IMG/VR virus record: IMGVR_UViG_3300039210_000318
Coordinates: 1 to 64,000 of that record
Length of the DNA stretch: 64,000 nucleotides
Strand: one strand, 5' to 3'
Origin: a virus
Shown here: positions 1-64,000 of the stretch, in pieces
Numbering within the stretch: position 1 is the stretch's first letter
Layout: each line of letters opens with the position of its first letter
Position numbers and translations under genes: made by a program
The notes under the pieces: generated by a model
What the model was told of the DNA's origin: nothing
The model's database searches: none
What the model saw: only the letters and a program-made list of their open reading frames with translations

Positions 1-1
1 C

Positions 2-27
2 CCCCGCCGGCTCGGCTGCCGGCGGGG
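2..27 (+). terminator. hairpin at the left edge
   Basis: A 10-bp GC stem (CCCCGCCGGC / GCCGGCGGGG) with a 6-nt loop. It lies just before the first gene, so it probably ends or attenuates transcription from a gene left of the window, by position a capsid-region gene. No U-tract follows. Confidence 0.45.
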
Positions 28-70
28 TAGCCCTCGGTGCAACCGTGCAGTAGAAAGCAACCCAAACCCC

Positions 71-487
71 ATGAGCAACATCCATCGCTTTGGCGATCAC
101 ATGTATGTCCATCCCTCCGTCGCCGCGACAATCACGGCAGCGGCCGTCACCGGTACCAGCGTGGATACGCAGGCATTCCGGCGCGGCGCGGCGGTCTTCA
201 CCAGCAAGTGCGTCGGCGTGGCCACGACCAGCGATTGCAAGTTGCAGGAATCGGCCGACAACGTGACGTTTACCGACGTCTCCGGCGGGGCTTTTGCCCA
301 GCAGACCACGGCGGGTGGCCTGACCTCCCAGATCCTGAACATCGATCTGGCGAAGCGCGAGCGCTATCTGCTCCTGCTGCAGACCGGAGCCGGGGCTGCC
401 GCCGCCGGCGCCGCCAGCGCCGTGTTCGTGCTGTTCGGGGACTTCGCCCTCGCGCCCACCCAGGACGTGACGGCCGTCTCCGTCTAG
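71..487 (+). CDS. small phage structural protein (hypothetical)
   Basis: 138 residues with an alternating hydrophobic/Thr/Ala-rich pattern typical of small all-beta virion proteins. No cysteine cluster, membrane segment or catalytic motif is visible. It sits between two strong hairpins and upstream of head-tail connector genes, so a capsid-associated or decoration role is inferred from position only. The first ATG of the frame is used. Confidence 0.7.
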   Translation: MSNIHRFGDHMYVHPSVAATITAAAVTGTSVDTQAFRRGAAVFTSKCVGVATTSDCKLQESADNVTFTDVSGGAFAQQTTAGGLTSQILNIDLAKRERYLLLLQTGAGAAAAGAASAVFVLFGDFALAPTQDVTAVSV

Positions 488-507
488 CCCCCCCCCCACC
501 GTGCTGA

Positions 508-526
508 CCCCGGCGACGTGCCGGGG
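508..526 (+). terminator. hairpin after the first structural gene
   Basis: Stem CCCCGGC / GCCGGGG with a 5-nt loop, 20 nt after the stop codon of the gene at 71. With the hairpin at 2-27 it brackets that gene, suggesting its expression is set separately from its neighbours. Confidence 0.4.
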
Positions 527-558
527 TTGGCGCACCCAGACCGCCCCAAGGGAGCACC

Positions 559-828
559 ATGGCCGTTGACCGTTTCGCGTCCGCTTCGGCGGGCCTCGGC
601 GGGCCGCATAGCCGAGCCGTCGCCGTCGCGCCCAGCAACACCGTCGATCTCGTCAACGCGACGCGCGGCGTCTACATCGGCGTGGCCGGCGACCTGACCG
701 CTGACCTGGTCGGGGGCAGCACGAACGTGCTCTTCAAGGCCCTCGCAGTCGGCATCGTCCATCCCCTGCGCGTCTCCCGCATCTACGCCACCGGGACCAC
801 CGCCACCTCTATCCTGGCGCTGGACTAA
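559..828 (+). CDS. spike base-like protein (RCAP_Rcc01079-type)
   Basis: 89 residues. The pattern of an early Thr/Arg-Gly-Val-Tyr-Ile-Gly strand, a Gly-Asp-Leu-Thr turn, a V-x-F-K-A-L segment and a C-terminal ATGTTATSILALD resembles the small spike-base/trimer-forming proteins found beside head genes of many phages. The family name is from memory of those motifs. A GGGAGC site precedes the ATG. It would act as a virion surface or head-tail region protein. Confidence 0.55.
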   Translation: MAVDRFASASAGLGGPHSRAVAVAPSNTVDLVNATRGVYIGVAGDLTADLVGGSTNVLFKALAVGIVHPLRVSRIYATGTTATSILALD

Positions 829-831
829 CCC

Positions 832-1425
832 ATGGCTGCCAAGGGCTACTGCGTGCTGGCCGACATAAGCGGCTATCTCGGCATGACGCTCTCCGCTGCC
901 CAGCAGACCGAAGCCACCAACCTCATCCCCCTGGCCGAAGCCTACATTGACCGCTATACCCGGCGGGCATGGCTCTCGCCGGCCATCCTGGCCGAGCAGT
1001 ACAAAATCTATACGCCGACCGTCTACCTCAAGCAGCATCCGGTCGGGAGCATCCAGCGGGTGCAGACGCGCACCACAGCCATCAACGACGTGCTCTACCT
1101 CTGCGTGGCCGGCGTGGATTATGAGCTACAGGACACCGCCACGGGGCGGCTCGTCTTCAGCAAGGGCTACGCCGACTGGCGCGGCAAACTGCTCGCCTAC
1201 GTCGATTACACGCCGTCCCAGCCGGTACCCGGCGACATCAACCTGGTCGCCGCCATGCTCTGCGCTCACTGGCTGGTCTATCAGATCGACCCGCAACGCT
1301 ACGGCCTCAGCGGCTACAACCTCGGCCGCGACGTCGAGGTCAAGGTCGGTCAGTCCTCCCTGCGGGCTATCCCGCTGGACGCCCAGGCCATCCTCGACGG
1401 CTATAGCCTGCCGGTGTTCGCGTGA
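832..1425 (+). CDS. head-tail connector (adaptor) protein
   Basis: 197 residues. The N-terminal half is helical (residues 1-50, ending in EAYIDRYTRR), and the protein has the layout of gp6/Ad1-type adaptors: an N-terminal helical bundle followed by beta strands and a C-terminal extension. It starts 3 nt after the previous stop and overlaps the next gene by 4 nt. Position directly before the head-closure, neck and tail-terminator genes supports a role in the ring below the portal. Confidence 0.65.
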   Translation: MAAKGYCVLADISGYLGMTLSAAQQTEATNLIPLAEAYIDRYTRRAWLSPAILAEQYKIYTPTVYLKQHPVGSIQRVQTRTTAINDVLYLCVAGVDYELQDTATGRLVFSKGYADWRGKLLAYVDYTPSQPVPGDINLVAAMLCAHWLVYQIDPQRYGLSGYNLGRDVEVKVGQSSLRAIPLDAQAILDGYSLPVFA

Positions 1426-1766
1426 TCCCCACCAACGCCGTGGTGTCGATTAGCCGCATGGTCTATGACGCCACCACCAAACAGAACACCCCGACCGTGG
1501 TAGCGACGCTCGTCCCGGTCTCGTTGATCCCGGTAGAAAGCCTGTTGCGTCCGGAGTTGATTGCCGGGGAAGCCGCCGCGGCGTTCAACTACCGCTTCTT
1601 TTGCGCCGCCTGGGTAGACGTGCGCGACGGCGACACGTTGCAGGGCTACAACCCTACCTCCCTGGCCGTCGCCCCCATCCTGCAGGTGCAGCACGTGGCG
1701 GTGCATAGCCCGGCGACCAACCTCTTTGCGTACCGCAGTGCCATGGTGAAGGTGATGCAGCCATGA
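1422..1766 (+). CDS. head closure protein (Hc1-like)
   Basis: 114 residues, beta-rich with few helices, starting at a GTG that overlaps the stop of the adaptor gene (GTGA). In siphophages the small beta-barrel gene right after the adaptor closes the connector channel after packaging. The assignment rests mainly on gene order and size. No catalytic motif is visible. Confidence 0.5.
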   Translation: MIPTNAVVSISRMVYDATTKQNTPTVVATLVPVSLIPVESLLRPELIAGEAAAAFNYRFFCAAWVDVRDGDTLQGYNPTSLAVAPILQVQHVAVHSPATNLFAYRSAMVKVMQP

Positions 1767-2218
1767 TGACCATGCAACTGCTCACGCACAACTACCGGCT
1801 GCCGGCGATTACCGCCGCGCTGCGCTCGGCCACCATTGCAGACGAGGTCGCCCTGGGTATTGAAGCCCTGCTCCTGCCCAAACTCCAGGCGGCGGCGCCG
1901 CACAAGACCGGCCAACTGGCAGCCGAGACCCGCGTCCATGTGACGCTCGGGGCCGGGAAGGCCACCGTCTCCTTTACCTCGACGCCCTATGCGGCGTTCG
2001 TGGTCTACGGTACCGGCATCTATCACAAGCCCACCGCGCATAGCGGCTGGACCGTCTATGGCCTGCAAGCCTTCGAGGTGAACGGGCAGCAGATCGTCAC
2101 CATGCGGACGGTCCACAAGGGCCAGCAGCCCAACGACTACCCGCAGCGCGTCTGGCGTCAGGCCAGGCCGGAAGTCCGCGCGCTCGTCGCAGCCGCGGCA
2201 CAGGGGTTCATGGTATGA
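1763..2218 (+). CDS. HK97 gp10-like neck/tail protein
   Basis: 151 residues. The sequence has the family pattern: an N-terminal helix, then PHKTGQLAAETRVHV (near residues 46-60), a beta stretch with YAAFVVYGTGIYHK, and a C-terminal helix ending in RPEVRALVAAAAQGF. The P-x-x-T/S-G-x-L motif followed by Y-x-x-x-V-x-Y/F-G-T is characteristic of HK97-gp10-type tail completion proteins. Start and stop overlap both neighbours by 4 nt, consistent with translational coupling. Confidence 0.75.
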   Translation: MMTMQLLTHNYRLPAITAALRSATIADEVALGIEALLLPKLQAAAPHKTGQLAAETRVHVTLGAGKATVSFTSTPYAAFVVYGTGIYHKPTAHSGWTVYGLQAFEVNGQQIVTMRTVHKGQQPNDYPQRVWRQARPEVRALVAAAAQGFMV

Positions 2219-2676
2219 GCGCTGCCGCTATCCTGACCGCCCTCAAAACCATCCTGCCGGTGGGCACGCCGGTAGCCAGCGCCAGCGTCTTCATCGAAGC
2301 CGGGCCGGATGCCAACACGGCGACCTGGCCGGTGCTCCTGCTGGAAATCCCGTTGGAGAAGCGCAAGCGCACCGCCATCCGGGCCAAGGCGTCTTGCATG
2401 ACCGTCGTGGCCCTCTATCTCGACCGCTGGGAGTCCGGACCCGGCGGCCGCACCGTCGAGCAAATCAAGGCCGACGCCCGGGCCGCACTGACCCAGATGG
2501 TCGCCAACCTCGACGCCAACCCGCAACTGCTGGTCGCCGGTACCGCCAATTGCAACATCGCCGGGGACGAGATCGACGTGCGTATCGACGGCGTGATCAA
2601 AGACCAACTCCTCGGCTTCCCCGTTATCCAGGGTTCGCTCACGATCAAAGTGGACGACCTCTGGCAGGCAGTTTAG
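2215..2676 (+). CDS. tail terminator/completion protein
   Basis: 153 residues: an N-terminal helix (ILTALKTILP), a mixed alpha/beta body with conserved-looking hydrophobic strands and a C-terminal strand ITIKVDDLWQ-like end. Size and place between the gp10-like neck protein and the major tail protein match the ring-forming tail terminator that caps tail tube growth. Overlaps the upstream stop by 4 nt. Confidence 0.55.
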   Translation: MSAAAILTALKTILPVGTPVASASVFIEAGPDANTATWPVLLLEIPLEKRKRTAIRAKASCMTVVALYLDRWESGPGGRTVEQIKADARAALTQMVANLDANPQLLVAGTANCNIAGDEIDVRIDGVIKDQLLGFPVIQGSLTIKVDDLWQAV

Positions 2677-2690
2677 AAAGGCCACACCCC

Positions 2691-2903
2691 ATGCCATTGC
2701 TCGTGTATCTCGGTCAACTCCCGGCAGCGCCTACCGGCATGCCACTCTTTGCGAGCGGCGAGCAGCGCGAGGTAACGGCCGGCGAGGCCGACCTACTGCT
2801 GCGCAATAGCTCCTTCCGGCTGGTCGAGCCGGCCGCGGCCGAGCCTGACCAGGCCCCGGCTGCCGAGCCGGCCGCCAACGGCTCCTTCGTCACCGCCCTG
2901 TAG
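2691..2903 (+). CDS. small hypothetical protein before the tail tube gene
   Basis: 70 residues starting MPLLVYLGQLPAAPTG. The ATG at 2691 follows GAAAGGCCACACCCC. The N-terminal half could form short strands; the C-terminal half is Ala/Pro/Glu-rich and probably disordered. The position suggests a minor tail or connector accessory protein. No family recognised. Confidence 0.65.
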   Translation: MPLLVYLGQLPAAPTGMPLFASGEQREVTAGEADLLLRNSSFRLVEPAAAEPDQAPAAEPAANGSFVTAL

Positions 2904-2938
2904 GCGCCCACCCGCTCCCCTGAAAGGACGCACCCTCC

Positions 2939-4117
2939 GTGTCGAACCCCCTGCAATTTCTGAGCAACTACGGCTTCGTTGCGCTGGCCAAAGAGGCCAT
3001 CGCCGGTACCGCGGTGCCGTCTACCGACTACTTCGAACTGGTGTCGGAGACGCTGATGCGCGACCCCGGTACCAAGCCGGTCGCGGCCATGCGCGGCACG
3101 CGCGCCAGCAACGTGACCTACATCCAGGGCGAAGGCAAGCTGGACGGCAACATCGTCGTGCCGTTCGGTCCGTCGATCGGACTGCGTGCGTTGGCTGCTG
3201 CGCTCGGCATCGACCACGTCGCCGGCAGCACGCCGAGCAACGCCACGACCCTGACCGCCAACTCGGCCGTCGGCGCCAACAGCGTCGCCCTGACCGCAGT
3301 GACCGGCTTTACAGTGGGGGGCTTTATACAGCTCACCAGCGCGACCACGCCGGCGCAGACCGAGGTCCACAAGATTCTCAGCATCGCCGCGCTCGTCGTG
3401 ACCTTCGCTACCGGCGAGACGCTCGCCAGCGCCTTCGCTACCGCCGACGCCGCGGCGGTGGTCGTGGCCCCCTTTACCCACACCATGACCCCGAAAGAAA
3501 CCGGACTGCCGACACTCACCATCGAGAAGAATCTGGGCGGCTTGACCAGCCTCCAGTGGGCCGGCTGCATGGTCAGCAAGGCCGAGTTGAAGCTGTCTAC
3601 GACCAAGGAGGCCGAGGCCACCTACAGCATCATGGGCCAGAAGGAAGCGCAGGTCACCCCGACCACGGCGGCCTATACCAGCGAGACCCCCTACGCGCTC
3701 GCTAACATGAGCGTCTCCAAGGCCGGCGCGGCGGACGTGACGCCCAAGAGCGCCACCCTGACCATCGACAATAAGGGCACCGGCGAGTACACCTTCGGCG
3801 GGGTGAACACGCCGACCATGATCTACACCGGGCAGCGGCTCATCACGGGCACGCTGGCATATCTGCTGCAGAACATGACCGACTACAACGATGCGCTCGC
3901 CGCCACCCCCCGCGACCTGGCGTTTACCCTGTCCCAGAGCGCCAGCGATAGCTGCAAGTTTGACCTGCCCAACGTGGTCTGGGGCAAGCCCAGCATCCCG
4001 CTCAAGCTGGGCGACCTGATTCGGGTCACGATGCCCTTCACCGCCTACTATCTGGCCGGCGCGACCACGGACATTACCGTCACCGCCGTCAACGGCGTCT
4101 GGCTGGGCTACTGCTAA
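2939..4117 (+). CDS. major tail (tube) protein
   Basis: 392 residues from a GTG start with GAAAGGA 11 nt upstream. The protein begins with the pattern of tail tube proteins (YGFVALAKEAIAGTAVPSTDYFELVSETL) and contains a low-complexity Thr/Ala/Ser-rich middle (residues about 95-180), which may be an inserted surface domain. Rich codon usage, the downstream hairpin and position before the frameshifted chaperones support the call. It is longer than minimal tube proteins, consistent with an added decoration domain. Confidence 0.75.
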   Translation: MSNPLQFLSNYGFVALAKEAIAGTAVPSTDYFELVSETLMRDPGTKPVAAMRGTRASNVTYIQGEGKLDGNIVVPFGPSIGLRALAAALGIDHVAGSTPSNATTLTANSAVGANSVALTAVTGFTVGGFIQLTSATTPAQTEVHKILSIAALVVTFATGETLASAFATADAAAVVVAPFTHTMTPKETGLPTLTIEKNLGGLTSLQWAGCMVSKAELKLSTTKEAEATYSIMGQKEAQVTPTTAAYTSETPYALANMSVSKAGAADVTPKSATLTIDNKGTGEYTFGGVNTPTMIYTGQRLITGTLAYLLQNMTDYNDALAATPRDLAFTLSQSASDSCKFDLPNVVWGKPSIPLKLGDLIRVTMPFTAYYLAGATTDITVTAVNGVWLGYC

Positions 4118-4129
4118 ACGCGCCACCCC

Positions 4130-4154
4130 GCCGGGAGGCCCCCCGCCTCCCGGC
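4130..4154 (+). terminator. hairpin after the tail tube gene
   Basis: Stem GCCGGGAGG / CCTCCCGGC with a 7-nt loop, 13 nt after the stop. It is followed by a C-rich tail ending GTTTG, so it may attenuate rather than fully terminate, lowering the chaperone and tape measure genes relative to the tube protein. Confidence 0.5.
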
Positions 4155-4186
4155 TGCCCCTCCCCGTTTGAAAGGACTCCCCCCCC

Positions 4187-4579
4187 ATGGGCTACAAAGC
4201 CAAGACTTCCGGCGCCGAGGTCGTGTCCCTGAGCGCCGGCTATGAAGCAACAATCCGCGTGCTGCGCAAGGCCGACGAGGACGCCTTGCAGGTGGCCCTG
4301 CTCGGCTCGTCCAAGAGCCACCGCCAGTATGTGGTCGAGGACGGCATCAGCAAACTGGTGAGCGACCAGACCATCGACAATAGTGCCTACACGCGCGAAC
4401 TGCTGGTGCGCGGCATCGTGTCCTGGACGCTGGACGATGACAACGGCTCGCCCCTGGCGGTCACACCCGAGACGGTAGAACTGCTGACCGGCACGGATAG
4501 CACGCGCCTGGCCGTCGCCATCAAGGCCCTGTCGGCGCGGCTTGACCTCCCAAAAGAAGCCGTCTCTCCGAGCGTCTAA
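4187..4579 (+). CDS. tail assembly chaperone (gpG-like)
   Basis: 130 residues, soluble and charged, with YVVEDGISKLVSDQ and a C-terminal helix (DLPKEAVSPSV). It lies exactly between the tube and tape measure genes. Its end contains a canonical -1 slippery heptamer (4549-4555), after which the next frame continues into the second chaperone segment. In lambda-type phages gpG coats the tape measure protein before tube assembly. Start chosen by GAAAGGA 14 nt upstream of the ATG. Confidence 0.75.
   Translation: MGYKAKTSGAEVVSLSAGYEATIRVLRKADEDALQVALLGSSKSHRQYVVEDGISKLVSDQTIDNSAYTRELLVRGIVSWTLDDDNGSPLAVTPETVELLTGTDSTRLAVAIKALSARLDLPKEAVSPSV
4549..4555 (+). promoter_or_regulatory. programmed -1 frameshift heptamer CCCAAAA
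   Basis: Read in the gene's own frame the site is C CCA AAA, the X-XXY-YYZ form needed for tandem tRNA slippage. A -1 slip gives CCC AAA AGA and opens the frame that runs through 4585-4776 without a stop. The alternative frame is closed just upstream by a TGA at 4543, so only slippage here joins the two segments. The predicted fusion (gpGT) is about 196 residues. Confidence 0.7.
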
Positions 4580-4584
4580 GCGAC

Positions 4585-4776
4585 ATGCTGCTGGGGGGGG
4601 GCGACCCCTACCCCGGCGACGGCCCAATGCCCCATTTGGAAGCCTGGCAGTTGTGCCGCGACTTTCACTGGACGTACCAGCAGTACATCGAGACGCCTAT
4701 CGACGTGCTCGAAGTGTTCGCCCTCTACAACGCCGTGCGCTCCGGCGTTGAGGCCATCCCCGCCGACCAGCGTTGA
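4585..4776 (+). CDS. tail assembly chaperone T segment (gpGT C-terminus)
   Basis: 63 residues from the first in-frame ATG, though it is probably made mainly as the C-terminal part of a -1 frameshift fusion from the gene at 4187. The pattern LEAWQLCRDFHWTYQQYIETPIDVLEVFALYNAVRS, with conserved-looking Trp/Tyr and aliphatic helices, is typical of the T part that recruits tail tube subunits. An eight-G run lies at its start (about 4593-4600). Confidence 0.7.
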   Translation: MLLGGGDPYPGDGPMPHLEAWQLCRDFHWTYQQYIETPIDVLEVFALYNAVRSGVEAIPADQR

Positions 4777-4782
4777 GCGACC

Positions 4783-4841
4783 AAGGGACGGAGCATGCGC
4801 CACACGCATAGGAATATGCGCCACACGCATATCCGTCCCTT
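4783..4841 (+). repeat. structured tandem repeat between chaperone and tape measure genes
   Basis: Two exact copies of ATGCGCCACACGCATA (4795-4810 and 4816-4831) lie inside a perfect 10-bp inverted repeat (AAGGGACGGA at 4783-4792, TCCGTCCCTT at 4832-4841). Each copy can fold on itself (ATGCG/CGCAT), giving a two-arm cruciform-like RNA or DNA structure within an outer stem. Function unknown; it could be a regulatory or attenuating RNA element. Confidence 0.7.
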
Positions 4842-4899
4842 TGCTTGTAGGCGTGGGGCAACCGGCCGCTTATAACAAAAACGTGCTGAAAGGCCCTTC

Positions 4900-7800
4900 G
4901 TGGACTCCGCAACGAACGAACTGCTGAATATCCTGATCCTGGCCGAGGACGGCGCCAGCGCCGTGCTGGATGGCGTCTCCGGCCGGGTACTGGGTCTGAA
5001 GGCCAGCCTCATGGAGGCCGTCGTCCAGTCCGACCTGATGGCCGCCTCGCAATTGAAGCTCGGCACGGCCATGGAGCGGATGGGTATCAACCTCGGCTCC
5101 TGGAGCCGGGAGGCCAATACCGCGGCGACGGACATGGCCACCATGGACGGCGTGGCCCTGGCGAGCACGACGGCGGTCCTGGGCCTTGCCGCCGGCGTCC
5201 TGGCCGCTGGCGTGGCTATGGGAATGAGCATGACGGCTGCCGCGCAGTTCGATCAGCAAATGACCGTCGTCGCAAACAACACCAACATGACCAACGCCCA
5301 GATGCAGCAGATGCACGACACCGTGCTGCGCCTGGGAGCGGATAGCGGCGCCTCCCTGGATAGCCTTTCCCAGGGGTACATGCACATCACCAACTTCGGC
5401 TACTCGGCAGCCGACGCGACGCTCATCCTGACCGCCGCCATGCACAGCGCCGTCTCTACCGGCGCCGACGTGGCACAGACGGCCAACGTCCTCGCCAACG
5501 TGATGCACGAATTCAACGTGCCCGCCATCGCCGCCGCCCAGACCATGGACATGATCCATACCGCCGCCGCCATGGGCAATATGACGCTGCAGCAGTTGAC
5601 CGACGCCTTCGGCCGTACCGCCGCGGCGGCCGCGGCCGTCGGCGCGCCGTTTGACCAGACGCTTGCCATGTTTACGATGATGACGCGCCACGGCTTCGAC
5701 GCCGCGCAGGCAACCACCCAGGTGGCCGACGCCATCCTGCACATCATCAAGCCCAGCGCCGGGGCGACCAAGGAACTCGAAGCGCTGTCCAATCAGACCG
5801 GCATTAACCTCGTCGCGGACTTCAGCCAGGCGGGGTTGCAGGCCAAGGGCTTCTCCGGCATCATCACCGACGTGGCCGCGGCGACCCATGGCAATGTCAA
5901 TGCTCTGGCCGCGCTGCTCAACGTGGCCCCCCCGACCACGGCTGAGTTGAACAATATGACCCAGGCGGCCAACGGCAACGCCGCCGCCCTGGCTGCCATC
6001 GTGCCGAACCAGCGCGGCCTCTACGCCATGATGCTCGCCACCGGCAACGGCGCCAAAGACTACGTCGACATCCTGCACGCTGTTGATGGCTCCATGCAGG
6101 GCGCCGGGGTGACGAACACCAGCTACGAGCGCAGCCTGACCAACGTCGGCCAGCAAATGTCGATCCTCGGTGGGAGCACCAAGTCCATCGAAATCTCCTT
6201 CGGGGAGATATTCCTGCCGCTCATCGCCGGGCTGGCTACCGGCCTGGCCGACGTTGCCAACGGCATCGAGCACGTGGTCGTGCCCGCCTTCTCGCACCTG
6301 TCCCAGGTCACCCGCGGTGTCACCGACGACATAGGAGCGATGCTGGGCAAAATAGGTGAGTTGAACGGCGGTGGCGGCGGCATCGCGGCGAACATCGCGG
6401 CGAACCTGCCGATGGTTGGTAACATCTTTGCCGCCGCCGGCACGGTACGCGACCTCCTGTCCCCCCCCGGTAGCACCGACGCCGCGGCGAAGGCCCACGC
6501 CGACTCGACCGCCGCTGCCATCAAGGCGCTGGTCGGTCCGAGTGGCGACGCCACCCTGGCGAGCGGAGCCGCTACCGCCGCCGAACAATCCAAAGCCGAC
6601 GCCAACCAGAAGGCCATCAATAACCTCGGCGTGGCCGAACTGAATATCAGCGTAAAGGACGTCAAGGCCCAATTTGACCCGACCATCAAAGACCTGCAAG
6701 GGCAACTTTCCGGCGAGCAGCAATCAACCACGGCCGCCGACGCCGCCGACAAAGGGCGCCAGGACGCGGTCAGGTCCGATTACCAGGCTCGCATTGCCCC
6801 GCTGCAAAAGACGCTTGACCTGCAAACCGCCAGTACCCAGCAGGCCGACGCCCTGGACAAAATCACCAAGGACGGCATCAATACCACCTACAACGCCCAG
6901 ATAGACCCGCTCAAGCGCCAACTGGACCTGCTGAACCAGCAGCACGCAACCGCCGGCGAGATAGCCACCGTCGAGGAAGACGGCATCCATGCCACCTACG
7001 ACGGCCAGATACAGAGCCTCCAGACCCAGATCGGGTTGCTCTCGAAGCGCCACCAGTATGCCCAGGAAACGCTAGCCGCCGAGAACCAGATCAAGGATGC
7101 CCAACTCCAACAGGCCTTGTTGGCAGCCGAAGGCGACCCGGTGAAGAAGGCGGCGCTGGCCGGCCACCTGGCCACGCTGAACATCGAGCAGCAAAAGGCC
7201 CAACTGCAGAAGGACATAGACACCCTCACGGCAAAGGATGGCGCCAGCCACTACGGCGGTACCCGCCTGACCAAGTACGGCTACTCCCCGCACAACGGTC
7301 CGCAGGCCCCCACCGCAGACGCCGCCGCGGTCAACGCCCTGCAATTGCAGATTGACCGGGACAAGCTGGCCGCGCTGAACCTGGAAGATCCCAACGCCGT
7401 CGGCGCCGCGACTTCTGCCCTCACCCTGCAGAAGGCCACCGAAGGGGTGCAAGGGCTGACCACGGCGATTGCCAACGGCAAGGACGCTCTGGCGGCTATC
7501 CCGTTGCAGCAGCAGTTGGACGGGCTGCTCAAGCAAGAGAAGGACTTGCTCACCCCTATCGAAGCGCAAAAGACCGCCGACCAGGCCCACTATGACCTCC
7601 TCAAGAGCCAGCTTGGGCCCGAGATCGACATCCTCAAGAACAAGGAAACCGACGCCCTGGCCCCGTTGGATGCGGCCATCAAGAAGCGCGATGCCGAACT
7701 TGCCGTCATGAAGGCCGACATAGAGCCGCAGATCAAGAAGCTCCAGACCGATGAAGCGGCTCGCATAGCGGACCTCCAGCATGCCATAGACCAGCGTAAC

Positions 7801-8823
7801 GCCGAGGCAGCCCTGGACGAAGGCCGCTTGAAGACGGCGATTGACAACCTGAAAACCGCGGAGCAAGAACGCCTGACACCGCTGCAAGCCCAACTGCTGG
7901 CGATCCAGAACCAGAACGCCGCGCTGGACGTCCAAATCCAGAAGGCCGACATACTGAAGAATGGTGGGACGCTACCCGGCGATCCCTCCGTGGGGAAGCC
8001 CAACAGCCCGTATAACGTCATTCCCGACCCGGCTGCGCCCTATATCGCGCCGGGCATGCCGGGGAGCACCCTGGATGGCCCGCCGGCTCCGGCCGTCACC
8101 GCTCCCCCACCGGGGGGCATGTCCGACCCGCCTCCCGGCGGTATGGTCGCCCCGCCTCCTGGCGGTATGACCGACCCCGCGCCGGGGGGCATGGACGCCT
8201 ACCACGCCGCGGCGGTCAACTCAGCCATACACCAACTTGGGCAGCCGATCATTGACAAGTGCGAGCAGTTCCTGGATGACCTGTTCGGCGTGGCGAACCG
8301 CAAGGGGCGAGGTTCGGCTACCGACACCGCCAATATGTTCGCCGGGCAAGGCTTGCTCCATGGCGGCAGCGCCGCCGATGCGCCAGTCGGCGCCCGGCTG
8401 TATTACGGGGATGCCAACGCCAAAGGTCAACTCATTGCCGGGCCCGGGCACGCCGCGCTGAAAACGGCAGCCGACGTCCAGACGGGCAGCGACGATAACG
8501 GCGTGGAGGCCCGCCTGATCAGCACATGGCAGCAGGAGGCCCACCAGGTGTTCCTCGGCTGGTACATGGACCCGACGCGGGCCAACGGGGGCACCCAGGG
8601 TACCGGCGGGGGCGGCGGGGTGACACCCGTAGCAACGCCCACCACCACAACCGTCACGATCAATGTGACGGTCTCAGCCGGCGCCGTCTCGGTAGAGACG
8701 AACGACACCACCGGCCTGGGTGACGTGGTCGGGCAGACCGTCGCCGCTGCCTTGGAGCAGATGGCGCAAAGCCACTCTGCGACGACGCCGGGGGCACGGC
8801 GCAGCCTACCCGGCGCGCACTAA
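4900..8823 (+). CDS. tape measure protein with C-terminal peptidase-like domain
   Basis: 1307 residues from a GTG preceded by GAAAGG. Residues about 85-115 form an Ala/Gly-rich hydrophobic segment, as in many tape measure proteins. Residues 90-480 are Ala/Asn/Met-rich helices. Residues about 575-1020 are long charged coiled coils with internal repetition. A Pro-Gly-Gly-Met repeat tract follows (about 1070-1100). The last domain contains DKCEQFLDDLF, G-ARLYYGD and GPGHAAL, fitting a Cys-His NlpC/P60 or CHAP-like wall-cleaving module used during DNA entry. It sets tail length and is threaded inside the tube. Confidence 0.85.
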   Translation: MDSATNELLNILILAEDGASAVLDGVSGRVLGLKASLMEAVVQSDLMAASQLKLGTAMERMGINLGSWSREANTAATDMATMDGVALASTTAVLGLAAGVLAAGVAMGMSMTAAAQFDQQMTVVANNTNMTNAQMQQMHDTVLRLGADSGASLDSLSQGYMHITNFGYSAADATLILTAAMHSAVSTGADVAQTANVLANVMHEFNVPAIAAAQTMDMIHTAAAMGNMTLQQLTDAFGRTAAAAAAVGAPFDQTLAMFTMMTRHGFDAAQATTQVADAILHIIKPSAGATKELEALSNQTGINLVADFSQAGLQAKGFSGIITDVAAATHGNVNALAALLNVAPPTTAELNNMTQAANGNAAALAAIVPNQRGLYAMMLATGNGAKDYVDILHAVDGSMQGAGVTNTSYERSLTNVGQQMSILGGSTKSIEISFGEIFLPLIAGLATGLADVANGIEHVVVPAFSHLSQVTRGVTDDIGAMLGKIGELNGGGGGIAANIAANLPMVGNIFAAAGTVRDLLSPPGSTDAAAKAHADSTAAAIKALVGPSGDATLASGAATAAEQSKADANQKAINNLGVAELNISVKDVKAQFDPTIKDLQGQLSGEQQSTTAADAADKGRQDAVRSDYQARIAPLQKTLDLQTASTQQADALDKITKDGINTTYNAQIDPLKRQLDLLNQQHATAGEIATVEEDGIHATYDGQIQSLQTQIGLLSKRHQYAQETLAAENQIKDAQLQQALLAAEGDPVKKAALAGHLATLNIEQQKAQLQKDIDTLTAKDGASHYGGTRLTKYGYSPHNGPQAPTADAAAVNALQLQIDRDKLAALNLEDPNAVGAATSALTLQKATEGVQGLTTAIANGKDALAAIPLQQQLDGLLKQEKDLLTPIEAQKTADQAHYDLLKSQLGPEIDILKNKETDALAPLDAAIKKRDAELAVMKADIEPQIKKLQTDEAARIADLQHAIDQRNAEAALDEGRLKTAIDNLKTAEQERLTPLQAQLLAIQNQNAALDVQIQKADILKNGGTLPGDPSVGKPNSPYNVIPDPAAPYIAPGMPGSTLDGPPAPAVTAPPPGGMSDPPPGGMVAPPPGGMTDPAPGGMDAYHAAAVNSAIHQLGQPIIDKCEQFLDDLFGVANRKGRGSATDTANMFAGQGLLHGGSAADAPVGARLYYGDANAKGQLIAGPGHAALKTAADVQTGSDDNGVEARLISTWQQEAHQVFLGWYMDPTRANGGTQGTGGGGGVTPVATPTTTTVTINVTVSAGAVSVETNDTTGLGDVVGQTVAAALEQMAQSHSATTPGARRSLPGAH

Positions 8824-8832
8824 AGGGGCAGC

Positions 8833-9195
8833 ATGACCTACGACAGCAGCTTCGCCGGCGCCGGCTTTGATACCCTGGCCGGCTCGCCCGGCAGCGCCGG
8901 AGCGACCACGAACATACCGCGCACGTTGACGGCCAACGTCAACGTGCGCAAGATGCCCGGCGGCGCCGGGGTCTACATCGACGTGGGCGGTGTCGGAGCC
9001 ACCGAACTGGTGCTGACCTGTTTCTTCACCAATCCCTCTGACTACGCCGCGCTCGAAGCGCAGGTCGGCAATACCGGCACGTTGAGCTACTTCGACGGCG
9101 CCTACTCGGCGGTGCTCTCGGCACTGAAGCGCACCTACCTCGGCCTGGGAGCCTCGCCGCCCTGCGCCGGCGAAGCGACGTTCTACCGCCAATGA
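8833..9195 (+). CDS. small tail-tip protein (possible distal tail component)
   Basis: 120 residues, Gly/Ala/Thr-rich and beta-like (TANVNVRKMPGGAGVYIDVGGVGATELVLTCFF). It lies between the tape measure and the hub gene, where siphophages place the distal tail protein, but it is much smaller than classic Dit proteins. It overlaps the next gene by 4 nt. Assigned by position only. Confidence 0.55.
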   Translation: MTYDSSFAGAGFDTLAGSPGSAGATTNIPRTLTANVNVRKMPGGAGVYIDVGGVGATELVLTCFFTNPSDYAALEAQVGNTGTLSYFDGAYSAVLSALKRTYLGLGASPPCAGEATFYRQ

Positions 9196-11993
9196 GCGTC
9201 ACCTTTCGCACACCCCTGGTCCGTGTCTACGTGGACAATCAGCAAGTCACGCAGGTGCTGTCGTGTACCGTCAACCTCGGCTACGACCTGGCAACGGCGC
9301 AGGCTGAAGTGCTCTGCCCGGTGCTACCGGCGTGGGCGCAACCATGGAGCACGGTCACTATCTCGCTCGGGGCGACCGCGCACGGCCTGGCGACTCGTTT
9401 CTCCGGCTTCCTCGTGGAATTCGACTACTCGCTCTACCCGCGCGCCGTAAAGCTGGTGTGCCGGGGCATGCTCATCCTGGCCGACCGCGACCAGAACAGT
9501 ACCGTTGGCGGCACCGACATGACCCTCGGCGGAGCCGGCCAGACCGACCAGGCTATGGTCACGTCCATGCTCTCCAATGCCGGGCTGGGGGGAGCCTCCC
9601 AGCAGATCGGCGGCACCGGCAAGACGCTGGGCGCCGTCGCGACCGATCAGTTCTATTGGAATGAAGGGGAGAGCGCGCTGGCGTTCATCCAGCGGCTTGA
9701 GCAGATCTGTCTCGGCTACCGCACCTATGAGGGTCCTGGGGGGACGCTCTACCGCAGCCTGATTACGCCGGTACCGACGGCCAGCGCCGCCCTGTCCTTC
9801 ACCGAAGGCGTCGACATAGAGCGCGGCACGCACCAGGACAGCATCCTGGACGTGGCAAACCGCGCCGTGGTGTCCGGCTATGATCCCGGCGACGGCGGCG
9901 GGCCGTTCGGCTGCGTGAGCAGCGCCCCCAGCCCGTGGGTACCAAACGCCGGTTACATCACTTTTCAGGTCAATAGTTCGCTCATTGAGAAGGGTCTCAT
10001 CGCTGACGCCGGCTCCGGCCTGGCCTGCGAGGACGTGGCCGACTGGCAATTGGCGGTGCGGAACCGGCGCACCTACAAGGTGCAATTCACGACCCCCAGG
10101 GATGACCTGCTGGTCCCCGGCATGACCATCGGCGTGTCGAGCGGGCGCCTCAACGCCCAAACCAACTACTGGCTGCAACACGTGGACGTGTCGGTAGACG
10201 AGCAGGGGCAGTTCAGCCAGGTGGTGACCGGTGTCACCGGGTTGGGCGGCGGCGGTCCTATCACCGTGCCACAGAACCCGCTCGTTGACTTTTCCATGAC
10301 GCTGGAGAGCGAGTCCGTGCTCGTCGCCGGGGTGGCTACCGTGCTCTATCTGGTCTCGTGTACGGCCTTGCCCATGCCCACCTCGGCGCCGATTACGACC
10401 TACGCCTGGACGGCTGCCGGCGGCGGGGTACCGGCGAGCGGCAGCAAGACCACGTTTACCGTCGCGTTTACGTCCCTCGCCAGCGCCAGCATCACGCTCC
10501 TCATCACGGACAGCGGCGGCAATACCGGCACTGTCACGAAGGCCCCCCCGGCGGCAACGGCGGCGGTCTACGCCAACCGCAAGCTCTACACCGCCGAGCC
10601 GACCCAGGCAGCGGAATTCACCGGGACGGCATGGGTAACGACAGCCCTGGCCGGCTGCGACGCCGTGGCGAACGCCCCGTGCTGGGCCAGCGGTGGAAAC
10701 TTCCTGGGCAGCGTTGATGACATGGCGACCACCTTCACCTCTACCGCTCCCTCCACCGTAGGCACCATCAATGCCATCTGGGTAGAGACGGACGTGCTGT
10801 CCAGCCGGGTGCTGATCGGTGGCAGTACCGGCAACCTGGCCCTGAGCGCCGATGGCGGGCAAACCTGGCTGGCCGTCGCCGGCCCGGGTGGCGGCGCCAT
10901 CCTGCGCGTCGTGATCAACCGCTTCCTCACGAGCCAGTGGTTCGTCTTGACGGCGAGCGGCCTCTACCGCACCGACAACGCCGGGGGAGGCTGGCTCACC
11001 ACGCAGGCAGCCCAGGCAGGCGAGACCTTCGTGGAATACTCGGCGGGGGCGAACCGGGGGATGATCGGGATGCGCGGCGGGCGCATGCTGATCGACCGGG
11101 ATAGCGGGACCACGCAGACCTTCAGCGGAGCAACCGGGACCACGGGCATCGTGGCGGTGACAGCCGACATCAAGGAGGATCGCTTCTACGCGCTGAACCA
11201 GGCGGGGCAGGGCTACTATCACAGCGCCGCCGGGGGCAACGCCCTGGCGTCTGGTGCGCTCGCGCCGGCCGTCCCGGTTGACCGCGGCCTCTGGCGGGAC
11301 GGCGCCCTACGCGACCTGCTCTACATGGCGTGCGGTACCGGCGGCCTCTACAAAAGCGTGGACGGCTTGCAAAGTGTCGGCGGCTTCTACTTGCTTCGCA
11401 CGGCAGCCGTCAACGCCGTGGGCATCGACGGGCTGTTGTCCAACGGCCCGACCTGCGCCGCTCTGACTGGCAATCAATACCTCCGTTGCGAGGCGGACAC
11501 CTATAGCAGCGAACCGGCCTCGCAGATCGTCGCGTCAACGACCACCATCCTCCAGGCGTTGTGGAACGGGACCAGCAATAATGCCCCGCCTTCCGGCTGG
11601 CAGACGGTGGGCTTCAACGACTCGGCCTGGGTGACTTTCACCGATGCGACGACGGCTTCCGGCGGCGGCGATACCTGGTGGGGGCCGTTCGGCCCCTACC
11701 CCAGGGGCGTCTGGAATGTGGCAAACAGCGGACCAGCGGCGGCGCAGGTCATATTCCGGCAGCACTTTACGATGACCAAGAAGCCAAACTCCGTGTTGCT
11801 CGGCCTGGACGGGCCGGGAGCCGACGTCTACATCAACGGCCTGTTGGTGTTTAGCAACCTCGCTACCAGCGGCTCGTTCACGGTCCCGGCGTCGGTATTC
11901 AAGTGCGGGGCCAACGTCATTGCCGTTTGGTCAGGGAAGGGAGCCGCTGGCTCGCCGTTCCGTTTCGCCTCTTGGCAACTCAGCTTCTCGTAG
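9192..11993 (+). CDS. tail hub / tail-associated protein with propeller-like and C-terminal beta domains
   Basis: 933 residues. Residues 1-360 look like a gp27/late-control-D type hub (RVYVDNQQVTQVLSCTVNLGYDLATAQAEVLCP, later the pattern YKVQFTTPRDDLLVPGMTIGV). Residues about 365-460 resemble an Ig-like domain. Residues about 480-770 carry repeated S-x-D-G-G/Q-x-W patterns (LSADGGQTWLAV, YRTDNAGGGWL, YKSVDGLQS) like BNR/sialidase-type beta propellers. The C-terminus (GWQTVGFNDSAWV to LLGLDGPGADVYINGLLV) resembles a galactose-binding jelly roll. Probably binds host surface glycans at the tail tip. Confidence 0.7.
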   Translation: MSVTFRTPLVRVYVDNQQVTQVLSCTVNLGYDLATAQAEVLCPVLPAWAQPWSTVTISLGATAHGLATRFSGFLVEFDYSLYPRAVKLVCRGMLILADRDQNSTVGGTDMTLGGAGQTDQAMVTSMLSNAGLGGASQQIGGTGKTLGAVATDQFYWNEGESALAFIQRLEQICLGYRTYEGPGGTLYRSLITPVPTASAALSFTEGVDIERGTHQDSILDVANRAVVSGYDPGDGGGPFGCVSSAPSPWVPNAGYITFQVNSSLIEKGLIADAGSGLACEDVADWQLAVRNRRTYKVQFTTPRDDLLVPGMTIGVSSGRLNAQTNYWLQHVDVSVDEQGQFSQVVTGVTGLGGGGPITVPQNPLVDFSMTLESESVLVAGVATVLYLVSCTALPMPTSAPITTYAWTAAGGGVPASGSKTTFTVAFTSLASASITLLITDSGGNTGTVTKAPPAATAAVYANRKLYTAEPTQAAEFTGTAWVTTALAGCDAVANAPCWASGGNFLGSVDDMATTFTSTAPSTVGTINAIWVETDVLSSRVLIGGSTGNLALSADGGQTWLAVAGPGGGAILRVVINRFLTSQWFVLTASGLYRTDNAGGGWLTTQAAQAGETFVEYSAGANRGMIGMRGGRMLIDRDSGTTQTFSGATGTTGIVAVTADIKEDRFYALNQAGQGYYHSAAGGNALASGALAPAVPVDRGLWRDGALRDLLYMACGTGGLYKSVDGLQSVGGFYLLRTAAVNAVGIDGLLSNGPTCAALTGNQYLRCEADTYSSEPASQIVASTTTILQALWNGTSNNAPPSGWQTVGFNDSAWVTFTDATTASGGGDTWWGPFGPYPRGVWNVANSGPAAAQVIFRQHFTMTKKPNSVLLGLDGPGADVYINGLLVFSNLATSGSFTVPASVFKCGANVIAVWSGKGAAGSPFRFASWQLSFS

Positions 11994-11997
11994 GGGC

Positions 11998-14538
11998 ATG
12001 GACATGGAACCGCAGCAGTCTCAACTCAGTGGAAGCACGCTCACGCCTTCCGGTGGCGGCGGCGGTGGAGCGCCGGCCAGCGCGGCCTCGGCGTTAGGGG
12101 TAATGTGGCGCTCGCTCTATGCCCGCGTGCAGGAGATGATCGACGCCAGCATCCAGGCATACTTCGGCAATAGCTTCCGGGGGGGCAAATTCCAGGCGAG
12201 CGCCCTCACCGGCACGCTGCCTCCTAGTGTGGGTTTCAAGAACCCGATGACGACGTCAGGCGACCTTATCACGGGAGGGACGGCAGGCGTACCGGCGCGC
12301 CTGGGGATTGGCGCCAACACGCAGGTGCTCACGAGTAACGGCACAGCCGCGGCGTGGGCAACCCCGACGCCGCCAGGTATGACCAATCCCATGACCCAGC
12401 CAGGCGACCTGATCGCCGGGGGCACGGCCGGCGCGCCGGGACGGCTGGCGAGCACGGCGATGGGGCGGGAGTTGGGCCTGGTTAGCGGCGCGCCGTACCT
12501 CGGCGCCCCCGCCGCGCCAACCGTCAACACGGCGACCACCGGGGGGACGGTGGGGGCCTTTTCCGGCTACGCCACTGTCACCTACGTCAACGCACAGGGC
12601 GAGACCACGGCATCAGCGAACACCTTGATTAGCCTCTCCGGCTCCACTAACGTCATCACCATCGTCTCTCCCTCTGCCTCTGGCACCGGGAGTCAGGCGG
12701 CGACGGCTTACTACGTCTACATGACCAAAGGCGACGGCAGCGGCTTCCCCTGGTTCCTGCAGCAGGCGGCGGGTAGCCCAACCCCGCTCGGTACCAACTA
12801 CGTGATGAGCGCCCAGCCGAACCAGACCGGCGCGGCGCAACCGGCATCCAATACGGCCGGCTCAGCCATCCCGGCATGGATCGTGCCGCCGACGAGCGGG
12901 CTAGTCGACCCCATGACCACGCGCGGCGACCTGATTGCCCGGTTGGCCGGGGGGACGGGCAGGTTGGCGCTCGGGGCGAGCGGCTACGTCCTGACCAGCA
13001 ACGGCACGGATGCGGTGTGGGCAGCGGCCACCGGCGGCTTCACTAATCCTATGACCACGCTGGGAGACACGATCATCGGCGGCGCGGCCGGCGCAGCCAC
13101 GCGGCTGCCGATCGGCACCACTGGACAGGTGTTGTCGGTGGTGTCCGGTAGCCCGGCCTGGGCGGCGGCCAGCGGTGGGGGAGGTAGCACGTCGGTAGTC
13201 CCGGCAACCTACTCCGTCATCTTGACCGCAGGGGCAGCGGTGACAGATAGCTCGACGGCTTACGACATGCCCGGCTTGTCTATTGCCAACGTGCCGGTCG
13301 GCACCTACCACTTCTCGCTGTCCATTCTGGCCGGGACAAAGAGCGGCGGGTATGGCGTCAATATCACTGATGGGTCCAATACGAACCTCTGGCCCACGGC
13401 GACCGCGGAGCGCTTCGAGACCTTCACCGACAGTGACGGCTTCGTACAAATGGTGCAGTCCGGCATCTTCACAACGACGGCGGCGGGCACGGTGAAGGTG
13501 CGGGCGGCTGCGTCTGCTGCCGTTGGCAACTACACGGTCTATGACCGCCAACTCACGCTGTTGAACCTGTCTGCTGGCGGCGGGGGCACCGGGGGCATGG
13601 TCCCCCTCCAGGAGATTGTGCTGACCGCGGCTCAGGCGACCATCGCCTTTAGCAGCATCCCGGCGACCTACCGCAACCTCCGAGTGACCTGGCAGGCCCG
13701 CACTACATCAACCTCTAACGGGGACGATGACCTGCGCTTGACAGTCAACGGGGACACCGCAGCGCACTACCTTGATATCTACGACGCCGGGAACGGCTCG
13801 TCGGCGCTGTCCGGCTCGGCTGGACCGGTGGCCTTTTCCCGCGTGGGCCATGTGGCGGGCGGCAGCAGCACCGCGGGATACCCCGGCAACGGCTCGTTGC
13901 TCATCCCGAACTACACCTCAACTGTCTTTGACAAGACGTGGGAGGCGCACTCCTACGGTGCGCCCGGTCTGTACTGGCTGGATTTCGGCGGGCTGTGGCA
14001 GAGCACCGTGGCGATTAACGCCCTCACGTTTGCTCTCTCTGCCGGCAACTTCGCCATCGGGACGGTCTTCACGCTATGGGCAGATGCGAGCACGCCCAGT
14101 AGCGGTACCGGCAGCGTCAACAAGGTGCAGTTGGACTATCAGGCCAGCGTCAACAGCACGGTTTCAAGCCTGGTGGCGAATACCTGGACGACCATCTTTC
14201 CCGTCCAGTCGTTCAATGTAGACCTGGCTGGCAGCATCATCGAGGTAGATGTGGGTGGGTTCATCCAGATCGGGAATAACGCCACCTCCACGACTATGTT
14301 TGCTCGCTTGATTGTGGACAGCACCACCTATTCGACGCTCTCTGGCACCTATATCGGCGGCTCGACATGGGGCAACGCGCTCTCCGGTGCGAGCACGAAG
14401 ATATTGACCGGGTTGTCGGTAGGGTCACACACGATCAACGTGCAATTCTTTACCGACCAGAACACCTCCGTTATCGCTGATGTAAGCAGCGGCGTCTATC
14501 GGAGTTTTGCCATCCGGGTCCTGGAGCGAAAGCAGTAG
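11998..14538 (+). CDS. tail fibre protein
   Basis: 846 residues using the ATG at 11998, just after the hub stop; an upstream in-frame ATG at 11920 would overlap the hub gene and encode an atypical Arg-rich leader. The body has four or more copies of NPMTTxGDLIxGGTAGxPxRL-x-xGxxxQVLTSNGTxAxWA, the repeat seen in collagen-free trimeric phage fibres. The C-terminal 300 residues form two jelly-roll-like blocks (near YRNLRVTWQARTTS and VSSLVANTWTTIFPVQS), likely receptor-binding heads. Confidence 0.8.
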   Translation: MDMEPQQSQLSGSTLTPSGGGGGGAPASAASALGVMWRSLYARVQEMIDASIQAYFGNSFRGGKFQASALTGTLPPSVGFKNPMTTSGDLITGGTAGVPARLGIGANTQVLTSNGTAAAWATPTPPGMTNPMTQPGDLIAGGTAGAPGRLASTAMGRELGLVSGAPYLGAPAAPTVNTATTGGTVGAFSGYATVTYVNAQGETTASANTLISLSGSTNVITIVSPSASGTGSQAATAYYVYMTKGDGSGFPWFLQQAAGSPTPLGTNYVMSAQPNQTGAAQPASNTAGSAIPAWIVPPTSGLVDPMTTRGDLIARLAGGTGRLALGASGYVLTSNGTDAVWAAATGGFTNPMTTLGDTIIGGAAGAATRLPIGTTGQVLSVVSGSPAWAAASGGGGSTSVVPATYSVILTAGAAVTDSSTAYDMPGLSIANVPVGTYHFSLSILAGTKSGGYGVNITDGSNTNLWPTATAERFETFTDSDGFVQMVQSGIFTTTAAGTVKVRAAASAAVGNYTVYDRQLTLLNLSAGGGGTGGMVPLQEIVLTAAQATIAFSSIPATYRNLRVTWQARTTSTSNGDDDLRLTVNGDTAAHYLDIYDAGNGSSALSGSAGPVAFSRVGHVAGGSSTAGYPGNGSLLIPNYTSTVFDKTWEAHSYGAPGLYWLDFGGLWQSTVAINALTFALSAGNFAIGTVFTLWADASTPSSGTGSVNKVQLDYQASVNSTVSSLVANTWTTIFPVQSFNVDLAGSIIEVDVGGFIQIGNNATSTTMFARLIVDSTTYSTLSGTYIGGSTWGNALSGASTKILTGLSVGSHTINVQFFTDQNTSVIADVSSGVYRSFAIRVLERKQ

Positions 14539-14616
14539 CGCGCCCGTCCGCTGACATCTCCGGCAGCGGCGCCCTCCTCCGCTCGTAGGGTGAATGACAA
14601 CGAAGGAGGAACGTTT

Positions 14617-14907
14617 ATGACACCCATGCGCTACCCGGAAGACTACGATCTAGAGCCGTCGGACCGTCCGACAACCGACGTGCCGTTGACCCTCATGGAG
14701 GTCATGTGCCTGCAAGACATGACCCGGAACAGTCAGACCTATGACGGCTGGTACGTCGGCGGTCCGCTGAACGACAAGCTGGCCGAGGCCAAGCGGTCGC
14801 TGCAGTACCAACACCACCTACAGCGCCGTCCCGCGCTCGCCGCGGAATTGGCGTCCATCCTGAGCGGCGCGTTCGCCGTCGCGGAGGCGTCTCCTCCCGG
14901 CGACTAG
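14617..14907 (+). CDS. hypothetical protein after the fibre gene
   Basis: 96 residues. The ATG at 14617 has an ideal AAGGAGG site 8 nt upstream, so it is preferred over an ATG 27 nt earlier. Tyr/Asp-rich N-terminus, then an amphipathic helix. No family recognised. It lies between the fibre and a membrane coiled-coil protein, possibly a fibre chaperone or lysis-associated protein. Confidence 0.65.
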   Translation: MTPMRYPEDYDLEPSDRPTTDVPLTLMEVMCLQDMTRNSQTYDGWYVGGPLNDKLAEAKRSLQYQHHLQRRPALAAELASILSGAFAVAEASPPGD

Positions 14908-14945
14908 TGGCGCGCCGCTCCCCTACGCTGGAGACCCCCCTTGCC

Positions 14946-15425
14946 ATGCCCCCTCTCACCGACTTCAACTTCGCGTTTTCCGGCGTGGCCGGCGTCGCCA
15001 TTGGGGGGGCACTCGCCTTCCTGAACGGACGCGCAACCCGGCGAGCCGACTCCATCGAAGCCATCGTCAAAGAGCGCACCGCCGCCGTCCATAGCGATGC
15101 CCAGGACGCCGCGGAAGTAGCCACCGCCGCCATTACGTCCGCCGATGCGAAAGCGGCCAGGCTGGATAAGGCGTACTGGACGCTCGTAGAGGAAATCCAG
15201 GGGGAGCAGGTCCGGCTACGCGGCGAATTGCTCGCCGTGCGCGCCGAGATCGCCGCGCTGCGCGCCAGCGAAGGCAGCCTCCTTGAACAGAACGCCGCGC
15301 TGCGCAGCGAAAACAACGCCTTGCGGGCCCGGGTGCTCGAGCTGGAGCGCCAGATGAACCTGCGCTCCGATTCCACGACGTCGACCACTACCACAACCGC
15401 GACCGCTACGACGGTCGTGTCCTAA
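14946..15425 (+). CDS. membrane-anchored coiled-coil protein
   Basis: 159 residues from the ATG at 14946 (a GTG at 14907 would overlap the previous stop). One N-terminal transmembrane segment (FAFSGVAGVAIGGALAFLNG), then a long heptad-rich coiled coil to about residue 135 (EEIQGEQVRLRGELLAVRAEIAALRAS), and a Thr/Ser/Val tail. Adjacent to lysins, so a spanin-like or holin-accessory function is possible but not shown. Confidence 0.7.
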   Translation: MPPLTDFNFAFSGVAGVAIGGALAFLNGRATRRADSIEAIVKERTAAVHSDAQDAAEVATAAITSADAKAARLDKAYWTLVEEIQGEQVRLRGELLAVRAEIAALRASEGSLLEQNAALRSENNALRARVLELERQMNLRSDSTTSTTTTTATATTVVS

Positions 15426-15442
15426 GAGCGAAAGGACCCGCT

Positions 15443-15649
15443 ATGCCTGACCCGTTGCGCGGTACCTGCGATACCTGCAGGGAGCCGGACCTGGCCGTGT
15501 GGCTCCTCGTGAGTCCCATGGGTAAAACCTACCGGCGCTGCGAGGGGTGCCTCCCCCCGGTGGCCCTGAATATCGTCTCGCGTTCGGCGGCGAGCCTGGC
15601 GGCGAGCCGGGGCTTGCGTTTGCTCCGTGGCGGCCGTGCCGCAGCCTAG
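15443..15649 (+). CDS. small CxxC zinc-ribbon-like protein
   Basis: 68 residues. Two pairs of cysteines, CDTC near residue 9 and CEGC near residue 33, could bind one zinc ion. Strong GAAAGGA site. The end overlaps the lysin gene by 23 nt. No family recognised. Confidence 0.65.
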   Translation: MPDPLRGTCDTCREPDLAVWLLVSPMGKTYRRCEGCLPPVALNIVSRSAASLAASRGLRLLRGGRAAA

Positions 15650-16892
15650 CACCCGCTACCTGCTGAACATCCAGCCAGAAACGCTCGTGTCCGGAGACCC
15701 GGCATTGCTGGCGGCAGCGGTAGACGGCGCCGTCTGGATCGTCCAGCCCTGGACGGAGCAGACGGCGCGTACCCTGCGCGACCGCTGGCCGGGCACGCAT
15801 CTGGTGCGTCCGTACCCGGCGCCGTGGGACGGCTTCGATTGCTCGGGCTGGGACGGCATCATCCTGGGCAACGAGCCGAACCTCCCCCCCGCCGACGAGG
15901 CCGACTCCTGGGGCGCCGACCCCGCCGGCTACGTCACCGCCAGGCTGGCCGTCCTGGCCAGCCTGCGGCGCGCCACCCCCGGCGCGCGCTTCCTCCCCCC
16001 GGCTGTCGCGCCGGTAGGGCGTTGGGAGGATGCCCTGGCCCTGCTCGCGCCGCTGGTACGGGCGTGCGGCGTCGGGAACGTCCATCGTTACCACGGCCAG
16101 GACGGCCTGCCGACCGCCCGCACGGTGCTCCCCGGCATCGCTGAGTGGTGGGTAACAGAGCAAAACTGGCCGGGTGGGGACTGGCTCTGGCAAACGGGAG
16201 ATGCCGCGGGCATCGCCGGTTTCGCCGCACGTTGGAGCGGCCATGCCGCTGCCGGGCTGGACGCTCTCGCCCAGCCATCAGTACTCGCCCGCTTCGCGGC
16301 GGTGCGCCAGGAAAGGGATACTCCCGTGTTGCACGTGCCTACTGCTTTTGATACCCAGATTGGCCCGGATGGTTCCGGACACGACCGCTGCGCCGAAGCC
16401 TGCATGGCGTCCACTTTGCTCGATCCGGGGGGCTGGCAGAGCGACCCCTACCAACTGCTGCTGGCCGTCACGGACAAGAGCAACACGCTGCGGGCTGCTG
16501 CCGGCGACGCCTCGCGCGTCGAGACCAGCGGCACGACCAGCGCGCAATTGATCTCCCTGGCCCAGAGCTACGGCTTCCAGGCGCAGACATGGACGGACTG
16601 GCAGGAAGGCGTGGACGCCCTCGCCGCCGGTAAGGTGGTGCTCTGCCTCAATATGAACGCGCTGCTGCGCCCGACCAACTACCCGGCGACGGCGGGCTGG
16701 TTTGCCGAGCATTGGGTGCGCCTGCGCCAGGTTGTGGACGGCGACTATTGCTTGCTGTTTGACCCGCTAACCTACGTGCCGCAAGCGGACGGCACCGTGT
16801 ATCAGGGTCCGACCATCCAGACCATTGCCAGCCTCCAGGCGGCAATCCAGGCCACTCCGAACGCGGAGGCCGGCATCCTGGTTTGGAGGTAG
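15627..16892 (+). CDS. two-domain endolysin candidate: glycosidase-like plus C39-like peptidase
   Basis: 421 residues from a GTG. Residues about 10-215 resemble a TIM-barrel glycosidase: the GNEPN motif (acid/base Glu after Asn) and WWVTEQNW (candidate nucleophile Glu) are placed as in clan A hydrolases. Residues about 230-421 resemble a papain-like C39 peptidase: Cys in DRCAEACMAS, His in AEHWVRLRQV and Asp in LLFDPLT. The combination would cut both glycan and peptide parts of the wall. First of three consecutive wall-type enzymes. Confidence 0.65.
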   Translation: MAAVPQPSTRYLLNIQPETLVSGDPALLAAAVDGAVWIVQPWTEQTARTLRDRWPGTHLVRPYPAPWDGFDCSGWDGIILGNEPNLPPADEADSWGADPAGYVTARLAVLASLRRATPGARFLPPAVAPVGRWEDALALLAPLVRACGVGNVHRYHGQDGLPTARTVLPGIAEWWVTEQNWPGGDWLWQTGDAAGIAGFAARWSGHAAAGLDALAQPSVLARFAAVRQERDTPVLHVPTAFDTQIGPDGSGHDRCAEACMASTLLDPGGWQSDPYQLLLAVTDKSNTLRAAAGDASRVETSGTTSAQLISLAQSYGFQAQTWTDWQEGVDALAAGKVVLCLNMNALLRPTNYPATAGWFAEHWVRLRQVVDGDYCLLFDPLTYVPQADGTVYQGPTIQTIASLQAAIQATPNAEAGILVWR

Positions 16893-16895
16893 CCC

Positions 16896-17348
16896 ATGGT
16901 GGCCTGCCTCCCGACCCCACCACGCAGCCGCCTCCTGTGGCTGCTCTGCCTCCTGGCGGTGCTCTGGACGCTCTGGCGCGTTGCGCCGGCGCATGCCGCC
17001 GGCCAGACCAGCGCCGCTCCTAACCCGTTTCCCTGGGGCCAATGCACCTGGTGGGCTGCCCAGGAACGCCCCGACCTGATTGGCGCGGTCTGGGGAGACG
17101 CCGAGGCATGGGCATGGGAGGCCGGCGCCGCCGGGCGGCGCGTGGATACCTCCCCGGCGCCGGGGGCCATCCTGGTGCTACCGGCGTGGTCCTTCGGCGC
17201 CTGGGGCGCCGGGCACGTCGCCTACGTGGTCGCCGTTGGCCGGCTCGGCTGGGTGCTCGTCTCCGAGATGGACTGGCAACCCTGGGGGCCAGGCGTCAAC
17301 GACTACCGCTGGGTCTGGACCGGCTGGGGCGTGTCCTACATCCATTAG
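16896..17348 (+). CDS. secreted CHAP-domain amidase/endopeptidase
   Basis: 150 residues. An N-terminal hydrophobic segment (RLLWLLCLLAVLWTLWRVAPAHA, ending in an AxA-like cleavage site) is followed by a CHAP domain: FPWGQCTWWA with the catalytic Cys, WGDAEAWA, PAPGAILVL and GHVAYVVAV with the catalytic His, then VSEMDW and a W-rich end. The presence of a signal segment suggests export without a holin pore. It lies 3 nt after the previous stop. Confidence 0.85.
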   Translation: MVACLPTPPRSRLLWLLCLLAVLWTLWRVAPAHAAGQTSAAPNPFPWGQCTWWAAQERPDLIGAVWGDAEAWAWEAGAAGRRVDTSPAPGAILVLPAWSFGAWGAGHVAYVVAVGRLGWVLVSEMDWQPWGPGVNDYRWVWTGWGVSYIH

Positions 17349-17349
17349 C

Positions 17350-18162
17350 ATGTGCCCGCCCGGCACAGAAAGTACTAACGTGATCGCCCTCGTGCTCGTG
17401 CCGTCCAGCGGCAACCTCGTCGGCACGCTGATCGCCGCCGGGGGGCGAGATCCCATCGTGCATATCGCCATCGACATGGGCGACGGCACGGTGATCGAGG
17501 AGCGTGGGAACGGCCTCACCAGGTCGCCGGCTACCGTCTACGACTCCTCCTTCCGGCGCTGGGCCTTGTCGCTCACGCCGGAGCAGGAGCAGGAGATGCA
17601 CTCCTACCTGGTGGCTCGGCTGGTGTTGGACGCTGTTGATCGACAGTCGCCCGGGCCGCAGGCGTTGCGCTACGACTACCTCCAGGTGGTCCTGGACGGG
17701 TGGAACCTGCTCACCGGGCAGGAGCGGTGTAGCCCGTTGAAAGGACGAGCCGATTGCAGCGGCATAGCGGCAGAGGCGTGCGCGGCGGTGGGCTACTGGC
17801 CCATGCCGTTCCCGTTGCGTCTGGCGGCGGCGGTGCGTCCCGACCAGTGGCACGACATTGTGGACGGCCGGCCGCTGCGCGGTGGCCGGCTGCCTGATAT
17901 GAGCGGAGTAGTGATGCTGATACCCAGACCGTACCTGTTGCTGGCCGAGAGTGTCGGCGTGGGCGTGCTCGCTGCCGGCGGGGATGCCGTGCAGACTCAT
18001 CTGCTGAACGCGACCAGCGTGCCGACCCTTCAGACGGTGGGCGGCTGGTTCGTGGCCGGCGCGCTGTCCTGGGCGGTGGCAAACCTGCGCTCCACCTATG
18101 CCACGCTGCTGGCCGGGGGCACGAAAACGGCGGGGGCCAGCCCCGTACCAACCCCCCGGTAG
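17350..18162 (+). CDS. NlpC/P60-superfamily (YiiX-like) membrane protein
   Basis: 270 residues from the ATG at 17350; a GTG ten codons later is an alternative. VHIAIDMGDGTVIEERG (His motif near the N-terminus) and KGRADCSGIAAEACAAVGY (Cys motif near residue 135) occur in the permuted order of YiiX/LRAT-like members of this superfamily. A C-terminal hydrophobic stretch (VGGWFVAGALSWAVANL) may anchor it. Third wall-type enzyme in a row; substrate unknown. Confidence 0.6.
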   Translation: MCPPGTESTNVIALVLVPSSGNLVGTLIAAGGRDPIVHIAIDMGDGTVIEERGNGLTRSPATVYDSSFRRWALSLTPEQEQEMHSYLVARLVLDAVDRQSPGPQALRYDYLQVVLDGWNLLTGQERCSPLKGRADCSGIAAEACAAVGYWPMPFPLRLAAAVRPDQWHDIVDGRPLRGGRLPDMSGVVMLIPRPYLLLAESVGVGVLAAGGDAVQTHLLNATSVPTLQTVGGWFVAGALSWAVANLRSTYATLLAGGTKTAGASPVPTPR

Positions 18163-18201
18163 GACGGAGCCGGCTCCCCGCCGGCCTCGGTAAAGCGCTG
18201 T

Positions 18202-18223
18202 GCCCCGCTTGTCAGACGGGGGC
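18202..18223. terminator. hairpin between convergent gene blocks
   Basis: GCCCCG and CGGGGGC pair around a 9-nt loop between the rightward lysis genes and the leftward gene at 18241. The position suits a bidirectional terminator. Confidence 0.45.
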
Positions 18224-18240
18224 CAGGCGCAAGGCCACGC

Positions 18241-18498
18241 TTAGCTGGTGTTCCCTGCCAGCATGGCCTTGGTCTTGACGGCGCGCGTCTGCTGCACTGC
18301 CATTTGCAGTTGCGAGCAGAGGGTGCCGAGGCTCTCCATCTGGGTCATTAGGGGACCCGACTGGAATGCTTCGAAGTCGGGGTGCGTCCGAATGCCGGGA
18401 TCGTTGAGGACGCCAGTTAGCTGGTTCATCCCCGTATCGATCTGCCGGATTGTCCGCTCGACATCTTGCTGCCAGTAGGGACCTAGAGCTTGCGCCAC
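18241..18498 (-). CDS. small helical protein (hypothetical)
   Basis: 85 residues from a GTG at 18498 with GGAAGGAGG immediately upstream on the minus strand, much better supported than the longer frame that extends through an upstream promoter-like palindrome. Sequence is helical (QDVERTIRQIDTGMNQLTGVL, QLQMAVQQTRAVKTKAMLAG). No family recognised. It is the last gene of the leftward block. Confidence 0.65.
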   Translation of the reverse strand: MAQALGPYWQQDVERTIRQIDTGMNQLTGVLNDPGIRTHPDFEAFQSGPLMTQMESLGTLCSQLQMAVQQTRAVKTKAMLAGNTS

Positions 18499-18584
18499 GA
18501 GGCCTCCTTCCCGTCCGGCCTGGGTGGCCGTCCGTCTGTTGTCTGACCGTCCCCCCCATGAGCACGGTTCTGACACAGGGATCA

Positions 18585-18609
18585 TACCGTACCGGAGCAC
18601 AGTACGGTA
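18585..18609 (-). promoter_or_regulatory. variant palindrome with leftward -10
   Basis: TACCGTA-N11-TACGGTA inverted repeat. Read leftwards it runs into TATGAT, a plausible -10 for the gene at 18241. It differs from the 20-bp operator family by a longer centre, so it may bind a different or a weaker-binding protein. Confidence 0.45.
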
Positions 18610-18617
18610 CCCCCCCG

Positions 18618-18791
18618 TTAAAAGGCAGCAGCCAGGGCCAGGGCGACCAGCGTGCAGAGCATGGCCCAGGCCACCGCCGACGCCCAGACCCACCCCCACA
18701 TTACGCCGGCCAGCCCCAGCAGCACCGTCACTGCCCAATAGAGCGAGAGCCAGGTAGACGCCACCCGGCGCCGGCCGCGCTGGCTGTTCAT
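18618..18791 (-). CDS. 57-residue two-helix membrane protein, holin-like
   Basis: Short frame starting MNSQRGRRRVASTWLSL. A positively charged N-terminus is followed by two hydrophobic segments (about residues 14-32 and 34-57) separated by a Gly-Trp turn, the topology of class II holins. It lies close to the lysin cluster but on the opposite strand, and a ribosome site is not obvious (GGAGG is 27 nt away). Holin function is an inference from topology and place. Confidence 0.5.
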   Translation of the reverse strand: MNSQRGRRRVASTWLSLYWAVTVLLGLAGVMWGWVWASAVAWAMLCTLVALALAAAF

Positions 18792-18933
18792 GGCCGATGC
18801 CCGAAGTTCGTACTGTCCTCCGCAACCCCCCCGGCGTGCGGTGCTACGTGCTGCTGCTGGCGGGGTAGCCGGTACCGGGGGGAGTGGGAGGGCAAAAGGC
18901 CGTGTGAGGCAACGTCAAGCGTTTCTGGCGCTT

Positions 18934-19395
18934 TCATGCTGCGCTGTCTGTGGCTGCCGGGGTGGCTACCGGCTGCTTGTGGCGGGTGATGCGCAGGCCC
19001 CCGGCGCGGGTGCTCTCGGTGCGGCAGGCTTCGAGGGAGGCGGCTATCTCGCTCTCGCCGGCAGCAACGAGGGAGTGCATGAGCGCGTCGGTGCGCTTGC
19101 GGTCGTAGGTGGTGGTACGCGCCGGCTGCTGCCAGGCGAACTCGCCGTACCAGGGGAAGTCGTGGTTCTTGCCGGAGGCCTGTAGCAACGCCTCGGCCAG
19201 CTTCCGCATGGTGGCCCGGCAGCGGTCTATCGGCTCGCAGGCGGCGTCCAGGGCGGCTAGCACCACGGCGCAGCGTTCGATGGCTGCGCCGGGATCGATG
19301 AGGCCGTCGCCCCACAATGAGAAGCCGTCGATGGCGTCCAGCTCGAGTGTGTCAACGAGCGCGGCGTTGACGATCGTGTCCTGGTCCTGGGTCAT
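18934..19395 (-). CDS. hypothetical protein (153 aa)
   Basis: Start MTQDQDTIVNAALVDTLELD with GAAAGGA upstream (minus strand). Helical throughout, with one cysteine-poor core and a basic middle (RKRTDALMHSLVAAGESEIAASLEA). It overlaps the upstream gene's stop by 4 nt, so it belongs to the leftward operon with the paralogue family. No function visible. Confidence 0.7.
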   Translation of the reverse strand: MTQDQDTIVNAALVDTLELDAIDGFSLWGDGLIDPGAAIERCAVVLAALDAACEPIDRCRATMRKLAEALLQASGKNHDFPWYGEFAWQQPARTTTYDRKRTDALMHSLVAAGESEIAASLEACRTESTRAGGLRITRHKQPVATPAATDSAA

Positions 19396-19829
19396 GGCGT
19401 CGTTCCTTTCTCTATAGGCGACTGTGCGGGGTCAGACCAGGCCCGCCTATTCCAGCCTTTCGGCGCCAGCGTGTTGCTGGCGGCCGCGGCGGCTCGCCAA
19501 CCGAGGAAGTAGTCTGGTATGAACGTGGGAGGTTCGTCGGGGCAATCCTCGGCGCTCGGCTCGGTCTCCACGTCGTCGTGGTCCCAGCCGTTGAGGATGC
19601 CGCAGATGTGGCCGATGGAGGAGTCGAGCGCCGAGGCGTAGTCGGTGGCGTTGTGGTTGATGGTGGCGGTGTCAAGCCCGGCAGCCTGGGCCAGGGCGAC
19701 CAGCGCGCAGCCGCAGGGGATGCGCTCGTCGCCCCGCAGGTGGTGTGCCCATGTGCGCCGGACGGGGGCTAGACCGGTCTGGGCGAAGGCGTCGACAATG
19801 TCCTGCTCGGTGTAGGTGCGGATGCTCAT
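19392..19829 (-). CDS. PCGCAL-family paralogue 1 (unknown function)
   Basis: 145 residues. Member of a tandem family sharing: DIVDAFAQTGLAPVRRTWA at the N-terminus, a PCGCALVALAQAAG motif near residue 38, an alanine/tyrosine helix, a GILNGWD motif near residue 78, and a final GWRAAAAAS helix. The invariant PCGCAL and GWD suggest a shared fold, with the two cysteines perhaps binding metal or acting in catalysis. Overlaps neighbours by 4 nt at both ends. Confidence 0.75.
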   Translation of the reverse strand: MSIRTYTEQDIVDAFAQTGLAPVRRTWAHHLRGDERIPCGCALVALAQAAGLDTATINHNATDYASALDSSIGHICGILNGWDHDDVETEPSAEDCPDEPPTFIPDYFLGWRAAAAASNTLAPKGWNRRAWSDPAQSPIEKGTTP

Positions 19830-20215
19830 AGCTGCGTCCTGCCGCTAAAGGTTTCCTTGGCCGCGGCGAAGGCGACGCGCCAGCCGCGCAGGTAGTCGTC
19901 GGACTGGTCGGCCGTCGCGACGCGCACGAGCATGGGGTCCGGCAGGGTGACGTGACTAAAGTCGTCCCAGCCGTTGAGGATGCCTGAGGCATGCCACGCC
20001 GGTATCCTCAACGCCACGCTATAGCTGTCGGCCGTGTTTTCGAGCATGAGCGTGTCCACACCGCGGGCGACGGCCAGGGCGACCAGGGCGCAACCGCAGG
20101 GCCGGCGCGCTCCCTCCGGCCCGCGCGACCGGTTCCATGTGCCCTGGATTGGCTCAATGCCGGATTTGGTGAAGGCGTCCAGAATGTCCTGGACGGTGAC
20201 GTAGTTTTCAGCCAT
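19826..20215 (-). CDS. PCGCAL-family paralogue 2 (unknown function)
   Basis: 129 residues starting MAENYVTVQDILDAFTKSGIEPIQGTW. Contains PCGCALVALAVARG near residue 39, SGILNGWDD near residue 79 and a C-terminal GWRVAFAAAKETF helix, aligning end to end with the neighbouring paralogues. Overlaps the next leftward gene by 4 nt. Function not known. Confidence 0.75.
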   Translation of the reverse strand: MAENYVTVQDILDAFTKSGIEPIQGTWNRSRGPEGARRPCGCALVALAVARGVDTLMLENTADSYSVALRIPAWHASGILNGWDDFSHVTLPDPMLVRVATADQSDDYLRGWRVAFAAAKETFSGRTQL

Positions 20216-20609
20216 TGATCTGTACCTCCATGATGCGCTTGGCGGCGGCGTGGGCAGCCTCCCAGCCGGCTTTGTAGTGGGCCTTGCCTCTGGCGTCGGC
20301 GTTGGCCGGGTGGTAGCGGAAGCTGTTGTCAAAGGAGCCGAGCACGTCCCAGCCGTTGACGATGCCCAGGGCGTGGTATTCCGTGGTGCCGAGGACCTTG
20401 GCATAGCTACGCTCATCGAGGGGCAGCAAGGCGTTTTCCAGGTCGATACCGGCGTCGACTGCGAGGCAGACCAGGGCGCAACCACAAGGACTGCGGTAGT
20501 CACCGTCGTACCAGACGTGGGACCAGGTGCGGCGTACCGGACGGATACCGGTACGGTCGTAGGCGTCGACAATGTCCTGCTCGCTGAAAAGGCGCAGGCG
20601 CTTGGTCAT
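20208..20609 (-). CDS. PCGCAL-family paralogue 3 (unknown function)
   Basis: 133 residues starting MTKRLRLFSEQDIVDAYDRTGIRPVRRTW. Shares SPCGCALVCLAVDAG, GIVNGWD and the final GWEAAHAAAKRIM helix. One extra cysteine follows the motif (ALVCLA). It is in the same leftward operon, overlapping the previous member by 8 nt and the next gene by 4 nt. Confidence 0.75.
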   Translation of the reverse strand: MTKRLRLFSEQDIVDAYDRTGIRPVRRTWSHVWYDGDYRSPCGCALVCLAVDAGIDLENALLPLDERSYAKVLGTTEYHALGIVNGWDVLGSFDNSFRYHPANADARGKAHYKAGWEAAHAAAKRIMEVQING

Positions 20610-21094
20610 GGGTGCAACCCTCCATTCTCGTAGACCATTAGATTCTTGCCGTAGTTGAGCTTCAGCGCGCGGTGGATGCCGAAGCCGCAGCGCATGCCGG
20701 CGCGGAAAGAGTGCAGGGTGGCAGCCTCGCTGCGCCGCTCCCCGGCGATCCTGCCAACTCCTTCCTGGTAGAAGACCCCTTCTTCCCCGGTACTGGCGTA
20801 GTCGAAGCCGTGGCCGATCCCCACCGTGTAGGCGACGGAGTAGCCCAGCAGGGATGCTAGGCGGACGTAGTTGCCCTTCCATGGCCGGCCGGTGTCGATG
20901 GCCGAGATAGCGGGGGATTGGCCCTGCTCGTGCCAGACGACGGCGACCAGGGGGCAGGCGCAATCCGGGGGCAGGGGTTGGGGCAGGGGAGCAGTGACGG
21001 TGTGGTACCGACGAAAGTAGAAGCCGCCCGTCAGAGGCAGCATCTCAATGTGGGCATAGGCTTTGAGGACGCGCTTAGGGGTGAACGGGCGCAT
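20606..21094 (-). CDS. diverged PCGCAL-family member (paralogue 4)
   Basis: 162 residues. The N-terminal helix (PKRVLKAYAHIEMLPLTGGFYFRRY) and the CACPLVAVVW, GIGHGFD and FRAGMRCGFG segments sit where PCGCALVAL, GILNGWD and the final GW helix lie in the neighbours, so it looks like an old duplicate with changed motif residues and an extended C-terminus. It shows how far the family can drift. Function unknown. Confidence 0.65.
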   Translation of the reverse strand: MRPFTPKRVLKAYAHIEMLPLTGGFYFRRYHTVTAPLPQPLPPDCACPLVAVVWHEQGQSPAISAIDTGRPWKGNYVRLASLLGYSVAYTVGIGHGFDYASTGEEGVFYQEGVGRIAGERRSEAATLHSFRAGMRCGFGIHRALKLNYGKNLMVYENGGLHP

Positions 21095-21635
21095 CGGTCT
21101 CCTCCTGCTCTCGTGATACCAGGCCAAAGTAGGCGGCTGGCCATGGGTTGCCGGTAGTCGTTTCCTGCCCGCAGCGGGGACAGGTCCAGGACGTGGACGG
21201 ACCCTCCGGGTCCGCTCGGGTGGGCAGGGGTTGGAAGGGCAGGAGACCGCCGCAGGCGCAGCGCGGTCGGCGCAAGGCCGACGCGACGTGAGCCTGGTAG
21301 CGGTCGGTTTGCCGGATGCTCCTCCGCGCCGCCGGATGCACCATGGGCAGGAAGGGCACCCCCGCGCGCTCCAGCGCGCGCCGGACCCGCTCCCCCAGGG
21401 CCACGATGGTATCTCCGGCCGCGGCGTCGTCGGCAATCATCCAGAGCGCATGGTCGTTTACCTCCCATGGCGTCGTGTCGAGGTAGAGGTTGGTAAAGCG
21501 GCAGCATGCCGGGTCTACCCCGGCGGCGCGCAGCGCGGCGAATAGGGTCTTGGCGGCGAGCCTGCCGTCCGTCCAGGAGACCCCCATGCTGATGGCGCGC
21601 TTGCTGCGGCGCTCGCCTACAAAGAGGTAGGTCAT
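21075..21635 (-). CDS. hypothetical protein with C-terminal zinc ribbon
   Basis: 186 residues. The first 95 residues form an alpha/beta domain (MTYLFVGERRSKRAISMGVSW through GDTIVALGERVRRAL) with an uracil-glycosylase or thymidylate-like feel only in size. A C-terminal zinc ribbon is made from CACG (near 127) and CPRC (near 152). It is inserted between paralogues 4 and 5. FVGERRSKRA is distinctive and would be a good search seed. No function assigned. Confidence 0.7.
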   Translation of the reverse strand: MTYLFVGERRSKRAISMGVSWTDGRLAAKTLFAALRAAGVDPACCRFTNLYLDTTPWEVNDHALWMIADDAAAGDTIVALGERVRRALERAGVPFLPMVHPAARRSIRQTDRYQAHVASALRRPRCACGGLLPFQPLPTRADPEGPSTSWTCPRCGQETTTGNPWPAAYFGLVSREQEETDAPVHP

Positions 21636-22000
21636 GCTGCCTCCTCCCCAAAGAGCGTGCGGGAGGCGGTGTTGGCGGCTTGCCAGCCGGCGTAATAGAC
21701 GGGGCCGGAGGGAGCGTTGCCGGAGGGGCGCCGGTGCGGGCTATCCCAGCCGTCGAGGATGCCCTGGGCATGCGGCCGGGAGATGCCCAGGGCATGCGCG
21801 TAGGTTGCAGCACCGAAGGGCTCGTTGGCCTGCATGGCGGGGAAGCACCCCGCTGCCTCGGCCAGCGCGACCAGGGCGCAGCCGCAGGGAACGAGGAAGC
21901 CCGCGTGCAGAGTCACCCGGGCCCACGTGTACCGGATTGGCTGGAGTTTGGTCTGCCGGAAAGCGAGGACAATGTCCTCGGCGGTAAAGAACTTGCTCAT
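21632..22000 (-). CDS. PCGCAL-family paralogue 5 (unknown function)
   Basis: 122 residues starting MSKFFTAEDIVLAFRQTKLQPIRYTWA. Contains PCGCALVALAEAAG, AQGILDGWD and a final GWQAANTASRTLF helix. It has the highest similarity to paralogue 1 by eye. A possible GAGGA ribosome site lies upstream on the minus strand. Confidence 0.75.
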   Translation of the reverse strand: MSKFFTAEDIVLAFRQTKLQPIRYTWARVTLHAGFLVPCGCALVALAEAAGCFPAMQANEPFGAATYAHALGISRPHAQGILDGWDSPHRRPSGNAPSGPVYYAGWQAANTASRTLFGEEAA

Positions 22001-22001
22001 G

Positions 22002-22316
22002 CTAGTCCTCCTCATTGCCCCATACGTCGCCCAGCGGGAGCATGGCTGCACGGGCGTCCGCTTGGCGAGCCGCCAGAGATTGCTTGGCCCGCGTCTCGGC
22101 GTCCAGCAGCAGGAGCGCTGCGTCGGCGCCGTAGGCGGTGGCGAACGCCTTCATCCCCATGACCTTGGCGGTTGCGCCGGTCACCCGGAGGTAGACGGCG
22201 TTAGCCAGTTTCGTCTCGGCGTCCTGCCGGGAGAGTTGGGTGTCCTGGCGGTTGGAGCCGAGGAGAAAGTCTCGCCCCCGCGCCGGGGTGACGACGATGA
22301 CGTGGGGGTCTAGCAT
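22002..22316 (-). CDS. hypothetical protein (104 aa)
   Basis: Starts MLDPHVIVVTPARGRDFLLGSN; the ATG overlaps the stop of the upstream gene (ATGCTAG). Short N-terminal strands and then long helices rich in Ala and Arg. No motif recognised. It is the second gene of an operon driven by the promoter at 22581. Confidence 0.6.
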   Translation of the reverse strand: MLDPHVIVVTPARGRDFLLGSNRQDTQLSRQDAETKLANAVYLRVTGATAKVMGMKAFATAYGADAALLLLDAETRAKQSLAARQADARAAMLPLGDVWGNEED

Positions 22317-22513
22317 GCCGCGCTCCGCTGCTGGTCGCGGCGGGGGGAGGCTTCCTCGACGGCTCGCTCCGTCAAGGTGGCGACGCGCTCCTGCGCGGCG
22401 TCCAGGCGGCGCCGCCAGTAGGCAGCCGAAGGGGAGCCGGGCGGCGCGGCAGCGAGCCGGGAGCGCAGGTGTTGCACCTGGTCGCGATCGCGCACGCGCT
22501 CGTAGCCGAGCAA
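22310..22513 (-). CDS. small coiled-coil protein
   Basis: 67 residues if started at the TTG at 22513, mostly one charged helix (RVRDRDQVQHLRSRLAAA, DAAQERVATLTERAVEEA). The start is doubtful: an in-frame ATT at 22531 has GAAAGGA exactly 7 nt upstream, which fits this phage's ribosome sites far better and would add six residues (IPPILD). First gene after the leftward promoter at 22581. Confidence 0.55.
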   Translation of the reverse strand: MLGYERVRDRDQVQHLRSRLAAAPPGSPSAAYWRRRLDAAQERVATLTERAVEEASPRRDQQRSAAC

Positions 22514-22580
22514 GTCCAGGATGGGAGGAATGGGTCTGTCCTTTCTGTACCGGCGCGTCCGTCGCGCCGGTACCCGTATA

Positions 22581-22608
22581 GCATACCGCTACGCTACGGT
22601 ATCCAAAA
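22581..22608 (-). promoter_or_regulatory. leftward operator-promoter
   Basis: ATACCG-CTACGCTA-CGGTAT (22583-22602) with a leftward -10 TATGCT (22586-22581) set 17 nt from a weak -35. It overlaps the 3' end of the gene at 22594. Confidence 0.65.
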
Positions 22609-22839
22609 GGGGGTCTGCCGAAGGTACGGGTCAACGGTAGTACCTTCGGCGGGCGGCTCCGGTAGCCGGCCGATCGGCAGCACGGCGGTGAGGCGGTGCG
22701 TGCCGGGCAGGGCGGCGCGGCGCAAATCTGCGGCGCAGCCAGCGGCGGCTTTGGCGCTGCGATGGTCGTGACCGCAGGTGTAGGAGAGCACCCAGGAGCC
22801 GTCCTGCTCCTGGGTGCGCGTCTCAACGTGGTAGGTCAT
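22594..22839 (-). CDS. hypothetical protein (81 aa)
   Basis: Starts MTYHVETRTQEQDGSWVLSYTCGHDHRSAKAAAGCAADL. CGHDH-x8-C suggests a small metal site. Its last codons contain both a hairpin (22617-22650) and the next operon's operator-promoter. The ATG overlaps the stop of the ArdC-like gene by 4 nt. Confidence 0.65.
   Translation of the reverse strand: MTYHVETRTQEQDGSWVLSYTCGHDHRSAKAAAGCAADLRRAALPGTHRLTAVLPIGRLPEPPAEGTTVDPYLRQTPFWIP
22617..22650. promoter_or_regulatory. GCCGAAGGTAC hairpin inside a gene end
   Basis: GCCGAAGGTAC and GTACCTTCGGC form an 11-bp stem with a 12-nt loop. The same stem is used as a terminator at 56256-56292, and half of it recurs upstream of many promoters here. On the minus strand it could end the ArdC operon just before the next promoter. 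Confidence 0.55.
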
Positions 22840-23708
22840 GCCGCCACGTCCTCGGTGGCGTCGGCGGCGGGGGTGCAGGCGTTGATGATATGCGCCGCGG
22901 CCTTGGCGATGCTCGCCAGTTCGCCGCGCAGGGTGTCCGGCGTGCCGTGCCAGGACAAAAGGTAGTCGGCGGCGAAGGGGTTGGCAATGCCGTAGTGGCG
23001 GGCGACCACGTAGGCGGTCGCCTCGGCGTGCCATTCCGCTACCTCGCGGGCGGTCGCTGCCTCGCCCGCCTCGAAGTGCAGCAGGCGGTGCGCCCACTCG
23101 TGCCAGAGGACCAGCAGCCGGTCGTGGCTGCCGAGACCCTCGGCGGTGACGATGCGGCCGTCGCGGGTAGCGTAGCCGCGCGCCGCCCCCGGCATGGGTC
23201 CTTCGCTTACGCGCGCGCCGTCCTTCGCCAGCGCGGCCAGGGTGACGTCGACCTGCTCCTGCGCGTCGTCGCCCAGGGGTGTCCAGTACTCGGGGAGGGG
23301 CTTCGAGTCGTCCAGTTGGGAGGCGTCGAAGACCGCCACGTCGCGGAAGGCCAGACGCTTGCTTTCCTCGCCGGTCTCCGGGTCAACGGTCCCGGATTTC
23401 AGGACGATGGGGGCAAGGATGCGCAGGGCCTTCTGGCCCCTGGCGACCTGGTAGCCCGCCTCCTGCCATGCGCGGTAGGAGGCCACCTGGGTGGCGTGGG
23501 GGCATTGCAGGGCGATCAGGATGCAGTTGCGGAAGCTGTACTTGTGGAAGCGCGCGGCGAAGTCGAGGAAGGACACCAGGCGGTCGCTCTTGCCCGCCGC
23601 CATCTCCTCGGCCAGCGCGGCGAGGGAGGTGTTGAGGTCGGCGTTGAGGCCCGTGCGCCGCTCCTCGGCGGCGGCGCGGGCTGCTGCGTCGGGGGTGTAC
23701 TTGCTCAT
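22836..23708 (-). CDS. ardC: ArdC-like antirestriction protein
   Basis: 290 residues. The N-terminal part (about 20-125) has the ArdC ssDNA-binding layout: LVSFLDFAARFHKYSFRNCILIALQCP, then ATQVASYRAWQEAGYQVARGQKALRILAPI. The C-terminal part is a zinc metallopeptidase-like domain with LVLWHEWAHRLLHF (HExxH, near residue 200) and a downstream Glu in EWHAEATAYVVARHYG. ArdC proteins are known to protect incoming DNA from restriction. Fits with the several methyltransferases in this phage. Confidence 0.8.
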   Translation of the reverse strand: MSKYTPDAAARAAAEERRTGLNADLNTSLAALAEEMAAGKSDRLVSFLDFAARFHKYSFRNCILIALQCPHATQVASYRAWQEAGYQVARGQKALRILAPIVLKSGTVDPETGEESKRLAFRDVAVFDASQLDDSKPLPEYWTPLGDDAQEQVDVTLAALAKDGARVSEGPMPGAARGYATRDGRIVTAEGLGSHDRLLVLWHEWAHRLLHFEAGEAATAREVAEWHAEATAYVVARHYGIANPFAADYLLSWHGTPDTLRGELASIAKAAAHIINACTPAADATEDVAA

Positions 23709-24103
23709 GCCAGCACCGTCCTTTCCTCGTTCGTCCAGGGGTCATAGGTGTCGCCGGTGTCGGGGTCCGGCAGCTCCGGCGCGTCCTCCGCTTCCCGGCG
23801 CAGGAGGAGCATGGCCCCCCCCGTATCGCTACCCGGCGCGTAGAGCGGGGTGCAGGAAACCAGGTCCCACCCCTCGCGGGCGAAGCGGTTGATGTAGTCG
23901 CTTTCGTCCACCCAGAGGAGCAGCTTGTACTCATAGGTGGGCTGCCCCGCCGCGCGGCGCAGGATCAGGTTCATGAGCGCCTGGTTTCCTACGGCGCAGG
24001 AGGTCGCGCTGGCGATCTCCCAGCCGTCGGAGCTGAGCCGGTTCAGACTTTCGTCCAGTTCCATCCCGGCGTACAGGCAAAGGGTCTTGTGCTCGTACTT
24101 CAC
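23705..24103 (-). CDS. tandem DUF4177-like protein
   Basis: 132 residues from a GTG whose first bases overlap the upstream stop (GTGA). Two similar halves are visible: YEHKTLCLY ... LNRLSSDGWEIASATS ... LILRR and YEYKLLLW ... INRFAREGWDLVSCTP ... MLLLRRE. The L-N-x-x-G-W-x-L/I-x-S pattern matches the small DUF4177 fold, here duplicated. Acidic C-terminal tail. Role unknown. Confidence 0.65.
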   Translation of the reverse strand: MKYEHKTLCLYAGMELDESLNRLSSDGWEIASATSCAVGNQALMNLILRRAAGQPTYEYKLLLWVDESDYINRFAREGWDLVSCTPLYAPGSDTGGAMLLLRREAEDAPELPDPDTGDTYDPWTNEERTVLA

Positions 24104-24393
24104 GCCACCCCCCCCTCGAGGGCGGCGAGGTCGGCCTTGGCGGTAGCGATCAGCGGCGCGTAGCGGCTGAGGTTTTCCGGGTGAATCGCCAGCTTGCCCT
24201 CGTAGGTGCGGATGAAGTTCCGCAGCCCCTGGGCCTTGTGGTTGCGCTGCTCCTGCGCGCGCAGGGACGTGACGTGCCAGCAGGCGCGGCCGCTGCGTCC
24301 GGCGGCGCAGGTGCATTCGCTCGCGCCGTTGTCATGCAGCAGGGTGTGGTAGGTCGCGTTGCTCGTCCGGCTGGGCATTAAGGCTTGTACCAT
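24100..24393 (-). CDS. SWIM zinc-finger protein
   Basis: 97 residues starting MVQALMPSRTSNATYHTLL. CTCAAGRSGRACWH (C-x-C-xn-C-x-H, near residues 29-42) is the SWIM signature, known for binding DNA or proteins. A basic helix follows. GAAAGGA lies upstream. First gene of the leftward operon with the DUF4177-like, ArdC-like and 81-aa genes, driven by the promoter at 24444. Confidence 0.75.
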   Translation of the reverse strand: MVQALMPSRTSNATYHTLLHDNGASECTCAAGRSGRACWHVTSLRAQEQRNHKAQGLRNFIRTYEGKLAIHPENLSRYAPLIATAKADLAALEGGVA

Positions 24394-24443
24394 CGGGGGC
24401 TGGTCCTTTCCTTCGCGGCGCGTCCTGCGCGCCGTGTAAAGGG

Positions 24444-24472
24444 AGTATACCGCTACGCAACGGTATACGCAA
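24444..24472 (-). promoter_or_regulatory. leftward operator-promoter of the ArdC operon
   Basis: Minus-strand -35 TTGCGT (24472-24467), 17-nt spacer and -10 TATACT (24449-24444). The palindrome ATACCG-N8-CGGTAT at 24447-24466 covers the spacer. Confidence 0.8.
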
Positions 24473-24540
24473 GCGCCACGGCGCCACGCCGGCCAAAGGT
24501 ACCCCTCTGCGGTAGCCCATCTGGCCGGCGCGCGCGCGGA

Positions 24541-24771
24541 AAACGCACCCCGACGTTGCCCCACACGCCGCGTTAGAAACGCGAACGGGTAATACTGGCA
24601 GCCCGCGCCGACTACCCCAGAACCGCGCCACGTTGCCCAAGGCCGGGTGGCCCCCTTTCCGGCCTGCGCCTGACCCCAACGATGCCCCCCAGCGGGGGCC
24701 AACGGGCGACGTGGGGCAACGTCGGCGCAAAGACGGGGGAGGTGTCCGGGGGTTGCCATCGGCGGCGGTCA
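24541..24771 (-). repeat. 230-bp dispersed repeat, copy A (inverted orientation)
   Basis: Matches the copies at 51444, 55515 and 61308 when read on the minus strand: starts TGACCGCCGCCGATGGCAAC, contains GGCATCGTTGGGGTCAGGC and CTAACGCGGCGTGTGGGGCA, and ends GGGGTGCGTTTT. It contains several GGGGCAWCGT-type short sites in both orientations. It lies directly upstream of the leftward promoter at 24444; the stretch 24473-24540 between them carries the GCCAGATGGGCTAC block also seen upstream of cassette promoters. Nothing coding is seen in 24394-24870. Confidence 0.75.
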
Positions 24772-24870
24772 GGCGTGCGCGGCGGGTCAGCCGGCCAGGC
24801 AGGCTCCAGAAACGGCGCTACCGCTGTCATGACGCATGACAGCGGTAGCGGGCAGGGCCAGCGCGGGCGG

Positions 24871-25521
24871 TTATGCCCCCTTGCGCTCGGCCAGCCAAAC
24901 CGGCTTCTGGCCACACTTGGCCGAGCAGAACCAGGCGCTGTATGGTCGGCCGTCCCGCGTGGTGCCGCTGCGCAGCAGCATCGGTTCGTCGCAGGAAGGG
25001 CAGGACCGCGCAAGCGCCTCGCCCAATTGCTTCTCCTCGTCGTTGCCGTCCGCCGCCAGGACGCGCGGCCGCTGTTCGTAGTTTGGCTGCTGCTGCCCAC
25101 CCCCGGCGCTCGTCTCCTTCTCGTACAAAGAATTGCCGAAGGCATTACCGAAGGTGCGCAGCGCCCGCTTCAGGGCGTCGGTAACCGCTCCCTTGATGGC
25201 GGTCTCCTGGGCGTCGGGTGAAGCCTGGTCGCTGTCGCGGGGGATCGCCGGAATGCCGACGCCGACGTCCTCACGGTTGATCGGCTCGCCTTCCGGCGGC
25301 AGCACGGTCAGCAGGATGGTGGCGAGCCAGACCCCTTGCTGGTGCTCCAGCTTGGTGACCCGGTAGGACCAGCCGTGATAGCCAAAGACGGAGTTCGCCA
25401 TGCTGATCACGTCATGGCCTTCGAGGTAGCGGAGTTCGATCCCCTGCTTGCGCCGGGTATGCACCCGGCTATCGTCTACCTTCTGGTCGAGTTGGTCCAG
25501 TTGCGCCGGCGCAAAGCCCAT
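24871..25521 (-). CDS. Rad52-family single-strand annealing protein with zinc ribbon
   Basis: 216 residues. The core (IELRYLEGHDVISMANSVFGYHGWSYRVTKLE, VGVGIP, DAQETAIKGAVTDALKRALRTFGNAFGNSLYEKE) is the Rad52/Rad22 DNA-binding fold. A C-terminal ribbon (CPSCDEP ... WFCSAKCG) is added. It would anneal phage DNA ends in recombination and replication, with the SSB encoded just upstream. ATG at 25521 chosen; an upstream ATG would add 13 residues of unlikely leader. Confidence 0.85.
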   Translation of the reverse strand: MGFAPAQLDQLDQKVDDSRVHTRRKQGIELRYLEGHDVISMANSVFGYHGWSYRVTKLEHQQGVWLATILLTVLPPEGEPINREDVGVGIPAIPRDSDQASPDAQETAIKGAVTDALKRALRTFGNAFGNSLYEKETSAGGGQQQPNYEQRPRVLAADGNDEEKQLGEALARSCPSCDEPMLLRSGTTRDGRPYSAWFCSAKCGQKPVWLAERKGA

Positions 25522-25584
25522 GGCCTTTTCCTCTCTCGCCGCTCTCGGCCCGCCGCGCAAGTGCGGCGGGCCATGCCCCTGCCC

Positions 25585-25983
25585 CTAGAAGGGCAGATCG
25601 TCGTCCAGGGAGTCGTTGCTCGGCGCGGCAGCCGCCACTCGCTCTCCGGCATCGGCGCGGCTACCGAGCAGTTGCAGCTGCTGGACAATCACCTCGACGC
25701 GGTAGTGCTTCTGGCCTTCGGTGTCCTCCCAGGAGCGGGTCTGCAGGCGTCCCTCGATGTAGACCTTCCCGCCTTTGACGAGGTACTGGTTGGCGATCTC
25801 CGCTTGGCGGTCAAAGGCCACGATGTTGAACCACTCGGTTTCCTCGCGGCGGTTGCCTTCCTGGCCCACGGTGCGCGAGACCGCTACCGAGAAGTTGGTG
25901 ACCGGCTTGCCGCTGGGCGTGTATCTCATTTCGGGGTCTTTGCCGAGGTTGCCCAAAATGATGACCTTGTTTACTCCTGCCAT
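25585..25983 (-). CDS. ssb: single-stranded DNA-binding protein
   Basis: 132 residues with a complete OB fold: MAGVNKVIILGNLGKDPEMRYTPSGKPVTNFSVAVSR, ETEWFNIVAFDRQAEIANQYLVKGGKVYIEGRLQTRSWEDTEGQKHYRVEVIVQQLQLL, and the acidic tip DDDLPF that recruits replication proteins. A GGAGG site precedes the ATG. It pairs with the Rad52-type gene downstream. Confidence 0.95.
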   Translation of the reverse strand: MAGVNKVIILGNLGKDPEMRYTPSGKPVTNFSVAVSRTVGQEGNRREETEWFNIVAFDRQAEIANQYLVKGGKVYIEGRLQTRSWEDTEGQKHYRVEVIVQQLQLLGSRADAGERVAAAAPSNDSLDDDLPF

Positions 25984-26052
25984 TCCTGGCCTCCTTACCG
26001 CTCGCGCCGCCCCCGGTAGCCATACCGGGCGGCAGCGCGCGCCGGTAGCATT

Positions 26053-26081
26053 AGTATACCGTACCGCTATGGTATGCTCCG
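26053..26081 (-). promoter_or_regulatory. operator-promoter of ssb
   Basis: ATACCG-TACCGCTA-TGGTAT (26056-26075), one mismatch in the arms. Leftward -10 TATACT (26058-26053) 17 nt from a poor -35. The other orientation would also give TATGCT, so direction is inferred from the ssb gene 70 nt to the left. Confidence 0.6.
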
Positions 26082-26118
26082 AGAAAGCGGGCTAGCCGGT
26101 TGGGCTAGCCCGCCTGGG

Positions 26119-26391
26119 CTACGCTGCGGTAGAGGTCGCACCTGGCCGGCGCCGGATGGGGTTTCCCTCGGCCGCGCGCCGCCTGGCATAGTCGATCTTC
26201 CAGCAGCGGGGGGAGCAGTAGCGGCGGTGCCGGCCAAGCTCCTCCATAATCTCCGTGCCGCACACGACACAGTTAGTTGGCTGCTTGGCGCGTGGTACCG
26301 CGCGCAGCACGTTGCCCGCCATGGCCCGGTCGGACAATGAGGGCGGCGGCGGCGGCGCGGGCAGCGCCGCCGAGGCAGAACGAACAGGCAT
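26119..26391 (-). CDS. small zinc-finger protein
   Basis: 90 residues using the ATG at 26391, which follows GGAAAAGGAG. A Pro-rich N-terminal third is followed by CVVCGTEI ... RRYCSPRCW, a four-cysteine finger, and a basic tail. It could bind DNA. Divergently placed to the Xre regulator. Confidence 0.65.
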   Translation of the reverse strand: MPVRSASAALPAPPPPPSLSDRAMAGNVLRAVPRAKQPTNCVVCGTEIMEELGRHRRYCSPRCWKIDYARRRAAEGNPIRRRPGATSTAA

Positions 26392-26452
26392 AGCCGGCTC
26401 CTTTTCCTGGGTAGCTTCACCCCTCGCGCCGGACTCGCCCCGTCGCGTCGGG

Positions 26453-26472
26453 ATACTGGTACGGTACAGTAT
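26453..26472 (-). promoter_or_regulatory. operator variant ATACTG-N8-CAGTAT
   Basis: Arms ATACTG and CAGTAT pair exactly. It lies between the leftward zinc-finger gene and the rightward Xre gene, with TATCCC as a possible leftward -10. The second operator of this divergent region is at 26529. Confidence 0.6.
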
Positions 26473-26522
26473 CCGCACCTGCAATATCGTACCATCAATG
26501 CTCCCTTCCCCCTCTACCGCGC

Positions 26523-26551
26523 TGGTATATGCCGTTACGTTACGGTATGCT
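26523..26551 (+). promoter_or_regulatory. operator-promoter of the Xre regulator
   Basis: ATGCCG-TTACGTTA-CGGTAT (26529-26548) with -10 TATGCT (26546-26551); the -35 is weak. Gives the Xre-initiator-loader operon its own operator, as expected for autoregulation. Confidence 0.65.
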
Positions 26552-26612
26552 CAGGACAGCGCGGGGTATGAGGTTGCGCGCGCAGCCGTCCCGCGCGGAA
26601 AGGAAGGTACCC

Positions 26613-27014
26613 ATGACCTTCGCAGAGGCATTGGCTATGGCGCGGCGCCGGGAAGGCTTAAGCCAGTTAGCCCTGGGGGCGCACGCCGGCGTGGCGGCGT
26701 CCCACCTCAACCGACTGGAGCACGGCTACCGCACCGCACCCGGGCCCGCCTTCGTCGCTGCCCTGGTCGGCGTGCTCGGAGACGAGTATGCGCCGCTGCT
26801 CTACTGGACAGCCGGCCTGCTGCCCCCCGCCTGGCGCCGCTTACACCCCGGCGACCCGACCCTCTCGGCGGTCGCCACCTTCCTCTGCGTGCCGCTACGC
26901 GATGCGGGCGAGTTGCAAGACTTCCGGAGCGTCGTAGAAGCCATGGTCCTGCATTGGGGCAGCGCTCCCGCGGTACCCGTGGAGCAACTCGGCCAGGCGG
27001 CGCTGCCGCTATGA
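26613..27014 (+). CDS. Xre-family HTH regulator
   Basis: 133 residues. MTFAEALAMARRREGLSQLALGAHAGVAASHLNRLEHGYRTAPGPAFVAALVGVLGD is a classic lambda-repressor-like HTH (GLSQLALGAHAGVAASHLNRLE). The C-terminal half is helical with no peptidase dyad, so no LexA-like self-cleavage is expected. It overlaps the replication initiator by 4 nt. As the only Xre protein in the window, located next to two operators, it is the best candidate to bind the ATACCG palindromes. This link is an inference. Confidence 0.8.
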   Translation: MTFAEALAMARRREGLSQLALGAHAGVAASHLNRLEHGYRTAPGPAFVAALVGVLGDEYAPLLYWTAGLLPPAWRRLHPGDPTLSAVATFLCVPLRDAGELQDFRSVVEAMVLHWGSAPAVPVEQLGQAALPL

Positions 27015-28051
27015 GCGCAGCCGACCAAGATAGCCGACACGGCAGCCGATTGGAGCATAGTCTCGCCCTGCGCCGACTCGGCCAGGGTATGGACGCCCTC
27101 TCCCTCTCTACCGCACCGGCGCGCCAACTCCGGCTCCTGGCCGTGCTGATGCGCGAGACCTGGGCCTGGAATACCGACGACGTCGGCCTCTCCCTCACCG
27201 AGATTGCGGAGCGCACCGCGCTGGGACGGTCGCATATCACCCGGGCCCTGCGCGCCTTAGAGGCGGCCGGCGTGTGTCGGCGCACGGCCGAGGGCAACAC
27301 CAGAGGGCAGAGCCGGCCACGCAATCGCTACACCATGCACCCGCCGGAAGACTGGCTCCCCCCGTTTCTACCCCAGGGTACGAACCGTACCCTGGGGCCA
27401 GGGTACGAACCGGCCACTACCCCAGGGTACGAACCGTACCCAGCCCCAGGGTACGGCAGCACGCCTGACCCAGGGTACGGTTCGTACCCTACACCCATGG
27501 TTAACCATGACACCTTAACCATGAGAGAGAACCATGGGGCCGACCCCGGCGCAGCCCCGGCTGCGCGGCCTCCCCTTTCCGCGCAATTGCGTTTGACGGA
27601 GCACCGGGCGGCGGGAGCAGCCGTCGACCAGGCCCAGGCCCTTGCCCTGGCCCACTGGCTGGCCGAGGAAGTGCAGCACGGCAGCGAGCCGCTGGACGAT
27701 GCTGCGCTGCTGCAGGAAGCCGGGCATGCCGCCGTGCTCATCGCCCGCTTCCACGGCTACCTCGGCGTCGTCGCGCATTGCCAGGAACGCCTCAAGGAAC
27801 GCCGCCGCCGGCCGCTGCGGTTGGCTCACGTCGTTGCGGATCTTGCTCGCGCCGAGCGGCGCGTGGCCCCGGCTCTAGAAAGGGCAACCACCCCCCATGC
27901 AAAATCTCAACAGCCAGTGGCGCCAGATTGGTACGCTGGTACCGCAGCAGACTATGCCCGCGACGTTGAGGAGCGCGAAGCCTACCGCGAACGGCAGCGC
28001 GTCGCCTTCGACGCCAGCATGGCCGACCAGGACGCCCGCGCCACCGGCTGA
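27011..28051 (+). CDS. replication initiator with winged-helix domain
   Basis: 346 residues. Residues 30-110 are a winged helix (RQLRLLAVLMRETWAWNTDDVGLSLTEIAERTALGRSHITRALRALEAAGVCRR). A proline/glycine/tyrosine repeat tract follows (PGYEP/PGYGS, about 120-162), whose DNA is the iteron array at 27371-27485. The C-terminal half is helical and charged. Gene order (regulator, initiator, DnaC-like loader) and intragenic iterons match lambda O-type initiators that bind an origin inside their own gene. Confidence 0.7.
   Translation: MSAADQDSRHGSRLEHSLALRRLGQGMDALSLSTAPARQLRLLAVLMRETWAWNTDDVGLSLTEIAERTALGRSHITRALRALEAAGVCRRTAEGNTRGQSRPRNRYTMHPPEDWLPPFLPQGTNRTLGPGYEPATTPGYEPYPAPGYGSTPDPGYGSYPTPMVNHDTLTMRENHGADPGAAPAARPPLSAQLRLTEHRAAGAAVDQAQALALAHWLAEEVQHGSEPLDDAALLQEAGHAAVLIARFHGYLGVVAHCQERLKERRRRPLRLAHVVADLARAERRVAPALERATTPHAKSQQPVAPDWYAGTAADYARDVEEREAYRERQRVAFDASMADQDARATG
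27371..27535 (+). repeat. candidate replication origin: iterons inside the initiator gene
   Basis: Five copies of CCAGGGTACGaaCCG-like sites start near 27373, 27398, 27422, 27447 and 27471 (period about 25); the last two are degenerate. They are followed by an A/T-richer stretch with ATGGTTAACCAT (27496-27507) and two further AACCATG copies, a possible unwinding element. The layout parallels the lambda origin within gene O. Confidence 0.65.
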
Positions 28052-28790
28052 ACGCTGCTCCGTCTGCCACGAGCCGCTCCAGCCGCGGCAGCACGGCTGG
28101 CTGCGCCGGGGCGGCGCGCCGGGGGAGGAAGGGTTCGGCCTGGCCGTGCCCTGCCCGGCGTGCAGCCCGCCGGTACGCCGGCAGCAGGCATGGGAGCGCG
28201 GCGCCGCGCTGCGCTCCCACTTCCCCCTGCCACCCGAGGCCGTGGCAGCGGGCTGGACCTTCGACTCCTTCCCGAGCACCAACACGACGTCACCCGTCGT
28301 GCGGCGGGTGATTGCCTTCGTCAAGGAGGAGTCCGACTATCGTAATTGCTACGTCCACGGCGACTACGGCGTCGGCAAGAGCGGGCTGGGCATCGCCGCC
28401 GTGCGCTGGGCATGGGAGCAGCGCCGACCGGCGTTGTACACGACGCTGCCGGCGCTGCTCTCCCTCATCCGGCACACCTACGACGAAGGCGGCAGTCTTA
28501 CCGAGGAGCACATTCTGCATAGCCTGGAAGAATGCGACCTGCTGGTCGTGGACGATCTGGGTCCGGCGCGCGGCGGGGGAGCCGCGCGTCCGCTCTCGGC
28601 CTGGACGGAGGAGAAGGTCTTCCAACTGACCAACAGCCGCATGCTCTCCGGCCGGCGCACCCTCTACACCAGCAACCACCGCCCGGAAGCCCTCCGGCCG
28701 CCGACCATCCTGGGCGACCGTATCGTGGAGCGCATCGAGTACCGCTGCCTCACACTCGAGCTCGCCGGGCCGAATTGGCGGCGGCAGTAG
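27897..28790 (+). CDS. DnaC-like AAA+ helicase loader
   Basis: 297 residues from the ATG at 27897, supported by AGAAAGGG upstream but overlapping the initiator by 155 nt. Residues about 60-90 form a zinc-binding motif (CSVCHEPL ... CPAC). The AAA+ core has Walker A GDYGVGKSGLG (near residue 158), Walker B CDLLVVDDLG (near 217) and the sensor region LYTSNH (near 258). It should deliver the replicative helicase to the origin. If the start is later, an ATG at 27954 is available. Confidence 0.8.
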   Translation: MQNLNSQWRQIGTLVPQQTMPATLRSAKPTANGSASPSTPAWPTRTPAPPAERCSVCHEPLQPRQHGWLRRGGAPGEEGFGLAVPCPACSPPVRRQQAWERGAALRSHFPLPPEAVAAGWTFDSFPSTNTTSPVVRRVIAFVKEESDYRNCYVHGDYGVGKSGLGIAAVRWAWEQRRPALYTTLPALLSLIRHTYDEGGSLTEEHILHSLEECDLLVVDDLGPARGGGAARPLSAWTEEKVFQLTNSRMLSGRRTLYTSNHRPEALRPPTILGDRIVERIEYRCLTLELAGPNWRRQ

Positions 28791-28796
28791 GACCAC

Positions 28797-28825
28797 TTTG
28801 ATATACCGTAACGCTACGGTATGCT
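28797..28825 (+). promoter_or_regulatory. operator-promoter before the 28880 gene
   Basis: ATACCG-TAACGCTA-CGGTAT (28803-28822), -10 TATGCT (28820-28825), -35 TTTGAT/TTGATA. Confidence 0.75.
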
Positions 28826-28879
28826 AGCAGCGCCGGGAATTGCCCCGGCGCCAACAATGCCAAAGAAAGGCAACCCCCC

Positions 28880-29584
28880 ATGGCCCTCCCAGACGGTTTC
28901 CCAGCGGTCCCCCTGACCCCGGAGGAGGAGGAAGACGTCGACCTCTACGAGCGGTACGACGTCATGCTCCACATCCGCGAGCGTATCACCGGGGGGGTCC
29001 CGGCGAACCCGGAACTGCTCTCCGGTTTCCTGCGCGGTAAAGGCATCAGCAGCGAGCAGGCCCAGGCCGAACTGGCAGCCAAGATGGCGTCCGATATGGA
29101 CGCAACCTTGACGGAGGAAATCGAAAGCAAGACCTCCGTCTTCTACCGCTCCGGCGGCACCGGTGGCCCGCTATGCACCAAGGAGTTTGCCATCAAGGCA
29201 TGCTTGAAAGAAGCCGGCGTAGCGTCCGGTTACATGAGCGCCGGGGGAATCCGGCAGCCCATGCAGCATGGGGTGTTCATCAAGCCTCTGCACATCTTGC
29301 TGCGACGCGAGGACGGCAGTTTCTACCTGAAGGCTGATGGCACCGACGAGAAGGTGACCCACACCATGGGACCGCGCGGCCCGGTGAGTGGCATCAGCCG
29401 CTTCGAATATGTGCGCGCGCCGTACCTGCGCTTCGAGATCTGGGTCCGCGCGTCCTACAAGCAGAAGCCGACCGAGCAGCAGCTACACATCATGCTGCGC
29501 ACGGCCAAAGAAATTGGCCTGGGAGCCAACCGGACCATGAGCGAGGGGAAGTTTGACCTCCTCCACTTCGCGGCGCTCGCATGA
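28880..29584 (+). CDS. conserved-looking protein with RAMP-like glycine loop
   Basis: 234 residues with its own operator-promoter and a GAAAGGCA site. The N-terminal 100 residues are helical and acidic. The middle (GGPLCTKEFAIKACLKEAG) and the end (RFEIWVRASYKQKPTEQQLHIMLRTAKEIGLGANRTMSEGKFDLL) have the spacing of a ferredoxin-like fold closed by a G-rich loop, as in RNA-binding RAMP proteins. That similarity is by eye only. It directly abuts the unusual array starting at 29585, which makes it the first candidate to act on it. Confidence 0.7.
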   Translation: MALPDGFPAVPLTPEEEEDVDLYERYDVMLHIRERITGGVPANPELLSGFLRGKGISSEQAQAELAAKMASDMDATLTEEIESKTSVFYRSGGTGGPLCTKEFAIKACLKEAGVASGYMSAGGIRQPMQHGVFIKPLHILLRREDGSFYLKADGTDEKVTHTMGPRGPVSGISRFEYVRAPYLRFEIWVRASYKQKPTEQQLHIMLRTAKEIGLGANRTMSEGKFDLLHFAALA

Positions 29585-31071
29585 GCGCCGCCACCACCCG
29601 CGCCAGCGCGACTAACCTGACCAAACCACCCCGTTCCCAGGCGACTATCCCGTCCAAGTCCTGGCGCACCGGAGCGACTAGCCATCCCTCGCCCTTCCCC
29701 GGCGACCATCCGTTGCATGCCTTACCCTTCCCCGCCAGCGCGACGAGCCAGTCCATTCCACAACCAATCGACCATCCGTTCCACGACCTTGCCATCCTAT
29801 GCGACGTGCCGAGCCTATCCGAATCATTCCCGCGCGACGAACCCAACCATGCCTTCCCGGGCCCGCGCAACGAACCTGGCCGAACCCTCCCTGGCCGCCC
29901 CTGCGCGACTACCCGACCCGGACCCTTCCAATCCGGTGTGACAATCCAGACCTTTGCATTCCCCGGCGACTATCCGTTCCAGACCTTGCTCATCCGTCCC
30001 GCGCGACAATGCCAGCCTATCCTCGACGCCGAGACGAGCCGATCCTATCCCATGCTCATCATTCCCTGCCGGGGCGACTATCCCTCCCTACCCACCTCAC
30101 GCCGGTGCGACTTTCCACGTCATGCCCAATCAGGACTCAGCGACTTTCCGTCCCAAGACAGCCCGACCCCCGGCGACAACCCTAAACCAGCCGGGCCAAT
30201 CCGGGGCGACAACCCAGACCTTGCCCACCCTCGCCGTCGTGACATGCCTACCCTGCCAGGCCCACGCGACATTCCAACCCTTTCCTTATCCGGCCAGCGC
30301 GACACACCTAGCCACCCCCGACCGCCGCGACGATCCGGCCCTTGCCACACCGGCGCGGAGCGACATGCCACGCCTGTAGCACGCCAGTCCATGGCGACTA
30401 TGCCGGCCACTCCCGCCCGATACTTTCCTGGGCGACAGTCCACCCTACGCCTCTCCCTGCCCTGCCCTGGAGACGGCCCAAGCCAGCGCCACCCTCCCCA
30501 TGCCATCGGGACAAGCCAAACCCCCCCTTGCCTGGACAGGGCGACTTCCCAGCCCATCCCCACGCAGACCCAGGCGACGATCCCGACCAACCCCATACCC
30601 GGCGACAAGCCTCATCCATCCGGACCACTCCTTGGCGACTTCCCATTCCACCCCCTCCCAGGCCAACCCGGTGCGACAAGCCCGCCCGGTCTAATCCTCT
30701 CCCCGGCGACAAGCCGCCTCGATCCAAGCCTCCTCGCTACGCACCGGCGCGACAATCCTTATCCCACCTGCCCAACGCGACGCGACTGTCCATCTCACTC
30801 CAACCCCGCTCCCCCCTACGCGACGAGCCAAGCTAGCACCATCCAAGCCACGGCGACTACCCATCCCCATACGAGACACCCCAAGCCCGGCCCGCGCGAC
30901 GAGCCTATGCGAACCCATCCCTGGCGACGAACCCAGCCATGCCTTCCCTACCCTGTCCACGGCGACGAACCCGCACCCGCCTTCCCCAGCCATCGTGACG
31001 ATCCCGTCCAAGCCTTCCCTGACCGGACCTCTGTGACAACCCGCGCCAAGCCACGCACCCCTACCCTGGGG
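29585..31071. repeat. GCGAC-anchored array of NNNCC pentamers
   Basis: A 1.45-kb tract with no convincing gene. It consists of 44 anchors (GCGAC, 35 exact; the rest one-base variants such as GTGAC or GAGAC) at 29608, 29641, 29674, 29702, 29740 and so on to 31033. After each anchor come three to seven pentamers that mostly end in CC or C, then three bases, then the next anchor. Of 43 anchor distances, 19 are 33, nine are 38, eight are 28 and three are 43; the exceptions are 37, 34, 27 and one doublet of 5. Anchors fall in all reading frames. On the minus strand the units read as (GGNNN)n. See findings. Confidence 0.85.
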
Positions 31072-31102
31072 GCCATCAATAGCAAAAGGAAAGGAACCAC
31101 CA

Positions 31103-32155
31103 ATGGGAGACAAGACCTCCATCGCCTGGACAGCCTCCGTAGACGCCAGCGGCGCGACCACGCCGGGCTCAACCTGGAACCCGCTGCGCGGCACGGTGGG
31201 CAATTGGACGTGCGTGCGCTGGTCTGCCGGCTGCGAGCACTGTTACGCCGAGAGCCTTAACAAGCGCTTCGGTGGGCCCGGCTACACCACCGGCGCCGAT
31301 ACCCCGCGCCTGGACGAGCGCATCCTGGAGCAGCCGCTACGCTGGCGGCTGCCGCGCAAGGTCTTCGTCGGCAGCATGACCGACCTGTTTGAGCAGCGCA
31401 TCCCCGACGAGTGGATCGCCCGAGTGTGGGCGGTCATGGCGATGGCGTCCGGTCACACCTTCCAGGTGCTGACCAAACGCCCCGAGCGCATGTGCCTCCT
31501 GCTCGGCAGCAGCACGTTCCAAGCCCTCGTCACCCGGGCCCTGCACGAGCACCGCCACCCCAAGGGGTGGTACCTGGAGGGGGTGGGCGCCTGGCCGCTG
31601 ACCAATGTCTGGTGCGGCACCAGCATCGAGCAGGACCGTTGGACCGGCCGCGCCGACGTCCTTCTGCAGACCCCGGCGGCGGTACGGTTCCTGTCCCTGG
31701 AGCCATTGCTAGAGCCGTTGCCCTCGCTGCGGCTGGGGGGCCTGGACCACCTGGACCGCGAGTACCGCAGCCAGATTGGCAAGGGCATGTTCAATAGCGA
31801 TCAGGTCGATAGCCTGCGCCGACCGGTCATCGATTGGGTGATAGTAGGCGGCGAGTCCGGACACGCCCCGGACTCCCGTTCTCTGGTAGAGGCCTGTGAT
31901 CACACGTTCGGCGTGGTCTTTGTCAACGGCGTGCAGCAAATCAGCATCGCCCCGCCGAAGGACTGCCTAATCTGCTACGGCACCGGTTGGCGTCCGAAGC
32001 CGTGGGCCGAGAAGGAGGCAAAGCGCCTGCGTCTCTTGACACACCTGGCCGATGGGGCGTTCTTTTTTAAGCAGTGGGGGGGACCGCGCAGCCATTCCGG
32101 CGGTCGCATGCTGGTCGGCCGGGAGTGGTTGGAGTTCCCTAAGGGGACGCTATGA
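31103..32155 (+). CDS. phage Gp37/Gp68-family (DUF5131) protein
   Basis: 350 residues. The start MGDKTSIAWTASVDASG, the cysteine motif CVRWSAGCEHCYAESLNKRF (near residues 36-50), VFVGSMTDLFEQRIPDEWI, FQVLTKRPERM, NVWCGTSIEQ, FLSLEPLL and WVIVGGESG are the ordered signatures of this widespread phage family. The cysteine spacing resembles radical SAM iron-sulfur sites, but the biochemical role is not established. AAAGGAA lies upstream of the ATG. Confidence 0.9.
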   Translation: MGDKTSIAWTASVDASGATTPGSTWNPLRGTVGNWTCVRWSAGCEHCYAESLNKRFGGPGYTTGADTPRLDERILEQPLRWRLPRKVFVGSMTDLFEQRIPDEWIARVWAVMAMASGHTFQVLTKRPERMCLLLGSSTFQALVTRALHEHRHPKGWYLEGVGAWPLTNVWCGTSIEQDRWTGRADVLLQTPAAVRFLSLEPLLEPLPSLRLGGLDHLDREYRSQIGKGMFNSDQVDSLRRPVIDWVIVGGESGHAPDSRSLVEACDHTFGVVFVNGVQQISIAPPKDCLICYGTGWRPKPWAEKEAKRLRLLTHLADGAFFFKQWGGPRSHSGGRMLVGREWLEFPKGTL

Positions 32156-32361
32156 AACGCGCGCGGGCTATTGACCACAACCCTGACCGCCTCCGCTGTG
32201 TCGTCTGCGGGGACAGCGCCGGGCTGGCCAGGCGTCAGGAAACCTTGGTCGGCATCGTCTGCGAGTGCTGTTTCGAGGGAGCGGACGGCGCTCCCTATTG
32301 GGCCAACTGGAAGATTTCGCTGACACCCGGCCAGCGCACGACGTTGAGGAGCATGCGATGA
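32152..32361 (+). CDS. small CxxC zinc protein
   Basis: 69 residues. CVVC near residue 16 and CECC near residue 37 form a probable zinc site. It overlaps both neighbours by 4 nt, so is translated with the Gp37/Gp68-type and ASCH-like genes. No function recognised. Confidence 0.65.
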   Translation: MKRARAIDHNPDRLRCVVCGDSAGLARRQETLVGIVCECCFEGADGAPYWANWKISLTPGQRTTLRSMR

Positions 32362-32801
32362 GAGCCATCAGCTTTAGCTGGACCAGTGCCGCCCTGGTCG
32401 CCGGCCACAAGACGGTGACCCGGCGCGTCTGGGACGAGCGGTACGCCATCGGTTTCCACCAGGGGGACATGGTAGAAGCGTTCGATCGACAGCCGCGCTA
32501 TGGCGGCACGTGCATCGCCCGCATCCGTGTCCAACGGCTGACCTACGAGGCCATGAGCGTCATGCCGGACTATGACTACGAGGGGGAGGGACACGCCTTC
32601 TACGACGCCCACCCGGAGTTTGCGCCCAAGCAAATCTCCGGGCAGCGCGTCCTGCCCGGCCAGTTCAGCCGCCTGTCCTTCGACTTCTGGCGGCGCAACG
32701 GCACGAGCATGTGGGTGCTGCGCTTCTCGCTGGAGGAGATCGAGACGGACCTGACGCCTGTGCTGCAACGCGCGGTAGAGCTACGCCGGCTACCGGCATG
32801 A
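32358..32801 (+). CDS. ASCH/PUA-like phage protein
   Basis: 147 residues. MRAISFSWTSAALVAGHKTVTRRVWDERYAIGFHQGDMVEAFDRQP matches the typical beginning of ASCH-type RNA- or nucleotide-binding proteins (short strand, G-x-K-T-x-T-R-R, then G-D-x-V). It often accompanies Gp37/Gp68 and methyltransferase genes in phages. The 3' end overlaps the start of a truncated methyltransferase fragment. Confidence 0.6.
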   Translation: MRAISFSWTSAALVAGHKTVTRRVWDERYAIGFHQGDMVEAFDRQPRYGGTCIARIRVQRLTYEAMSVMPDYDYEGEGHAFYDAHPEFAPKQISGQRVLPGQFSRLSFDFWRRNGTSMWVLRFSLEEIETDLTPVLQRAVELRRLPA

Positions 32802-32848
32802 CGCCGTACTACTGCAACCCGGCCGGCGACGTGACGCTCTACCTGGGG
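32798..32848 (+). pseudogene. N-terminal remnant of a DNA methyltransferase
   Basis: ATG at 32798 encodes MTPYYCNPAGDVTLYLG, which parallels the start of the intact methyltransferase at 33367 (KPYYENDDIGVRLFLGDAR). Similarity stops at LYLG, exactly where the 3' end of the inverted homing endonuclease gene begins (32849). The reading frame continues for some 190 codons but only as the antisense of the endonuclease. Confidence 0.6.
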
Positions 32849-33331
32849 CTACTCAATGCGCCGGCGAGTGTCGTTCAACAGGCGCAATCTACGCCAAAGT
32901 TCCAGACGCTCCTCCGTGATTTCCGGGGACAGGCGCGTACCACGCACCCCGACCCGGATCGTCCGTTGCTCGGCACGCGGCCGGTCCTTGGAAGCCCGAA
33001 GGGCCAAAGCGAGATCTGCCCGCTCTCCTTTGACGCGGAGATAGGGGCGGACGGCCGAGAGAAATTCCGCTGCCTTCAGGCAGGACACCCTCCACTCATA
33101 CATTGGACGCCAGTTCGCGGTTCCCCTTTTCCTCAACCGGAATTCGCCGGGCCACAAGGCGGCGAATATCTCTACGGCCGCGCTCTCTGTCTGCCCAACC
33201 TCAGCAGACTCACTGAAGGTGTAAGAGTTCGGCCACCTGATATTGGTAGCTTGCCGACGAATCGTCACCGACCCATCGGCATCAAAGACCCCTGCCAGAT
33301 AGGCCAGGGTCACCTGGTTCTTTTCATACAC
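32849..33331 (-). CDS. LAGLIDADG homing endonuclease
   Basis: 160 residues from a GTG with AGGAAGGAAC upstream on the minus strand. The motif TLAYLAGVFDADGSVTI (residues 8-24) contains the catalytic Asp; WPNSYTFSESAEVGQTESAAVEIFAALWP and YEWRVSCLKAAEFLSAVRPYLRVKGERADLALAL follow as expected. One motif means it would act as a dimer. It is oriented against its neighbours, with a perfect TATAAT upstream, and lies between a methyltransferase remnant and an intact copy. Confidence 0.85.
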   Translation of the reverse strand: MYEKNQVTLAYLAGVFDADGSVTIRRQATNIRWPNSYTFSESAEVGQTESAAVEIFAALWPGEFRLRKRGTANWRPMYEWRVSCLKAAEFLSAVRPYLRVKGERADLALALRASKDRPRAEQRTIRVGVRGTRLSPEITEERLELWRRLRLLNDTRRRIE

Positions 33332-33366
33332 GCCCGTCGTTCCTTCCTCTCACATTATACCGGGGT

Positions 33367-34068
33367 ATGGCGGGGTATATCGTGAAGCCTTATTACGAGA
33401 ACGACGACATCGGGGTACGACTGTTCCTCGGAGATGCGCGCAGCGTCCTGGCCGACCTGGCGCCGGTAGACGCCATCATCACCGACCCCCCCTGGCCCGG
33501 CGCCAAACCGACCGCCGAGTGGACGGACGATCCCGCCGGCCTCTTTACCGAGACCGCCGTCCACTTCCCCCGCCTCGTCGGCCCGGGTGGCCGGCTGATC
33601 GTGCAGCTTGGCAGCGGTACCGACCCCCGCATGCTCAACGGCATCCCGCCGAGCTTGCCCTTCGTGCGCGTCTGCTGGCTACGCTTCTCCGTGCCGCGCT
33701 ACCGGGGCACCCTCCTGGACGGCGCCGACGTCGCCTACGTCTACGGTGGCATGTGGCTCGGCGCGCCGGGGAAGCGCGTCATGCCGGGGGAGGCCAACGC
33801 CACCAGCAGCGATGCTGGCCGGCGGCGCCGCTACCTGATCCCCCACCCCTGCCCGCGCCGACTGGAGCACCTGGAATGGTTGGTGTACCACTTCACCAAG
33901 CCGGGCATGACGGTGCTCGATCCCTTCGCCGGCAGCGGGACCACCCTTGACGCCTGCCGCCGTCTCGGCCGGCCTTGCATCGGCGTGGATACCAGCGCCC
34001 CCTACCTCGACAGCATCATCGAGCGCATCGAGCGTCAACCGCTCCTGCCCCTGGATATGACGGGCTAG
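33367..34068 (+). CDS. N4/N6 DNA methyltransferase
   Basis: 233 residues. Motif IV AIITDPPWPG (near residue 37-46) and motif I TVLDPFAGSGTTLDACRRLGRPCIGVDTS (near residue 187-215) occur in the beta-class order. No target recognition insert of size is seen, so the target site is unknown. The start ATG lies in a GGGGTATGGCGGGG stretch with no clear ribosome site, possibly because the endonuclease insertion changed the 5' end. Its TAG begins the TAGTACC element of the next promoter. Confidence 0.9.
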   Translation: MAGYIVKPYYENDDIGVRLFLGDARSVLADLAPVDAIITDPPWPGAKPTAEWTDDPAGLFTETAVHFPRLVGPGGRLIVQLGSGTDPRMLNGIPPSLPFVRVCWLRFSVPRYRGTLLDGADVAYVYGGMWLGAPGKRVMPGEANATSSDAGRRRRYLIPHPCPRRLEHLEWLVYHFTKPGMTVLDPFAGSGTTLDACRRLGRPCIGVDTSAPYLDSIIERIERQPLLPLDMTG

Positions 34069-34084
34069 TACCAACGGCATGGGC

Positions 34085-34114
34085 CTGACATATACCGTTA
34101 CGCTACGGTATAGT
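34085..34114 (+). promoter_or_regulatory. operator-promoter before the ART-like gene
   Basis: CTGACA (34085-34090), palindrome ATACCG-TTACGCTA-CGGTAT (34092-34111), -10 TATAGT (34109-34114). One of the closest to the sigma-70 consensus. Confidence 0.8.
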
Positions 34115-34150
34115 ATGGCAGCGGCGCTGGACGCCGCGACGAGGAGGAAG

Positions 34151-34552
34151 ATGGAACTCACCGGGTATCACGGCCTGACGCAGAGCATATATCTTTGCGG
34201 ACCCTGGCGCGGGCGGGCCATGTACGTGTCCTTTGACCGCTCCCTGGCGCTGGCGGTCGCCAAGTACGGCGGCGTCTACGCCGTGCGCTACGAGGCATCC
34301 TGTCCGCTCGTCCTCGACACCCCGGCTCTGTTCCGGCACACCTGGGAGGCTTCCGGCGCGCCGTTCCCGCGCGTTTTCAGCACGCAGCGCCGACGCCTTG
34401 AAGACTACTGCCGCAAGCGGGGGTCAGACGCCATCGTCCTGCCCGCCTCGGCCTTCGGGGGGGAATATGGGTACGCCTGGGTGGCCGGGCTCTTCGGAGA
34501 GCCGCAAGCCATCCTGCTCGCACCGGAGCGGGCGGTGCTCACCCCATGCTGA
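34151..34552 (+). CDS. possible ADP-ribosyltransferase-fold protein
   Basis: 133 residues. GYHGLTQSIYL near the start, then MYVSFDRSLALAVAKYGGVYAVRYEASCPLVLDTPALF and a C-terminal GSDAIVLPASAFGGEYGYAWVAGLF resemble the Y-H-G-T / S-x-x-x-x-A-x-x-Y-G / late Glu layout of small ART-type proteins. The first motif is YHGL rather than YHGT and no definite catalytic Glu can be assigned, so the call is tentative. It overlaps the C5 methyltransferase by 7 nt. Could modify host proteins or a nucleic acid. Confidence 0.5.
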   Translation: MELTGYHGLTQSIYLCGPWRGRAMYVSFDRSLALAVAKYGGVYAVRYEASCPLVLDTPALFRHTWEASGAPFPRVFSTQRRRLEDYCRKRGSDAIVLPASAFGGEYGYAWVAGLFGEPQAILLAPERAVLTPC

Positions 34553-35949
34553 CCTTTGCCGACCTCTGCTGCGGCGGGGGTGGCGCGACCATGGGGGCCA
34601 TGGCCGCGGGCCTCACCCCCATCTGGGCGATTGAACACGACCCGGCGATAGCCGAGGTGTACCGGTCCAACCTGGGCGACCATATCATCGTCGGGGACGT
34701 GGCAACCCAGGACATTGCCGCCCTGGAGCCTCCGGACGTGCTCTGGGGCAGCTTCCCCTGTCAGGCGCACAGCATCGCCCGCTCGAAGCACATGGCCGAG
34801 CGCACGGACGGCGACCTGTCCCTCTGCATCCTCGACTACGCCCGCCTCCTCACCCCCTCCGTGATTGTCCTCGAAAACGTGCCGCCCTGGATGCGCGCAC
34901 CGGTCTATGGCGAGATCGTGGCGGGCCTCTCGGCGCTGGGCTACTTCGTGGACGGACGGCTGGTAGACGCCAGCCACCACGGCGTGCCGCAGTCGCGCCG
35001 GCGCGCCATCCTGCGGGCCACGCGCGGTACCCTGCTGCCGGCGCTGCCCCCCCGGCTACCCGCCCTGGGCTGGTACGACGCCGTAGCCGACCTGCTGCCT
35101 GACCTGCCGGAGACCAGCTTTGCGCCGTGGCAGTTGCAACGGCTGGTCGCCTCCGGCCGCTCCTTCGTGCTCGACGGCGGCTACAGCAGCGCCGACCGGG
35201 GCACCGACGAGGACGGCCTCCCCCTACCGCGCGGGGCTACCCGGCGCGAGCAAGAAGAGCCGCTTTTCACGGTAACGGCGACCCTCACCAAACGGCCCAT
35301 GCGGGCCTTCCTGGTTGAGCAATCCCAGGTTGGACGCGCAGCCACGGTGCGCGAGGTAGCAGAGCCATCCGCGACCATCCAGGCATGGCATGGCCGACGC
35401 CCCGGCAACGCCCCCCGCGCCTATCTCGTGCATAACCAGATCAGCGAGGGAGCCAACGCCCCGGTGGTGCGCGAGGACGACGAACTCGCCCCGGCGGTGA
35501 CGATGCAGAGCGGCGGCCGGGTGCGGGCCATGCTCATGCAGATGAAACATACGAGGAACGAGTGGGGGGACGGTACCCGCGACGAAGCCGACCCGGCCTT
35601 CTCGGTGCTCACGGACGGCAAGCCGTCCCACCAGCCCAAGGCGTTCCTGACGCACCCGACGGCCATGAACCCCCGCTTCACGATCCGGGAGGAAGGGGAG
35701 GCGTCTCATACCCTGACCTGCACGACCAACCCCACGCGGGCCTGGATCGGCCAGGGTAGGGTAGTGGCCCTCTCCCCGCGCTGCCTCGCCCGCTTCCAAA
35801 CGTTCCCGGACAGCTATATGCTGCCCAAGGGCAACGGCCTTGCCGGTCGCATAATCGGCAACGCCGTGCCGGTACGCCTCGCGCAACGCATCCTCGTCGG
35901 CCTGGTCGCCGACTTGGTACAAGGGCCAGAGAAGGAGCACACCGCATGA
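34546..35949 (+). CDS. C5 cytosine DNA methyltransferase
   Basis: 467 residues. Motif I FADLCCGGGGATMG (residue 3-16), motif IV GSFPCQAHS with the catalytic Cys (near 68), motif VI VIVLENVP (near 107), motif VIII QSRRRAIL (near 150), and motif IX/X RFQTFPDSY and GNAVPVRLAQRIL at the C-terminus. The region between (about 175-410) would be the target recognition domain and is longer than usual. Protects phage DNA or marks it for regulation. Confidence 0.92.
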   Translation: MLTFADLCCGGGGATMGAMAAGLTPIWAIEHDPAIAEVYRSNLGDHIIVGDVATQDIAALEPPDVLWGSFPCQAHSIARSKHMAERTDGDLSLCILDYARLLTPSVIVLENVPPWMRAPVYGEIVAGLSALGYFVDGRLVDASHHGVPQSRRRAILRATRGTLLPALPPRLPALGWYDAVADLLPDLPETSFAPWQLQRLVASGRSFVLDGGYSSADRGTDEDGLPLPRGATRREQEEPLFTVTATLTKRPMRAFLVEQSQVGRAATVREVAEPSATIQAWHGRRPGNAPRAYLVHNQISEGANAPVVREDDELAPAVTMQSGGRVRAMLMQMKHTRNEWGDGTRDEADPAFSVLTDGKPSHQPKAFLTHPTAMNPRFTIREEGEASHTLTCTTNPTRAWIGQGRVVALSPRCLARFQTFPDSYMLPKGNGLAGRIIGNAVPVRLAQRILVGLVADLVQGPEKEHTA

Positions 35950-36282
35950 CCGACTACCCTGAGGGGACCAGGGGGCTGATACCGGGTAGGCAGCCCCTGC
36001 CGACGACACCCCCACCGCCCGCCCCCCCCGGCGCGCGGTCTCCACACCGACCCGGCGTTCCGGGTCAAGACACGGGGCCTGCTCAACGCCGACGACGATG
36101 GCACCTGGATGGCGGTCAACTGCGTGGACGCGGTAGCCATGCTAGACGACGTCGACCACCTCGAACGACTCCTGGCGACGCTCAACCGGACGCAACGGAC
36201 CCACAGCGCCGAGTGCTGGCGCTGGCACCAGCAGTGCGCAGTAGAGGAAATCGAGCGTCTCCTTGCATTGGCGCACCCATGA
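35946..36282 (+). pseudogene. small gene interrupted at a poly-C run
   Basis: The ATG overlaps the methyltransferase stop by 4 nt and reads MTDYPEGTRGLIPGRQPLP to a run of eight C (36022-36029). Beyond it, the natural-looking protein (DPAFRVKTRGLLNADDDGTWMAVNCVDAVAMLDDVDHLERLLATLN, ending at 36282) is in the +1 frame, which has no start codon of its own. Either a sequencing or replication slip in the C run, or a phase-variable or programmed shift. Not in a recognised family. Confidence 0.6.
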
Positions 36283-36479
36283 CCGTATCAGAACGGCGCG
36301 CGCGTACCGCGCTACACGCCTGCTTTATCGCTGATGGCGGACTGGCCGAAGCCCACCGCTGCCTCGCGGCAGAGCCGCAAGACGTACAGGAAATGCGCGC
36401 CGTGGGCGCCCTGCGCGCCAGCCTGGCCGAGACCGTAAACCGCCTCAACGCCGTGTTGCGAGGCGCCCCCCATGGCTAA
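36279..36479 (+). CDS. small helical protein (hypothetical)
   Basis: 66 residues, all helical (ARTALHACFIADGGLAEAHRCLAAEPQDVQEMRAVGALRASLAETVNRLNAVL). Overlaps both neighbours by 4-8 nt. No family recognised. Confidence 0.6.
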   Translation: MTVSERRARTALHACFIADGGLAEAHRCLAAEPQDVQEMRAVGALRASLAETVNRLNAVLRGAPHG

Positions 36480-36924
36480 TACCGTCAAGAATTACTCGAC
36501 CATCATCACGGTCAAGCAGACCATCGGGGAGGTGCTCGACCTCCTGATCGCCCACGGCGCCGACCAGGTGATGCTGCGCCCCGGCAACGCCACAGAACCC
36601 GCTCGGGTGGGCTTCAGCCTCGCCACGGCGCACGGCCCGGTGGGCTACGTCATGGTGGTCGAGGTTGACGCCGTGCTGCGCCGGCTGCAGCAGCAGCGCG
36701 AGAAAAACTCCCGGCTCCCCATCCCCAGCCGGGACCAGGCGGCGCGCGTGGCCTGGCGCACCCTGCAAGATCTTCTCGAAGCCCAATTGGAGATGATCGC
36801 CAACGGGCTGGCGCACGCCGACGAACTATTCCTGCCCTTCCGGCTCGTAGACGCCGCGGGGACCACGGTCTATCAGGCGTGGCAGCAAGGCAACCTGGCG
36901 TTGCCGGAAGGGGGGCACCAGTGA
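36472..36924 (+). CDS. hypothetical protein (150 aa)
   Basis: Alpha/beta start (YSTIITVKQTIGEVLDLLIAHGADQVMLR ... VGYVMVVEVDAVLRRLQQQR) followed by long helices (QAARVAWRTLQDLLEAQLEMIANGLAHADELFLPFRLV). The N-terminal pattern recalls small proteins annotated only as phage conserved hypotheticals. Overlaps neighbours at both ends, part of the methyltransferase operon. Confidence 0.65.
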   Translation: MANTVKNYSTIITVKQTIGEVLDLLIAHGADQVMLRPGNATEPARVGFSLATAHGPVGYVMVVEVDAVLRRLQQQREKNSRLPIPSRDQAARVAWRTLQDLLEAQLEMIANGLAHADELFLPFRLVDAAGTTVYQAWQQGNLALPEGGHQ

Positions 36925-37304
36925 GTACAGCGGACGTAGCGGTAGCAACGGAGGAGGCATGGTGCGTAGAGCTCGAGCGCCACGGCGCCATGGCATGGCG
37001 CAAGGGGGGCGACCAGTCTGCCCGTTTCAACCGGGACATATTCGGCCTGTTCGACGTGCTGGCCCTCACTGCGTTCGACACGATCCTGAGCCAGGTCAAA
37101 GCTACCCGCTCCGTGCCGCGCCCCACGCGCGAGTGGTGGGACGTGTTCCTGTCCATGCCGCACCCGCCCAACCTGCGGTGCTTATGGGTCTGGCTCACGC
37201 CGGAAGGCGTGTGGCAGGTCTGGATGCTGCCGCCGCGCATGACCGAGACGCAGCGCAAGGGCATTATGCTGCCGCAGGTCTGGCCCCCGGTGGGTGGCAA
37301 ATGA
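36921..37304 (+). CDS. possible PD-(D/E)xK nuclease-like protein
   Basis: 127 residues from a GTG with GGAAGGGGGG upstream. ELERHGAMAWRKGGDQSARFNRDIFGLFDVLALTAFDTILSQVKAT has the order helix-Glu, basic turn, Asp on a strand, then Q-V-K on the next strand, the arrangement of Hjc/VRR-type nucleases in which Asp and (E/Q)xK form the site. The end is W-rich. Function as a resolvase or nuclease is inferred. Confidence 0.6.
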   Translation: MSTADVAVATEEAWCVELERHGAMAWRKGGDQSARFNRDIFGLFDVLALTAFDTILSQVKATRSVPRPTREWWDVFLSMPHPPNLRCLWVWLTPEGVWQVWMLPPRMTETQRKGIMLPQVWPPVGGK

Positions 37305-37666
37305 GCCTGCGCGCTGCCGTCCTGGCCGTGCTCCTATGCTGCGCGCTGCCGGCAGAGTCGGCCCGGGCCGACGACTCCTGGCAGCCGGCAGAGCCGACGT
37401 GGGGCAGCGTTACTGCCTACTGCGACCAGGGAGTGACGGCTTCCGGCGCGTGGACGCGCTGGGGCACGGCGGCGGGAGCGGGGTGGCTCCCGCTCGGCTC
37501 TCTGGTATGGGTGCCCGGTTACGGCACCGTGCTCATCACCGACCGGGGGCAGCCAGGCCTGTTTATCGTGGACATAGCAGCCCCCGGCGCCTGCGGCTGG
37601 GCCTGGCAGTGGGGCAGGCAATGGTTGCCGGTGTCCGTAGAAAGGTGGGGATGGGGTTGGCAATGA
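37301..37666 (+). CDS. secreted 3D-domain (RlpA/MltA-like) protein
   Basis: 121 residues. Signal peptide MSLRAAVLAVLLCCALPAESARA, then a 3D domain: VTAYCDQGVTASG, LPLGSLVWVPGYGTVLITDRG and FIVDI, with three conserved Asp expected in the active cleft (D in YCDQ, TDRG and VDI). Such domains cut or bind glycan strands. It lies far from the main lysis cluster, so it may alter the wall of a lysogen or help in DNA entry rather than lysis. Confidence 0.75.
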   Translation: MSLRAAVLAVLLCCALPAESARADDSWQPAEPTWGSVTAYCDQGVTASGAWTRWGTAAGAGWLPLGSLVWVPGYGTVLITDRGQPGLFIVDIAAPGACGWAWQWGRQWLPVSVERWGWGWQ

Positions 37667-38112
37667 CCGAGGAGGAGACTGACTCTTTTGACCTGACCAC
37701 GCTGCATCGCTACCCGGTAGGCGAGGTACCGGTGACGTTCGGCTTCCTCGTCACGAAGCTACAGGCGGCAGCCTACGGCGTGGGCTACATGCACGGACTG
37801 ATGGCGCGCAAGAAGCGCGAGCCGGGAGCAAGCTATGTCTCCGACCGGTTGCGCCGCGAACTATTCGCGGCGCACGAGCGCGACATGGAGCGCGTCGCCA
37901 AGCTGCGGACGGCTTTGGACAGCCTCGACTCCTTCGTGGACTGGCTGCTGCCGCCGCCGGAGGAGCAGGGCGAGGACGTGCGCCGGCAGCGTGACTACCA
38001 GGCCATGCGCACCGCCGCCGCGCTGGCCGAGCCTACGCCGGTACCGCCACCGCCTCCATTGATACCGGCTCCGGGCCATGAGCCAGGACCCCCGTTGGAT
38101 GGGGCATCGTGA
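37663..38112 (+). CDS. hypothetical protein with proline-rich tail
   Basis: 149 residues from the ATG at 37663 (another in-frame ATG is four codons upstream). Helical domain (VPVTFGFLVTKLQAAAYGVGYMHGLMARKKREPG ... DMERVAKLRTALDSLDSFVDWLLPPPEEQ) and a Pro/Gly-rich end. No family recognised. Confidence 0.6.
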   Translation: MTEEETDSFDLTTLHRYPVGEVPVTFGFLVTKLQAAAYGVGYMHGLMARKKREPGASYVSDRLRRELFAAHERDMERVAKLRTALDSLDSFVDWLLPPPEEQGEDVRRQRDYQAMRTAAALAEPTPVPPPPPLIPAPGHEPGPPLDGAS

Positions 38113-38383
38113 AGACGCACGTGCCGACCTCGTTTGGCTCGAAGGAGCCTGTCGCCCGGAAGCGTACCGACGTGCCCTTCACCAGGCCATCAAAGGTGAA
38201 TGGCTCCGGTATGTCGCTGACCTCGATCTTGACTTGCTCGCCGCGCACCTGGACGGCCAGCCTGGCCTCCCTCAATGGCGACAGCGTCGGACCGTGGAGC
38301 GTGACGGCGGCAACATACCGCCTGCCTGCGCACCGGAACGACACATCCGGGTCATCGCTACACCATTCTGCTCCCATGGGCAT
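38033..38383 (-). CDS. antisense-oriented beta protein (hypothetical)
   Basis: 116 residues from MPMGAEWCSDDPDV with GAGAGGGG upstream. The sequence looks like a genuine beta-rich protein (RYVAAVTLHGPTLSPLREARLAVQVRGEQVKIEVSDIPEPFTFDGLVKGTSVRFRATG), better than the plus-strand frame opposite it. It overlaps the 3' end of the gene at 37663 tail to tail by 80 nt. An isolated leftward gene in a rightward block. Confidence 0.45.
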   Translation of the reverse strand: MPMGAEWCSDDPDVSFRCAGRRYVAAVTLHGPTLSPLREARLAVQVRGEQVKIEVSDIPEPFTFDGLVKGTSVRFRATGSFEPNEVGTCVFTMPHPTGVLAHGPEPVSMEAVAVPA

Positions 38384-38449
38384 ACCCCTCTCAACGTGCG
38401 CCGCCGACATGAGGCGGCTAGCAGCGCCAGTATACAGAAAGGCATTGGC

Positions 38450-38821
38450 ATGGCGAAAGCCAGGAAGGTAGGAGGCTGGATCGTGTTGGAGAAGGACTTC
38501 GCGCCACGCGGCGCCTGGATTAACTACCGCAATTGGAAGGGGAGGTTGGCGCGCCGATACATCCAGCCGCACACGCTCATCTTCGGCAAGTCGCGCTGGC
38601 ACAACGAGGAGCAATGGCTGCTGGTCGCCCGCGACCTGGAGGAGCACAAGGTGAAGACCTTCGCTATGTCCGGCATCCTCTGCTGGTCCACGACGCCGGA
38701 AGGGCTGCCGCCCCTGCCGGAGGAGCCCGCGCCGCCCTGGGAGGAAACCCGAGCAGTCGTGATAGAGGAAAACGTTGGCGATCCCTTGGTGCCGCTCGTC
38801 GCCGAAGGGGAGCCGTCGTGA
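38450..38821 (+). CDS. hypothetical protein (123 aa)
   Basis: Starts MAKARKVGGWIVLEKDFAPRGAWINYRNWKGRLARRYIQPHTLIFGKSRWHNEEQWLLVARDLEEHKVKTFAM. CAGAAAGGC lies upstream. Basic N-terminal half, acidic proline-rich end. The strand order hints at an SH3 or OB-like fold. Overlaps the DUF4031 gene by 4 nt. Confidence 0.6.
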   Translation: MAKARKVGGWIVLEKDFAPRGAWINYRNWKGRLARRYIQPHTLIFGKSRWHNEEQWLLVARDLEEHKVKTFAMSGILCWSTTPEGLPPLPEEPAPPWEETRAVVIEENVGDPLVPLVAEGEPS

Positions 38822-39186
38822 CCGTCTACGTCGATCCAATCTTCCTGGCCGTGCCCCGTACCGCCCAGGCCCGGCGCCACGGAGAGGCCTGGTGCCACTT
38901 AACTGCCGATACCCCGGAGGAGTTGCACGCCTTCGCGGCGCGCCTGGGTATGAAGCGACTCTGGGCGCAGCGCGAGGAGCGCGGCTACGGGTTGCATTAC
39001 GACATCATTCCGAGCAAGAGAGCGCTGGCGGTGCGCCTGGGGCGCAGGAGCAGACCGCCCTGGAGGCTGCCGATCGGCTCATGGCCGATGCCCGCGCCTG
39101 GCGCGCGGGGCAGGCCGTCGTGTCACCGGCTGAGCAGGACGGCGTGCTCGCCGGGCAAATGCCCGCGCCAGCGCCGTGCGCAATAG
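38818..39186 (+). CDS. DUF4031 protein, C-terminus frameshifted
   Basis: From the GTG: MTVYVDPIFLAVPRTAQAR, GEAWCHLTADTPEELHAFAARLGMKRLWAQ, YGLHYDIIPSKRALAVRLG, the complete DUF4031 signature. After LG the frame turns into Arg/Pro-rich sequence, while the -1 frame continues sensibly (AQEQTALEAADRLMADARAWRAGQAVV) to a stop at 39227. One extra G in the run at 39039-39042 would restore it, so this is a sequencing error or a real single-base deletion. Function of the family is unknown. Confidence 0.65.
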   Translation: MTVYVDPIFLAVPRTAQARRHGEAWCHLTADTPEELHAFAARLGMKRLWAQREERGYGLHYDIIPSKRALAVRLGRRSRPPWRLPIGSWPMPAPGARGRPSCHRLSRTACSPGKCPRQRRAQ

Positions 39187-39623
39187 AGGCTACAGAATGT
39201 GGACCCCGGCGTGCGCCGCTCTGCTAGGTGGCGCCCGCAGCCCATGCAGCAGACCGACTCGCCGGGGTGCTCCCGGTAATAGCGGCGCCGGTGGGAGATG
39301 CAGCACCAGTCCTGGTAGAGCGCCGAGCAGAGAAACCCCTGCTCGCACAATTGGCAACGCCCGACCTCGGCAATGCGTAGCACCGCTTCGGCCCATGCCT
39401 GGCCGTTCTCGCCGCCCGGCTGCAATTTGGCCGCGGCCAGCGCCGGCCAGGCATGCCGGTGGCCGCAGAGATGGGCCAGGACGCGCGCGTAGCGGCGCAA
39501 GAGCACGTCCGGAGCATCGTCGGTAGGGGGCAAGTAGGGGAGGAGCAGCGCCGGTACCCGCAGCCTGGTGACGTCGACCAGGATTGGCCCGAACTCCCGC
39601 CATGGCGGTAACACCGTAGACAC
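39123..39623 (-). CDS. hypothetical protein with multiple zinc motifs
   Basis: 166 residues from a GTG at 39623 with GGAGGGA upstream. The N-terminal half is hydrophobic-helical (VPALLLPYLPPTDDAPDVLLRRYARVLAHLCGHRHAWPAL). The C-terminal half has CQLCEQGFLC, CCISH, CCMGCG and CSLYC clusters, two zinc fingers resembling those of the small finger protein at 26119. Convergent with the DUF4031 gene. Confidence 0.65.
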   Translation of the reverse strand: MSTVLPPWREFGPILVDVTRLRVPALLLPYLPPTDDAPDVLLRRYARVLAHLCGHRHAWPALAAAKLQPGGENGQAWAEAVLRIAEVGRCQLCEQGFLCSALYQDWCCISHRRRYYREHPGESVCCMGCGRHLAERRTPGSTFCSLYCARRWRGHLPGEHAVLLSR

Positions 39624-39762
39624 TCCCTCCGCTCCGGGCCAGCATAACCCCGCACTCCGCTTTCTTGCTTACTGAAACGGCTAGCCAATATGGACGTAAC
39701 CCGCCCTGCGGTTAGGCTGCTGCTATCGTGACCTTGGCAACAATCTAGAGGGAGGCTTAACA

Positions 39763-40353
39763 ATGCAACTGGTCGCAGCGCCTACGTACTCTCCTCGCAC
39801 GGAGACCCTGAGCGTCGAGCAAAGGGACGAGGTGCGGCGCCAGTTGCGGCGGTACCTCGGCTACCCCTTCACCGCTGGCAAGGAGGAGAGCGAGCCGCTC
39901 TTGCTGCCCCTATTCTGGGACGTGGAACTGACGCTGCCGGCAGCGGCGGTAGCCGACGACGCCAGCCTGGCATACCGGCGCGGTCTGGGACCGAATGGCA
40001 GCCTGGACGAGCAACCGGTGGTGCGGGCCATGCGCCGCGCCGGGGACGAAGCCAGCCTGGTGACGATTTGCCGACCTGCGCACGTCTCGGTGCCCTACCA
40101 CGAGGTGGCGCGCATGCTGGACAGCATGCCGACGCACCTGGCGTCGTCTTTGCGCGCGTCGGTGGTCCGACGCAAGGGCGATACCTGGCTGTCCGTGCGC
40201 TGGCATACCAGCCGCCAACAGATCAACGGCTGGGTACAGGAAGGTCTTGACGTCCTGGCCGACATGGTGTACGGCGACCGCTGGCTCGACCGCTCCCAGG
40301 TGGCTTCGCTGCGCGTGCTGAACGGTGGCCGGCGCGACGAGCGCGCCGCTTGA
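39763..40353 (+). CDS. hypothetical protein (196 aa)
   Basis: ATG preceded by AGAGGGAGGC. N-terminal helix (VEQRDEVRRQLRRYLGYPF), then LLLPLFWDVELTLPAAAV and VSVPYHEVARMLDSMPTHLASSL with a strand LSVRWHTSRQQINGWVQEGLDVLADMV. The region 39624-39762 holds divergent start sites but no operator palindrome. No family recognised. Confidence 0.65.
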   Translation: MQLVAAPTYSPRTETLSVEQRDEVRRQLRRYLGYPFTAGKEESEPLLLPLFWDVELTLPAAAVADDASLAYRRGLGPNGSLDEQPVVRAMRRAGDEASLVTICRPAHVSVPYHEVARMLDSMPTHLASSLRASVVRRKGDTWLSVRWHTSRQQINGWVQEGLDVLADMVYGDRWLDRSQVASLRVLNGGRRDERAA

Positions 40354-40365
40354 CCGCCTTCCTGC

Positions 40366-40394
40366 TGGCGTATATCCTGACGCAACGGTATACT
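40366..40394 (+). promoter_or_regulatory. operator-promoter with degenerate left arm
   Basis: -35 TGGCGT, left arm ATATCC, right arm CGGTAT (40386-40391), -10 TATACT (40389-40394), spacer 17. Confidence 0.65.
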
Positions 40395-40442
40395 ACCAAC
40401 CCCGGTAGCGATGCGGCGAGCGCCGTATCCGGACCCGGAGGC

Positions 40443-40940
40443 ATGGAGGACACCGTTGTGCAGACCCTACGCGACCACGAGCGCCCTGGGGCAGACGACC
40501 TATTGCTCGCCGTGGGCGCAGCCGAGACGGCAGGCCAGGACACCGGCCTGGACGAGTTTGCCCAGAGCGATCTGGGTCACTACCGGATGCTGATCGCCGC
40601 CGACCTCTACAAGCTGCGCGGGCACGCCGAGGAACTCCCCCACTCGCCCCGGCTCGCGGCTATACACAGCGCGCTCGCACCCATCATCGCCCGCTCCCCG
40701 TCCTCGCTGATTATGCAGGGCACGTCGGTGACGCTCATGCCGACCCGGCAGTTCCGGGAGGAGGTTGACCGCGTCCTGGCCTGCTGGGCCGACGCCCTCT
40801 GGCTCACCATCGACTGGCCGGCGCGCGACCGTCTGTCCCACCTCGGGCCGGACCTCATGCGCCTGCACGTCCATCTGGACGACCTGCACCTCATCATCCT
40901 CGGCCCCCGGCCGCTCCCCGAAGGGGCTATGCCAGCCTAG
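40443..40940 (+). CDS. hypothetical protein (165 aa)
   Basis: ATG at 40443 is used; a GTG five codons later is possible. Helical N-terminal two thirds (DDLLLAVGAAETAGQD, RMLIAADLYKLRGHAEEL) and a C-terminal helix-strand unit (PDLMRLHVHLDDLHLIILGPRPL). The stop TAG is part of the TAGTACCTTCGGC element before the next promoter. Confidence 0.6.
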   Translation: MEDTVVQTLRDHERPGADDLLLAVGAAETAGQDTGLDEFAQSDLGHYRMLIAADLYKLRGHAEELPHSPRLAAIHSALAPIIARSPSSLIMQGTSVTLMPTRQFREEVDRVLACWADALWLTIDWPARDRLSHLGPDLMRLHVHLDDLHLIILGPRPLPEGAMPA

Positions 40941-40967
40941 TACCTTCGGCGCCCTGGCCCGCCGTAC

Positions 40968-41019
40968 TGGCGTATACCGTAGCGTAGCGGTATAGTGCTG
41001 GTACGGCGTTTTGGCCGTA
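40968..41019 (+). promoter_or_regulatory. operator-promoter plus leader hairpin
   Basis: -35 TGGCGT, palindrome ATACCG-TAGCGTAG-CGGTAT (40974-40993), -10 TATAGT, then the leader stem TACGGC/GCCGTA (41002-41019). Confidence 0.85.
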
Positions 41020-41037
41020 GGAACAAAGGAGAGAGAC

Positions 41038-41244
41038 ATGGCGCTCAACCCAACCCTGACCCCGGAGGAGCGAGAGGCAGCCGATACCCGCATTGTGGCA
41101 GCCTACGACCGCTATGACGTGGCGTTCCGCGCCGCCAAGAAGCGGGGCGACTATCGCACCGCCAGCGTCAACAAGGTCCTACGCGACGATCTGGCTCCGG
41201 CCATGGAAGCCATCATGCGCCGACGCGCCGGTAAGGGGGCATAG
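41038..41244 (+). CDS. small helical protein (68 aa)
   Basis: MALNPTLTPEEREAADTRIVAAYDRYDVAFRAAKKRGDYRTASVNKVL: three helices. AAAGGAGAG upstream. First gene of a three-gene operon with 41246 and 41641. No family recognised. Confidence 0.65.
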   Translation: MALNPTLTPEEREAADTRIVAAYDRYDVAFRAAKKRGDYRTASVNKVLRDDLAPAMEAIMRRRAGKGA

Positions 41245-41245
41245 G

Positions 41246-41641
41246 ATGCTGCAGACGAACGACCTCCTGGTGCAGTCCCGCGCCGCGCTCATTGGCAAGC
41301 AGCGCACCCTCCACGAGCGGCGCGCGGAATACCGGCAGCAGGTGGCCGACCTGATTGCCGAGCTACGCCTGCACTACGACGCCGTTGAGGCGTCGGAGCG
41401 CCGGAACAACGCCCTCAACACGCCCCTACATTGCCTGCCATCCTTAACCGGCACGCTCGCCACCATTCCTTCCCTGGTGGTGGCTCAAATGCAGTGGAAC
41501 TGCATGGCCGACGCCCAGAACGGCGAGCGAGGCTCCCTCAGGCTGCTCCAGGACACCGTGAACGAGGACCAGCGCGTCCTGGAGCGCCAAGCCAATGCTC
41601 GCGCCGAGCGCATGATCGCCATCAGCAGAAAGGCAGACTGA
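41246..41641 (+). CDS. coiled-coil protein (131 aa)
   Basis: Two long helices (IGKQRTLHERRAEYRQQVADLIAELRLHYDAVEASERR and GSLRLLQDTVNEDQRVLERQANARAERMIAIS) joined by a hydrophobic linker. Probably oligomeric. Stop overlaps the next ATG (TGATG). Function unknown. Confidence 0.65.
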   Translation: MLQTNDLLVQSRAALIGKQRTLHERRAEYRQQVADLIAELRLHYDAVEASERRNNALNTPLHCLPSLTGTLATIPSLVVAQMQWNCMADAQNGERGSLRLLQDTVNEDQRVLERQANARAERMIAISRKAD

Positions 41642-42192
41642 TGCCCGACGTAACCGTGAAGTTTGTCAAGACCATCAGCACCGGCGTGCGCCGCCTGAAA
41701 ATGCTCTCGCCCTATAACCCGGACCTGCCCGCGCGGGCCCGGGAGTTGGGTGGCTCCTGGGACTCCACGGCCCAGGCCTGGTACTTCGACCCCCGCGACG
41801 AGGAGCGCGTCCGCGCGCTCGCCCTCGCCATCTACGGCAGTGACGGCTCCGGCGCGCCGGTCGCCACCATGGATCTCCGCGTCGACCTGGACGCCCTGCC
41901 GCGCACCGACTACCCGCGCTACCAGCCGCTCTGGCTCGGCGGCCGCTGCGTCGTAGAGCGCAGGGACCGGGACCGCCACGTCATCCTGGGCGATGGCGTG
42001 GTGACCATCAGCGGTGGCTTCACCCCGCGCGGTGGTAGCCGCGCCAACCCCTCCTGGGACGCCGATACCGGCACGGTGTTGGAGGTCCGCGACGTGCCGG
42101 TACCGCTGGGCGAGGCAGCCATTGCCGCCTGCCCCGCCGCCATTACCCGCGTGCTGCCGGCAGCGGCCGGCGCGACCACCGAGGAGGAGTGA
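41641..42192 (+). CDS. hypothetical protein with WYFDPRD motif
   Basis: 183 residues. RLKMLSPYNPDLPARARELGGSWDSTAQAWYFDPRDEERVRALALAIYG resembles the short HARP-like or KTSC-like module in phage and plasmid proteins where an expected residue pattern W-D/W-x-F-D follows A-R-x-L-G-G. The second half is beta-rich (RYQPLWLGGRCVVERRDRDRHVILGDGVVTISGGF), like a small barrel. No function assigned. Confidence 0.6.
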   Translation: MPDVTVKFVKTISTGVRRLKMLSPYNPDLPARARELGGSWDSTAQAWYFDPRDEERVRALALAIYGSDGSGAPVATMDLRVDLDALPRTDYPRYQPLWLGGRCVVERRDRDRHVILGDGVVTISGGFTPRGGSRANPSWDADTGTVLEVRDVPVPLGEAAIAACPAAITRVLPAAAGATTEEE

Positions 42193-42194
42193 CC

Positions 42195-42395
42195 CTACCG
42201 GGTGCGCTCCTTTGCCGCCTGGCGTTCTCGCTCCCGCTCCTCGATGTAGGCGTCGATCGACGCCACCGGGATCAGGACGGCGCGCCCGGCGCGCTCCGAC
42301 GCCAGCGCCCCGCTGGCGACTAACTCATAGGTCCGGCTCGCTGAACGCCCCAGGCGCACCGCCGCCTCTGTGACCGTCAGATAGCCTGGTATCAC
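42195..42395 (-). CDS. excisionase-like HTH protein
   Basis: 66 residues from a GTG with GAGGAGG upstream. LTVTEAAVRLGRSASRTYELVASGALASERAGRAVLIPVASIDAYIEER is a complete winged MerR/HTH_17 domain as in phage excisionases. It lies 7 kb from the integrase and reads leftward. It could direct excision or act as a small regulator. Confidence 0.8.
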   Translation of the reverse strand: MIPGYLTVTEAAVRLGRSASRTYELVASGALASERAGRAVLIPVASIDAYIEERERERQAAKERTR

Positions 42396-42536
42396 CCGCC
42401 GCCTCCTCTCAACCTCAACAGGACGAGTGTACGTTGCTCCCCCCGGCCCGCGTCACGCTTGCCGGAATATGGTACGGTATTACGGTAAAGGACGCTCGCG
42501 CGCTGGACGCGCAGCAAGCAACGAAAGGGGAAGGAC

Positions 42537-42779
42537 ATGGCATCTATCGGCTCTACCGGCTGGCTACCGGCAGAGGGAGCAACCCGCCCGTTTTGTGAGA
42601 AGCACCTGCCTGGCCGGCCGGTGACTCGCTTCGAGGAGGACGCCATCTTGACTCGGTACACCTGCCAGCGCTGCGGCGCCGGGTTCACCATGTGGTCGCC
42701 GTTGCCGACCTACGAGGAGCGCCGGCCACGGGCGCCCAGGGGCAGCCGGCGCGCGCCGGTAGGCAGCGGGGTGCGCTGA
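42537..42779 (+). CDS. small zinc-binding protein (80 aa)
   Basis: CEKH near residue 20 and CQRCGAGF near residue 43 form a C-H-C-C-type zinc site, as in short phage fingers. GAAAGGGGAAGGA precedes the ATG. Upstream (42472-42486) lies only a half operator (CGGTAT). Confidence 0.6.
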   Translation: MASIGSTGWLPAEGATRPFCEKHLPGRPVTRFEEDAILTRYTCQRCGAGFTMWSPLPTYEERRPRAPRGSRRAPVGSGVR

Positions 42780-43084
42780 TGGCGGTGTCCATTTATACCG
42801 AGGTCTTGCGCGAGCAGGAACGCCTGCGACCGCAGATGGGCCCGAGCCACCTCCCGTCCCAGTTCTGGCTCGGCGTGCTGACCGAGGACCTCGGCCGCGC
42901 CGGCGTGGCGGCCGGTGGGGGCAATTGGCAGCACTACCGCTCGGAGTTGCTCTCGGTGGCCGCCCTGGCGGTCATGGCCCTGGAGCAGCATGACACCGCC
43001 GTCAGGGTAGAGCACGAGGCAAAGCGCCGGACAGGCGCGCTGCCGGCCAAACGGCCGTCGGTGCCGGCCATCAAGGGACAATAG
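42779..43084 (+). CDS. hypothetical protein (101 aa)
   Basis: MAVSIYTEVLREQERLRPQMGPSHLPSQFWLGVLTEDLGRAGVAAGGGNWQHYRSELLSVAALAVMALEQHD resembles phage proteins in which a conserved Trp-Leu-x-V-L-x-E-E/D core is followed by Y-R-x-E-L-x-x-V-A-A. No activity known. Starts at the stop of the zinc protein (TGATGG). Confidence 0.65.
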   Translation: MAVSIYTEVLREQERLRPQMGPSHLPSQFWLGVLTEDLGRAGVAAGGGNWQHYRSELLSVAALAVMALEQHDTAVRVEHEAKRRTGALPAKRPSVPAIKGQ

Positions 43085-43094
43085 GCTCCGGACA

Positions 43095-43159
43095 CGACGA
43101 AGGATGGTCGGCGTGTACCTGGCGCACGGGAAACGGCGCCAGCCGACCATCCTTCGTCG
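43095..43159. ncRNA. long stem-loop between genes
   Basis: A perfect 18-bp stem (43095-43112 with 43142-43159, starting CGACGAAGGATGGTCGGC) encloses a second stem TGGCGC/GCGCCA (43120-43125, 43136-43141) with a 10-nt loop. There is no U-tract, so it is not a typical terminator. Could be a structured regulatory RNA, a transcript-end protector or a DNA site. Evidence is complementarity only. Confidence 0.6.
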
Positions 43160-43227
43160 CGCAGGCCCGGACGTACAAGACACACCGAGCCGTGCTCGGG
43201 GCAAGGATAGCACGAAAGGCACACCTC

Positions 43228-43578
43228 ATGAGCTTTGACGTCGACCTGCATTGCAAGACCTGCCAACGGCCCTTCACGGTTGACCTTCACACCGAAGGAG
43301 GAACCTATGCCGTTGGCGGCATCACCGAGTCCTCCCTGAATATCACCTACAACTACTCGCCCCACTTCTATGCGATGCTGGGTCCGAAGGGGCTGAGTGA
43401 GTTGCAGGACCGCACCGGAGCCGACACCGACGCCGTGCTGACCCAGGCCGTCGTGCGGCTGGGCACCGAGCGCTCGCGCGACTATTGGGAGCCGACCCCC
43501 GGCAACGCCGGCCACGCCCTCAATATCCTGCTGGGCTGGGCCAGACAGCACCCTGATGGCGTCTGGGACGTGCGGTAG
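43228..43578 (+). CDS. conserved phage protein of unknown function
   Basis: 116 residues. CKTCQRPF near the N-terminus, NITYNYSPHFYAMLG, and the C-terminal DYWEPTPGNAGHALNILLGWARQHPDGVWDV are hallmarks I associate with a small conserved protein found in many actinophage-like genomes. Activity unknown. GAAAGGC upstream. Confidence 0.8.
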   Translation: MSFDVDLHCKTCQRPFTVDLHTEGGTYAVGGITESSLNITYNYSPHFYAMLGPKGLSELQDRTGADTDAVLTQAVVRLGTERSRDYWEPTPGNAGHALNILLGWARQHPDGVWDVR

Positions 43579-43597
43579 TCGGAGGACGGGCTTGAGC

Positions 43598-43924
43598 ATG
43601 CAAGACGCATATGAAACGCTGGTGGCCGAGCACGCCCACCAGTGGTCCCTGTGCTACGCCAGCGGCGGCTGGCGAGCCGTGTGCTTCTGCGGTCTCGGCG
43701 TGACGGTGTTGGAGTTCGGCGCCGGCCGTAGCCACTGGGAATGGTTCATGGACGGGGGTGCTCCCCCGCACCCCAATATCATCCTCGCCGCCCTCTCCGG
43801 CGTGGCGACCGCCCGACGCCAGCAGGTGGAGACCGAGGCTCGCGCCGAGGTGCGCCTGTGTGAAATGGCGGCGCGGGCTGCCGCGGCCGAAATGGCAGCC
43901 AGGCGGGCGAGACGCGGCGGCTAG
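43598..43924 (+). CDS. hypothetical protein with CFCG motif
   Basis: 108 residues from the ATG at 43598 with GGAGGAC upstream. AHQWSLCYASGGWRAVCFCGLGVTVLEFGAG may hold one metal with Cys and His; the C-terminal half is an Ala/Arg helix. Stop TAG is part of the TAGTACC element. Confidence 0.6.
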   Translation: MQDAYETLVAEHAHQWSLCYASGGWRAVCFCGLGVTVLEFGAGRSHWEWFMDGGAPPHPNIILAALSGVATARRQQVETEARAEVRLCEMAARAAAAEMAARRARRGG

Positions 43925-43954
43925 TACCGCTGCCCCCTACCATTGGCGGTGCGC

Positions 43955-44006
43955 TGGCGTATACCGTTGCGTAGCGGTATAGTGCTGGTACCGGCATGCG
44001 CCGGTA
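43955..44006 (+). promoter_or_regulatory. operator-promoter plus variant leader hairpin
   Basis: -35 TGGCGT, palindrome ATACCG-TTGCGTAG-CGGTAT (43961-43980), -10 TATAGT, then TACCGGC/GCCGGTA (43989-44006). The stem sequence differs from the usual one but pairing is kept. Confidence 0.85.
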
Positions 44007-44028
44007 GCAAGAGAGAGGACCGACCGCC

Positions 44029-44388
44029 ATGGCCGACATCCTGGGGACACCCCCCTTCGCGCGCTCCAAGCACAGCATCACCGACCTGCCATATAGCCGG
44101 GAGAGCTTCGATCCGCAGCTTGACCACGCCCCCCGCTTCGACCTGCTCACCGTGCCGGGGGTGGGCTATACCTCCCTTTCCCTGCTGCCGACCGGCAGCG
44201 ATAGCGCCTACCCCGACGCCCAGATCCTGGCCGAGGTGCGGCTCTACGAGAGCGACGCCTTCGGCAAGCCGGTCGTGAGCATCTTCCTGAAAAGCCAGGG
44301 CTTTATGCACGCCAGGGACGCGCGCATGCTGGCCTCCTTGCTCAACCGCGCGGCGACCATGGCCGAACTGGCAGAGGGGGGAGCATAG
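44029..44388 (+). CDS. hypothetical protein (119 aa)
   Basis: Mixed alpha/beta (FDLLTVPGVGYTSLSLLPTGSDSAYPDAQILAEVRLYESDAFGKPVVSIFLKSQGF) with a helical end (RDARMLASLLNRAATMAEL). It has its own promoter and is followed after 1 nt by the 44390 gene. No family recognised. Confidence 0.65.
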   Translation: MADILGTPPFARSKHSITDLPYSRESFDPQLDHAPRFDLLTVPGVGYTSLSLLPTGSDSAYPDAQILAEVRLYESDAFGKPVVSIFLKSQGFMHARDARMLASLLNRAATMAELAEGGA

Positions 44389-44389
44389 G

Positions 44390-45172
44390 ATGGCCCTCTA
44401 CCACTGCCGCTTCAGCAACCGGCGCGACGCGACGCTGCCGCGCCGGGTGGCCGTCAGTACCGACGGTGACAGCCGGGGCAAGCTCAAGGTAGCGATCCTG
44501 GCGGGCTGTGCGCTACCGGCCTCCATGCTGCGCGCCGTGCTCGCCGCCACCGCCTTGACCGACCCGGCCTGGTTGCCGACCTGCCTGCGCGCGCACCAGC
44601 AGCGCGTCCATCCATACGAGGTTGAGCGGTACAACGGCCGCAGCGGCAACTACGACCTGCGCATCCGCTACGCCCGCGACCCGACCATGGGCGACTACCC
44701 GGTAGGGGGCAGCTTGCACGTCTCCATGTACGGCAAGCTGAACGAAGGCGTCGACCTCGCCAACTGCGACGTGCCGCCGCTCCTGGCGTCCCTCTACGCC
44801 GCGGTACCGCAGGAGGAAGCGAGCCTCGAACTCATGGACGCCTACGTGGCGGGGACCATGCACGACGCCGCGACGGAGGATGCGGCAGCCCTGACCGCCC
44901 TCGTCGTCGGCGCCCCGGCTGCTCCGCTGGAGGAGCAGGTGCGGATTGACGCCGCGCTGCTGCACCGGTTGGGTGCCTGCGAGGACGGTATCACCGTCTT
45001 TTCCAGCCTCTACCCCTCCGGCGTCCTCGTCACGCCGGACAGCATCGCGGCGGACCTCCTGCACGCCCGCCTCTACCTGCCGGAGTCGTTGCTGCTCTGG
45101 GCAGGCATTCCCCGCCAGATGGCACCCGAGGGAGCCTACGCCGCGCTGATCCATCTGGCGGGGCTGCGCTGA
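44390..45172 (+). CDS. hypothetical protein (260 aa)
   Basis: No recognisable domain. Features: SGNYDLRIRYARDPTMGDYPVGGSLHVSMYGKLN in the middle (strand-rich), helical ends and few cysteines. GGGGGGAGC upstream of the ATG. Second gene of the operon started at 43955. Confidence 0.65.
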   Translation: MALYHCRFSNRRDATLPRRVAVSTDGDSRGKLKVAILAGCALPASMLRAVLAATALTDPAWLPTCLRAHQQRVHPYEVERYNGRSGNYDLRIRYARDPTMGDYPVGGSLHVSMYGKLNEGVDLANCDVPPLLASLYAAVPQEEASLELMDAYVAGTMHDAATEDAAALTALVVGAPAAPLEEQVRIDAALLHRLGACEDGITVFSSLYPSGVLVTPDSIAADLLHARLYLPESLLLWAGIPRQMAPEGAYAALIHLAGLR

Positions 45173-45234
45173 CGTTATACCGTTACGTAGCGGTATACTA
45201 TAGGAGAGCGGCGGGCGACTCGCCAGCCCGCCGC
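45170..45234 (+). promoter_or_regulatory. operator-promoter of the LuxR-type gene with leader hairpin
   Basis: TGACGT (45170), palindrome ATACCG-TTACGTAG-CGGTAT (45177-45196), -10 TATACT (45194-45199), then a 9-bp leader stem GCGGCGGGC/GCCCGCCGC (45208-45234). Confidence 0.8.
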
Positions 45235-45244
45235 CGGAGGAGAC

Positions 45245-45946
45245 ATGGATAGCCCTTTACTGCTGGTCGTTGACCCTTCTCCCCTGCGCCGAGCCGGTAT
45301 GGCGGGCCTGCTGGCGCCGCTGGCCGAGTCGTGCGCGGTCCCCACCGTGCATCACCTGACTCCGGACACGCCGGAGCCGGACGCCCTCCTCTACACGCAT
45401 GCCCCCGGCGTGCTCTCGCCCTTGACCGCGCTGGCGACGCTGCGCAACCGCTGGCACGGCCTGCCCGCCATCCTCGTCTACGCCGAGCCGCTCTCCGAGG
45501 AGCAGGCTTTCGCCGCGCTGCGCGTCGGCTACAACGGTGGCCTGGACGTCGCAGCCCCGGCCGACGCCTGGCTGGGTACCGCCGCCACCGTCATGCGCGG
45601 CGGCTATGCCTGGACGGAGCCGGCGGTCTGGCTCATAGAGCCGGCCGTGTCCCCGGAAACGGTCTTCCGGCACACCCCTGCCCGCCAGGAAGTGCAACGC
45701 TACTGCCCCCTGTCCAGGTCTGAATTGCGCGTCATGGACCTGATAGCCCGCGGCTACGACCATGCCGAGGTCGCCCGTCATATCGGGATCACCGTGCATA
45801 CGATAAAGAACCAGGTCAACCGGGTGCTCCGCGTCCTCCATTGTGGCAATGCCGTCCACGCCGTGGCGTATTGCCTCGAACGCGGCTGGCTCGTGGACTG
45901 CACGTGGGAGGAGCCGCTCCGCATGCTCACCGAGAAAGGAGCCTAG
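45245..45946 (+). CDS. NarL/LuxR-type regulator with degenerate receiver
   Basis: 233 residues. Residues 1-125 look like a receiver domain (LLLVVDPSPLRRAGMAGLL, then DALLYTHAPG, LPAILVYAEP, GYNGGLDV) but the phospho-acceptor Asp expected at the end of strand 3 is Thr/His, so phosphorylation is unlikely. Residues 155-215 are a LuxR HTH (LSRSELRVMDLIARGYDHAEVARHIGITVHTIKNQVNRVLRVLHCGNAVHAVAYCLERG). A phage-borne transcription factor under the same operator as the cassettes. Confidence 0.8.
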   Translation: MDSPLLLVVDPSPLRRAGMAGLLAPLAESCAVPTVHHLTPDTPEPDALLYTHAPGVLSPLTALATLRNRWHGLPAILVYAEPLSEEQAFAALRVGYNGGLDVAAPADAWLGTAATVMRGGYAWTEPAVWLIEPAVSPETVFRHTPARQEVQRYCPLSRSELRVMDLIARGYDHAEVARHIGITVHTIKNQVNRVLRVLHCGNAVHAVAYCLERGWLVDCTWEEPLRMLTEKGA

Positions 45947-45948
45947 CC

Positions 45949-46242
45949 ATGACTATCTGCGACCTCTGCGGCGAGCCGATGGACGGCCGGCCCTGCCCGG
46001 CCATGGTGCTGCCGATCGGCCGCTACATCTACCGGCGCCTGTCCTTTGGCGAGGAGGAATGGTCCCGCGAGCACTACGCGGCTACCGGCCACCCCGACCA
46101 CTGCCACGACTGCCTTACTCCGTGGGGAGGCACGCACCATTGGGGTTGTGATTTAGAACAATGCCCCCACTGCCTGGGCCAACTGCTCTCCTGCGACTGC
46201 GACGTGCTGCAGCCCGCAGACGACGAGGAAGCGGTTGGCTGA
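45949..46242 (+). CDS. cysteine-rich zinc protein (97 aa)
   Basis: CDLCGEP, CHDCLTPWGGTHHWGCDLEQCPHC and CDCD: up to three zinc-binding clusters with an HH pair. MTICDLCGEPMDGRPCPAMVLPIGRY looks like a small phage finger that may bind nucleic acid. GAAAGGAGCC upstream. Confidence 0.7.
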   Translation: MTICDLCGEPMDGRPCPAMVLPIGRYIYRRLSFGEEEWSREHYAATGHPDHCHDCLTPWGGTHHWGCDLEQCPHCLGQLLSCDCDVLQPADDEEAVG

Positions 46243-47269
46243 ACCGGCGGTGCGCCTCTACGTCGGAGGACACGCGACCAGCGTCCAGGGGGAGCGCCAA
46301 ACGCTCACCGGAGACCGCATGTTCACTGCCGCCAACCGCCCGCACGTCGTGCCCTTCTCCACCGCCGCGCTGGCCGGTATGCACGCCATCCTCGACTCGG
46401 GCGCCTTCTCCGATGCCCCCGCCGACCGCCTGACGCCGGCAGCGGCCCTGGAGCGCCAGTTAGCCTGGGAGCTGAAAGCCTCGGCGCAATGGGGCGGCGC
46501 GTGGCGCGCCGAGGTGCTCGTCACCTACGACCTGCTCATCGATGAGACCTGGTCGGGCAGGGAGCGCCGGAAGCGCCGCTGGACGGCGGCCGATGCCGAG
46601 GACGCCGTCGACGTGACCATCGCCGCCGCTGCCTACCTGGCCGGCGCGCGCGCGCGTCTGGCCCCCCGCCGCTTGCTGCTGTCCTGCCAGGGGGTCAACG
46701 CTGTACAGTACCGGCGCTGCCTGGATGGCGTCCTGGCCGTCGCCCAGCCCGTTGACTGGCTGGGTCTGGGCGGCTGGTGTGTGCTGGGACGCTTCCAGCG
46801 GCTGTTGCCGGAGTTCTGGGCGACCCTGCGCCTCTGCCTGCCGGCCGCGGCCGCAGCCGGGCTGCGCCACGTCCATATCTTCGGCGTGCTCTGGCAGCCC
46901 GCACTGGCCGGCCTCTGCTGGCTAGCCGACCAGGTGGGCATGACGGTCAGCACCGATAGCACGGCGCCGGTGCTCGCCTGCACCCGGCGAGACCCCAAGA
47001 AAGCCGGCGTGCGCGCGCCGTACTGGCGTGATAACGTCGAGCATTGGCGCGCCACCCTGGCTACCCTGCGCGACTCTCCCCTCTACCGGGAGCCGGCCCT
47101 ACCGGCGCACCAATGGAGCCTGTTCGAGGCTCCGGAAAGGAACGACCCTTGTCCTTCCCCGACACCAAGCCCTGGCAACGCTACGCGCTTGACCACCCCA
47201 TTGCCCGGGCCGACGTTGACGTTTCTCCCTACATCCACCTGGTCCCTCCCCGCCTCGTCGCCGGCCTGA
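46235..47269 (+). CDS. TGT/DpdA-like deazaguanine transglycosylase
   Basis: 344 residues from a TTG overlapping the previous stop. VLVTYDLLIDE, LLLSCQGVNAVQYRRCLDGVLA, DWLGLGGWCVLGR, HVHIFGVLWQPALAGLCWL and TVSTDSTAP follow the order of the tRNA-guanine transglycosylase TIM barrel (catalytic Asp, GLGG, then S-x-D-S). Phage relatives (DpdA) put 7-deazaguanines into DNA. The last 45 codons overlap the gene at 47149 and are proline-rich, so the true functional end may be earlier. No queuosine-precursor synthesis genes are in the window. Confidence 0.6.
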   Translation: MAEPAVRLYVGGHATSVQGERQTLTGDRMFTAANRPHVVPFSTAALAGMHAILDSGAFSDAPADRLTPAAALERQLAWELKASAQWGGAWRAEVLVTYDLLIDETWSGRERRKRRWTAADAEDAVDVTIAAAAYLAGARARLAPRRLLLSCQGVNAVQYRRCLDGVLAVAQPVDWLGLGGWCVLGRFQRLLPEFWATLRLCLPAAAAAGLRHVHIFGVLWQPALAGLCWLADQVGMTVSTDSTAPVLACTRRDPKKAGVRAPYWRDNVEHWRATLATLRDSPLYREPALPAHQWSLFEAPERNDPCPSPTPSPGNATRLTTPLPGPTLTFLPTSTWSLPASSPA

Positions 47270-47283
47270 CGGTCAACTATTGA
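47149..47283 (+). CDS. 44-residue protein inside the end of the TGT-like gene
   Basis: TTG start with GAAAGGA exactly 7 nt upstream. LSFPDTKPWQRYALDHPIARADVDVSPYIHLVPPRLVAGLTVNY reads like a real protein, unlike the overlapping frame, and ends 1 nt before the next ATG. Function unknown. Confidence 0.5.
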   Translation: MSFPDTKPWQRYALDHPIARADVDVSPYIHLVPPRLVAGLTVNY

Positions 47284-47718
47284 ATGGATGCGATGGACGG
47301 CAAGCCGGTCTGGCTTGCCTCGCTCAGTCGGCGCGACCGCGCCGGCCAGCCGCGCCCTTCCCAGGAGTGGACGCCGGAGGAACGCCGGGAAGGACTGCGA
47401 CTGATGGGACGCATGCTCGCCGGCGTCGGTGACGACACTCACGAGCGGGCCTTCCGCATGCCGCTCACCCTATGCACGCATCGGGTGCTCACCCCCTCCG
47501 AACGGGCATGGCTCCCGGTACGGACGCCGGTCCATCTGGCCGGCGGTCCCCTGGAAATCCTCTACGAGTATGGCTGCGCGGCCACGCCGTCTACTCGTCC
47601 CTGCTCCCACCCCCGGCCGCACTACCTGACCCCTGGCAGCACGAAGCACTATCTGCTGCGCGACTGCGGCGAGTGCGAGCCGTGCCTGGCCCGCAGAGCA
47701 TTGGAGTTTGCGTCATGA
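47284..47718 (+). CDS. hypothetical protein with C-terminal cysteine cluster
   Basis: 144 residues. Helical N-terminus (PEERREGLRLMGRMLAGVG), then MPLTLCTHRVLTPSERAWLPV and a C-terminal CGECEPCLARR. Cys/His placement suggests a metal site across the length. In an operon with the TGT-like gene. No family recognised. Confidence 0.65.
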   Translation: MDAMDGKPVWLASLSRRDRAGQPRPSQEWTPEERREGLRLMGRMLAGVGDDTHERAFRMPLTLCTHRVLTPSERAWLPVRTPVHLAGGPLEILYEYGCAATPSTRPCSHPRPHYLTPGSTKHYLLRDCGECEPCLARRALEFAS

Positions 47719-48197
47719 CCGACTATGGGACGAAGGGCCAAGCGCTGGCCCAGGCGAGCGCCGTGGCGGGACCGCCCCCCGACAAAGGGGACGGCCGCGC
47801 GGTACCGCCGCCGGCCGCCCTGCTGCGGCCGAGCGGCGACCCCTTGCAGGACGTGAAGGGCTGCGTCTACCGCCTAGCCGCGGCCCACGAGCACTACGGC
47901 GCCGGGGTGGTGACCAGCCGCCTGACCCGGCAGCGTACCGCCGAGTTCCATGAGGCCTGGGCCCGGCTCGCAGCGCATGTAGAAGGGCTGCAGCGCACGG
48001 TCCTTTCCGCGCAGAGCCGAGCGGCGGTGCTCGGCCTGGCCGCGCTGCATGCTGCAGCGTCGGTGTCGTTCCTCTGCGACACGCTCGAAGGGGACGGGGA
48101 TAGCAAAACCGAACGCATGTTGGAAATGATCGGCAGCGCGCTCTCCGACAATCTCAACGCCGACGCCGCGGCGGTAGCGGAGGAGCGGGGGCTATGA
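47715..48197 (+). CDS. hypothetical helical protein (160 aa)
   Basis: A disordered Pro-rich start, then helices (PLQDVKGCVYRLAAAHEHYGAGVVTSRLTRQRTAEFHEAWARLAAHVEGLQRT) to the end. Overlaps both neighbours by 4 nt. No motif recognised. Confidence 0.65.
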   Translation: MTDYGTKGQALAQASAVAGPPPDKGDGRAVPPPAALLRPSGDPLQDVKGCVYRLAAAHEHYGAGVVTSRLTRQRTAEFHEAWARLAAHVEGLQRTVLSAQSRAAVLGLAALHAAASVSFLCDTLEGDGDSKTERMLEMIGSALSDNLNADAAAVAEERGL

Positions 48198-48415
48198 CCT
48201 ACGGCATAGTGGTCGGCGCGCGCGTTGAGCAGCGCGTCGGCCCGACGACGTACTACGGGACGGTGGTCGCCCCCGACCCGAACAGGGAGGAGAGCGTCTG
48301 GGTGCGCTGGGACGTACCGCGCGAGGCGGCGGGCATCGGCGTGCGCCGGCGCACGACCTGCCGGATGCAGGACCTGGCGCCCTTCCCCGGAACCGTCCGG
48401 CCCGATGCTGTTTGA
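48194..48415 (+). CDS. small SH3-like protein (73 aa)
   Basis: YGIVVGARVEQRVGPTTYYGTVVAPDPNREESVWVRWD is the strand pattern of a small beta barrel. The end overlaps the acetyltransferase-like gene by 11 nt. Confidence 0.6.
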   Translation: MTYGIVVGARVEQRVGPTTYYGTVVAPDPNREESVWVRWDVPREAAGIGVRRRTTCRMQDLAPFPGTVRPDAV

Positions 48416-48713
48416 AGCCCTCTATGCCAGCGTCCAGCGCGGCGAAGTGCTGCTCATCGATGGTGGCTTCTGTCATTGGCATTTGCGCCGCGACGGCCAG
48501 GTGACGATCCGGGAGATACTCAGCACGCGCCCCGGAGCGGGCCAGGAAATGCTCGCCTGCCTGCGCCGCACGCCGGGCATGCGCTGCCTGCTGGCCCGTT
48601 GCCCGGCGGACCTGGCGTCGAACGACTGGTACCGGCGTCGGGGCTTCGTCCTGGCGGCAACCGAGACGACGGCACGCGGCAGGCTCCTCAACGTCTGGCG
48701 CTGGGAGCCGTAG
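48405..48713 (+). CDS. GNAT-like acetyltransferase (small)
   Basis: 102 residues. VTIREILSTRPGAGQEMLACLRR resembles the strand-4/pyrophosphate loop region (G-x-G) and CLLARCPADLASNDWYRRRGFVLAATE the strand-5 to strand-6 region with N-x-W-Y-x-x-x-G-F, typical of GNAT enzymes. It is short, missing most of the N-terminal part, as in some phage-borne members. Possibly involved in modifying DNA bases given the neighbours. Confidence 0.65.
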   Translation: MLFEALYASVQRGEVLLIDGGFCHWHLRRDGQVTIREILSTRPGAGQEMLACLRRTPGMRCLLARCPADLASNDWYRRRGFVLAATETTARGRLLNVWRWEP

Positions 48714-48714
48714 G

Positions 48715-49422
48715 GTGGAACTGGTCTATTGCGCCGCGGGCAACCGGGCCCTGGCCCAGGCCGCCATCAGCGCCGGCTTCCGCTACGGCGCCTGTCTGCC
48801 GGCGACGTTCTATCCGGACGTGGCGCCGCTCTGGTTTGCCGACCAGCGCTATAAGAAGCCGGACCGCCCCGCCTACATGGCCGGCCTGGAGCGCCACCGG
48901 CCGGCCATGGCGACGGTGCTCGACCTGGAGCGCGTCGACCAGCGCGCCGAGGTCATATCCTGGGCTGAGGAAGCGGCACAGTATGTCCAGTATGTGGTGC
49001 TCATCCCAAAGCTTGATGGGCTGATAGCCGACCTACCGCGCTGCATCGGAGGAAAGCCGGTGGTGCTCGGGTATAGCGTGCCGACCTCCTATGGTGGTAC
49101 GGCGGTGCCGCTCTGGGAGTTCGCCGGTTGGCCGGTGCATCTCCTCGGCGGCTCGCCCCGGGCCCAGCAACGACTCTGGCACCACATGAGCGCGATAGCC
49201 GATGTCGTGTCGGCAGACAGCAACTATAGCCAGAAGTTGGCGATACGCCATTGCCAGACGTGGGTGCCAGGCACCGCCCACGGTGCGCGCAACCGTTGGT
49301 GGCCGACGTTGACCGAATTGGACGGAGAGCGCTGGCCAGCAGAGAACGCGCACGTCGAAGCATTCCGGCGTTCCTGCGCCACGATCATGGCGTCGTGGCG
49401 GTCGCTGGGCGCCCTTGCCTGA
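48715..49422 (+). CDS. DUF6610-like protein near the modification genes
   Basis: 235 residues from a GTG right after the GNAT stop. LVYCAAGNRALAQAAISAGFRYGACLPATFYPDVAPLWFADQRYKKPDRPAYMAGLERHRPAMATVLDLE, then IPKLDGLIADLPRCIGGKPVVLGYSVPTSYGGTAVPLWEFAGWPVHLLGGSP. The order of an early G-x-R-Y-G, M-A-T-V-L-D, G-Y-S-V-P and H-L-L-G-G-S-P suggests a TIM-barrel enzyme distantly like the transglycosylase fold. The DUF name is from memory. Confidence 0.6.
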   Translation: MELVYCAAGNRALAQAAISAGFRYGACLPATFYPDVAPLWFADQRYKKPDRPAYMAGLERHRPAMATVLDLERVDQRAEVISWAEEAAQYVQYVVLIPKLDGLIADLPRCIGGKPVVLGYSVPTSYGGTAVPLWEFAGWPVHLLGGSPRAQQRLWHHMSAIADVVSADSNYSQKLAIRHCQTWVPGTAHGARNRWWPTLTELDGERWPAENAHVEAFRRSCATIMASWRSLGALA

Positions 49423-49453
49423 CAGCCGTAGCAGCGCCGACCGGCTGCGGCTG
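49423..49453 (+). terminator. hairpin after the modification operon
   Basis: CAGCC/GGCTG and inner GCAG/CTGC stems with a 3-nt bulge and 10-nt loop, 1 nt after the stop. 49454-49578 also holds a 10-bp inverted repeat (GCAGGAGCGC at 49468 and GCGCTCCTGC at 49542) and no gene. Confidence 0.45.
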
Positions 49454-49578
49454 TAGTCTCTCCGGGAGCAGGAGCGCACCCGCCACCCCCCCCTCGCTGG
49501 CGTCCCGGTCCTCCTACGGCGCGCGCAGCCTTTGTGCGGCGGCGCTCCTGCCCCCCCCCAACCGAGAGAGGACACCAG

Positions 49579-49707
49579 GTGCTACTCGCCGTTTTCCTCT
49601 GCTTGCTCCTGTTCCTGGGCATCTATCTGCTTATCGGCAGCATCGCTTTACTGGCCATGCTGTTCACGTCCTGGGCCTGGGGTCTACCAGAAGCGAGAGT
49701 GGCATAA
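49579..49707 (+). CDS. 42-residue membrane protein
   Basis: GTG start with GAGAGAGGAC upstream. VLLAVFLCLLLFLGIYLL then IGSIALLAMLFTSWAWG forms one or two membrane-spanning helices. It ends exactly where the integrase gene begins (TAAGTG). Function unknown; could be a small lysogeny-associated membrane peptide. Confidence 0.55.
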   Translation: MLLAVFLCLLLFLGIYLLIGSIALLAMLFTSWAWGLPEARVA

Positions 49708-49744
49708 GTGACGTTATCCCACACTCCCCCAGCATGGCATAAGT
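49700..49744 (+). repeat. direct repeat TGGCATAAGT at the integrase start
   Basis: Two exact 10-bp copies at 49700-49709 and 49735-49744, spaced 35 nt, across the integrase start codon. They could be integrase arm sites or a chance repeat. Confidence 0.4.
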
Positions 49745-50706
49745 CGGCCGGCGACACCATGCTCACCCCCGCCGCCGACCCCCCCACGACGCCCCAGGCT
49801 GCCCCCCAGGGCAGCGCAACCCTCGCCATTTATCACCCAGGAGAGGACGGCGCGCTGGCGCGCTCTGACGCCAACCTGGGGGTGGGCGCCCCGGACGCCG
49901 CCCTGCTGAGGCTCTGGCTACACGGCCGGCCGGCGACCACGGTAGACGCCTACCGGCGCGACGTGGCCCGCTGCCTCGGATATACCGGCAAACCGCTGGG
50001 CCTGCTCACCCTGGCCGACCTCCAAGACTTTGCCGATAGCCTGGCGGGCATGGCGCCGTCCAGCCAGAGCCGTACCCTCTCCTCGGTCAAGAGCCTGCTG
50101 TCCTTCGGGCACCGGCTCGGTTTGCTGCCGGTCAACGCCGGCGCGGCGTTATTGTTACCGGCACAGAAAGACGCGCTGGCCGAACGCATTTTGGAGGAGC
50201 CGGACGTCCAGCGCATGCTGGCCCTCGAGCGGCAGCCGCGCAACCGCGCGTTGCTCGCCGTCCTCTACGCCGGTGGTCTCCGCGTGTCTGAAGCGTGCTC
50301 GCTGTGCTGGCGAGATGTCAAGAGCCGTGGTAAGGAATGCCAAATTACAGTTTTCGGAAAAGGCGGTAAAACTCGCGCGGTGCTGCTCTCGGCGGGAGTG
50401 TGGAAGCTGCTGCGCCCGCTGAAGGGCAAGGACGAGGAGCCGGTCTTCCGCAGCCGCCAGCAGGACGGACGGGCCATCGACACCGAGACAGCGCGCCGCA
50501 TCGTGCGCCTGGCAGCGCGCCGCGCCAGTATCACCCTCGACGTGTCGCCGCACTGGCTACGCCATGCCCACGCCAGCCACGCACTTGATCGAGGAGCGCC
50601 GATCCACCTGGTACAACAGACCCTTGGGCATGCGAGCCTCGGCACGACCAGCCGCTATACCCACGCGCGACCGAACGAGAGTAGCGGTAAGTACCTTGCG
50701 GTATGA
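49708..50706 (+). CDS. int: tyrosine recombinase (integrase)
   Basis: 332 residues from a GTG. A core-binding SAM-like domain (LLRLWLHGRPATTVDAYRRDVARCLGYTG ... SQSRTLSSVKSLLSFGHRLGLLPVNAG) and a catalytic domain with all residues: Arg in YAGGLRVSE, Lys in FGKGGKTR, His-x-x-Arg in HWLRHAHASH, His in LGHASLGTTSRYTH and the nucleophile Tyr there. The 60-residue N-terminal leader is unusual and could be arm-binding. Indicates a temperate lifestyle. Confidence 0.92.
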   Translation: MTLSHTPPAWHKSAGDTMLTPAADPPTTPQAAPQGSATLAIYHPGEDGALARSDANLGVGAPDAALLRLWLHGRPATTVDAYRRDVARCLGYTGKPLGLLTLADLQDFADSLAGMAPSSQSRTLSSVKSLLSFGHRLGLLPVNAGAALLLPAQKDALAERILEEPDVQRMLALERQPRNRALLAVLYAGGLRVSEACSLCWRDVKSRGKECQITVFGKGGKTRAVLLSAGVWKLLRPLKGKDEEPVFRSRQQDGRAIDTETARRIVRLAARRASITLDVSPHWLRHAHASHALDRGAPIHLVQQTLGHASLGTTSRYTHARPNESSGKYLAV

Positions 50707-50710
50707 GGAC

Positions 50711-50920
50711 ATGCACCTGGTCGGATGGCAGTACCGGCTGCTCTCCGAAACCGTCGCCTGCGCCGACGACGGCCAGTCCTATATCCGGACGCGCACCTAC
50801 CCCTCGGTGGTCCTCGGTGGCCGCTACGACCGTCCCGACGTCCAGACCGCTCGCGTGCTCCATACCACGCTCGTAGCCGAGGACGTTGCAGTCCGCACCC
50901 AAAGGCCCCCCTGGCGCTGA
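50711..50920 (+). CDS. small beta protein after the integrase (69 aa)
   Basis: MHLVGWQYRLLSETVACADDGQSYIRTRTYPSVVLGGRYDRPDVQTARVLHTTLVAEDVAV. GAGGAC upstream of the ATG. Strand-rich; no family recognised. Confidence 0.55.
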   Translation: MHLVGWQYRLLSETVACADDGQSYIRTRTYPSVVLGGRYDRPDVQTARVLHTTLVAEDVAVRTQRPPWR

Positions 50921-50936
50921 GCCTCGCTCGCGCGGG

Positions 50937-50973
50937 AGCCCCCCTTCAGGTTTTGGAGAAAACGGGGGCTTTT
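50937..50973 (+). terminator. terminator after the integrase region
   Basis: AGCCCCC/GGGGGCT stem, 19-nt loop, then TTTT. Between here and 51443 no gene is seen: 50974-51103 is plain sequence, 51104-51330 is low-complexity. Confidence 0.7.
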
Positions 50974-51103
50974 GGCGAGGCCGGCTTTTACGGCTGGGAA
51001 ACGAGGCAAAACCTTTTCAGCCGCATGTGGCTCATTTTCACCAGAAAGTTTCACTACAGTTTGGCCTGCCCAAAAAGCCCCCCACAGCAAGCATCGCCGC
51101 GCT

Positions 51104-51330
51104 TGCTCGCTCCTCTCGCCGGACGCTCCCTCGGTCTGGCGCTCGCTCCCTCCCCTCTCGCCGGACGCTCCCTCGCTCCCTCGGCTGGACGCTTGCTCGG
51201 TCGGCGCTCGCTCCCTCGGCTCTCCGCTCGCCGCTCGCTGGCTGCTCTCCGGTAGCTCCCTCGGCTCTCCGCTCGCCGGCTCGGCTCTCGGCTGGCTCGC
51301 TGCTCTCCGCTCGCTGTCTGGCGTCCCTTG
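51104..51330. repeat. CTCGCT/CTCGG-rich low-complexity tract
   Basis: Degenerate repeats of GCTCGCTCCCTCGGCTCTCC-type units. All frames give repetitive Ser/Arg/Leu or Glu/Arg/Gly strings, so it is treated as non-coding. Precedes repeat copy B. Confidence 0.6.
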
Positions 51331-51443
51331 GTCGCTGGCCAGCGCGGCGTAGGGCACGCGCCGGCCATCTCGCTCCGACCGAGGACGGCAGACGCGCCGC
51401 CCCGGCGCGCCGGAAGGAGGAGCACTTTATCGGCTCGTGCTCC

Positions 51444-51675
51444 TGACCGCCGTCCATGGCAACCTCCTCGGAAACCCTCCCAGAATCGCGCCACGTTACC
51501 CGACGCCGCCCGGTCTCCGCCACTCGGAGGCATCGTTGGGGTCAGGCGCATGCCGGAAAACGGCGCAGCCGGCCTTGGGCATCGTGGCGCGGTTGTGGGG
51601 GTTTGATCGGAGGGTGCCAGTTCTACCCGTTCGCATTTCTAACGCGGCGTGTGGGGCAACGTGGCGCGCCGTTTT
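51444..51675 (+). repeat. 230-bp dispersed repeat, copy B
   Basis: TGACCGCCGTCCATGGCAAC at the start, GGCATCGTTGGGGTCAGGC, GGGCATCGTGGCGCG, CTAACGCGGCGTGTGGGGCA near the end. Same orientation as copies C and D; lies about 100 bp upstream of the first cassette promoter. Confidence 0.75.
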
Positions 51676-51777
51676 CGCGCTCGCTCGCTCGCCTGGCCGG
51701 CGTACCGCGCGCCGGGGGAGCGAGCCGGCCAGATGGGCTACCGGCGCTGGTACTAACGGCGGCGGGCGCAAAAGGAC

Positions 51778-51829
51778 TGGCGCATACCGCTACGCGCCGG
51801 TATCCTGCTGGTACGGGGATTTACCCGTA
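51778..51829 (+). promoter_or_regulatory. cassette 1 operator-promoter and leader hairpin
   Basis: -35 TGGCGC, ATACCG-CTACGCGC-CGGTAT (51784-51803), -10 TATCCT, leader TACGGG/CCCGTA (51812-51829). Confidence 0.88.
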
Positions 51830-51852
51830 GCCCGCGAAGGAGACGAACCGCC

Positions 51853-52236
51853 ATGGATACTACCGGTACGACAATGTTCCTGCCCGCCGAAGACAACGAA
51901 TGCTTGCTGGCCCTTATCAACGACCGCCGCGGCCGCATCTTGGGCATGGCGTCGGACGCCACGGCGCGCCAGCGCGCCGTGGCCTTCCAGGCTACCGCCA
52001 TCGCCCAAGCGTTGCTCGCCTACGCCGCGGAATTGCGCGACCTGCCGCTCATCGGCAACGTCGCGCCGGTAAGCCCCCTTGCCGACCCCCGCGTCGGGCA
52101 AGACCTAGTGGACGCCGACGAGGACGCGCGCGCCAGCCGCCGCGCCTACAATTGGGAAACGGCCGAACTCAACAGCCTCATCGGTAGCTTGCGGTACGAT
52201 GCCGACCGGCGCGCCGAGCGAGCCGCGAGCCGGTAG
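51853..52236 (+). CDS. cassette 1 protein (127 aa, unknown)
   Basis: Helical protein (NECLLALINDRRGRILGMASDATARQRAVAFQATAIAQALLAYAAELRD) with an acidic-basic C-terminus (DLVDADEDARASRRAYNWETAELNSLIGSL). GAAGGAG site before the ATG. Single gene between its own promoter and a terminator. No family recognised. Confidence 0.7.
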   Translation: MDTTGTTMFLPAEDNECLLALINDRRGRILGMASDATARQRAVAFQATAIAQALLAYAAELRDLPLIGNVAPVSPLADPRVGQDLVDADEDARASRRAYNWETAELNSLIGSLRYDADRRAERAASR

Positions 52237-52248
52237 ACGCGCCGCCCC

Positions 52249-52282
52249 CATGCCCCCGGTACCGCGCGGTACCGGGGGCATG
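52249..52282 (+). terminator. cassette 1 terminator (GGTACC type)
   Basis: Perfect 17-bp inverted repeat without spacer, core CCCCCGGTACC / GGTACCGGGGG, followed by CTCGTTTT. Confidence 0.75.
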
Positions 52283-52372
52283 CTCGTTTTGGGCGATGCT
52301 GCCGCCTGGCCGGCGCGCCGGCCAGATGGGCTACCGCTCCCCCTTACCTTCGGCCACCGGGCGCAAAAGGGC

Positions 52373-52424
52373 TGGCGCATACTGGTACGTAGCGGTATCC
52401 TGCTGGTACGGCGTTTTGGCCGTA
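52373..52424 (+). promoter_or_regulatory. cassette 2 operator-promoter and leader hairpin
   Basis: -35 TGGCGC, ATACTG-GTACGTAG-CGGTAT (52379-52398), -10 TATCCT, leader TACGGC/GCCGTA (52407-52424). Confidence 0.85.
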
Positions 52425-52444
52425 GCACGAGAAGGAGCCGAACC

Positions 52445-52732
52445 ATGTTTGACCAGGAATTCCTCAACGACGCGGGTACCCCGGCGCAATGCGCCACCGA
52501 CCTTGAATTCTTCCAGAACGCCAAGGCCGGCGGCTTGCTCAACAAGGGCTGGGTGCGCATCAACCGCTTCGCTTTCCGGCGCGATGCCATTCTGGTAGCT
52601 TGCATCGGCAACACCTGGTACCTCATCGCCGGTACCGCGCAGGTGCGCCTTGAGTACCGGGTGCAAATCTGGCTCTACTGCGCGCAAGCGGACCGCCTAG
52701 CAATCGAGCTTACGCCGTTCATTGGCCGGTAG
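52445..52732 (+). CDS. cassette 2 protein (95 aa, unknown)
   Basis: MFDQEFLNDAGTPAQCATDLEFFQNAKAGGLLNKGWVRINRFAFRRDAILVACIGNTWYLIAGTAQVRLEYRVQIWLYC: helical start, then strands. GAAGGAG site. No family recognised. Confidence 0.7.
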   Translation: MFDQEFLNDAGTPAQCATDLEFFQNAKAGGLLNKGWVRINRFAFRRDAILVACIGNTWYLIAGTAQVRLEYRVQIWLYCAQADRLAIELTPFIGR

Positions 52733-52745
52733 CTTCATTCCCCCT

Positions 52746-52773
52746 TGCCCCCGGTACGCGCGTACCGGGGGCA
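52746..52773 (+). terminator. cassette 2 terminator
   Basis: TGCCCCCGGTACG and its complement, core GGTAC-GCGC-GTACC. Confidence 0.7.
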
Positions 52774-52872
52774 TCGCCGTTTCCGGCGCTCGCCTGGCCG
52801 GCGCGCGCGTTGGGGGAGCCGGCCAGATGGGCTACCGAGGGTGGTACCTTCGGCGGCCGGGCGCAAAAGGGC

Positions 52873-52924
52873 TTGCGTATGCCGGTACGTACCGGTATCT
52901 TGCCAGTACGGGGATTTACCCGTA
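52873..52924 (+). promoter_or_regulatory. cassette 3 operator-promoter and leader hairpin
   Basis: -35 TTGCGT, ATGCCG-GTACGTAC-CGGTAT (52879-52898), -10 TATCTT, leader TACGGG/CCCGTA (52907-52924). Confidence 0.88.
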
Positions 52925-52943
52925 GGAGCCGAAAGGGACACCA

Positions 52944-53372
52944 ATGAGCACAAGGCAAGAGCGCGTACTAGCATCCTACGAGAAGGCCAACAAGGCAGCG
53001 GTGCTGCGCGCCGAGGTCGAAGCCGACGCCGCGCGCCAGCGCGCCGCCAAGGAAGCCGCCAAAACCCCCGCCGAGCGTTTGGCCGACCTGCAGCAGCAGC
53101 GCAGCTACATGCTCGACTTCAACACGCAGCGCGCGGACGGCAACCGGGCAGACCTTGCCACCCAGGCCCGCCGGATGGCCGAACGCCTCACCTACTATGC
53201 CGAGCACCTGGACGTCCTCAGCGCGGCGGCCGACGAAGGCTACATGCCGGAATGCCCCGTGCTCAGCAGCGCCGTAACGAGCATGCTGCAGGACCACACC
53301 CGGCTGGCGGTAGCCCTGGAAAACGTGCGCTCGGAGCGCCACCTCCTCCGAGACCTGCAAGCGATCCTTTAG
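52944..53372 (+). CDS. cassette 3 protein (142 aa, coiled coil)
   Basis: Long helices (VLASYEKANKAAVLRAEVEADAARQRAAKEAAKTPAERLADLQQQRSYML ... TRLAVALENVRSERHLLRDLQAIL). Probably an oligomeric helical protein. GAAAGGGA site. No family recognised. Confidence 0.7.
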   Translation: MSTRQERVLASYEKANKAAVLRAEVEADAARQRAAKEAAKTPAERLADLQQQRSYMLDFNTQRADGNRADLATQARRMAERLTYYAEHLDVLSAAADEGYMPECPVLSSAVTSMLQDHTRLAVALENVRSERHLLRDLQAIL

Positions 53373-53384
53373 GACGCCTACGGC

Positions 53385-53417
53385 GCGCCGCCCCCGGTAG
53401 GGTACCGGGGGCGGCGC
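53385..53417 (+). terminator. cassette 3 terminator
   Basis: 15-bp stem (GCGCCGCCCCCGGTA and complement) with a GGG loop. Confidence 0.7.
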
Positions 53418-53521
53418 GTACCGGTTTCTGGGCCTGCCTGGCCGTCGCGCGCGGTAGCCGGCGCTCCGGCCATCTGGGCTACGGGGGGGGTGGTACCAAT
53501 GGCCGGCGCGCGCAAAAGGGC

Positions 53522-53573
53522 TTGCGTATACCGCTACGTAGCGGTATCTTGCAGGTACGGGGATTTACCCGTA
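53522..53573 (+). promoter_or_regulatory. cassette 4 operator-promoter and leader hairpin
   Basis: -35 TTGCGT, perfect palindrome ATACCGCTACGTAGCGGTAT (53528-53547), -10 TATCTT, leader TACGGG/CCCGTA (53556-53573). Confidence 0.9.
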
Positions 53574-53592
53574 GCCCGCGAAAGGAACCGCA

Positions 53593-53985
53593 ATGTTCAG
53601 CCAGCCGACCGCCGCCGAGTACGAAGCCGCCATCGCCACGTACGAGACCCTGGGCACGGACGCCCGGAAGGCCATCCACGCCAACCTGACGAGCATCGCC
53701 AACGGCATGGTCGGTAGCCCCAAGGTCGGCGCGGCGGTAGCCCGCGCCTACGTGGACATGGTTGCCAAGCTCGCCCCGGCCGCCGCCATGGAAAACGCGC
53801 GCCGCGACGTTTGGTACTACACCTACGCGACCTGGATGTGGGTCAAGGACAGCACCCACCCCGACGAGCACAGCGCAGCGCGGCGCGCCAGCGCCATCTC
53901 CTTCATGTACCCCGGCGGCACCAAGGTAACGGCCGCGACCCCCTACGATCGGGGGACCCAAAGCACGGTAGCGGGCGAGCGGTAG
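53593..53985 (+). CDS. cassette 4 protein (130 aa, unknown)
   Basis: Helical with an aromatic C-terminal half (DVWYYTYATWMWVKDSTHPDEHSAARRASAISFMYPGGTKVTAATPYDRGTQ). GAAAGGAA site. No family recognised. Confidence 0.7.
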   Translation: MFSQPTAAEYEAAIATYETLGTDARKAIHANLTSIANGMVGSPKVGAAVARAYVDMVAKLAPAAAMENARRDVWYYTYATWMWVKDSTHPDEHSAARRASAISFMYPGGTKVTAATPYDRGTQSTVAGER

Positions 53986-53996
53986 CCGCGCCACCC

Positions 53997-54027
53997 ACGC
54001 CCCCCGGTACCGGGTACCGGGGGGCGT
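53997..54027 (+). terminator. cassette 4 terminator
   Basis: Stem ACGCCCCCCGGTACC and complement with a short G loop, followed by TTCCGTTT. The following 54028-54300 is gene-free and carries fragments resembling the 230-bp repeat (GCGACGTTGG, GCTGCCAGTATCTAC). Confidence 0.7.
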
Positions 54028-54301
54028 TTCCGTTTCCGGCGCGCCGACGGCCTGGCCTTTCCGGCGCGCCGTAGGCGCAAAGTAGCCACAACCGCGCGAC
54101 GTTGGGCCACGTCGGCGCGCCGTAGGCGAGGCTGCCAGTATCTACCGGCTGCCGTCCCCTACGGCGCGCGTCGGCAAACGTGGCGCGCCGGAACGGCCGG
54201 AAACGGCCAGCGCGCGCGGCCGCGCCGGTAGACGCCGAACGGCGCGCCGGCCATCCTGGCTACCGCAGGCTAGTACCTTCGGCACGGCGCGCGCATGGCG
54301 C

Positions 54302-54354
54302 TTGCAGGATACCGCTACGTACCGGTATCTTTCAGGTACGGCGCTTTGGCCGTA
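54302..54354 (+). promoter_or_regulatory. cassette 5 operator-promoter and leader hairpin
   Basis: TTGCAG, ATACCG-CTACGTAC-CGGTAT (54309-54328), -10 TATCTT, leader TACGGC/GCCGTA (54337-54354). Confidence 0.85.
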
Positions 54355-54376
54355 GGACGCGAAGGAGACGAACCGC

Positions 54377-54580
54377 ATGCAACCCGTGATCAAGTACCCC
54401 AAGGACATCAACCCCCTTGACGCCAAGGCTGGCCGGACCCGTCGCTGCGTCTGGCGCGCGTACCGCAACGACGCCGACCGCAAGCGCGCCATCGCCCAAC
54501 TCCGCAAGCGAGGGTTTAGCTACTTCGCTTGCTACACCGACGTAAAGGGCTTGGCCGTACACGCCTACCAGGAGCGGTAG
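54377..54580 (+). CDS. cassette 5 protein (67 aa, basic)
   Basis: MQPVIKYPKDINPLDAKAGRTRRCVWRAYRNDADRKRAIAQLRKRGFSYFACYTDVKGLAVHAYQER: an alpha/beta miniature with a strongly basic centre, possibly nucleic-acid binding. GAAGGAG site. Confidence 0.65.
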   Translation: MQPVIKYPKDINPLDAKAGRTRRCVWRAYRNDADRKRAIAQLRKRGFSYFACYTDVKGLAVHAYQER

Positions 54581-54593
54581 CCCGAGCGATCCT

Positions 54594-54622
54594 AGCCCCC
54601 CGGTACCGGGTACCGGGGGGCT
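54594..54622 (+). terminator. cassette 5 terminator
   Basis: Stem AGCCCCCCGGTACC and complement, then CTTT. Confidence 0.75.
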
Positions 54623-54750
54623 TTGCTGTTTCCGGCGCGGCGCCGGGGTGGCCTGGCCGGCGCGCCGGGGGCGGCGCGTGCCCTACGGCGCAGCGCCGGC
54701 CAGATGGGCTACTCCCCCCCCTTACCTTCGGCCAGCGCGCCGGAAAGGGC

Positions 54751-54802
54751 TTGCGTATGCCGGTACGTACCGGTATCTTGCAGGTACGGGGCTTTACCCG
54801 TA
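54751..54802 (+). promoter_or_regulatory. cassette 6 operator-promoter and leader hairpin
   Basis: -35 TTGCGT, ATGCCG-GTACGTAC-CGGTAT (54757-54776), -10 TATCTT, leader TACGGG/CCCGTA (54785-54802). Confidence 0.88.
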
Positions 54803-54821
54803 GGACGCGAAAGGAACACCA

Positions 54822-55148
54822 ATGACCGAGACCACAACCCGCGAAGCCCTACAGGACGGTACGGACCTGCTGACCGTTGACCGCGGCTTCATCGTTGACC
54901 TATTCATCGTCACCGCTGGCTCGCTGGACCGCGAGGACGTCAAGGCGACGGTACAGATCCTGGACGACATGCTCGGCGGCGAGCGCGAGATCAGAATTTC
55001 GCATTACTCCTCCTCCTCCTCGACGCACACCCCCGCGGAAGAAAGCGTCAGCAACGCCTTCTACATGGGTACCTTGCTGGTACGCGCCGTCGCCATCGCC
55101 AACGCGCGGTACGCGCAGCCCTACAACGACGGGTATGGCAACCTCTAG
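54822..55148 (+). CDS. cassette 6 protein (108 aa, unknown)
   Basis: Acidic start, hydrophobic strand/helix (VDRGFIVDLFIVTAGSLDREDVKATVQILDDMLGGEREIRISHYSSSSSTHTPAEE) and helical end. A run of five Ser is encoded by TCC repeats. GAAAGGAA site. No family recognised. Confidence 0.65.
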   Translation: MTETTTREALQDGTDLLTVDRGFIVDLFIVTAGSLDREDVKATVQILDDMLGGEREIRISHYSSSSSTHTPAEESVSNAFYMGTLLVRAVAIANARYAQPYNDGYGNL

Positions 55149-55164
55149 ACCGCTCGCCCCCTTC

Positions 55165-55196
55165 CTCCCCCCGGTACCGCGCGGTACCGGGGGGAG
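55165..55196 (+). terminator. cassette 6 terminator
   Basis: 16-bp inverted repeat CTCCCCCCGGTACCGC and complement, followed by CCTCGTTTC. Confidence 0.7.
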
Positions 55197-55229
55197 CCTC
55201 GTTTCAGCCCCATGCGCGCCGGCCGCGGC

Positions 55230-55450
55230 CGGCGCGCAGCCGAGCGACCTACCGGTGCGACCGGACCAGCGAGCCAGCGCCGGCCAGGCGAGCGTCCGGC
55301 GAGAGCGACCTACCGGAGAGCCAGGGAGCGACCAGCGCCAGCGACCTACCGGCGCGACCGTCCGGCCCAGCGAGCTACCAGCGGGAGCGACCGTGCATCG
55401 AGAGCGAGCTACCGGCATGCCAGGGAGCTACCGGCGCGGCCGGCGCCGGA
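55230..55450. repeat. GCGACCTACCGG-rich low-complexity tract
   Basis: Many degenerate GAGCGACCTACCGG / GCGAGCTACC units of irregular length. Frames give Arg/Ala/Pro/Ser strings only. Lies just before repeat copy C, as the tract at 51104 lies before copy B. Confidence 0.6.
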
Positions 55451-55514
55451 AAACGCGCCGCCCCCCGGCGCGCCGTACCCGGCCGTCCTCCCTCGGAAAA
55501 GGGCGTTTCGGAAA

Positions 55515-55745
55515 TGACCGTGGTCGGTTACAACCCCCGGAAAACTACCCGGTCTTTGCGGTCACGTTGCCCCACACGCCGCCGACGGCCCTTTCGGGAG
55601 GCATCGTTGGGGTCAGGCGCAAGGGGGAATTGGGATGAGCCGGCCTTGGGCATCGTGGCGCGTTTCTGGGGGGGTTTCAGAAGGCTGCCAGTTCTACCCG
55701 TTCGCAAATCTAACGCGGCGTGTGGGGCATCGTCGGGGTGCGTTT
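55515..55745 (+). repeat. 230-bp dispersed repeat, copy C
   Basis: Contains GTCACGTTGCCCCACACGCC, GGCATCGTTGGGGTCAGGC, TTGGGCATCGTGGCGCG, CTGCCAGTTCTACCCGTTCG and CTAACGCGGCGTGTGGGGCA. About 70 bp upstream of the cassette 7 promoter. Confidence 0.78.
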
Positions 55746-55813
55746 TTCGCCCCCACGGCGCGCCAGATGGGGGATGCCAGGCTAGTACCAATGGCCGGCG
55801 CGCCGGAAAGGGC

Positions 55814-55865
55814 TGGCGCATACCGCTACGTAGCGGTATCCTGCTGGTACGGGGATTTACCCGTA
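55814..55865 (+). promoter_or_regulatory. cassette 7 operator-promoter and leader hairpin
   Basis: -35 TGGCGC, perfect palindrome ATACCGCTACGTAGCGGTAT (55820-55839), -10 TATCCT, leader TACGGG/CCCGTA (55848-55865). Confidence 0.9.
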
Positions 55866-55886
55866 GCGACCGAAGGGATACGAACG

Positions 55887-56249
55887 ATGCGCTACTTCAC
55901 CTACCTGCGCGAGACCTTGAGCGACGAAGGATATGACCTGGTGATTACCGAGCAAGGGACGTCCGAGCTTGGGGGCAAGAGCACGGCGACGACATTTGAG
56001 GTCGTACCGAGCGACCGCTTGACGCCGACCGGCCCGCACGACGACGTGCTCCGCTTCTGGCTCTACTCCTACCCCGCGCCGGGGGCTTGCGACGACCTGA
56101 CCTTCTCCGGCTCGGTATCCATGCCGGTAGCCAAGGCTGCCTTGCTGGCCGCGGCCATCACCCGAGCGAGCGAGTACGCCGCGGCGATGCGGTCGCTACC
56201 GCTCGGTAGCCGCATGGGCGCCAAGGGCTACCCGGAAAGCGCGTCCTAG
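55887..56249 (+). CDS. cassette 7 protein (120 aa, unknown)
   Basis: MRYFTYLRETLSDEGYDLVITEQGTSELGGKSTATTFEVVPSDRLTPTGPHDDVLRFWLYSYPAPGACDDLTFSG: alpha/beta followed by an Ala-rich helix. GAAGGGA site. No family recognised. Confidence 0.7.
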   Translation: MRYFTYLRETLSDEGYDLVITEQGTSELGGKSTATTFEVVPSDRLTPTGPHDDVLRFWLYSYPAPGACDDLTFSGSVSMPVAKAALLAAAITRASEYAAAMRSLPLGSRMGAKGYPESAS

Positions 56250-56255
56250 CCGAGC

Positions 56256-56292
56256 CGCCGAAGGTACCACCGACCGGGTAGTACCTTCGGCG
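56256..56292 (+). terminator. cassette 7 terminator (GCCGAAGGTAC type)
   Basis: GCCGAAGGTAC / GTACCTTCGGC stem with a 13-nt loop, then GCTTTG. The right arm is the same sequence as the upstream promoter block GTACCTTCGGC of other cassettes. Confidence 0.65.
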
Positions 56293-56309
56293 CTTTGCGT
56301 CCCAGGCAC

Positions 56310-56360
56310 TTGCGTATACCGTAGCGTACCGGTATCATCCTTGTACCGGGAGCGCCGGTA
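56310..56360 (+). promoter_or_regulatory. cassette 8 operator-promoter and covariant leader hairpin
   Basis: -35 TTGCGT, ATACCG-TAGCGTAC-CGGTAT (56316-56335), -10 TATCAT, leader TACCGG/CCGGTA (56344-56360): both arms changed, pairing kept. Confidence 0.88.
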
Positions 56361-56380
56361 GCGAGCGAAAGGATACACGC

Positions 56381-56797
56381 ATGAACGGCGAGCGGAACGC
56401 GACCTGGAAGGGCATGAACTGGATACGCCAGGACGCCCGCCTTGCCATCTACCTCCGGGACCGCTTCACCTGCCTGTACTGCGGCAGCGACCTAACGGCG
56501 CACCTGCCGGGGCAGCTGACCCTGGACCACCTCGACTCCTGCGAGGAGCGAGCGGTCCGGGGCGAGAAGCCAGACAACCGACCGGCCAACCTCGTCACCG
56601 CCTGCGCGCGGTGCAACTACAGCCGCGGCGCGAAGCCATGGCGCGACTTCGCGCCGGGGGGAGCAATCGACCGGATTGAGATGACGGTAGCCGAGCCGCT
56701 CAACCGCGCGCTCGCCCGCGCCATCCTGGCCGGGGAGGTCAACCTTGACGCCGAATCCCTCCGGGGCGGCGCGGGCGAAGGTACCACGGCTGGCTAG
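56381..56797 (+). CDS. cassette 8: HNH endonuclease
   Basis: 138 residues. IYLRDRFTCLYCGSDL, LTLDHLDSC and NLVTACARCNYSRGAKPW supply the CxxC, the D-H of the beta-beta-alpha metal site and the second CxxC/N, a complete HNH domain. It is the only cassette with a recognisable enzyme. GAAAGGA site. Could be a free-standing homing-type nuclease or act against other DNA. The TAG stop begins the next TAGTACC element, and no separate terminator is seen. Confidence 0.88.
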   Translation: MNGERNATWKGMNWIRQDARLAIYLRDRFTCLYCGSDLTAHLPGQLTLDHLDSCEERAVRGEKPDNRPANLVTACARCNYSRGAKPWRDFAPGGAIDRIEMTVAEPLNRALARAILAGEVNLDAESLRGGAGEGTTAG

Positions 56798-56825
56798 TAC
56801 CAACGGCGGCCGGGCGCAAAAGGGC

Positions 56826-56877
56826 TTGCGTATACCGCAACGTCCCGGTACCATCTGAGTACGGGGATTTACCCGTA
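56826..56877 (+). promoter_or_regulatory. cassette 9 operator-promoter and leader hairpin
   Basis: -35 TTGCGT, ATACCG-CAACGTCC-CGGTAC (56832-56851, one arm mismatch), -10 TACCAT, leader TACGGG/CCCGTA (56860-56877). Confidence 0.8.
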
Positions 56878-56896
56878 GGACGCGAAAGGAACACCA

Positions 56897-57196
56897 ATGA
56901 CCACCACGACCGCCACGATGACCCCCAGCGAGCGCATGGACGCCGCGAACGCCGCGGCCTTCAAGGCGACGGTAGAGACGCTCAACTACCGGCGCGCGGA
57001 GCTGGCGACCAGCATCTACCACCTCGCCATCGCCGCCACGACCATGCATGCGGCCCTGAACCTCGACCACGCGCCTTGCTCGGTCACGGATACGGCGCTG
57101 GCCATCGCCACCGTCGAAGGCATCCGCGACGCCCTACGCGCCGAGGACCGCGCATGCGCCGCCAAGCTCGCCTACCTCGGCCAGCAAGAGGTCTAG
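56897..57196 (+). CDS. cassette 9 protein (99 aa, helical)
   Basis: Almost entirely helical (TPSERMDAANAAAFKATVETLNYRRAELATSIYHLAIAATTMHAALNLDHAP ... VEGIRDALRAEDRACAAKLAYLGQQ). GAAAGGAA site. No family recognised. Confidence 0.7.
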   Translation: MTTTTATMTPSERMDAANAAAFKATVETLNYRRAELATSIYHLAIAATTMHAALNLDHAPCSVTDTALAIATVEGIRDALRAEDRACAAKLAYLGQQEV

Positions 57197-57207
57197 CCGC
57201 CAACGCG

Positions 57208-57239
57208 CAGCCCCCGGTACCGCGCGGTACCGGGGGCTG
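57208..57239 (+). terminator. cassette 9 terminator
   Basis: 16-bp inverted repeat CAGCCCCCGGTACCGC and complement. Confidence 0.72.
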
Positions 57240-57342
57240 CCTCGTTTTGGGCGATGCTGCTGCCTGGCCGGCGTACCGCGCGGTACGCCGGCCAGATGGG
57301 CTACCGGTGGGTAGTACCAACGGCGGCCGCGCCATCAGCCGC

Positions 57343-57394
57343 TTGCGTATACCGTAGCGTACCGGTATGATCCTGGTACGGGGATTTACCCGTA
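57343..57394 (+). promoter_or_regulatory. cassette 10 operator-promoter and leader hairpin
   Basis: -35 TTGCGT, ATACCG-TAGCGTAC-CGGTAT (57349-57368), -10 TATGAT, leader TACGGG/CCCGTA (57377-57394). Confidence 0.88.
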
Positions 57395-57413
57395 GGAGTC
57401 GAAGGGACGAACG

Positions 57414-57608
57414 ATGAACGCCAGCAAGCTAATGTGGGAAATCCTCGAAGACGAGAGCCTTTCCGGCGCGCACCTCGAAACAATCGCCCGCTGCATCAAC
57501 GAGCGAGCCGCGCGCAAGACGCGAGCCGAGCGCATCGCCGCCTTGGGCGGGCCCGCGAGCAAGCTAAGCCTCCGGCAGCGCCTTGCTTGCTGGTTGATCG
57601 GGGCATAG
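57414..57608 (+). CDS. cassette 10 first protein (64 aa)
   Basis: MNASKLMWEILEDESLSGAHLETIARCINERAARKTRAERIAALGGPASKLSLRQRLACWLIGA, helical with a hydrophobic end. GAAGGGA site. Followed after 1 nt by a second gene, so this cassette carries two. Confidence 0.65.
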   Translation: MNASKLMWEILEDESLSGAHLETIARCINERAARKTRAERIAALGGPASKLSLRQRLACWLIGA

Positions 57609-57609
57609 G

Positions 57610-57846
57610 ATGCAAGCAAGCAACAGCCTACCGCTGATGACCGGCGCGGCGCTGGCGCGCAAGGCCAAGCGCGTAGCCGCCTACGCCGTAGAGCGAGCGA
57701 CCGAGCAAGTAGCGGCGCGCGAGCGTTGGTACGGCGAGGAGCCGTGCGCCTACCGCGCGGCGGCGTTGGCCGATGCGCGCGGGGAGCTGGAGCGAGCCAG
57801 CGCCGCCGCGGCCGGGTGCGGCGTGCGCCTACCGCGCAGCGCGTAA
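57610..57846 (+). CDS. cassette 10 second protein (78 aa)
   Basis: MQASNSLPLMTGAALARKAKRVAAYAVERATEQVAARERWYGEEPCAYRAAALADARGELERASAAAAGCGV: basic helices. ATAGGATGC junction with the previous stop. No family recognised. Confidence 0.6.
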   Translation: MQASNSLPLMTGAALARKAKRVAAYAVERATEQVAARERWYGEEPCAYRAAALADARGELERASAAAAGCGVRLPRSA

Positions 57847-57862
57847 CGGCGGTACGCGCCAA

Positions 57863-57897
57863 CGTGACCCCAAAGACCGGCGCCCTTTGGGGTCACG
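57863..57897 (+). terminator. cassette 10 terminator (different sequence)
   Basis: 13-bp stem CGTGACCCCAAAG and complement, 9-nt loop. Not of the GGTACC type, so the terminator part of cassettes can be exchanged. Confidence 0.7.
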
Positions 57898-58040
57898 CCC
57901 GTCCCGGTAGGCGCCCCCCGGCATGGCCGGCGCGCCGCCCCGGTACGCCTGGCCGTTGCGCAGCCTGCACGCTATAAAAGGGCGCGCCGGCCAGATGGGC
58001 TACCCGGCCTAGTACCATCGGCTACCGCGCCGGAAAGGGC

Positions 58041-58091
58041 TTGCGTATACCGTTGCGCGCCGGTATCTTGAAGTACGGGGAGTTACCCGTA
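58041..58091 (+). promoter_or_regulatory. cassette 11 operator-promoter and leader hairpin
   Basis: -35 TTGCGT, ATACCG-TTGCGCGC-CGGTAT (58047-58066), -10 TATCTT, leader TACGGG/CCCGTA (58074-58091). Confidence 0.88.
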
Positions 58092-58110
58092 GGAGCCGAA
58101 AGGGAAACAA

Positions 58111-58353
58111 ATGAAGCTGACGATCAAGACCCAGGTAGCGAGCCTCCAGACCCGCCGCGACGCGAACGCCGCGCGCTTGGTAGCCATCTCGGAGCTAATC
58201 GCTCGCCTACCGTATATGCAGGAAAACAACTTCAACGCCGGTCCGGCCGGGATCGCGCGCATCGCCACCCTCAACGCCGAAGCCTCTACCCTTACCGCCG
58301 AGAACGCCGGGATCGGCTCCGCGCTACGCGCCATGGCTACCGGCGCACGGTAG
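58111..58353 (+). CDS. cassette 11 protein (80 aa, helical)
   Basis: MKLTIKTQVASLQTRRDANAARLVAISELIARLPYMQENNFNAGPAGIARIATLNAEASTLTAENAGIGSAL. GAAAGGGA site. No family recognised. Confidence 0.68.
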   Translation: MKLTIKTQVASLQTRRDANAARLVAISELIARLPYMQENNFNAGPAGIARIATLNAEASTLTAENAGIGSALRAMATGAR

Positions 58354-58367
58354 ACGCGCCTTCCCCC

Positions 58368-58400
58368 AAGCCCCCCGGTACGCGGTACCGGGGGGCTTTT
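58368..58400 (+). terminator. cassette 11 terminator
   Basis: AAGCCCCCCGGTAC and complement, then TTTT. The next 280 nt are gene-free and include a fragment like the 230-bp repeat (GCCAACGTGGCGCGGTTGTG near 58557). Confidence 0.78.
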
Positions 58401-58681
58401 CCGTTTCCGGCGCTCGCCTGGCCGGCGCGCCGTAGGGTACACGCCGCCCCGGCGCCGCGCCGGCTACCCGGAACGGCGCGCCACGTCCCCCGGTACGCCG
58501 CGTTCGTTCTCGGCAACGGTAGGAAGTGGCAGGCCGGCGGGGTCTTGGCCGTGTGCGCCAACGTGGCGCGGTTGTGGGGGTTGCGCGCCGGGGCGGCGCG
58601 GTACCGGCGCGCTGGCCGGCGGCCGCGCCGGCCATCTGGGCTATGCCAGGCTGGTACCTCCGGCGCGCCGGCGCACGGGGT

Positions 58682-58734
58682 TTGCAGGATACCGCTACGT
58701 AGCGGTATCATCCGGCTACGGGGTTTTCCCGTAG
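58682..58734 (+). promoter_or_regulatory. cassette 12 operator-promoter and leader hairpin
   Basis: TTGCAG, perfect palindrome ATACCGCTACGTAGCGGTAT (58689-58708), -10 TATCAT, leader CTACGGG-GTTTT-CCCGTAG (58716-58734). Confidence 0.88.
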
Positions 58735-58756
58735 GAGCCGAAAGGAAGCTACCGCC

Positions 58757-58954
58757 ATGGACCACTACAACCGCCTATACCAACCGAGCAATCCAGCGCC
58801 GACGCTCCGGCGCACCAGCCTCGTGCAGGAAGCGGCCAACTTCGCCGCTTACGACGCCTACGGCGACGCCTTGCGCCGGTACGGCCGCACCGATCAGCGC
58901 ACGCTCGACGCCCACGCCGATTGGGTGCGCATCGCCACAGGTACTAGCCGCTGA
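58757..58954 (+). CDS. cassette 12 protein (65 aa)
   Basis: MDHYNRLYQPSNPAPTLRRTSLVQEAANFAAYDAYGDALRRYGRTDQRTLDAHADWVRIATGTSR, helical. GAAAGGAAG site. Only a weak GGTACC-containing hairpin follows before the next promoter. Confidence 0.65.
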   Translation: MDHYNRLYQPSNPAPTLRRTSLVQEAANFAAYDAYGDALRRYGRTDQRTLDAHADWVRIATGTSR

Positions 58955-58996
58955 TGGTACCTCCGGGGGACGGCGCGCCGTGCCGCCCCCTGGCCC

Positions 58997-59048
58997 TTGC
59001 GTATACCGGTACGTGCCGGTATCATCCTGTTACGGGGATTTACCCGTA
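58997..59048 (+). promoter_or_regulatory. cassette 13 operator-promoter and leader hairpin
   Basis: -35 TTGCGT, ATACCG-GTACGTGC-CGGTAT (59003-59022), -10 TATCAT, leader TACGGG/CCCGTA (59031-59048). Confidence 0.88.
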
Positions 59049-59067
59049 GCAGCCGAAAGGAACCCAC

Positions 59068-59652
59068 ATGTACCAGCCCTCCCCCGAAATGCAAGCCAGC
59101 ATCGCCGGCATCCGCGAGCGCAGCGCCTACGGCGACGAGAACCGCGCCGCCGCCGCTAAGGCCCGCGCCGCGGACCGAGCGGCCGACGCGCTGGTCGCCA
59201 GCCGCATGGCGGCGCGCCGCCGCCCTCAGTCGGTCCTGGCCACCGAAGCCGACTGGCAGGCGTTCAGCGCCGCCGTGGACGCCGCCCTCGCCGCCGACAA
59301 GGCGCGCGACCTGCAAGCAAGCCTCGACCGCTTGGTAGCGGACGAATGGAACCCCCAGCAAGGCGCGCGCGTCCTCCGCGTATGCGGGCTGGGCGAAACC
59401 CCCCTGTACGTGGTACACGGCGCGTCCGGCGCGCAGCGCGGCGGCTTCGCTACCCGCGAGGAAGCGACCGAATGGATGCTCGCTCGCTACATCAAGGATC
59501 AAGGCGCGCTGTACGCGGACGATCCCCGCGGCGCGGCCGAGGAGGAGGAGCACCTCGCGGAGATGGTCGAAGGCCGAGCGAGCAACCCCGCGTACCAGAG
59601 CAACGACCTGGAGGAGGAGCTTGCCGACGCGATGCTGGGCGAGCGCCGGTAG
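59068..59652 (+). CDS. cassette 13 protein (194 aa, largest cassette gene)
   Basis: N-terminal helices (AKARAADRAADALVASRMAARRRPQ), then ADEWNPQQGARVLRVCGLGETPLYVVHGASGAQRGGFATREEATEWMLARYIKDQGALYADD with a strand-rich centre, and an acidic helical tail. GAAAGGAA site. No family recognised. Confidence 0.7.
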   Translation: MYQPSPEMQASIAGIRERSAYGDENRAAAAKARAADRAADALVASRMAARRRPQSVLATEADWQAFSAAVDAALAADKARDLQASLDRLVADEWNPQQGARVLRVCGLGETPLYVVHGASGAQRGGFATREEATEWMLARYIKDQGALYADDPRGAAEEEEHLAEMVEGRASNPAYQSNDLEEELADAMLGERR

Positions 59653-59664
59653 CCGCGCCGCCCC

Positions 59665-59693
59665 AGCCCCCGGTACCGCGCGTACCGGGGGCT
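59665..59693 (+). terminator. cassette 13 terminator
   Basis: AGCCCCCGGTAC and complement with a CGCGC loop, then TTCG. Confidence 0.72.
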
Positions 59694-59780
59694 TTCGCGT
59701 CCCCGGCGCTGGCCGGGGCGGCGCGCCGGCCGAAGGTACCAGCGCCGACTAGCCCAGATGGCCGGCGCGCCGACCAGCCC

Positions 59781-59832
59781 TTGCGTATACTGGTACGTAG
59801 CGGTATCATCCAGGTACGGGGCTTTACCCGTA
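59781..59832 (+). promoter_or_regulatory. cassette 14 operator-promoter and leader hairpin
   Basis: -35 TTGCGT, ATACTG-GTACGTAG-CGGTAT (59787-59806), -10 TATCAT, leader TACGGG/CCCGTA (59815-59832). Confidence 0.87.
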
Positions 59833-59851
59833 GGAGCGAAAGGATACACGC

Positions 59852-60112
59852 ATGGCCCTTACCCGCGACACCTACTCCACCTACAAGCGCGCATGGAACC
59901 GCGCCGCCGCCGCGCGCGCCGAGCGGGCGCACCCGACCAATACCCCCGGCTCGCTGCTTCTGCAGGAGGAGTGGAACGCGCGCCAGAAGGTCCGCTCGCT
60001 TGAATACCTGCTCGCCCACCTACCAAGCGACCCGGCGTTCGACACCTTCCGCGCCGACTACCAAGCGGAGCGCGAGACCCTACTCGCCCTGCTCCTCGAA
60101 GTGCTGGCCTAG
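59852..60112 (+). CDS. cassette 14 protein (86 aa, helical)
   Basis: MALTRDTYSTYKRAWNRAAAARAERAHPTNTPGSLLLQEEWNARQKVRSLEYLLAHLPSDPAFDTFRADYQAERETLLALLLEVLA. GAAAGGA site. No family recognised. Confidence 0.68.
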   Translation: MALTRDTYSTYKRAWNRAAAARAERAHPTNTPGSLLLQEEWNARQKVRSLEYLLAHLPSDPAFDTFRADYQAERETLLALLLEVLA

Positions 60113-60126
60113 CCCCCCGCCGCCAC

Positions 60127-60153
60127 GCCCCCCGGTATGCCCTACCGGGGGGC
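60127..60153 (+). terminator. cassette 14 terminator
   Basis: GCCCCCCGGTA-type stem (one internal mismatch), then CTTTG. Confidence 0.7.
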
Positions 60154-60268
60154 TTTGCCGTTTCCGGCGCGCCGGGGCGGCGCGTGCCAGGCGCACCCGG
60201 TAGCCGGCCATCTGGGCTACGCCGGCGTGGTACCAACGGCGGTACCACCGGCCAGCGCTCCGTGGCGC

Positions 60269-60318
60269 TTGCGTATACCGTTGCGTAGCGGTATCATCCG
60301 AGTACGGCGCGTAGCCGC
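60269..60318 (+). promoter_or_regulatory. cassette 15 operator-promoter with short leader hairpin
   Basis: -35 TTGCGT, ATACCG-TTGCGTAG-CGGTAT (60275-60294), -10 TATCAT. The leader hairpin is reduced to CGGC-GCGTA-GCCG. Confidence 0.82.
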
Positions 60319-60337
60319 GAAGCGAAAGGGGACCGAC

Positions 60338-60493
60338 ATGACGATGATGATTATGCTGGGGATGGTCGCCGCGGCCATGCTCCTCGCCGCCATGGCCCAC
60401 ACCTGGGTCAGCGAAGCCGCCAGCCGCGACGAGGTACGCCGGGTTGACGCGCGGATCGCCGCGCGCCGCCAGCGCGCCAGCGCGCGGTACTAG
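60338..60493 (+). CDS. cassette 15 first protein: 51-residue membrane protein
   Basis: MTMMIMLGMVAAAMLLAAMAHTWVSEAA is a single transmembrane helix near the N-terminus, followed by a basic cytoplasmic-type tail (RDEVRRVDARIAARRQRASARY). GAAAGGGG site. First of three genes in this last cassette. Confidence 0.65.
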   Translation: MTMMIMLGMVAAAMLLAAMAHTWVSEAASRDEVRRVDARIAARRQRASARY

Positions 60494-60549
60494 CCACCGA
60501 GCGACGCCGCCGGTACCGTACCGGCGCGAGAGGAAAGGAAGCAACCACC

Positions 60550-60927
60550 ATGGCCCGCGAAACCACCAGCCAACTCCTGGAGCAAGCCACCGCCCTCGAA
60601 GCGACCATCTACCGCATCGGGTATGACGCCTACCCCGGCGCGCCGACCGGCATCGCCGCCGACCACCTTGCCTGCGCCGAGCGTGAGGTTGCCGACCTGC
60701 ACGCCCGCATCCGCGCCAACGGCGACGGCATCATCCTGGGCGACGCTCCCTCGCTCGGGCCCAACGGCAACCTGGGCTATGCCCAGATGGTCTCGCTCAT
60801 GACCGGCACGCCTCCCTCCGAGGTACCCCCCTACATCCTGACCGCCGCCGAGCAAGCCAGCCTCGACGCGCAGGAGCAGCAGCTCATTGACGACGAGCAG
60901 GCGCGAAGCGCGCCGCGCCCTTGGTAG
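60550..60927 (+). CDS. cassette 15 second protein (125 aa)
   Basis: MARETTSQLLEQATALEATIYRIGYDAYPGAPTGIAADHLACAEREVADLHARIRANGDGIILGD ... PPYILTAAEQASLDAQEQQLIDDEQ. Helical with a central loop. Preceded by GAGGAAAGGAAG but no promoter of its own. No family recognised. Confidence 0.68.
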   Translation: MARETTSQLLEQATALEATIYRIGYDAYPGAPTGIAADHLACAEREVADLHARIRANGDGIILGDAPSLGPNGNLGYAQMVSLMTGTPPSEVPPYILTAAEQASLDAQEQQLIDDEQARSAPRPW

Positions 60928-60952
60928 CCGGATAGGAAAGGGAGCAACCGCC

Positions 60953-61156
60953 ATGACCGACGCCGACCGCGACCGCTGCCGACTCGAACAAGACCGCTTG
61001 ATCGCTCTCTGCGAGGAGCTTGGCTTCGACCTCTCCTTGCCCTTCTGTAGCCTCCCCGGCGCGCCAACGGTAGCACGCCTGCTCGTCGCCATCTACCCGG
61101 AATGGCTCGGAGCCATCGTGGCTACGGCCAACTCCCTCGCCTACCGCGCCGACTAG
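60953..61156 (+). CDS. cassette 15 third protein (67 aa)
   Basis: MTDADRDRCRLEQDRLIALCEELGFDLSLPFCSLPGAPTVARLLVAIYPEWLGAIVATANSLAYRAD. GGAAAGGGAG site 11 nt upstream. Helical; no family recognised. Confidence 0.65.
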   Translation: MTDADRDRCRLEQDRLIALCEELGFDLSLPFCSLPGAPTVARLLVAIYPEWLGAIVATANSLAYRAD

Positions 61157-61182
61157 GAAAGGAAGCGCCGCTCGCTACCCTC

Positions 61183-61216
61183 GCCCTTGCTCCCTGTGGG
61201 GTCAGGGAGCAAGGGC
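61183..61216 (+). terminator. terminator closing the cassette array
   Basis: 14-bp stem GCCCTTGCTCCCTG and complement with a TGGGGT loop, then TATT. Confidence 0.78.
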
Positions 61217-61307
61217 TATTGGCGGTTTCACCCCTCGCCTGGCCGGCTACCGCGCCGGCCGGAAGCACGCCGGTCCCTCCCTCAGCAAGCGTGACACGCC
61301 CGTTCCA

Positions 61308-61550
61308 AAACGACCGTCGCCGGTTACAACCTCGCGCCGGGGCGGCGCGCTGTCGCGCGACGTTGCCCCACACGCCCCCGCTGCCGGCAGCGCGAGGCAT
61401 CGTTGGCCTGACGCCCCTGCCCAAATGTCGCCCAACCGGCCTGGGGCATCGTGGCGCGTTTCTGGGCGGCTTCCAAAAGCCTGCCAGTATAGGCCAAAGC
61501 GAAATCTAACGCGGCGTGTCGGGCAACGTCGGGGTGCGTTTTTCGCCGGT
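61308..61550 (+). repeat. 230-bp dispersed repeat, copy D
   Basis: CGACGTTGCCCCACACGCC, GAGGCATCGTTGGCCTGACG, GGGGCATCGTGGCGCGTTTC, CTAACGCGGCGTGTCGGGCA and CGTCGGGGTGCGTTTTTCGC occur in the same order as in copies A-C. It lies upstream of the methyltransferase gene. No operator palindrome was found between them. 61157-61713 has no convincing gene. Confidence 0.75.
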
Positions 61551-61713
61551 TTCCGCGCCGGAAACGGCTCCCCGGCGAGGCCGCGCGGCCGACATTCCTA
61601 GCACGCCCTCCGCTCCCTCGCCCGACACTTATGCCATACCCGCCGGCCGGGTGCGCGCTCGCGTGCCTCGCCGCTCGCTCCCCCCCCTTGCTCTCGCAAC
61701 GAAGGACGCTCGC

Positions 61714-62529
61714 TTGGACTCGGCCTGGACCATGTACCTCGGTAACGCCCTGACCTTGCTCCCGGACCTCGCGCCGGCCAGCATCGGCTGCGTCGTCACC
61801 TCTCCCCCGTATGCCATGCAACGCAAAGACTTCTATGCCAGCATCGAGGAAGCGGACTACCCGGCGTGGACGGTCGCCTGGCTGGACGCCCTACGCCCAG
61901 CCCTTGCTCCCGGAGCAAGCGTCCTCATCAACATCCGCGAGCACATCCGCGACGGCGTCATGGCCGACTACGTGCACCGTACCCGGCTCGCCGTCCGCGA
62001 AGCCGGCTGGTTCGAGCACGAGGAACTCGTCTGGTGCAAGCCCGACGCTCCCCCGCTCGGCCCTAATGCCTTCCCCCGGCGCGCCTGGGAACGGGTGCTC
62101 TGGTTCAGCCAGAGCCGCCGGCCCTACTCCGACCCGAAGGCCAACGGCACGCCGAGCAAGCTCATCGGCATGCGGCCGGCCAACCCCGGTATCGAGCGAG
62201 TAGGCGGTCACTCGGACGGCTACCGCGACGGCATCGCCCGTTGCACGAACGTCATCACCATCCCCGTTGGCGGCAACACCAGCCGCCTGCGCTCTCCCGG
62301 CCATACCGCCGCTTTCCCCCCGGCGCTCGCCGCCTGGCTCATACGCCTGGCATGCCCCCCCGGCGCCACCGTCCTTGACCCCTTCGCCGGCTCCGGCTCG
62401 TCCGGCCTGGCCGCCATGGGCGAAGGACGGTCCTTCGTCGGCATCGAACTGGATGCCCCGACCTTCTGGCAAGCGAGCGAACGCCTGCACGCCTACGTCG
62501 TCGCCAAGGAGACCCCTCTTGCCTCTTGA
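61714..62529 (+). CDS. N4/N6 DNA methyltransferase (SPPY type)
   Basis: 271 residues from a TTG with GAAGGA 8 nt upstream; an ATG six codons later is an alternative. Motif IV GCVVTSPPYAMQ (near residue 29-40) and motif I VLDPFAGSGSSGLAAMGEGRSFVGIELD (near 220-247) in beta-class order. SPPY favours N4-cytosine methylation, but target and base are not certain. The next gene starts 11 nt before this stop. Confidence 0.88.
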   Translation: MDSAWTMYLGNALTLLPDLAPASIGCVVTSPPYAMQRKDFYASIEEADYPAWTVAWLDALRPALAPGASVLINIREHIRDGVMADYVHRTRLAVREAGWFEHEELVWCKPDAPPLGPNAFPRRAWERVLWFSQSRRPYSDPKANGTPSKLIGMRPANPGIERVGGHSDGYRDGIARCTNVITIPVGGNTSRLRSPGHTAAFPPALAAWLIRLACPPGATVLDPFAGSGSSGLAAMGEGRSFVGIELDAPTFWQASERLHAYVVAKETPLAS

Positions 62530-64000
62530 CCCCAACCTCGCCGTCCTCGTCCCCATCGAGCGGCTCCACGCCCACCCGGAAAACCCCCGGCGCATCGATC
62601 AGGGTAAGCTCCAAGCGTTGCAACACGCGCTGGCAAGCGACCCGACCATGCTTTGGCAGCGACCGCTCGGCGCCCGCTACGACGGCACCGTCTACATGGG
62701 CAACATGCGGCTGCAAGCAGCCGCCGCCCTCGGTTGGACCGAGCTACCGGTGGTTTACGAAGACCTGGACCCCATCGAGGAGATGCAGCGCATGGTGCGC
62801 GACAATCGCGAGTACGGCGAGGACGACGACGACAAGCTGGCAACGCTGCTTGCTACCCTCGACGCCGCCGACGCCGACCTCTCGCTCACCGGTTTGGACG
62901 AGCAGCGCGTGGCTGACTTGCTCGCTTCCGTAGCCGGCGAAGGCCAGGGCGGCGCAGCCGGCGACCCCGCCGATGCCTTCCTTTCCCTCTCCGACCGCTT
63001 CGGCATCGTGCCCTTCTCCGTGCTCGACGCCCGCCAGGGGCCATGGCTGCAGCGCAAGCGAGCCTGGCTCGGCATCGGCCTAGTCTCCGAGATCGGCCGC
63101 GGCAATGACAACGACAAGACGGCCAAGGGCCTGACCTACTCCGTTAGCTCGCAGCCCATTAGCGCCTACAAGGAGAAGGAAGCGTACCAAGCGAAGCTCG
63201 GCCGCGAAGTCTCCTGGCCGGAATTCCTGACCGCTCACCCCGGCGCCGCCAAGCAAAGCGGTACCTCCATCTTCGATCCCGTCGTCTGCGAACTCGCCTA
63301 CCGGTGGTTTTCCGCGCCGGGGGCCATCGTCCTTGACCCCTTCGCCGGTGGCTCGGTACGCGGCGTCGTGGCCGCCTTGCTCGGCCGCCAGTACGTCGGC
63401 ATCGACCTCAGCGAGCGTCAGGTGCAAGCGAACCGCGACCAATGGGACGCTATCCTCGCCCGGCTACCGCAGGACGCCACGCCGGCCAGCGCCGTCCCGG
63501 CGCTGGCCGCGCCTCCCCCGGTAGGCGTCGCCCCCGACGCCCTCACCCCCGTTGAGGAGCATCGCCTACCGAACGGCGGCGCCGTCTGGCTGAAGCGCGA
63601 CGATACCTGCACCATCGCCGGGGTGACCGGAGGTAAGGTCCGTTCCTGCTGGGCATTGGCTCAGGGAGCAACCGGCCTCACCACCGCCGGCAGCAAGGAA
63701 TCCCTGCAAGTCAACATCGTCGCCCACATCGCCAAGGAGCTCGGTATCCCGTGCCGGGTGCATGTCCCCTCCGGCACCCTCACGCCGGAACTACGGAGCG
63801 CTCAAGCAGCCGGCGCCGAGATCGTCCAGCACGTCCCCGGCCATAATGTCGTCATCAGCGCCCGCGCGCGGGAAGACGCCGCGGCGCGCGGCTGGCGCGA
63901 GATCCCGTTCGGCATGGAGCACGAGGTCGCCGTCGAGCAGACGAGCAGCCAGATAGTCAACCTCCCCGGCAACGCTACCCGCCTCGTCGTACCCGTTGGC
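62519..64000 (+). CDS. ParB-like / DNA methylase / PLP-enzyme fusion (3' end beyond window)
   Basis: 494 codons open to the window end, from a TTG with AAGGAG upstream. Residues 8-125 are ParB-like (VPIERLHAHPENPRR, GTVYMGNMRLQAAAALGWTELPVVYEDL). Residues 200-305 match the half of an N4/N6 methylase with motif I (AIVLDPFAGGSVRGVVAALLGRQYVGIDLSERQVQAN), but no DPPY motif is present before the next domain. Residues 345-494 match Trp-synthase-beta-fold PLP enzymes (WLKRDD, GGKVRSCW with a candidate PLP lysine, TTAGSKESLQVNIVAHIAKELGIPCRVHVPSG). May act in DNA base modification. Partial gene. Confidence 0.75.
   Translation, partial: MPLDPNLAVLVPIERLHAHPENPRRIDQGKLQALQHALASDPTMLWQRPLGARYDGTVYMGNMRLQAAAALGWTELPVVYEDLDPIEEMQRMVRDNREYGEDDDDKLATLLATLDAADADLSLTGLDEQRVADLLASVAGEGQGGAAGDPADAFLSLSDRFGIVPFSVLDARQGPWLQRKRAWLGIGLVSEIGRGNDNDKTAKGLTYSVSSQPISAYKEKEAYQAKLGREVSWPEFLTAHPGAAKQSGTSIFDPVVCELAYRWFSAPGAIVLDPFAGGSVRGVVAALLGRQYVGIDLSERQVQANRDQWDAILARLPQDATPASAVPALAAPPPVGVAPDALTPVEEHRLPNGGAVWLKRDDTCTIAGVTGGKVRSCWALAQGATGLTTAGSKESLQVNIVAHIAKELGIPCRVHVPSGTLTPELRSAQAAGAEIVQHVPGHNVVISARAREDAAARGWREIPFGMEHEVAVEQTSSQIVNLPGNATRLVVPVG

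Follow-up and report, generated by a model that had tools for sequence, protein, structure and literature searches.

RAMP gene and adjoining pentamer array

The window analyzed here is a stretch of 64,000 nucleotides, positions 1 to 64,000 of the IMG/VR virus record IMGVR_UViG_3300039210_000318. Near its middle lies a gene encoding a protein of the RAMP family, which is followed on the same strand by a long noncoding array of pentamers (Table 1). The array ends about 40 bases short of the start of a DUF5131 gene (31103).

Table 1. Features of the RAMP-array locus, in window coordinates
Feature	Positions	Strand	Description
Putative sigma-70-like promoter, weak	28798..28825	+	TTGATA-16-TATGCT; 5' of the RAMP gene; 1 found versus 0.4 expected
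RAMP-family protein, Vipr-like, 234 aa	28880..29584	+	C-terminal glycine-rich loop GLGANRTMSEGKF
GCGAC-(NNNCC)n-NNN array, ~40 units	29585..31065	+	C-rich strand is RAMP-sense; starts right after the RAMP stop codon
Example complete unit (first), 33 nt	29608..29640	+	GCGAC TAACC TGACC AAACC ACCCC GTTCC CAG

Each pentamer of the array consists of three free bases followed by CC. Unit length is 8 + 5m, with m mostly 4 to 7, and anchors lie 28 + 5n apart; the anchor that resets the phase is an 8-nt NNNGCGAC element. The initial annotation of this DNA had described a strand-asymmetric 5-base periodicity punctuated by anchors, and the autocorrelation check that it proposed upheld this description. 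The tract at 29585-31062 contains 126 pairs of CC dinucleotides at lag 5, compared with 66.9 ± 6.9 in 1,000 dinucleotide-preserving shuffles (maximum, 92; z 8.5). The best other stretch of the same length in the window has 39 such pairs on the plus strand and 33 on the minus strand, and the medians for same-length stretches elsewhere in the window are 18 and 13, respectively. Exact copies of GCGAC number 35 in the tract and 4 in shuffles, and 25 of the 34 spacings between successive exact copies are 28, 33, 38, or 43 nt (0.04 expected from shuffles). The most common of these is 33 (13 times), followed by 28 and 38 (5 times each) and 43 (twice); the remaining spacings are 5, 34, and 37, together with longer gaps that are bridged by variant anchors. 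The 44 anchors originally picked by hand proved to be a fair subset, since a looser anchor rule places 38 of 51 spacings in the window array at 3 mod 5. The start of the array had been set at 29608; the tract was confirmed, but its true start is earlier, as 29585-29607 consists of four pentamers and three bases (GCGCC GCCAC CACCC GCGCC AGC) that lie flush with the upstream stop codon. An Rfam scan of the window and a BLASTN search of phage records with the window array returned no match.

The RAMP-like loop that had been noticed in the neighboring gene was correctly recognized, and within the family its G-x-G..R....G pattern is invariant. The window protein falls into no family of Pfam, NCBIfam, or PHROGs, a search for close relatives with this protein alone as the query found none, and a sequence search of the PDB gave weak similarity, with Csm4 at an E value of 1. 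An AF2 model (14 relatives) had a mean pLDDT of 78.7 and a pTM of 0.74. The best Foldseek match to this model was Cmr-beta (6s6b_I; E = 9.7e-8), Csm3 chains followed at E values of ~1e-6, and VIA aligned the model with Csm3 chains at a Z score of 12.9 over 160 to 170 residues. The predicted fold of the protein is thus of the Cas7/Csm3 type. Family members also show weak sequence similarity to Csm4, a Cas5-type RAMP: the PADLOC Csm4 models match 9 of 14 members (best E value, 1.9e-6) and match the window protein at an E value of 0.037. Unlike Csm4, however, the RAMP of this family stands alone with a pentamer array and is not part of a Csm operon.

Recurrence of the array and its association with the RAMP gene

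A search of phage and host genomes with the anchor-pentamer pattern, as suggested in the initial annotation, recovered the same type of array from 14 other records. Scanning IMG/VR for two anchors plus pentamers returned 11 contigs, and a second pattern gave further ones. Among 84,980 genomes of bacteria and archaea, the same pattern had 25 matches, of which one was a true array, located on a groundwater betaproteobacterial MAG contig (L022). The set of arrays defined by DNA pattern therefore comprises 15 records (the window, L008 to L016, L018, L022, and L047 to L049). Two further candidates, L045 and L050, were dropped as collagen-like Gly-X-Y coding repeats.

A RAMP gene adjoins the array in 14 of these 15 records, the exception being L010, in which the array lies at the contig end; on the L008 contig, the gene is truncated to its final 28 residues. 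The array-adjacent genes of the window, L011, L012, L014, L016, and L018 have the C-terminal glycine-rich loop in common, and a RAMP-family HMM was built from six of these array-adjacent genes. It detected the family beside most arrays and at none of the chance-match loci; no RAMP was found at chance pattern matches without an array. The strongest point for the pairing is that RAMPs found by protein search alone (L059 to L062, L065, L067, L171, L176, and the cultured Microcystis phage Mae-JY09) have an array beside them in 9 of 9 cases. When neighboring genes were clustered, no protein family other than the RAMP neighbored the array in more than three lineages, whereas the RAMP did so in 13. 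No phage turned up in which the array lay among other genes and a RAMP was lacking. The RAMP is thus the likely partner of the array. The initial annotation was right to think of a lattice whose protein has a 5-nt step, but the Rad52-type and SSB proteins that it suggested are not the likely partners, because only the RAMP is conserved beside the array across lineages.

Both parts are present on 23 contigs that are phage or phage-like; 22 of these are IMG/VR records or a cultured phage, and the system is mainly phage-borne. It is also rare, with one cultured phage among 50,697 records and 1 positive among 398 Pseudomonadota genomes, the one already known. In the 23 contigs, the C-rich strand of the main array is the RAMP-coding strand. 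Lineages differ in whether the array lies 3' or 5' of the RAMP gene, and in one lineage it flanks the gene on both sides. Arrays often start at the exact stop codon of the preceding gene, which fits an operon transcript and is no proof of one. In L176, the RAMP stop codon and the array are separated by a hairpin with a T-run after it (4618-4692), and a second array begins after 5940; if the hairpin is a terminator, as is possible, it would argue against simple read-through in this phage. In one phage group (G003, G008, G009, and G016; L063, L064, L068, and L069), a NeuB-like protein of the sialic acid synthase type is encoded just 3' of the RAMP, and more sugar-metabolism-like genes come after the RAMP, all as annotated by eye.

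Array content across lineages

The information content of the five pentamer positions is 0.04, 0.01, 0.09, 1.02, and 1.74 bits (928 pentamers from well-phased units). Among anchor spacings of at most 60 nt in all arrays, 182 of 257 are 3 mod 5, with modes at 33, 28, and 38, and the anchor is GCGAC, TCGAC, or CCGAC depending on the lineage. A reading of NNN as whole codons, considered for its codon-like position composition, was ruled out, as stops are not avoided and TGA is in excess. The content of the units turns over rapidly. In G008 and G009 (L052 and L053), the RAMPs differ at 3 of 216 residues and the arrays share 1 identical unit among 14 and 8, respectively; G005 and G021 have no units in common, and G013 and G014 have 4. 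The array was rightly judged not to be a tandem duplication. Variable positions nearly free of information, combined with unit turnover between near-identical RAMPs, favor guide sequence over the plain binding lattice or decoy that had been considered in the initial annotation, and a role in DNA packaging or replication, also considered there, found no support.

Comparison with VIPR and CRISPR-Cas systems

The initial annotation knew of no feature class to which the array would belong. However, phage systems that combine a RAMP with guide RNAs made of pentamers have been described in a 2026 preprint (PMC13142463) under the name VIPR (Viral Interference Programmable Repeat). According to its text, the guide RNAs that accompany the phage RAMP (Vipr) are built from YNNGG pentamers, the NN bases of each pair with DNA under a one-base skip, and the system is used against competing phages; SUSP1 and a P. 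fulva prophage are among the examples (PMC13142463). The canonical vrRNA described there has 9 to 16 pentamers and then a structured 3' tail, and there is an accessory gene, vap. Seven types have been published, and the text also allows for "a related consensus," "staggered arrays," and other architectures in other types (PMC13142463).

The system described here closely resembles VIPR in its logic, having a single phage RAMP gene, an adjacent long noncoding pentamer tract with conserved and hypervariable positions, and a minimal locus. The protein profiles match as well (hhalign of the RAMP profile against eight SUSP1-type Viprs, E = 1.6e-5, probability 79%; the family is also matched by Csm4 models). 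The window array has CC and NNN on the RAMP-sense strand where VIPR has GGY and NN, and it leaves three positions free instead of two; the YNNGG motif occurs on neither strand, as the sense strand reads NNNCC and the antisense strand reads GGNNN without the Y. In the canonical phages SUSP1/2, Medea1, LESphi2, UmaThurman, and ODay, the arrays are GGYNN and the G-rich strand is vipr-sense. Units here mostly contain 4 to 7 pentamers and are reset by the 8-nt element, in contrast to the 9 to 16 repeats of vrRNAs; the anatomy of the array includes no structured tail; and no second family is conserved beside the RAMP across lineages, so that there is no counterpart of vap. Because the motif, the unit length and tail, and the accessory gene all differ from the descriptions in the text of the preprint, we class the system as VIPR-like and not as canonical VIPR. 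The Gordonia phage UmaThurman (L079, 3080-3410) and phage ODay (L080, 2860-3040) carry long GGYNN arrays in which the phase is reset by 4-nt GGCA units, and the UmaThurman array is partly annotated as the protein gp40, which is probably a spurious gene.

With class 1 CRISPR-Cas systems, the locus shares a predicted Cas7-type fold and an array in which variable stretches alternate with a short element that stays constant; at 8 nt, this element is similar in length to the 5' handle of a crRNA. The locus differs in that the constant element of the array consists of 5 bases plus 3 variable ones and that no other cas gene family is conserved near the array. Identical repeats, unique contiguous spacers, and cas genes, which together define a CRISPR locus, were not found, and the NNNCC period runs through the would-be spacers. 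With every fifth base fixed, and usually the fourth as well, the units cannot be foreign DNA copied contiguously.

Proposed mechanism and alternative explanations

The recurrence of the pentamer array beside the RAMP gene suggests that the array most likely serves as a bank of gapped guide RNAs, and we consider it probable that the two form a compact, VIPR-like RNA-guided system of phages. In such a system, the RAMP gene and the array would be transcribed as a single operon, and the C-rich transcript would be coated or cut by the RAMP, with one protomer for each 5-nt NNNCC step. The protein would grip the conserved CC and display the variable NNN, and the 8-nt NNN-GCGAC element, as a handle or boundary, may mark off the units, which mostly contain 4 to 7 pentamers. 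These units would act as noncontiguous guides that bind DNA (or RNA) from phages or satellites in competition with the carrier and repress it.

The combination of a RAMP with gapped pentamer guides is already known (PMC13142463); what is new here is a variant of the pentamer array that differs from canonical VIPR as described in that text. It is conceivable, at somewhat less than even chances, that it represents a distinct RAMP-guided phage lineage with its own code (NNN triplets, CC gaps, and a GCGAC handle) lying outside the seven VIPR types as the text of the preprint presents them. If so, its code would be one for which a single protein suffices with no accessory and an 8-nt GCGAC handle recurs every 28 + 5n nt. 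Class 1 CRISPR has RAMP proteins at its core, and a lone RAMP beside a pentamer array that differs in motif, strand, and phasing element would mean that gapped, protein-stepped guide codes are diverse. It would offer a natural comparison of how RAMPs read RNA, GG versus CC and two versus three free bases, and it makes an unexplained noncoding tract of environmental phages directly testable.

The alternative that fares best, though we regard it as unlikely, is that the array functions through its antisense, G-rich RNA (GGNNN), with canonical VIPR guides encoded opposite the RAMP gene. NNNCC reads GGNNN on the complementary strand, the RNAs of canonical VIPR have the G-rich pattern GGYNN both in the text of the preprint (PMC13142463) and in the canonical phages listed above, and the hairpin and T-run of L176 would agree with this reading. 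However, in those phages the G-rich strand is vipr-sense, whereas here it is the C-rich strand that is RAMP-sense. A Y after GG requires a purine at pentamer position 3, yet this position is C or T in ~44% of pentamers in all arrays and in 57% of those in the window. Many arrays are also flush with genes on both sides, leaving few bases for an antisense promoter.

It is less probable still that the RAMP coats an RNA or single-stranded DNA lattice without guides, whether as a structural ribonucleoprotein or as a decoy or sponge that might, for instance, occupy class 1 CRISPR effectors of the host. A regular 5-nt motif beside a RAMP and the negative target searches described below are consistent with such a lattice, but it would need neither hypervariable NNN positions nor near-complete turnover of units between phages with almost identical RAMPs. 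A cis-acting mRNA element unrelated to the RAMP, such as a rut-like C-rich tract, an antitermination site, or a translation control element, appears very improbable. The sense RNA is C-rich and G-poor, it lies between codirectional genes, and the array does not fold more than shuffled sequence on either strand (z 0.95 for the sense RNA over a 500-nt stretch), all of which fits such an element; however, the array tracks the RAMP gene and no particular other gene, it may be 5' or 3' of the RAMP, and a rut site needs no precise anchor spacing. A repetitive protein-coding region can be dismissed: one plus-strand frame (29581-31260), which overlaps the upstream stop codon, runs uninterrupted across the window array, but the anchors fall in all three frames, as had been observed from the start, the 5-nt differences between units shift the frame, and stops interrupt each of the three plus-strand frames in the arrays of L008, L014, and L018, so that no conserved reading frame passes through the tract in these relatives and the window array is not a protein repeat.

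Several results weigh against the guide reading itself. Searches for gapped targets with single units and unit pairs, under skips of 0 to 4, gave no excess over triplet-shuffled guides in 0.37 to 1.73 Mb of phage-rich DNA, a set that confers low power and from which the real competitors are probably absent. Eight apparent target matches were discarded as an unmasked copy of the same array. An overlapping-guide test within clades gave no signal. A test of codon-phase coherence was negative, but it has no power because canonical VIPR arrays were negative too. The motif and strand are unlike the canonical GGY/NN, and the units, mostly of 4 to 7 pentamers, are shorter than the vrRNAs of the preprint's text (9 to 16 repeats; PMC13142463). 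Finally, the first 350 bases of contig G020 (L058) carry on the minus strand, opposite the main array and RAMP, an NNNCC-like periodic stretch without regular GCGAC anchors.

Other repetitive tracts in the window

Three other tracts of the window have repetitive sequence. The GC-rich intergenic region at 55220-55450 contains seven copies of GCGAC at spacings of 13, 48, 23, 13, 13, and 33, all of which are 3 mod 5; these words are built on AGCGACCTACCGG with strong inverted repeats flanking them, and the region has no NNNCC pentamers and no RAMP nearby. A pyrimidine-rich intergenic tract at 51100-51330 is composed of CGCTC, CCCTC, and GGCTCT words with loose periods of 4 and 20 to 22 bp. At 27371-27501, just 5' of a DnaC-like helicase-loader gene, a 24-bp tandem array of about five copies lies within the open reading frame at 26255-28051 and, in that frame, specifies a TPGYEPYP-like repeat.
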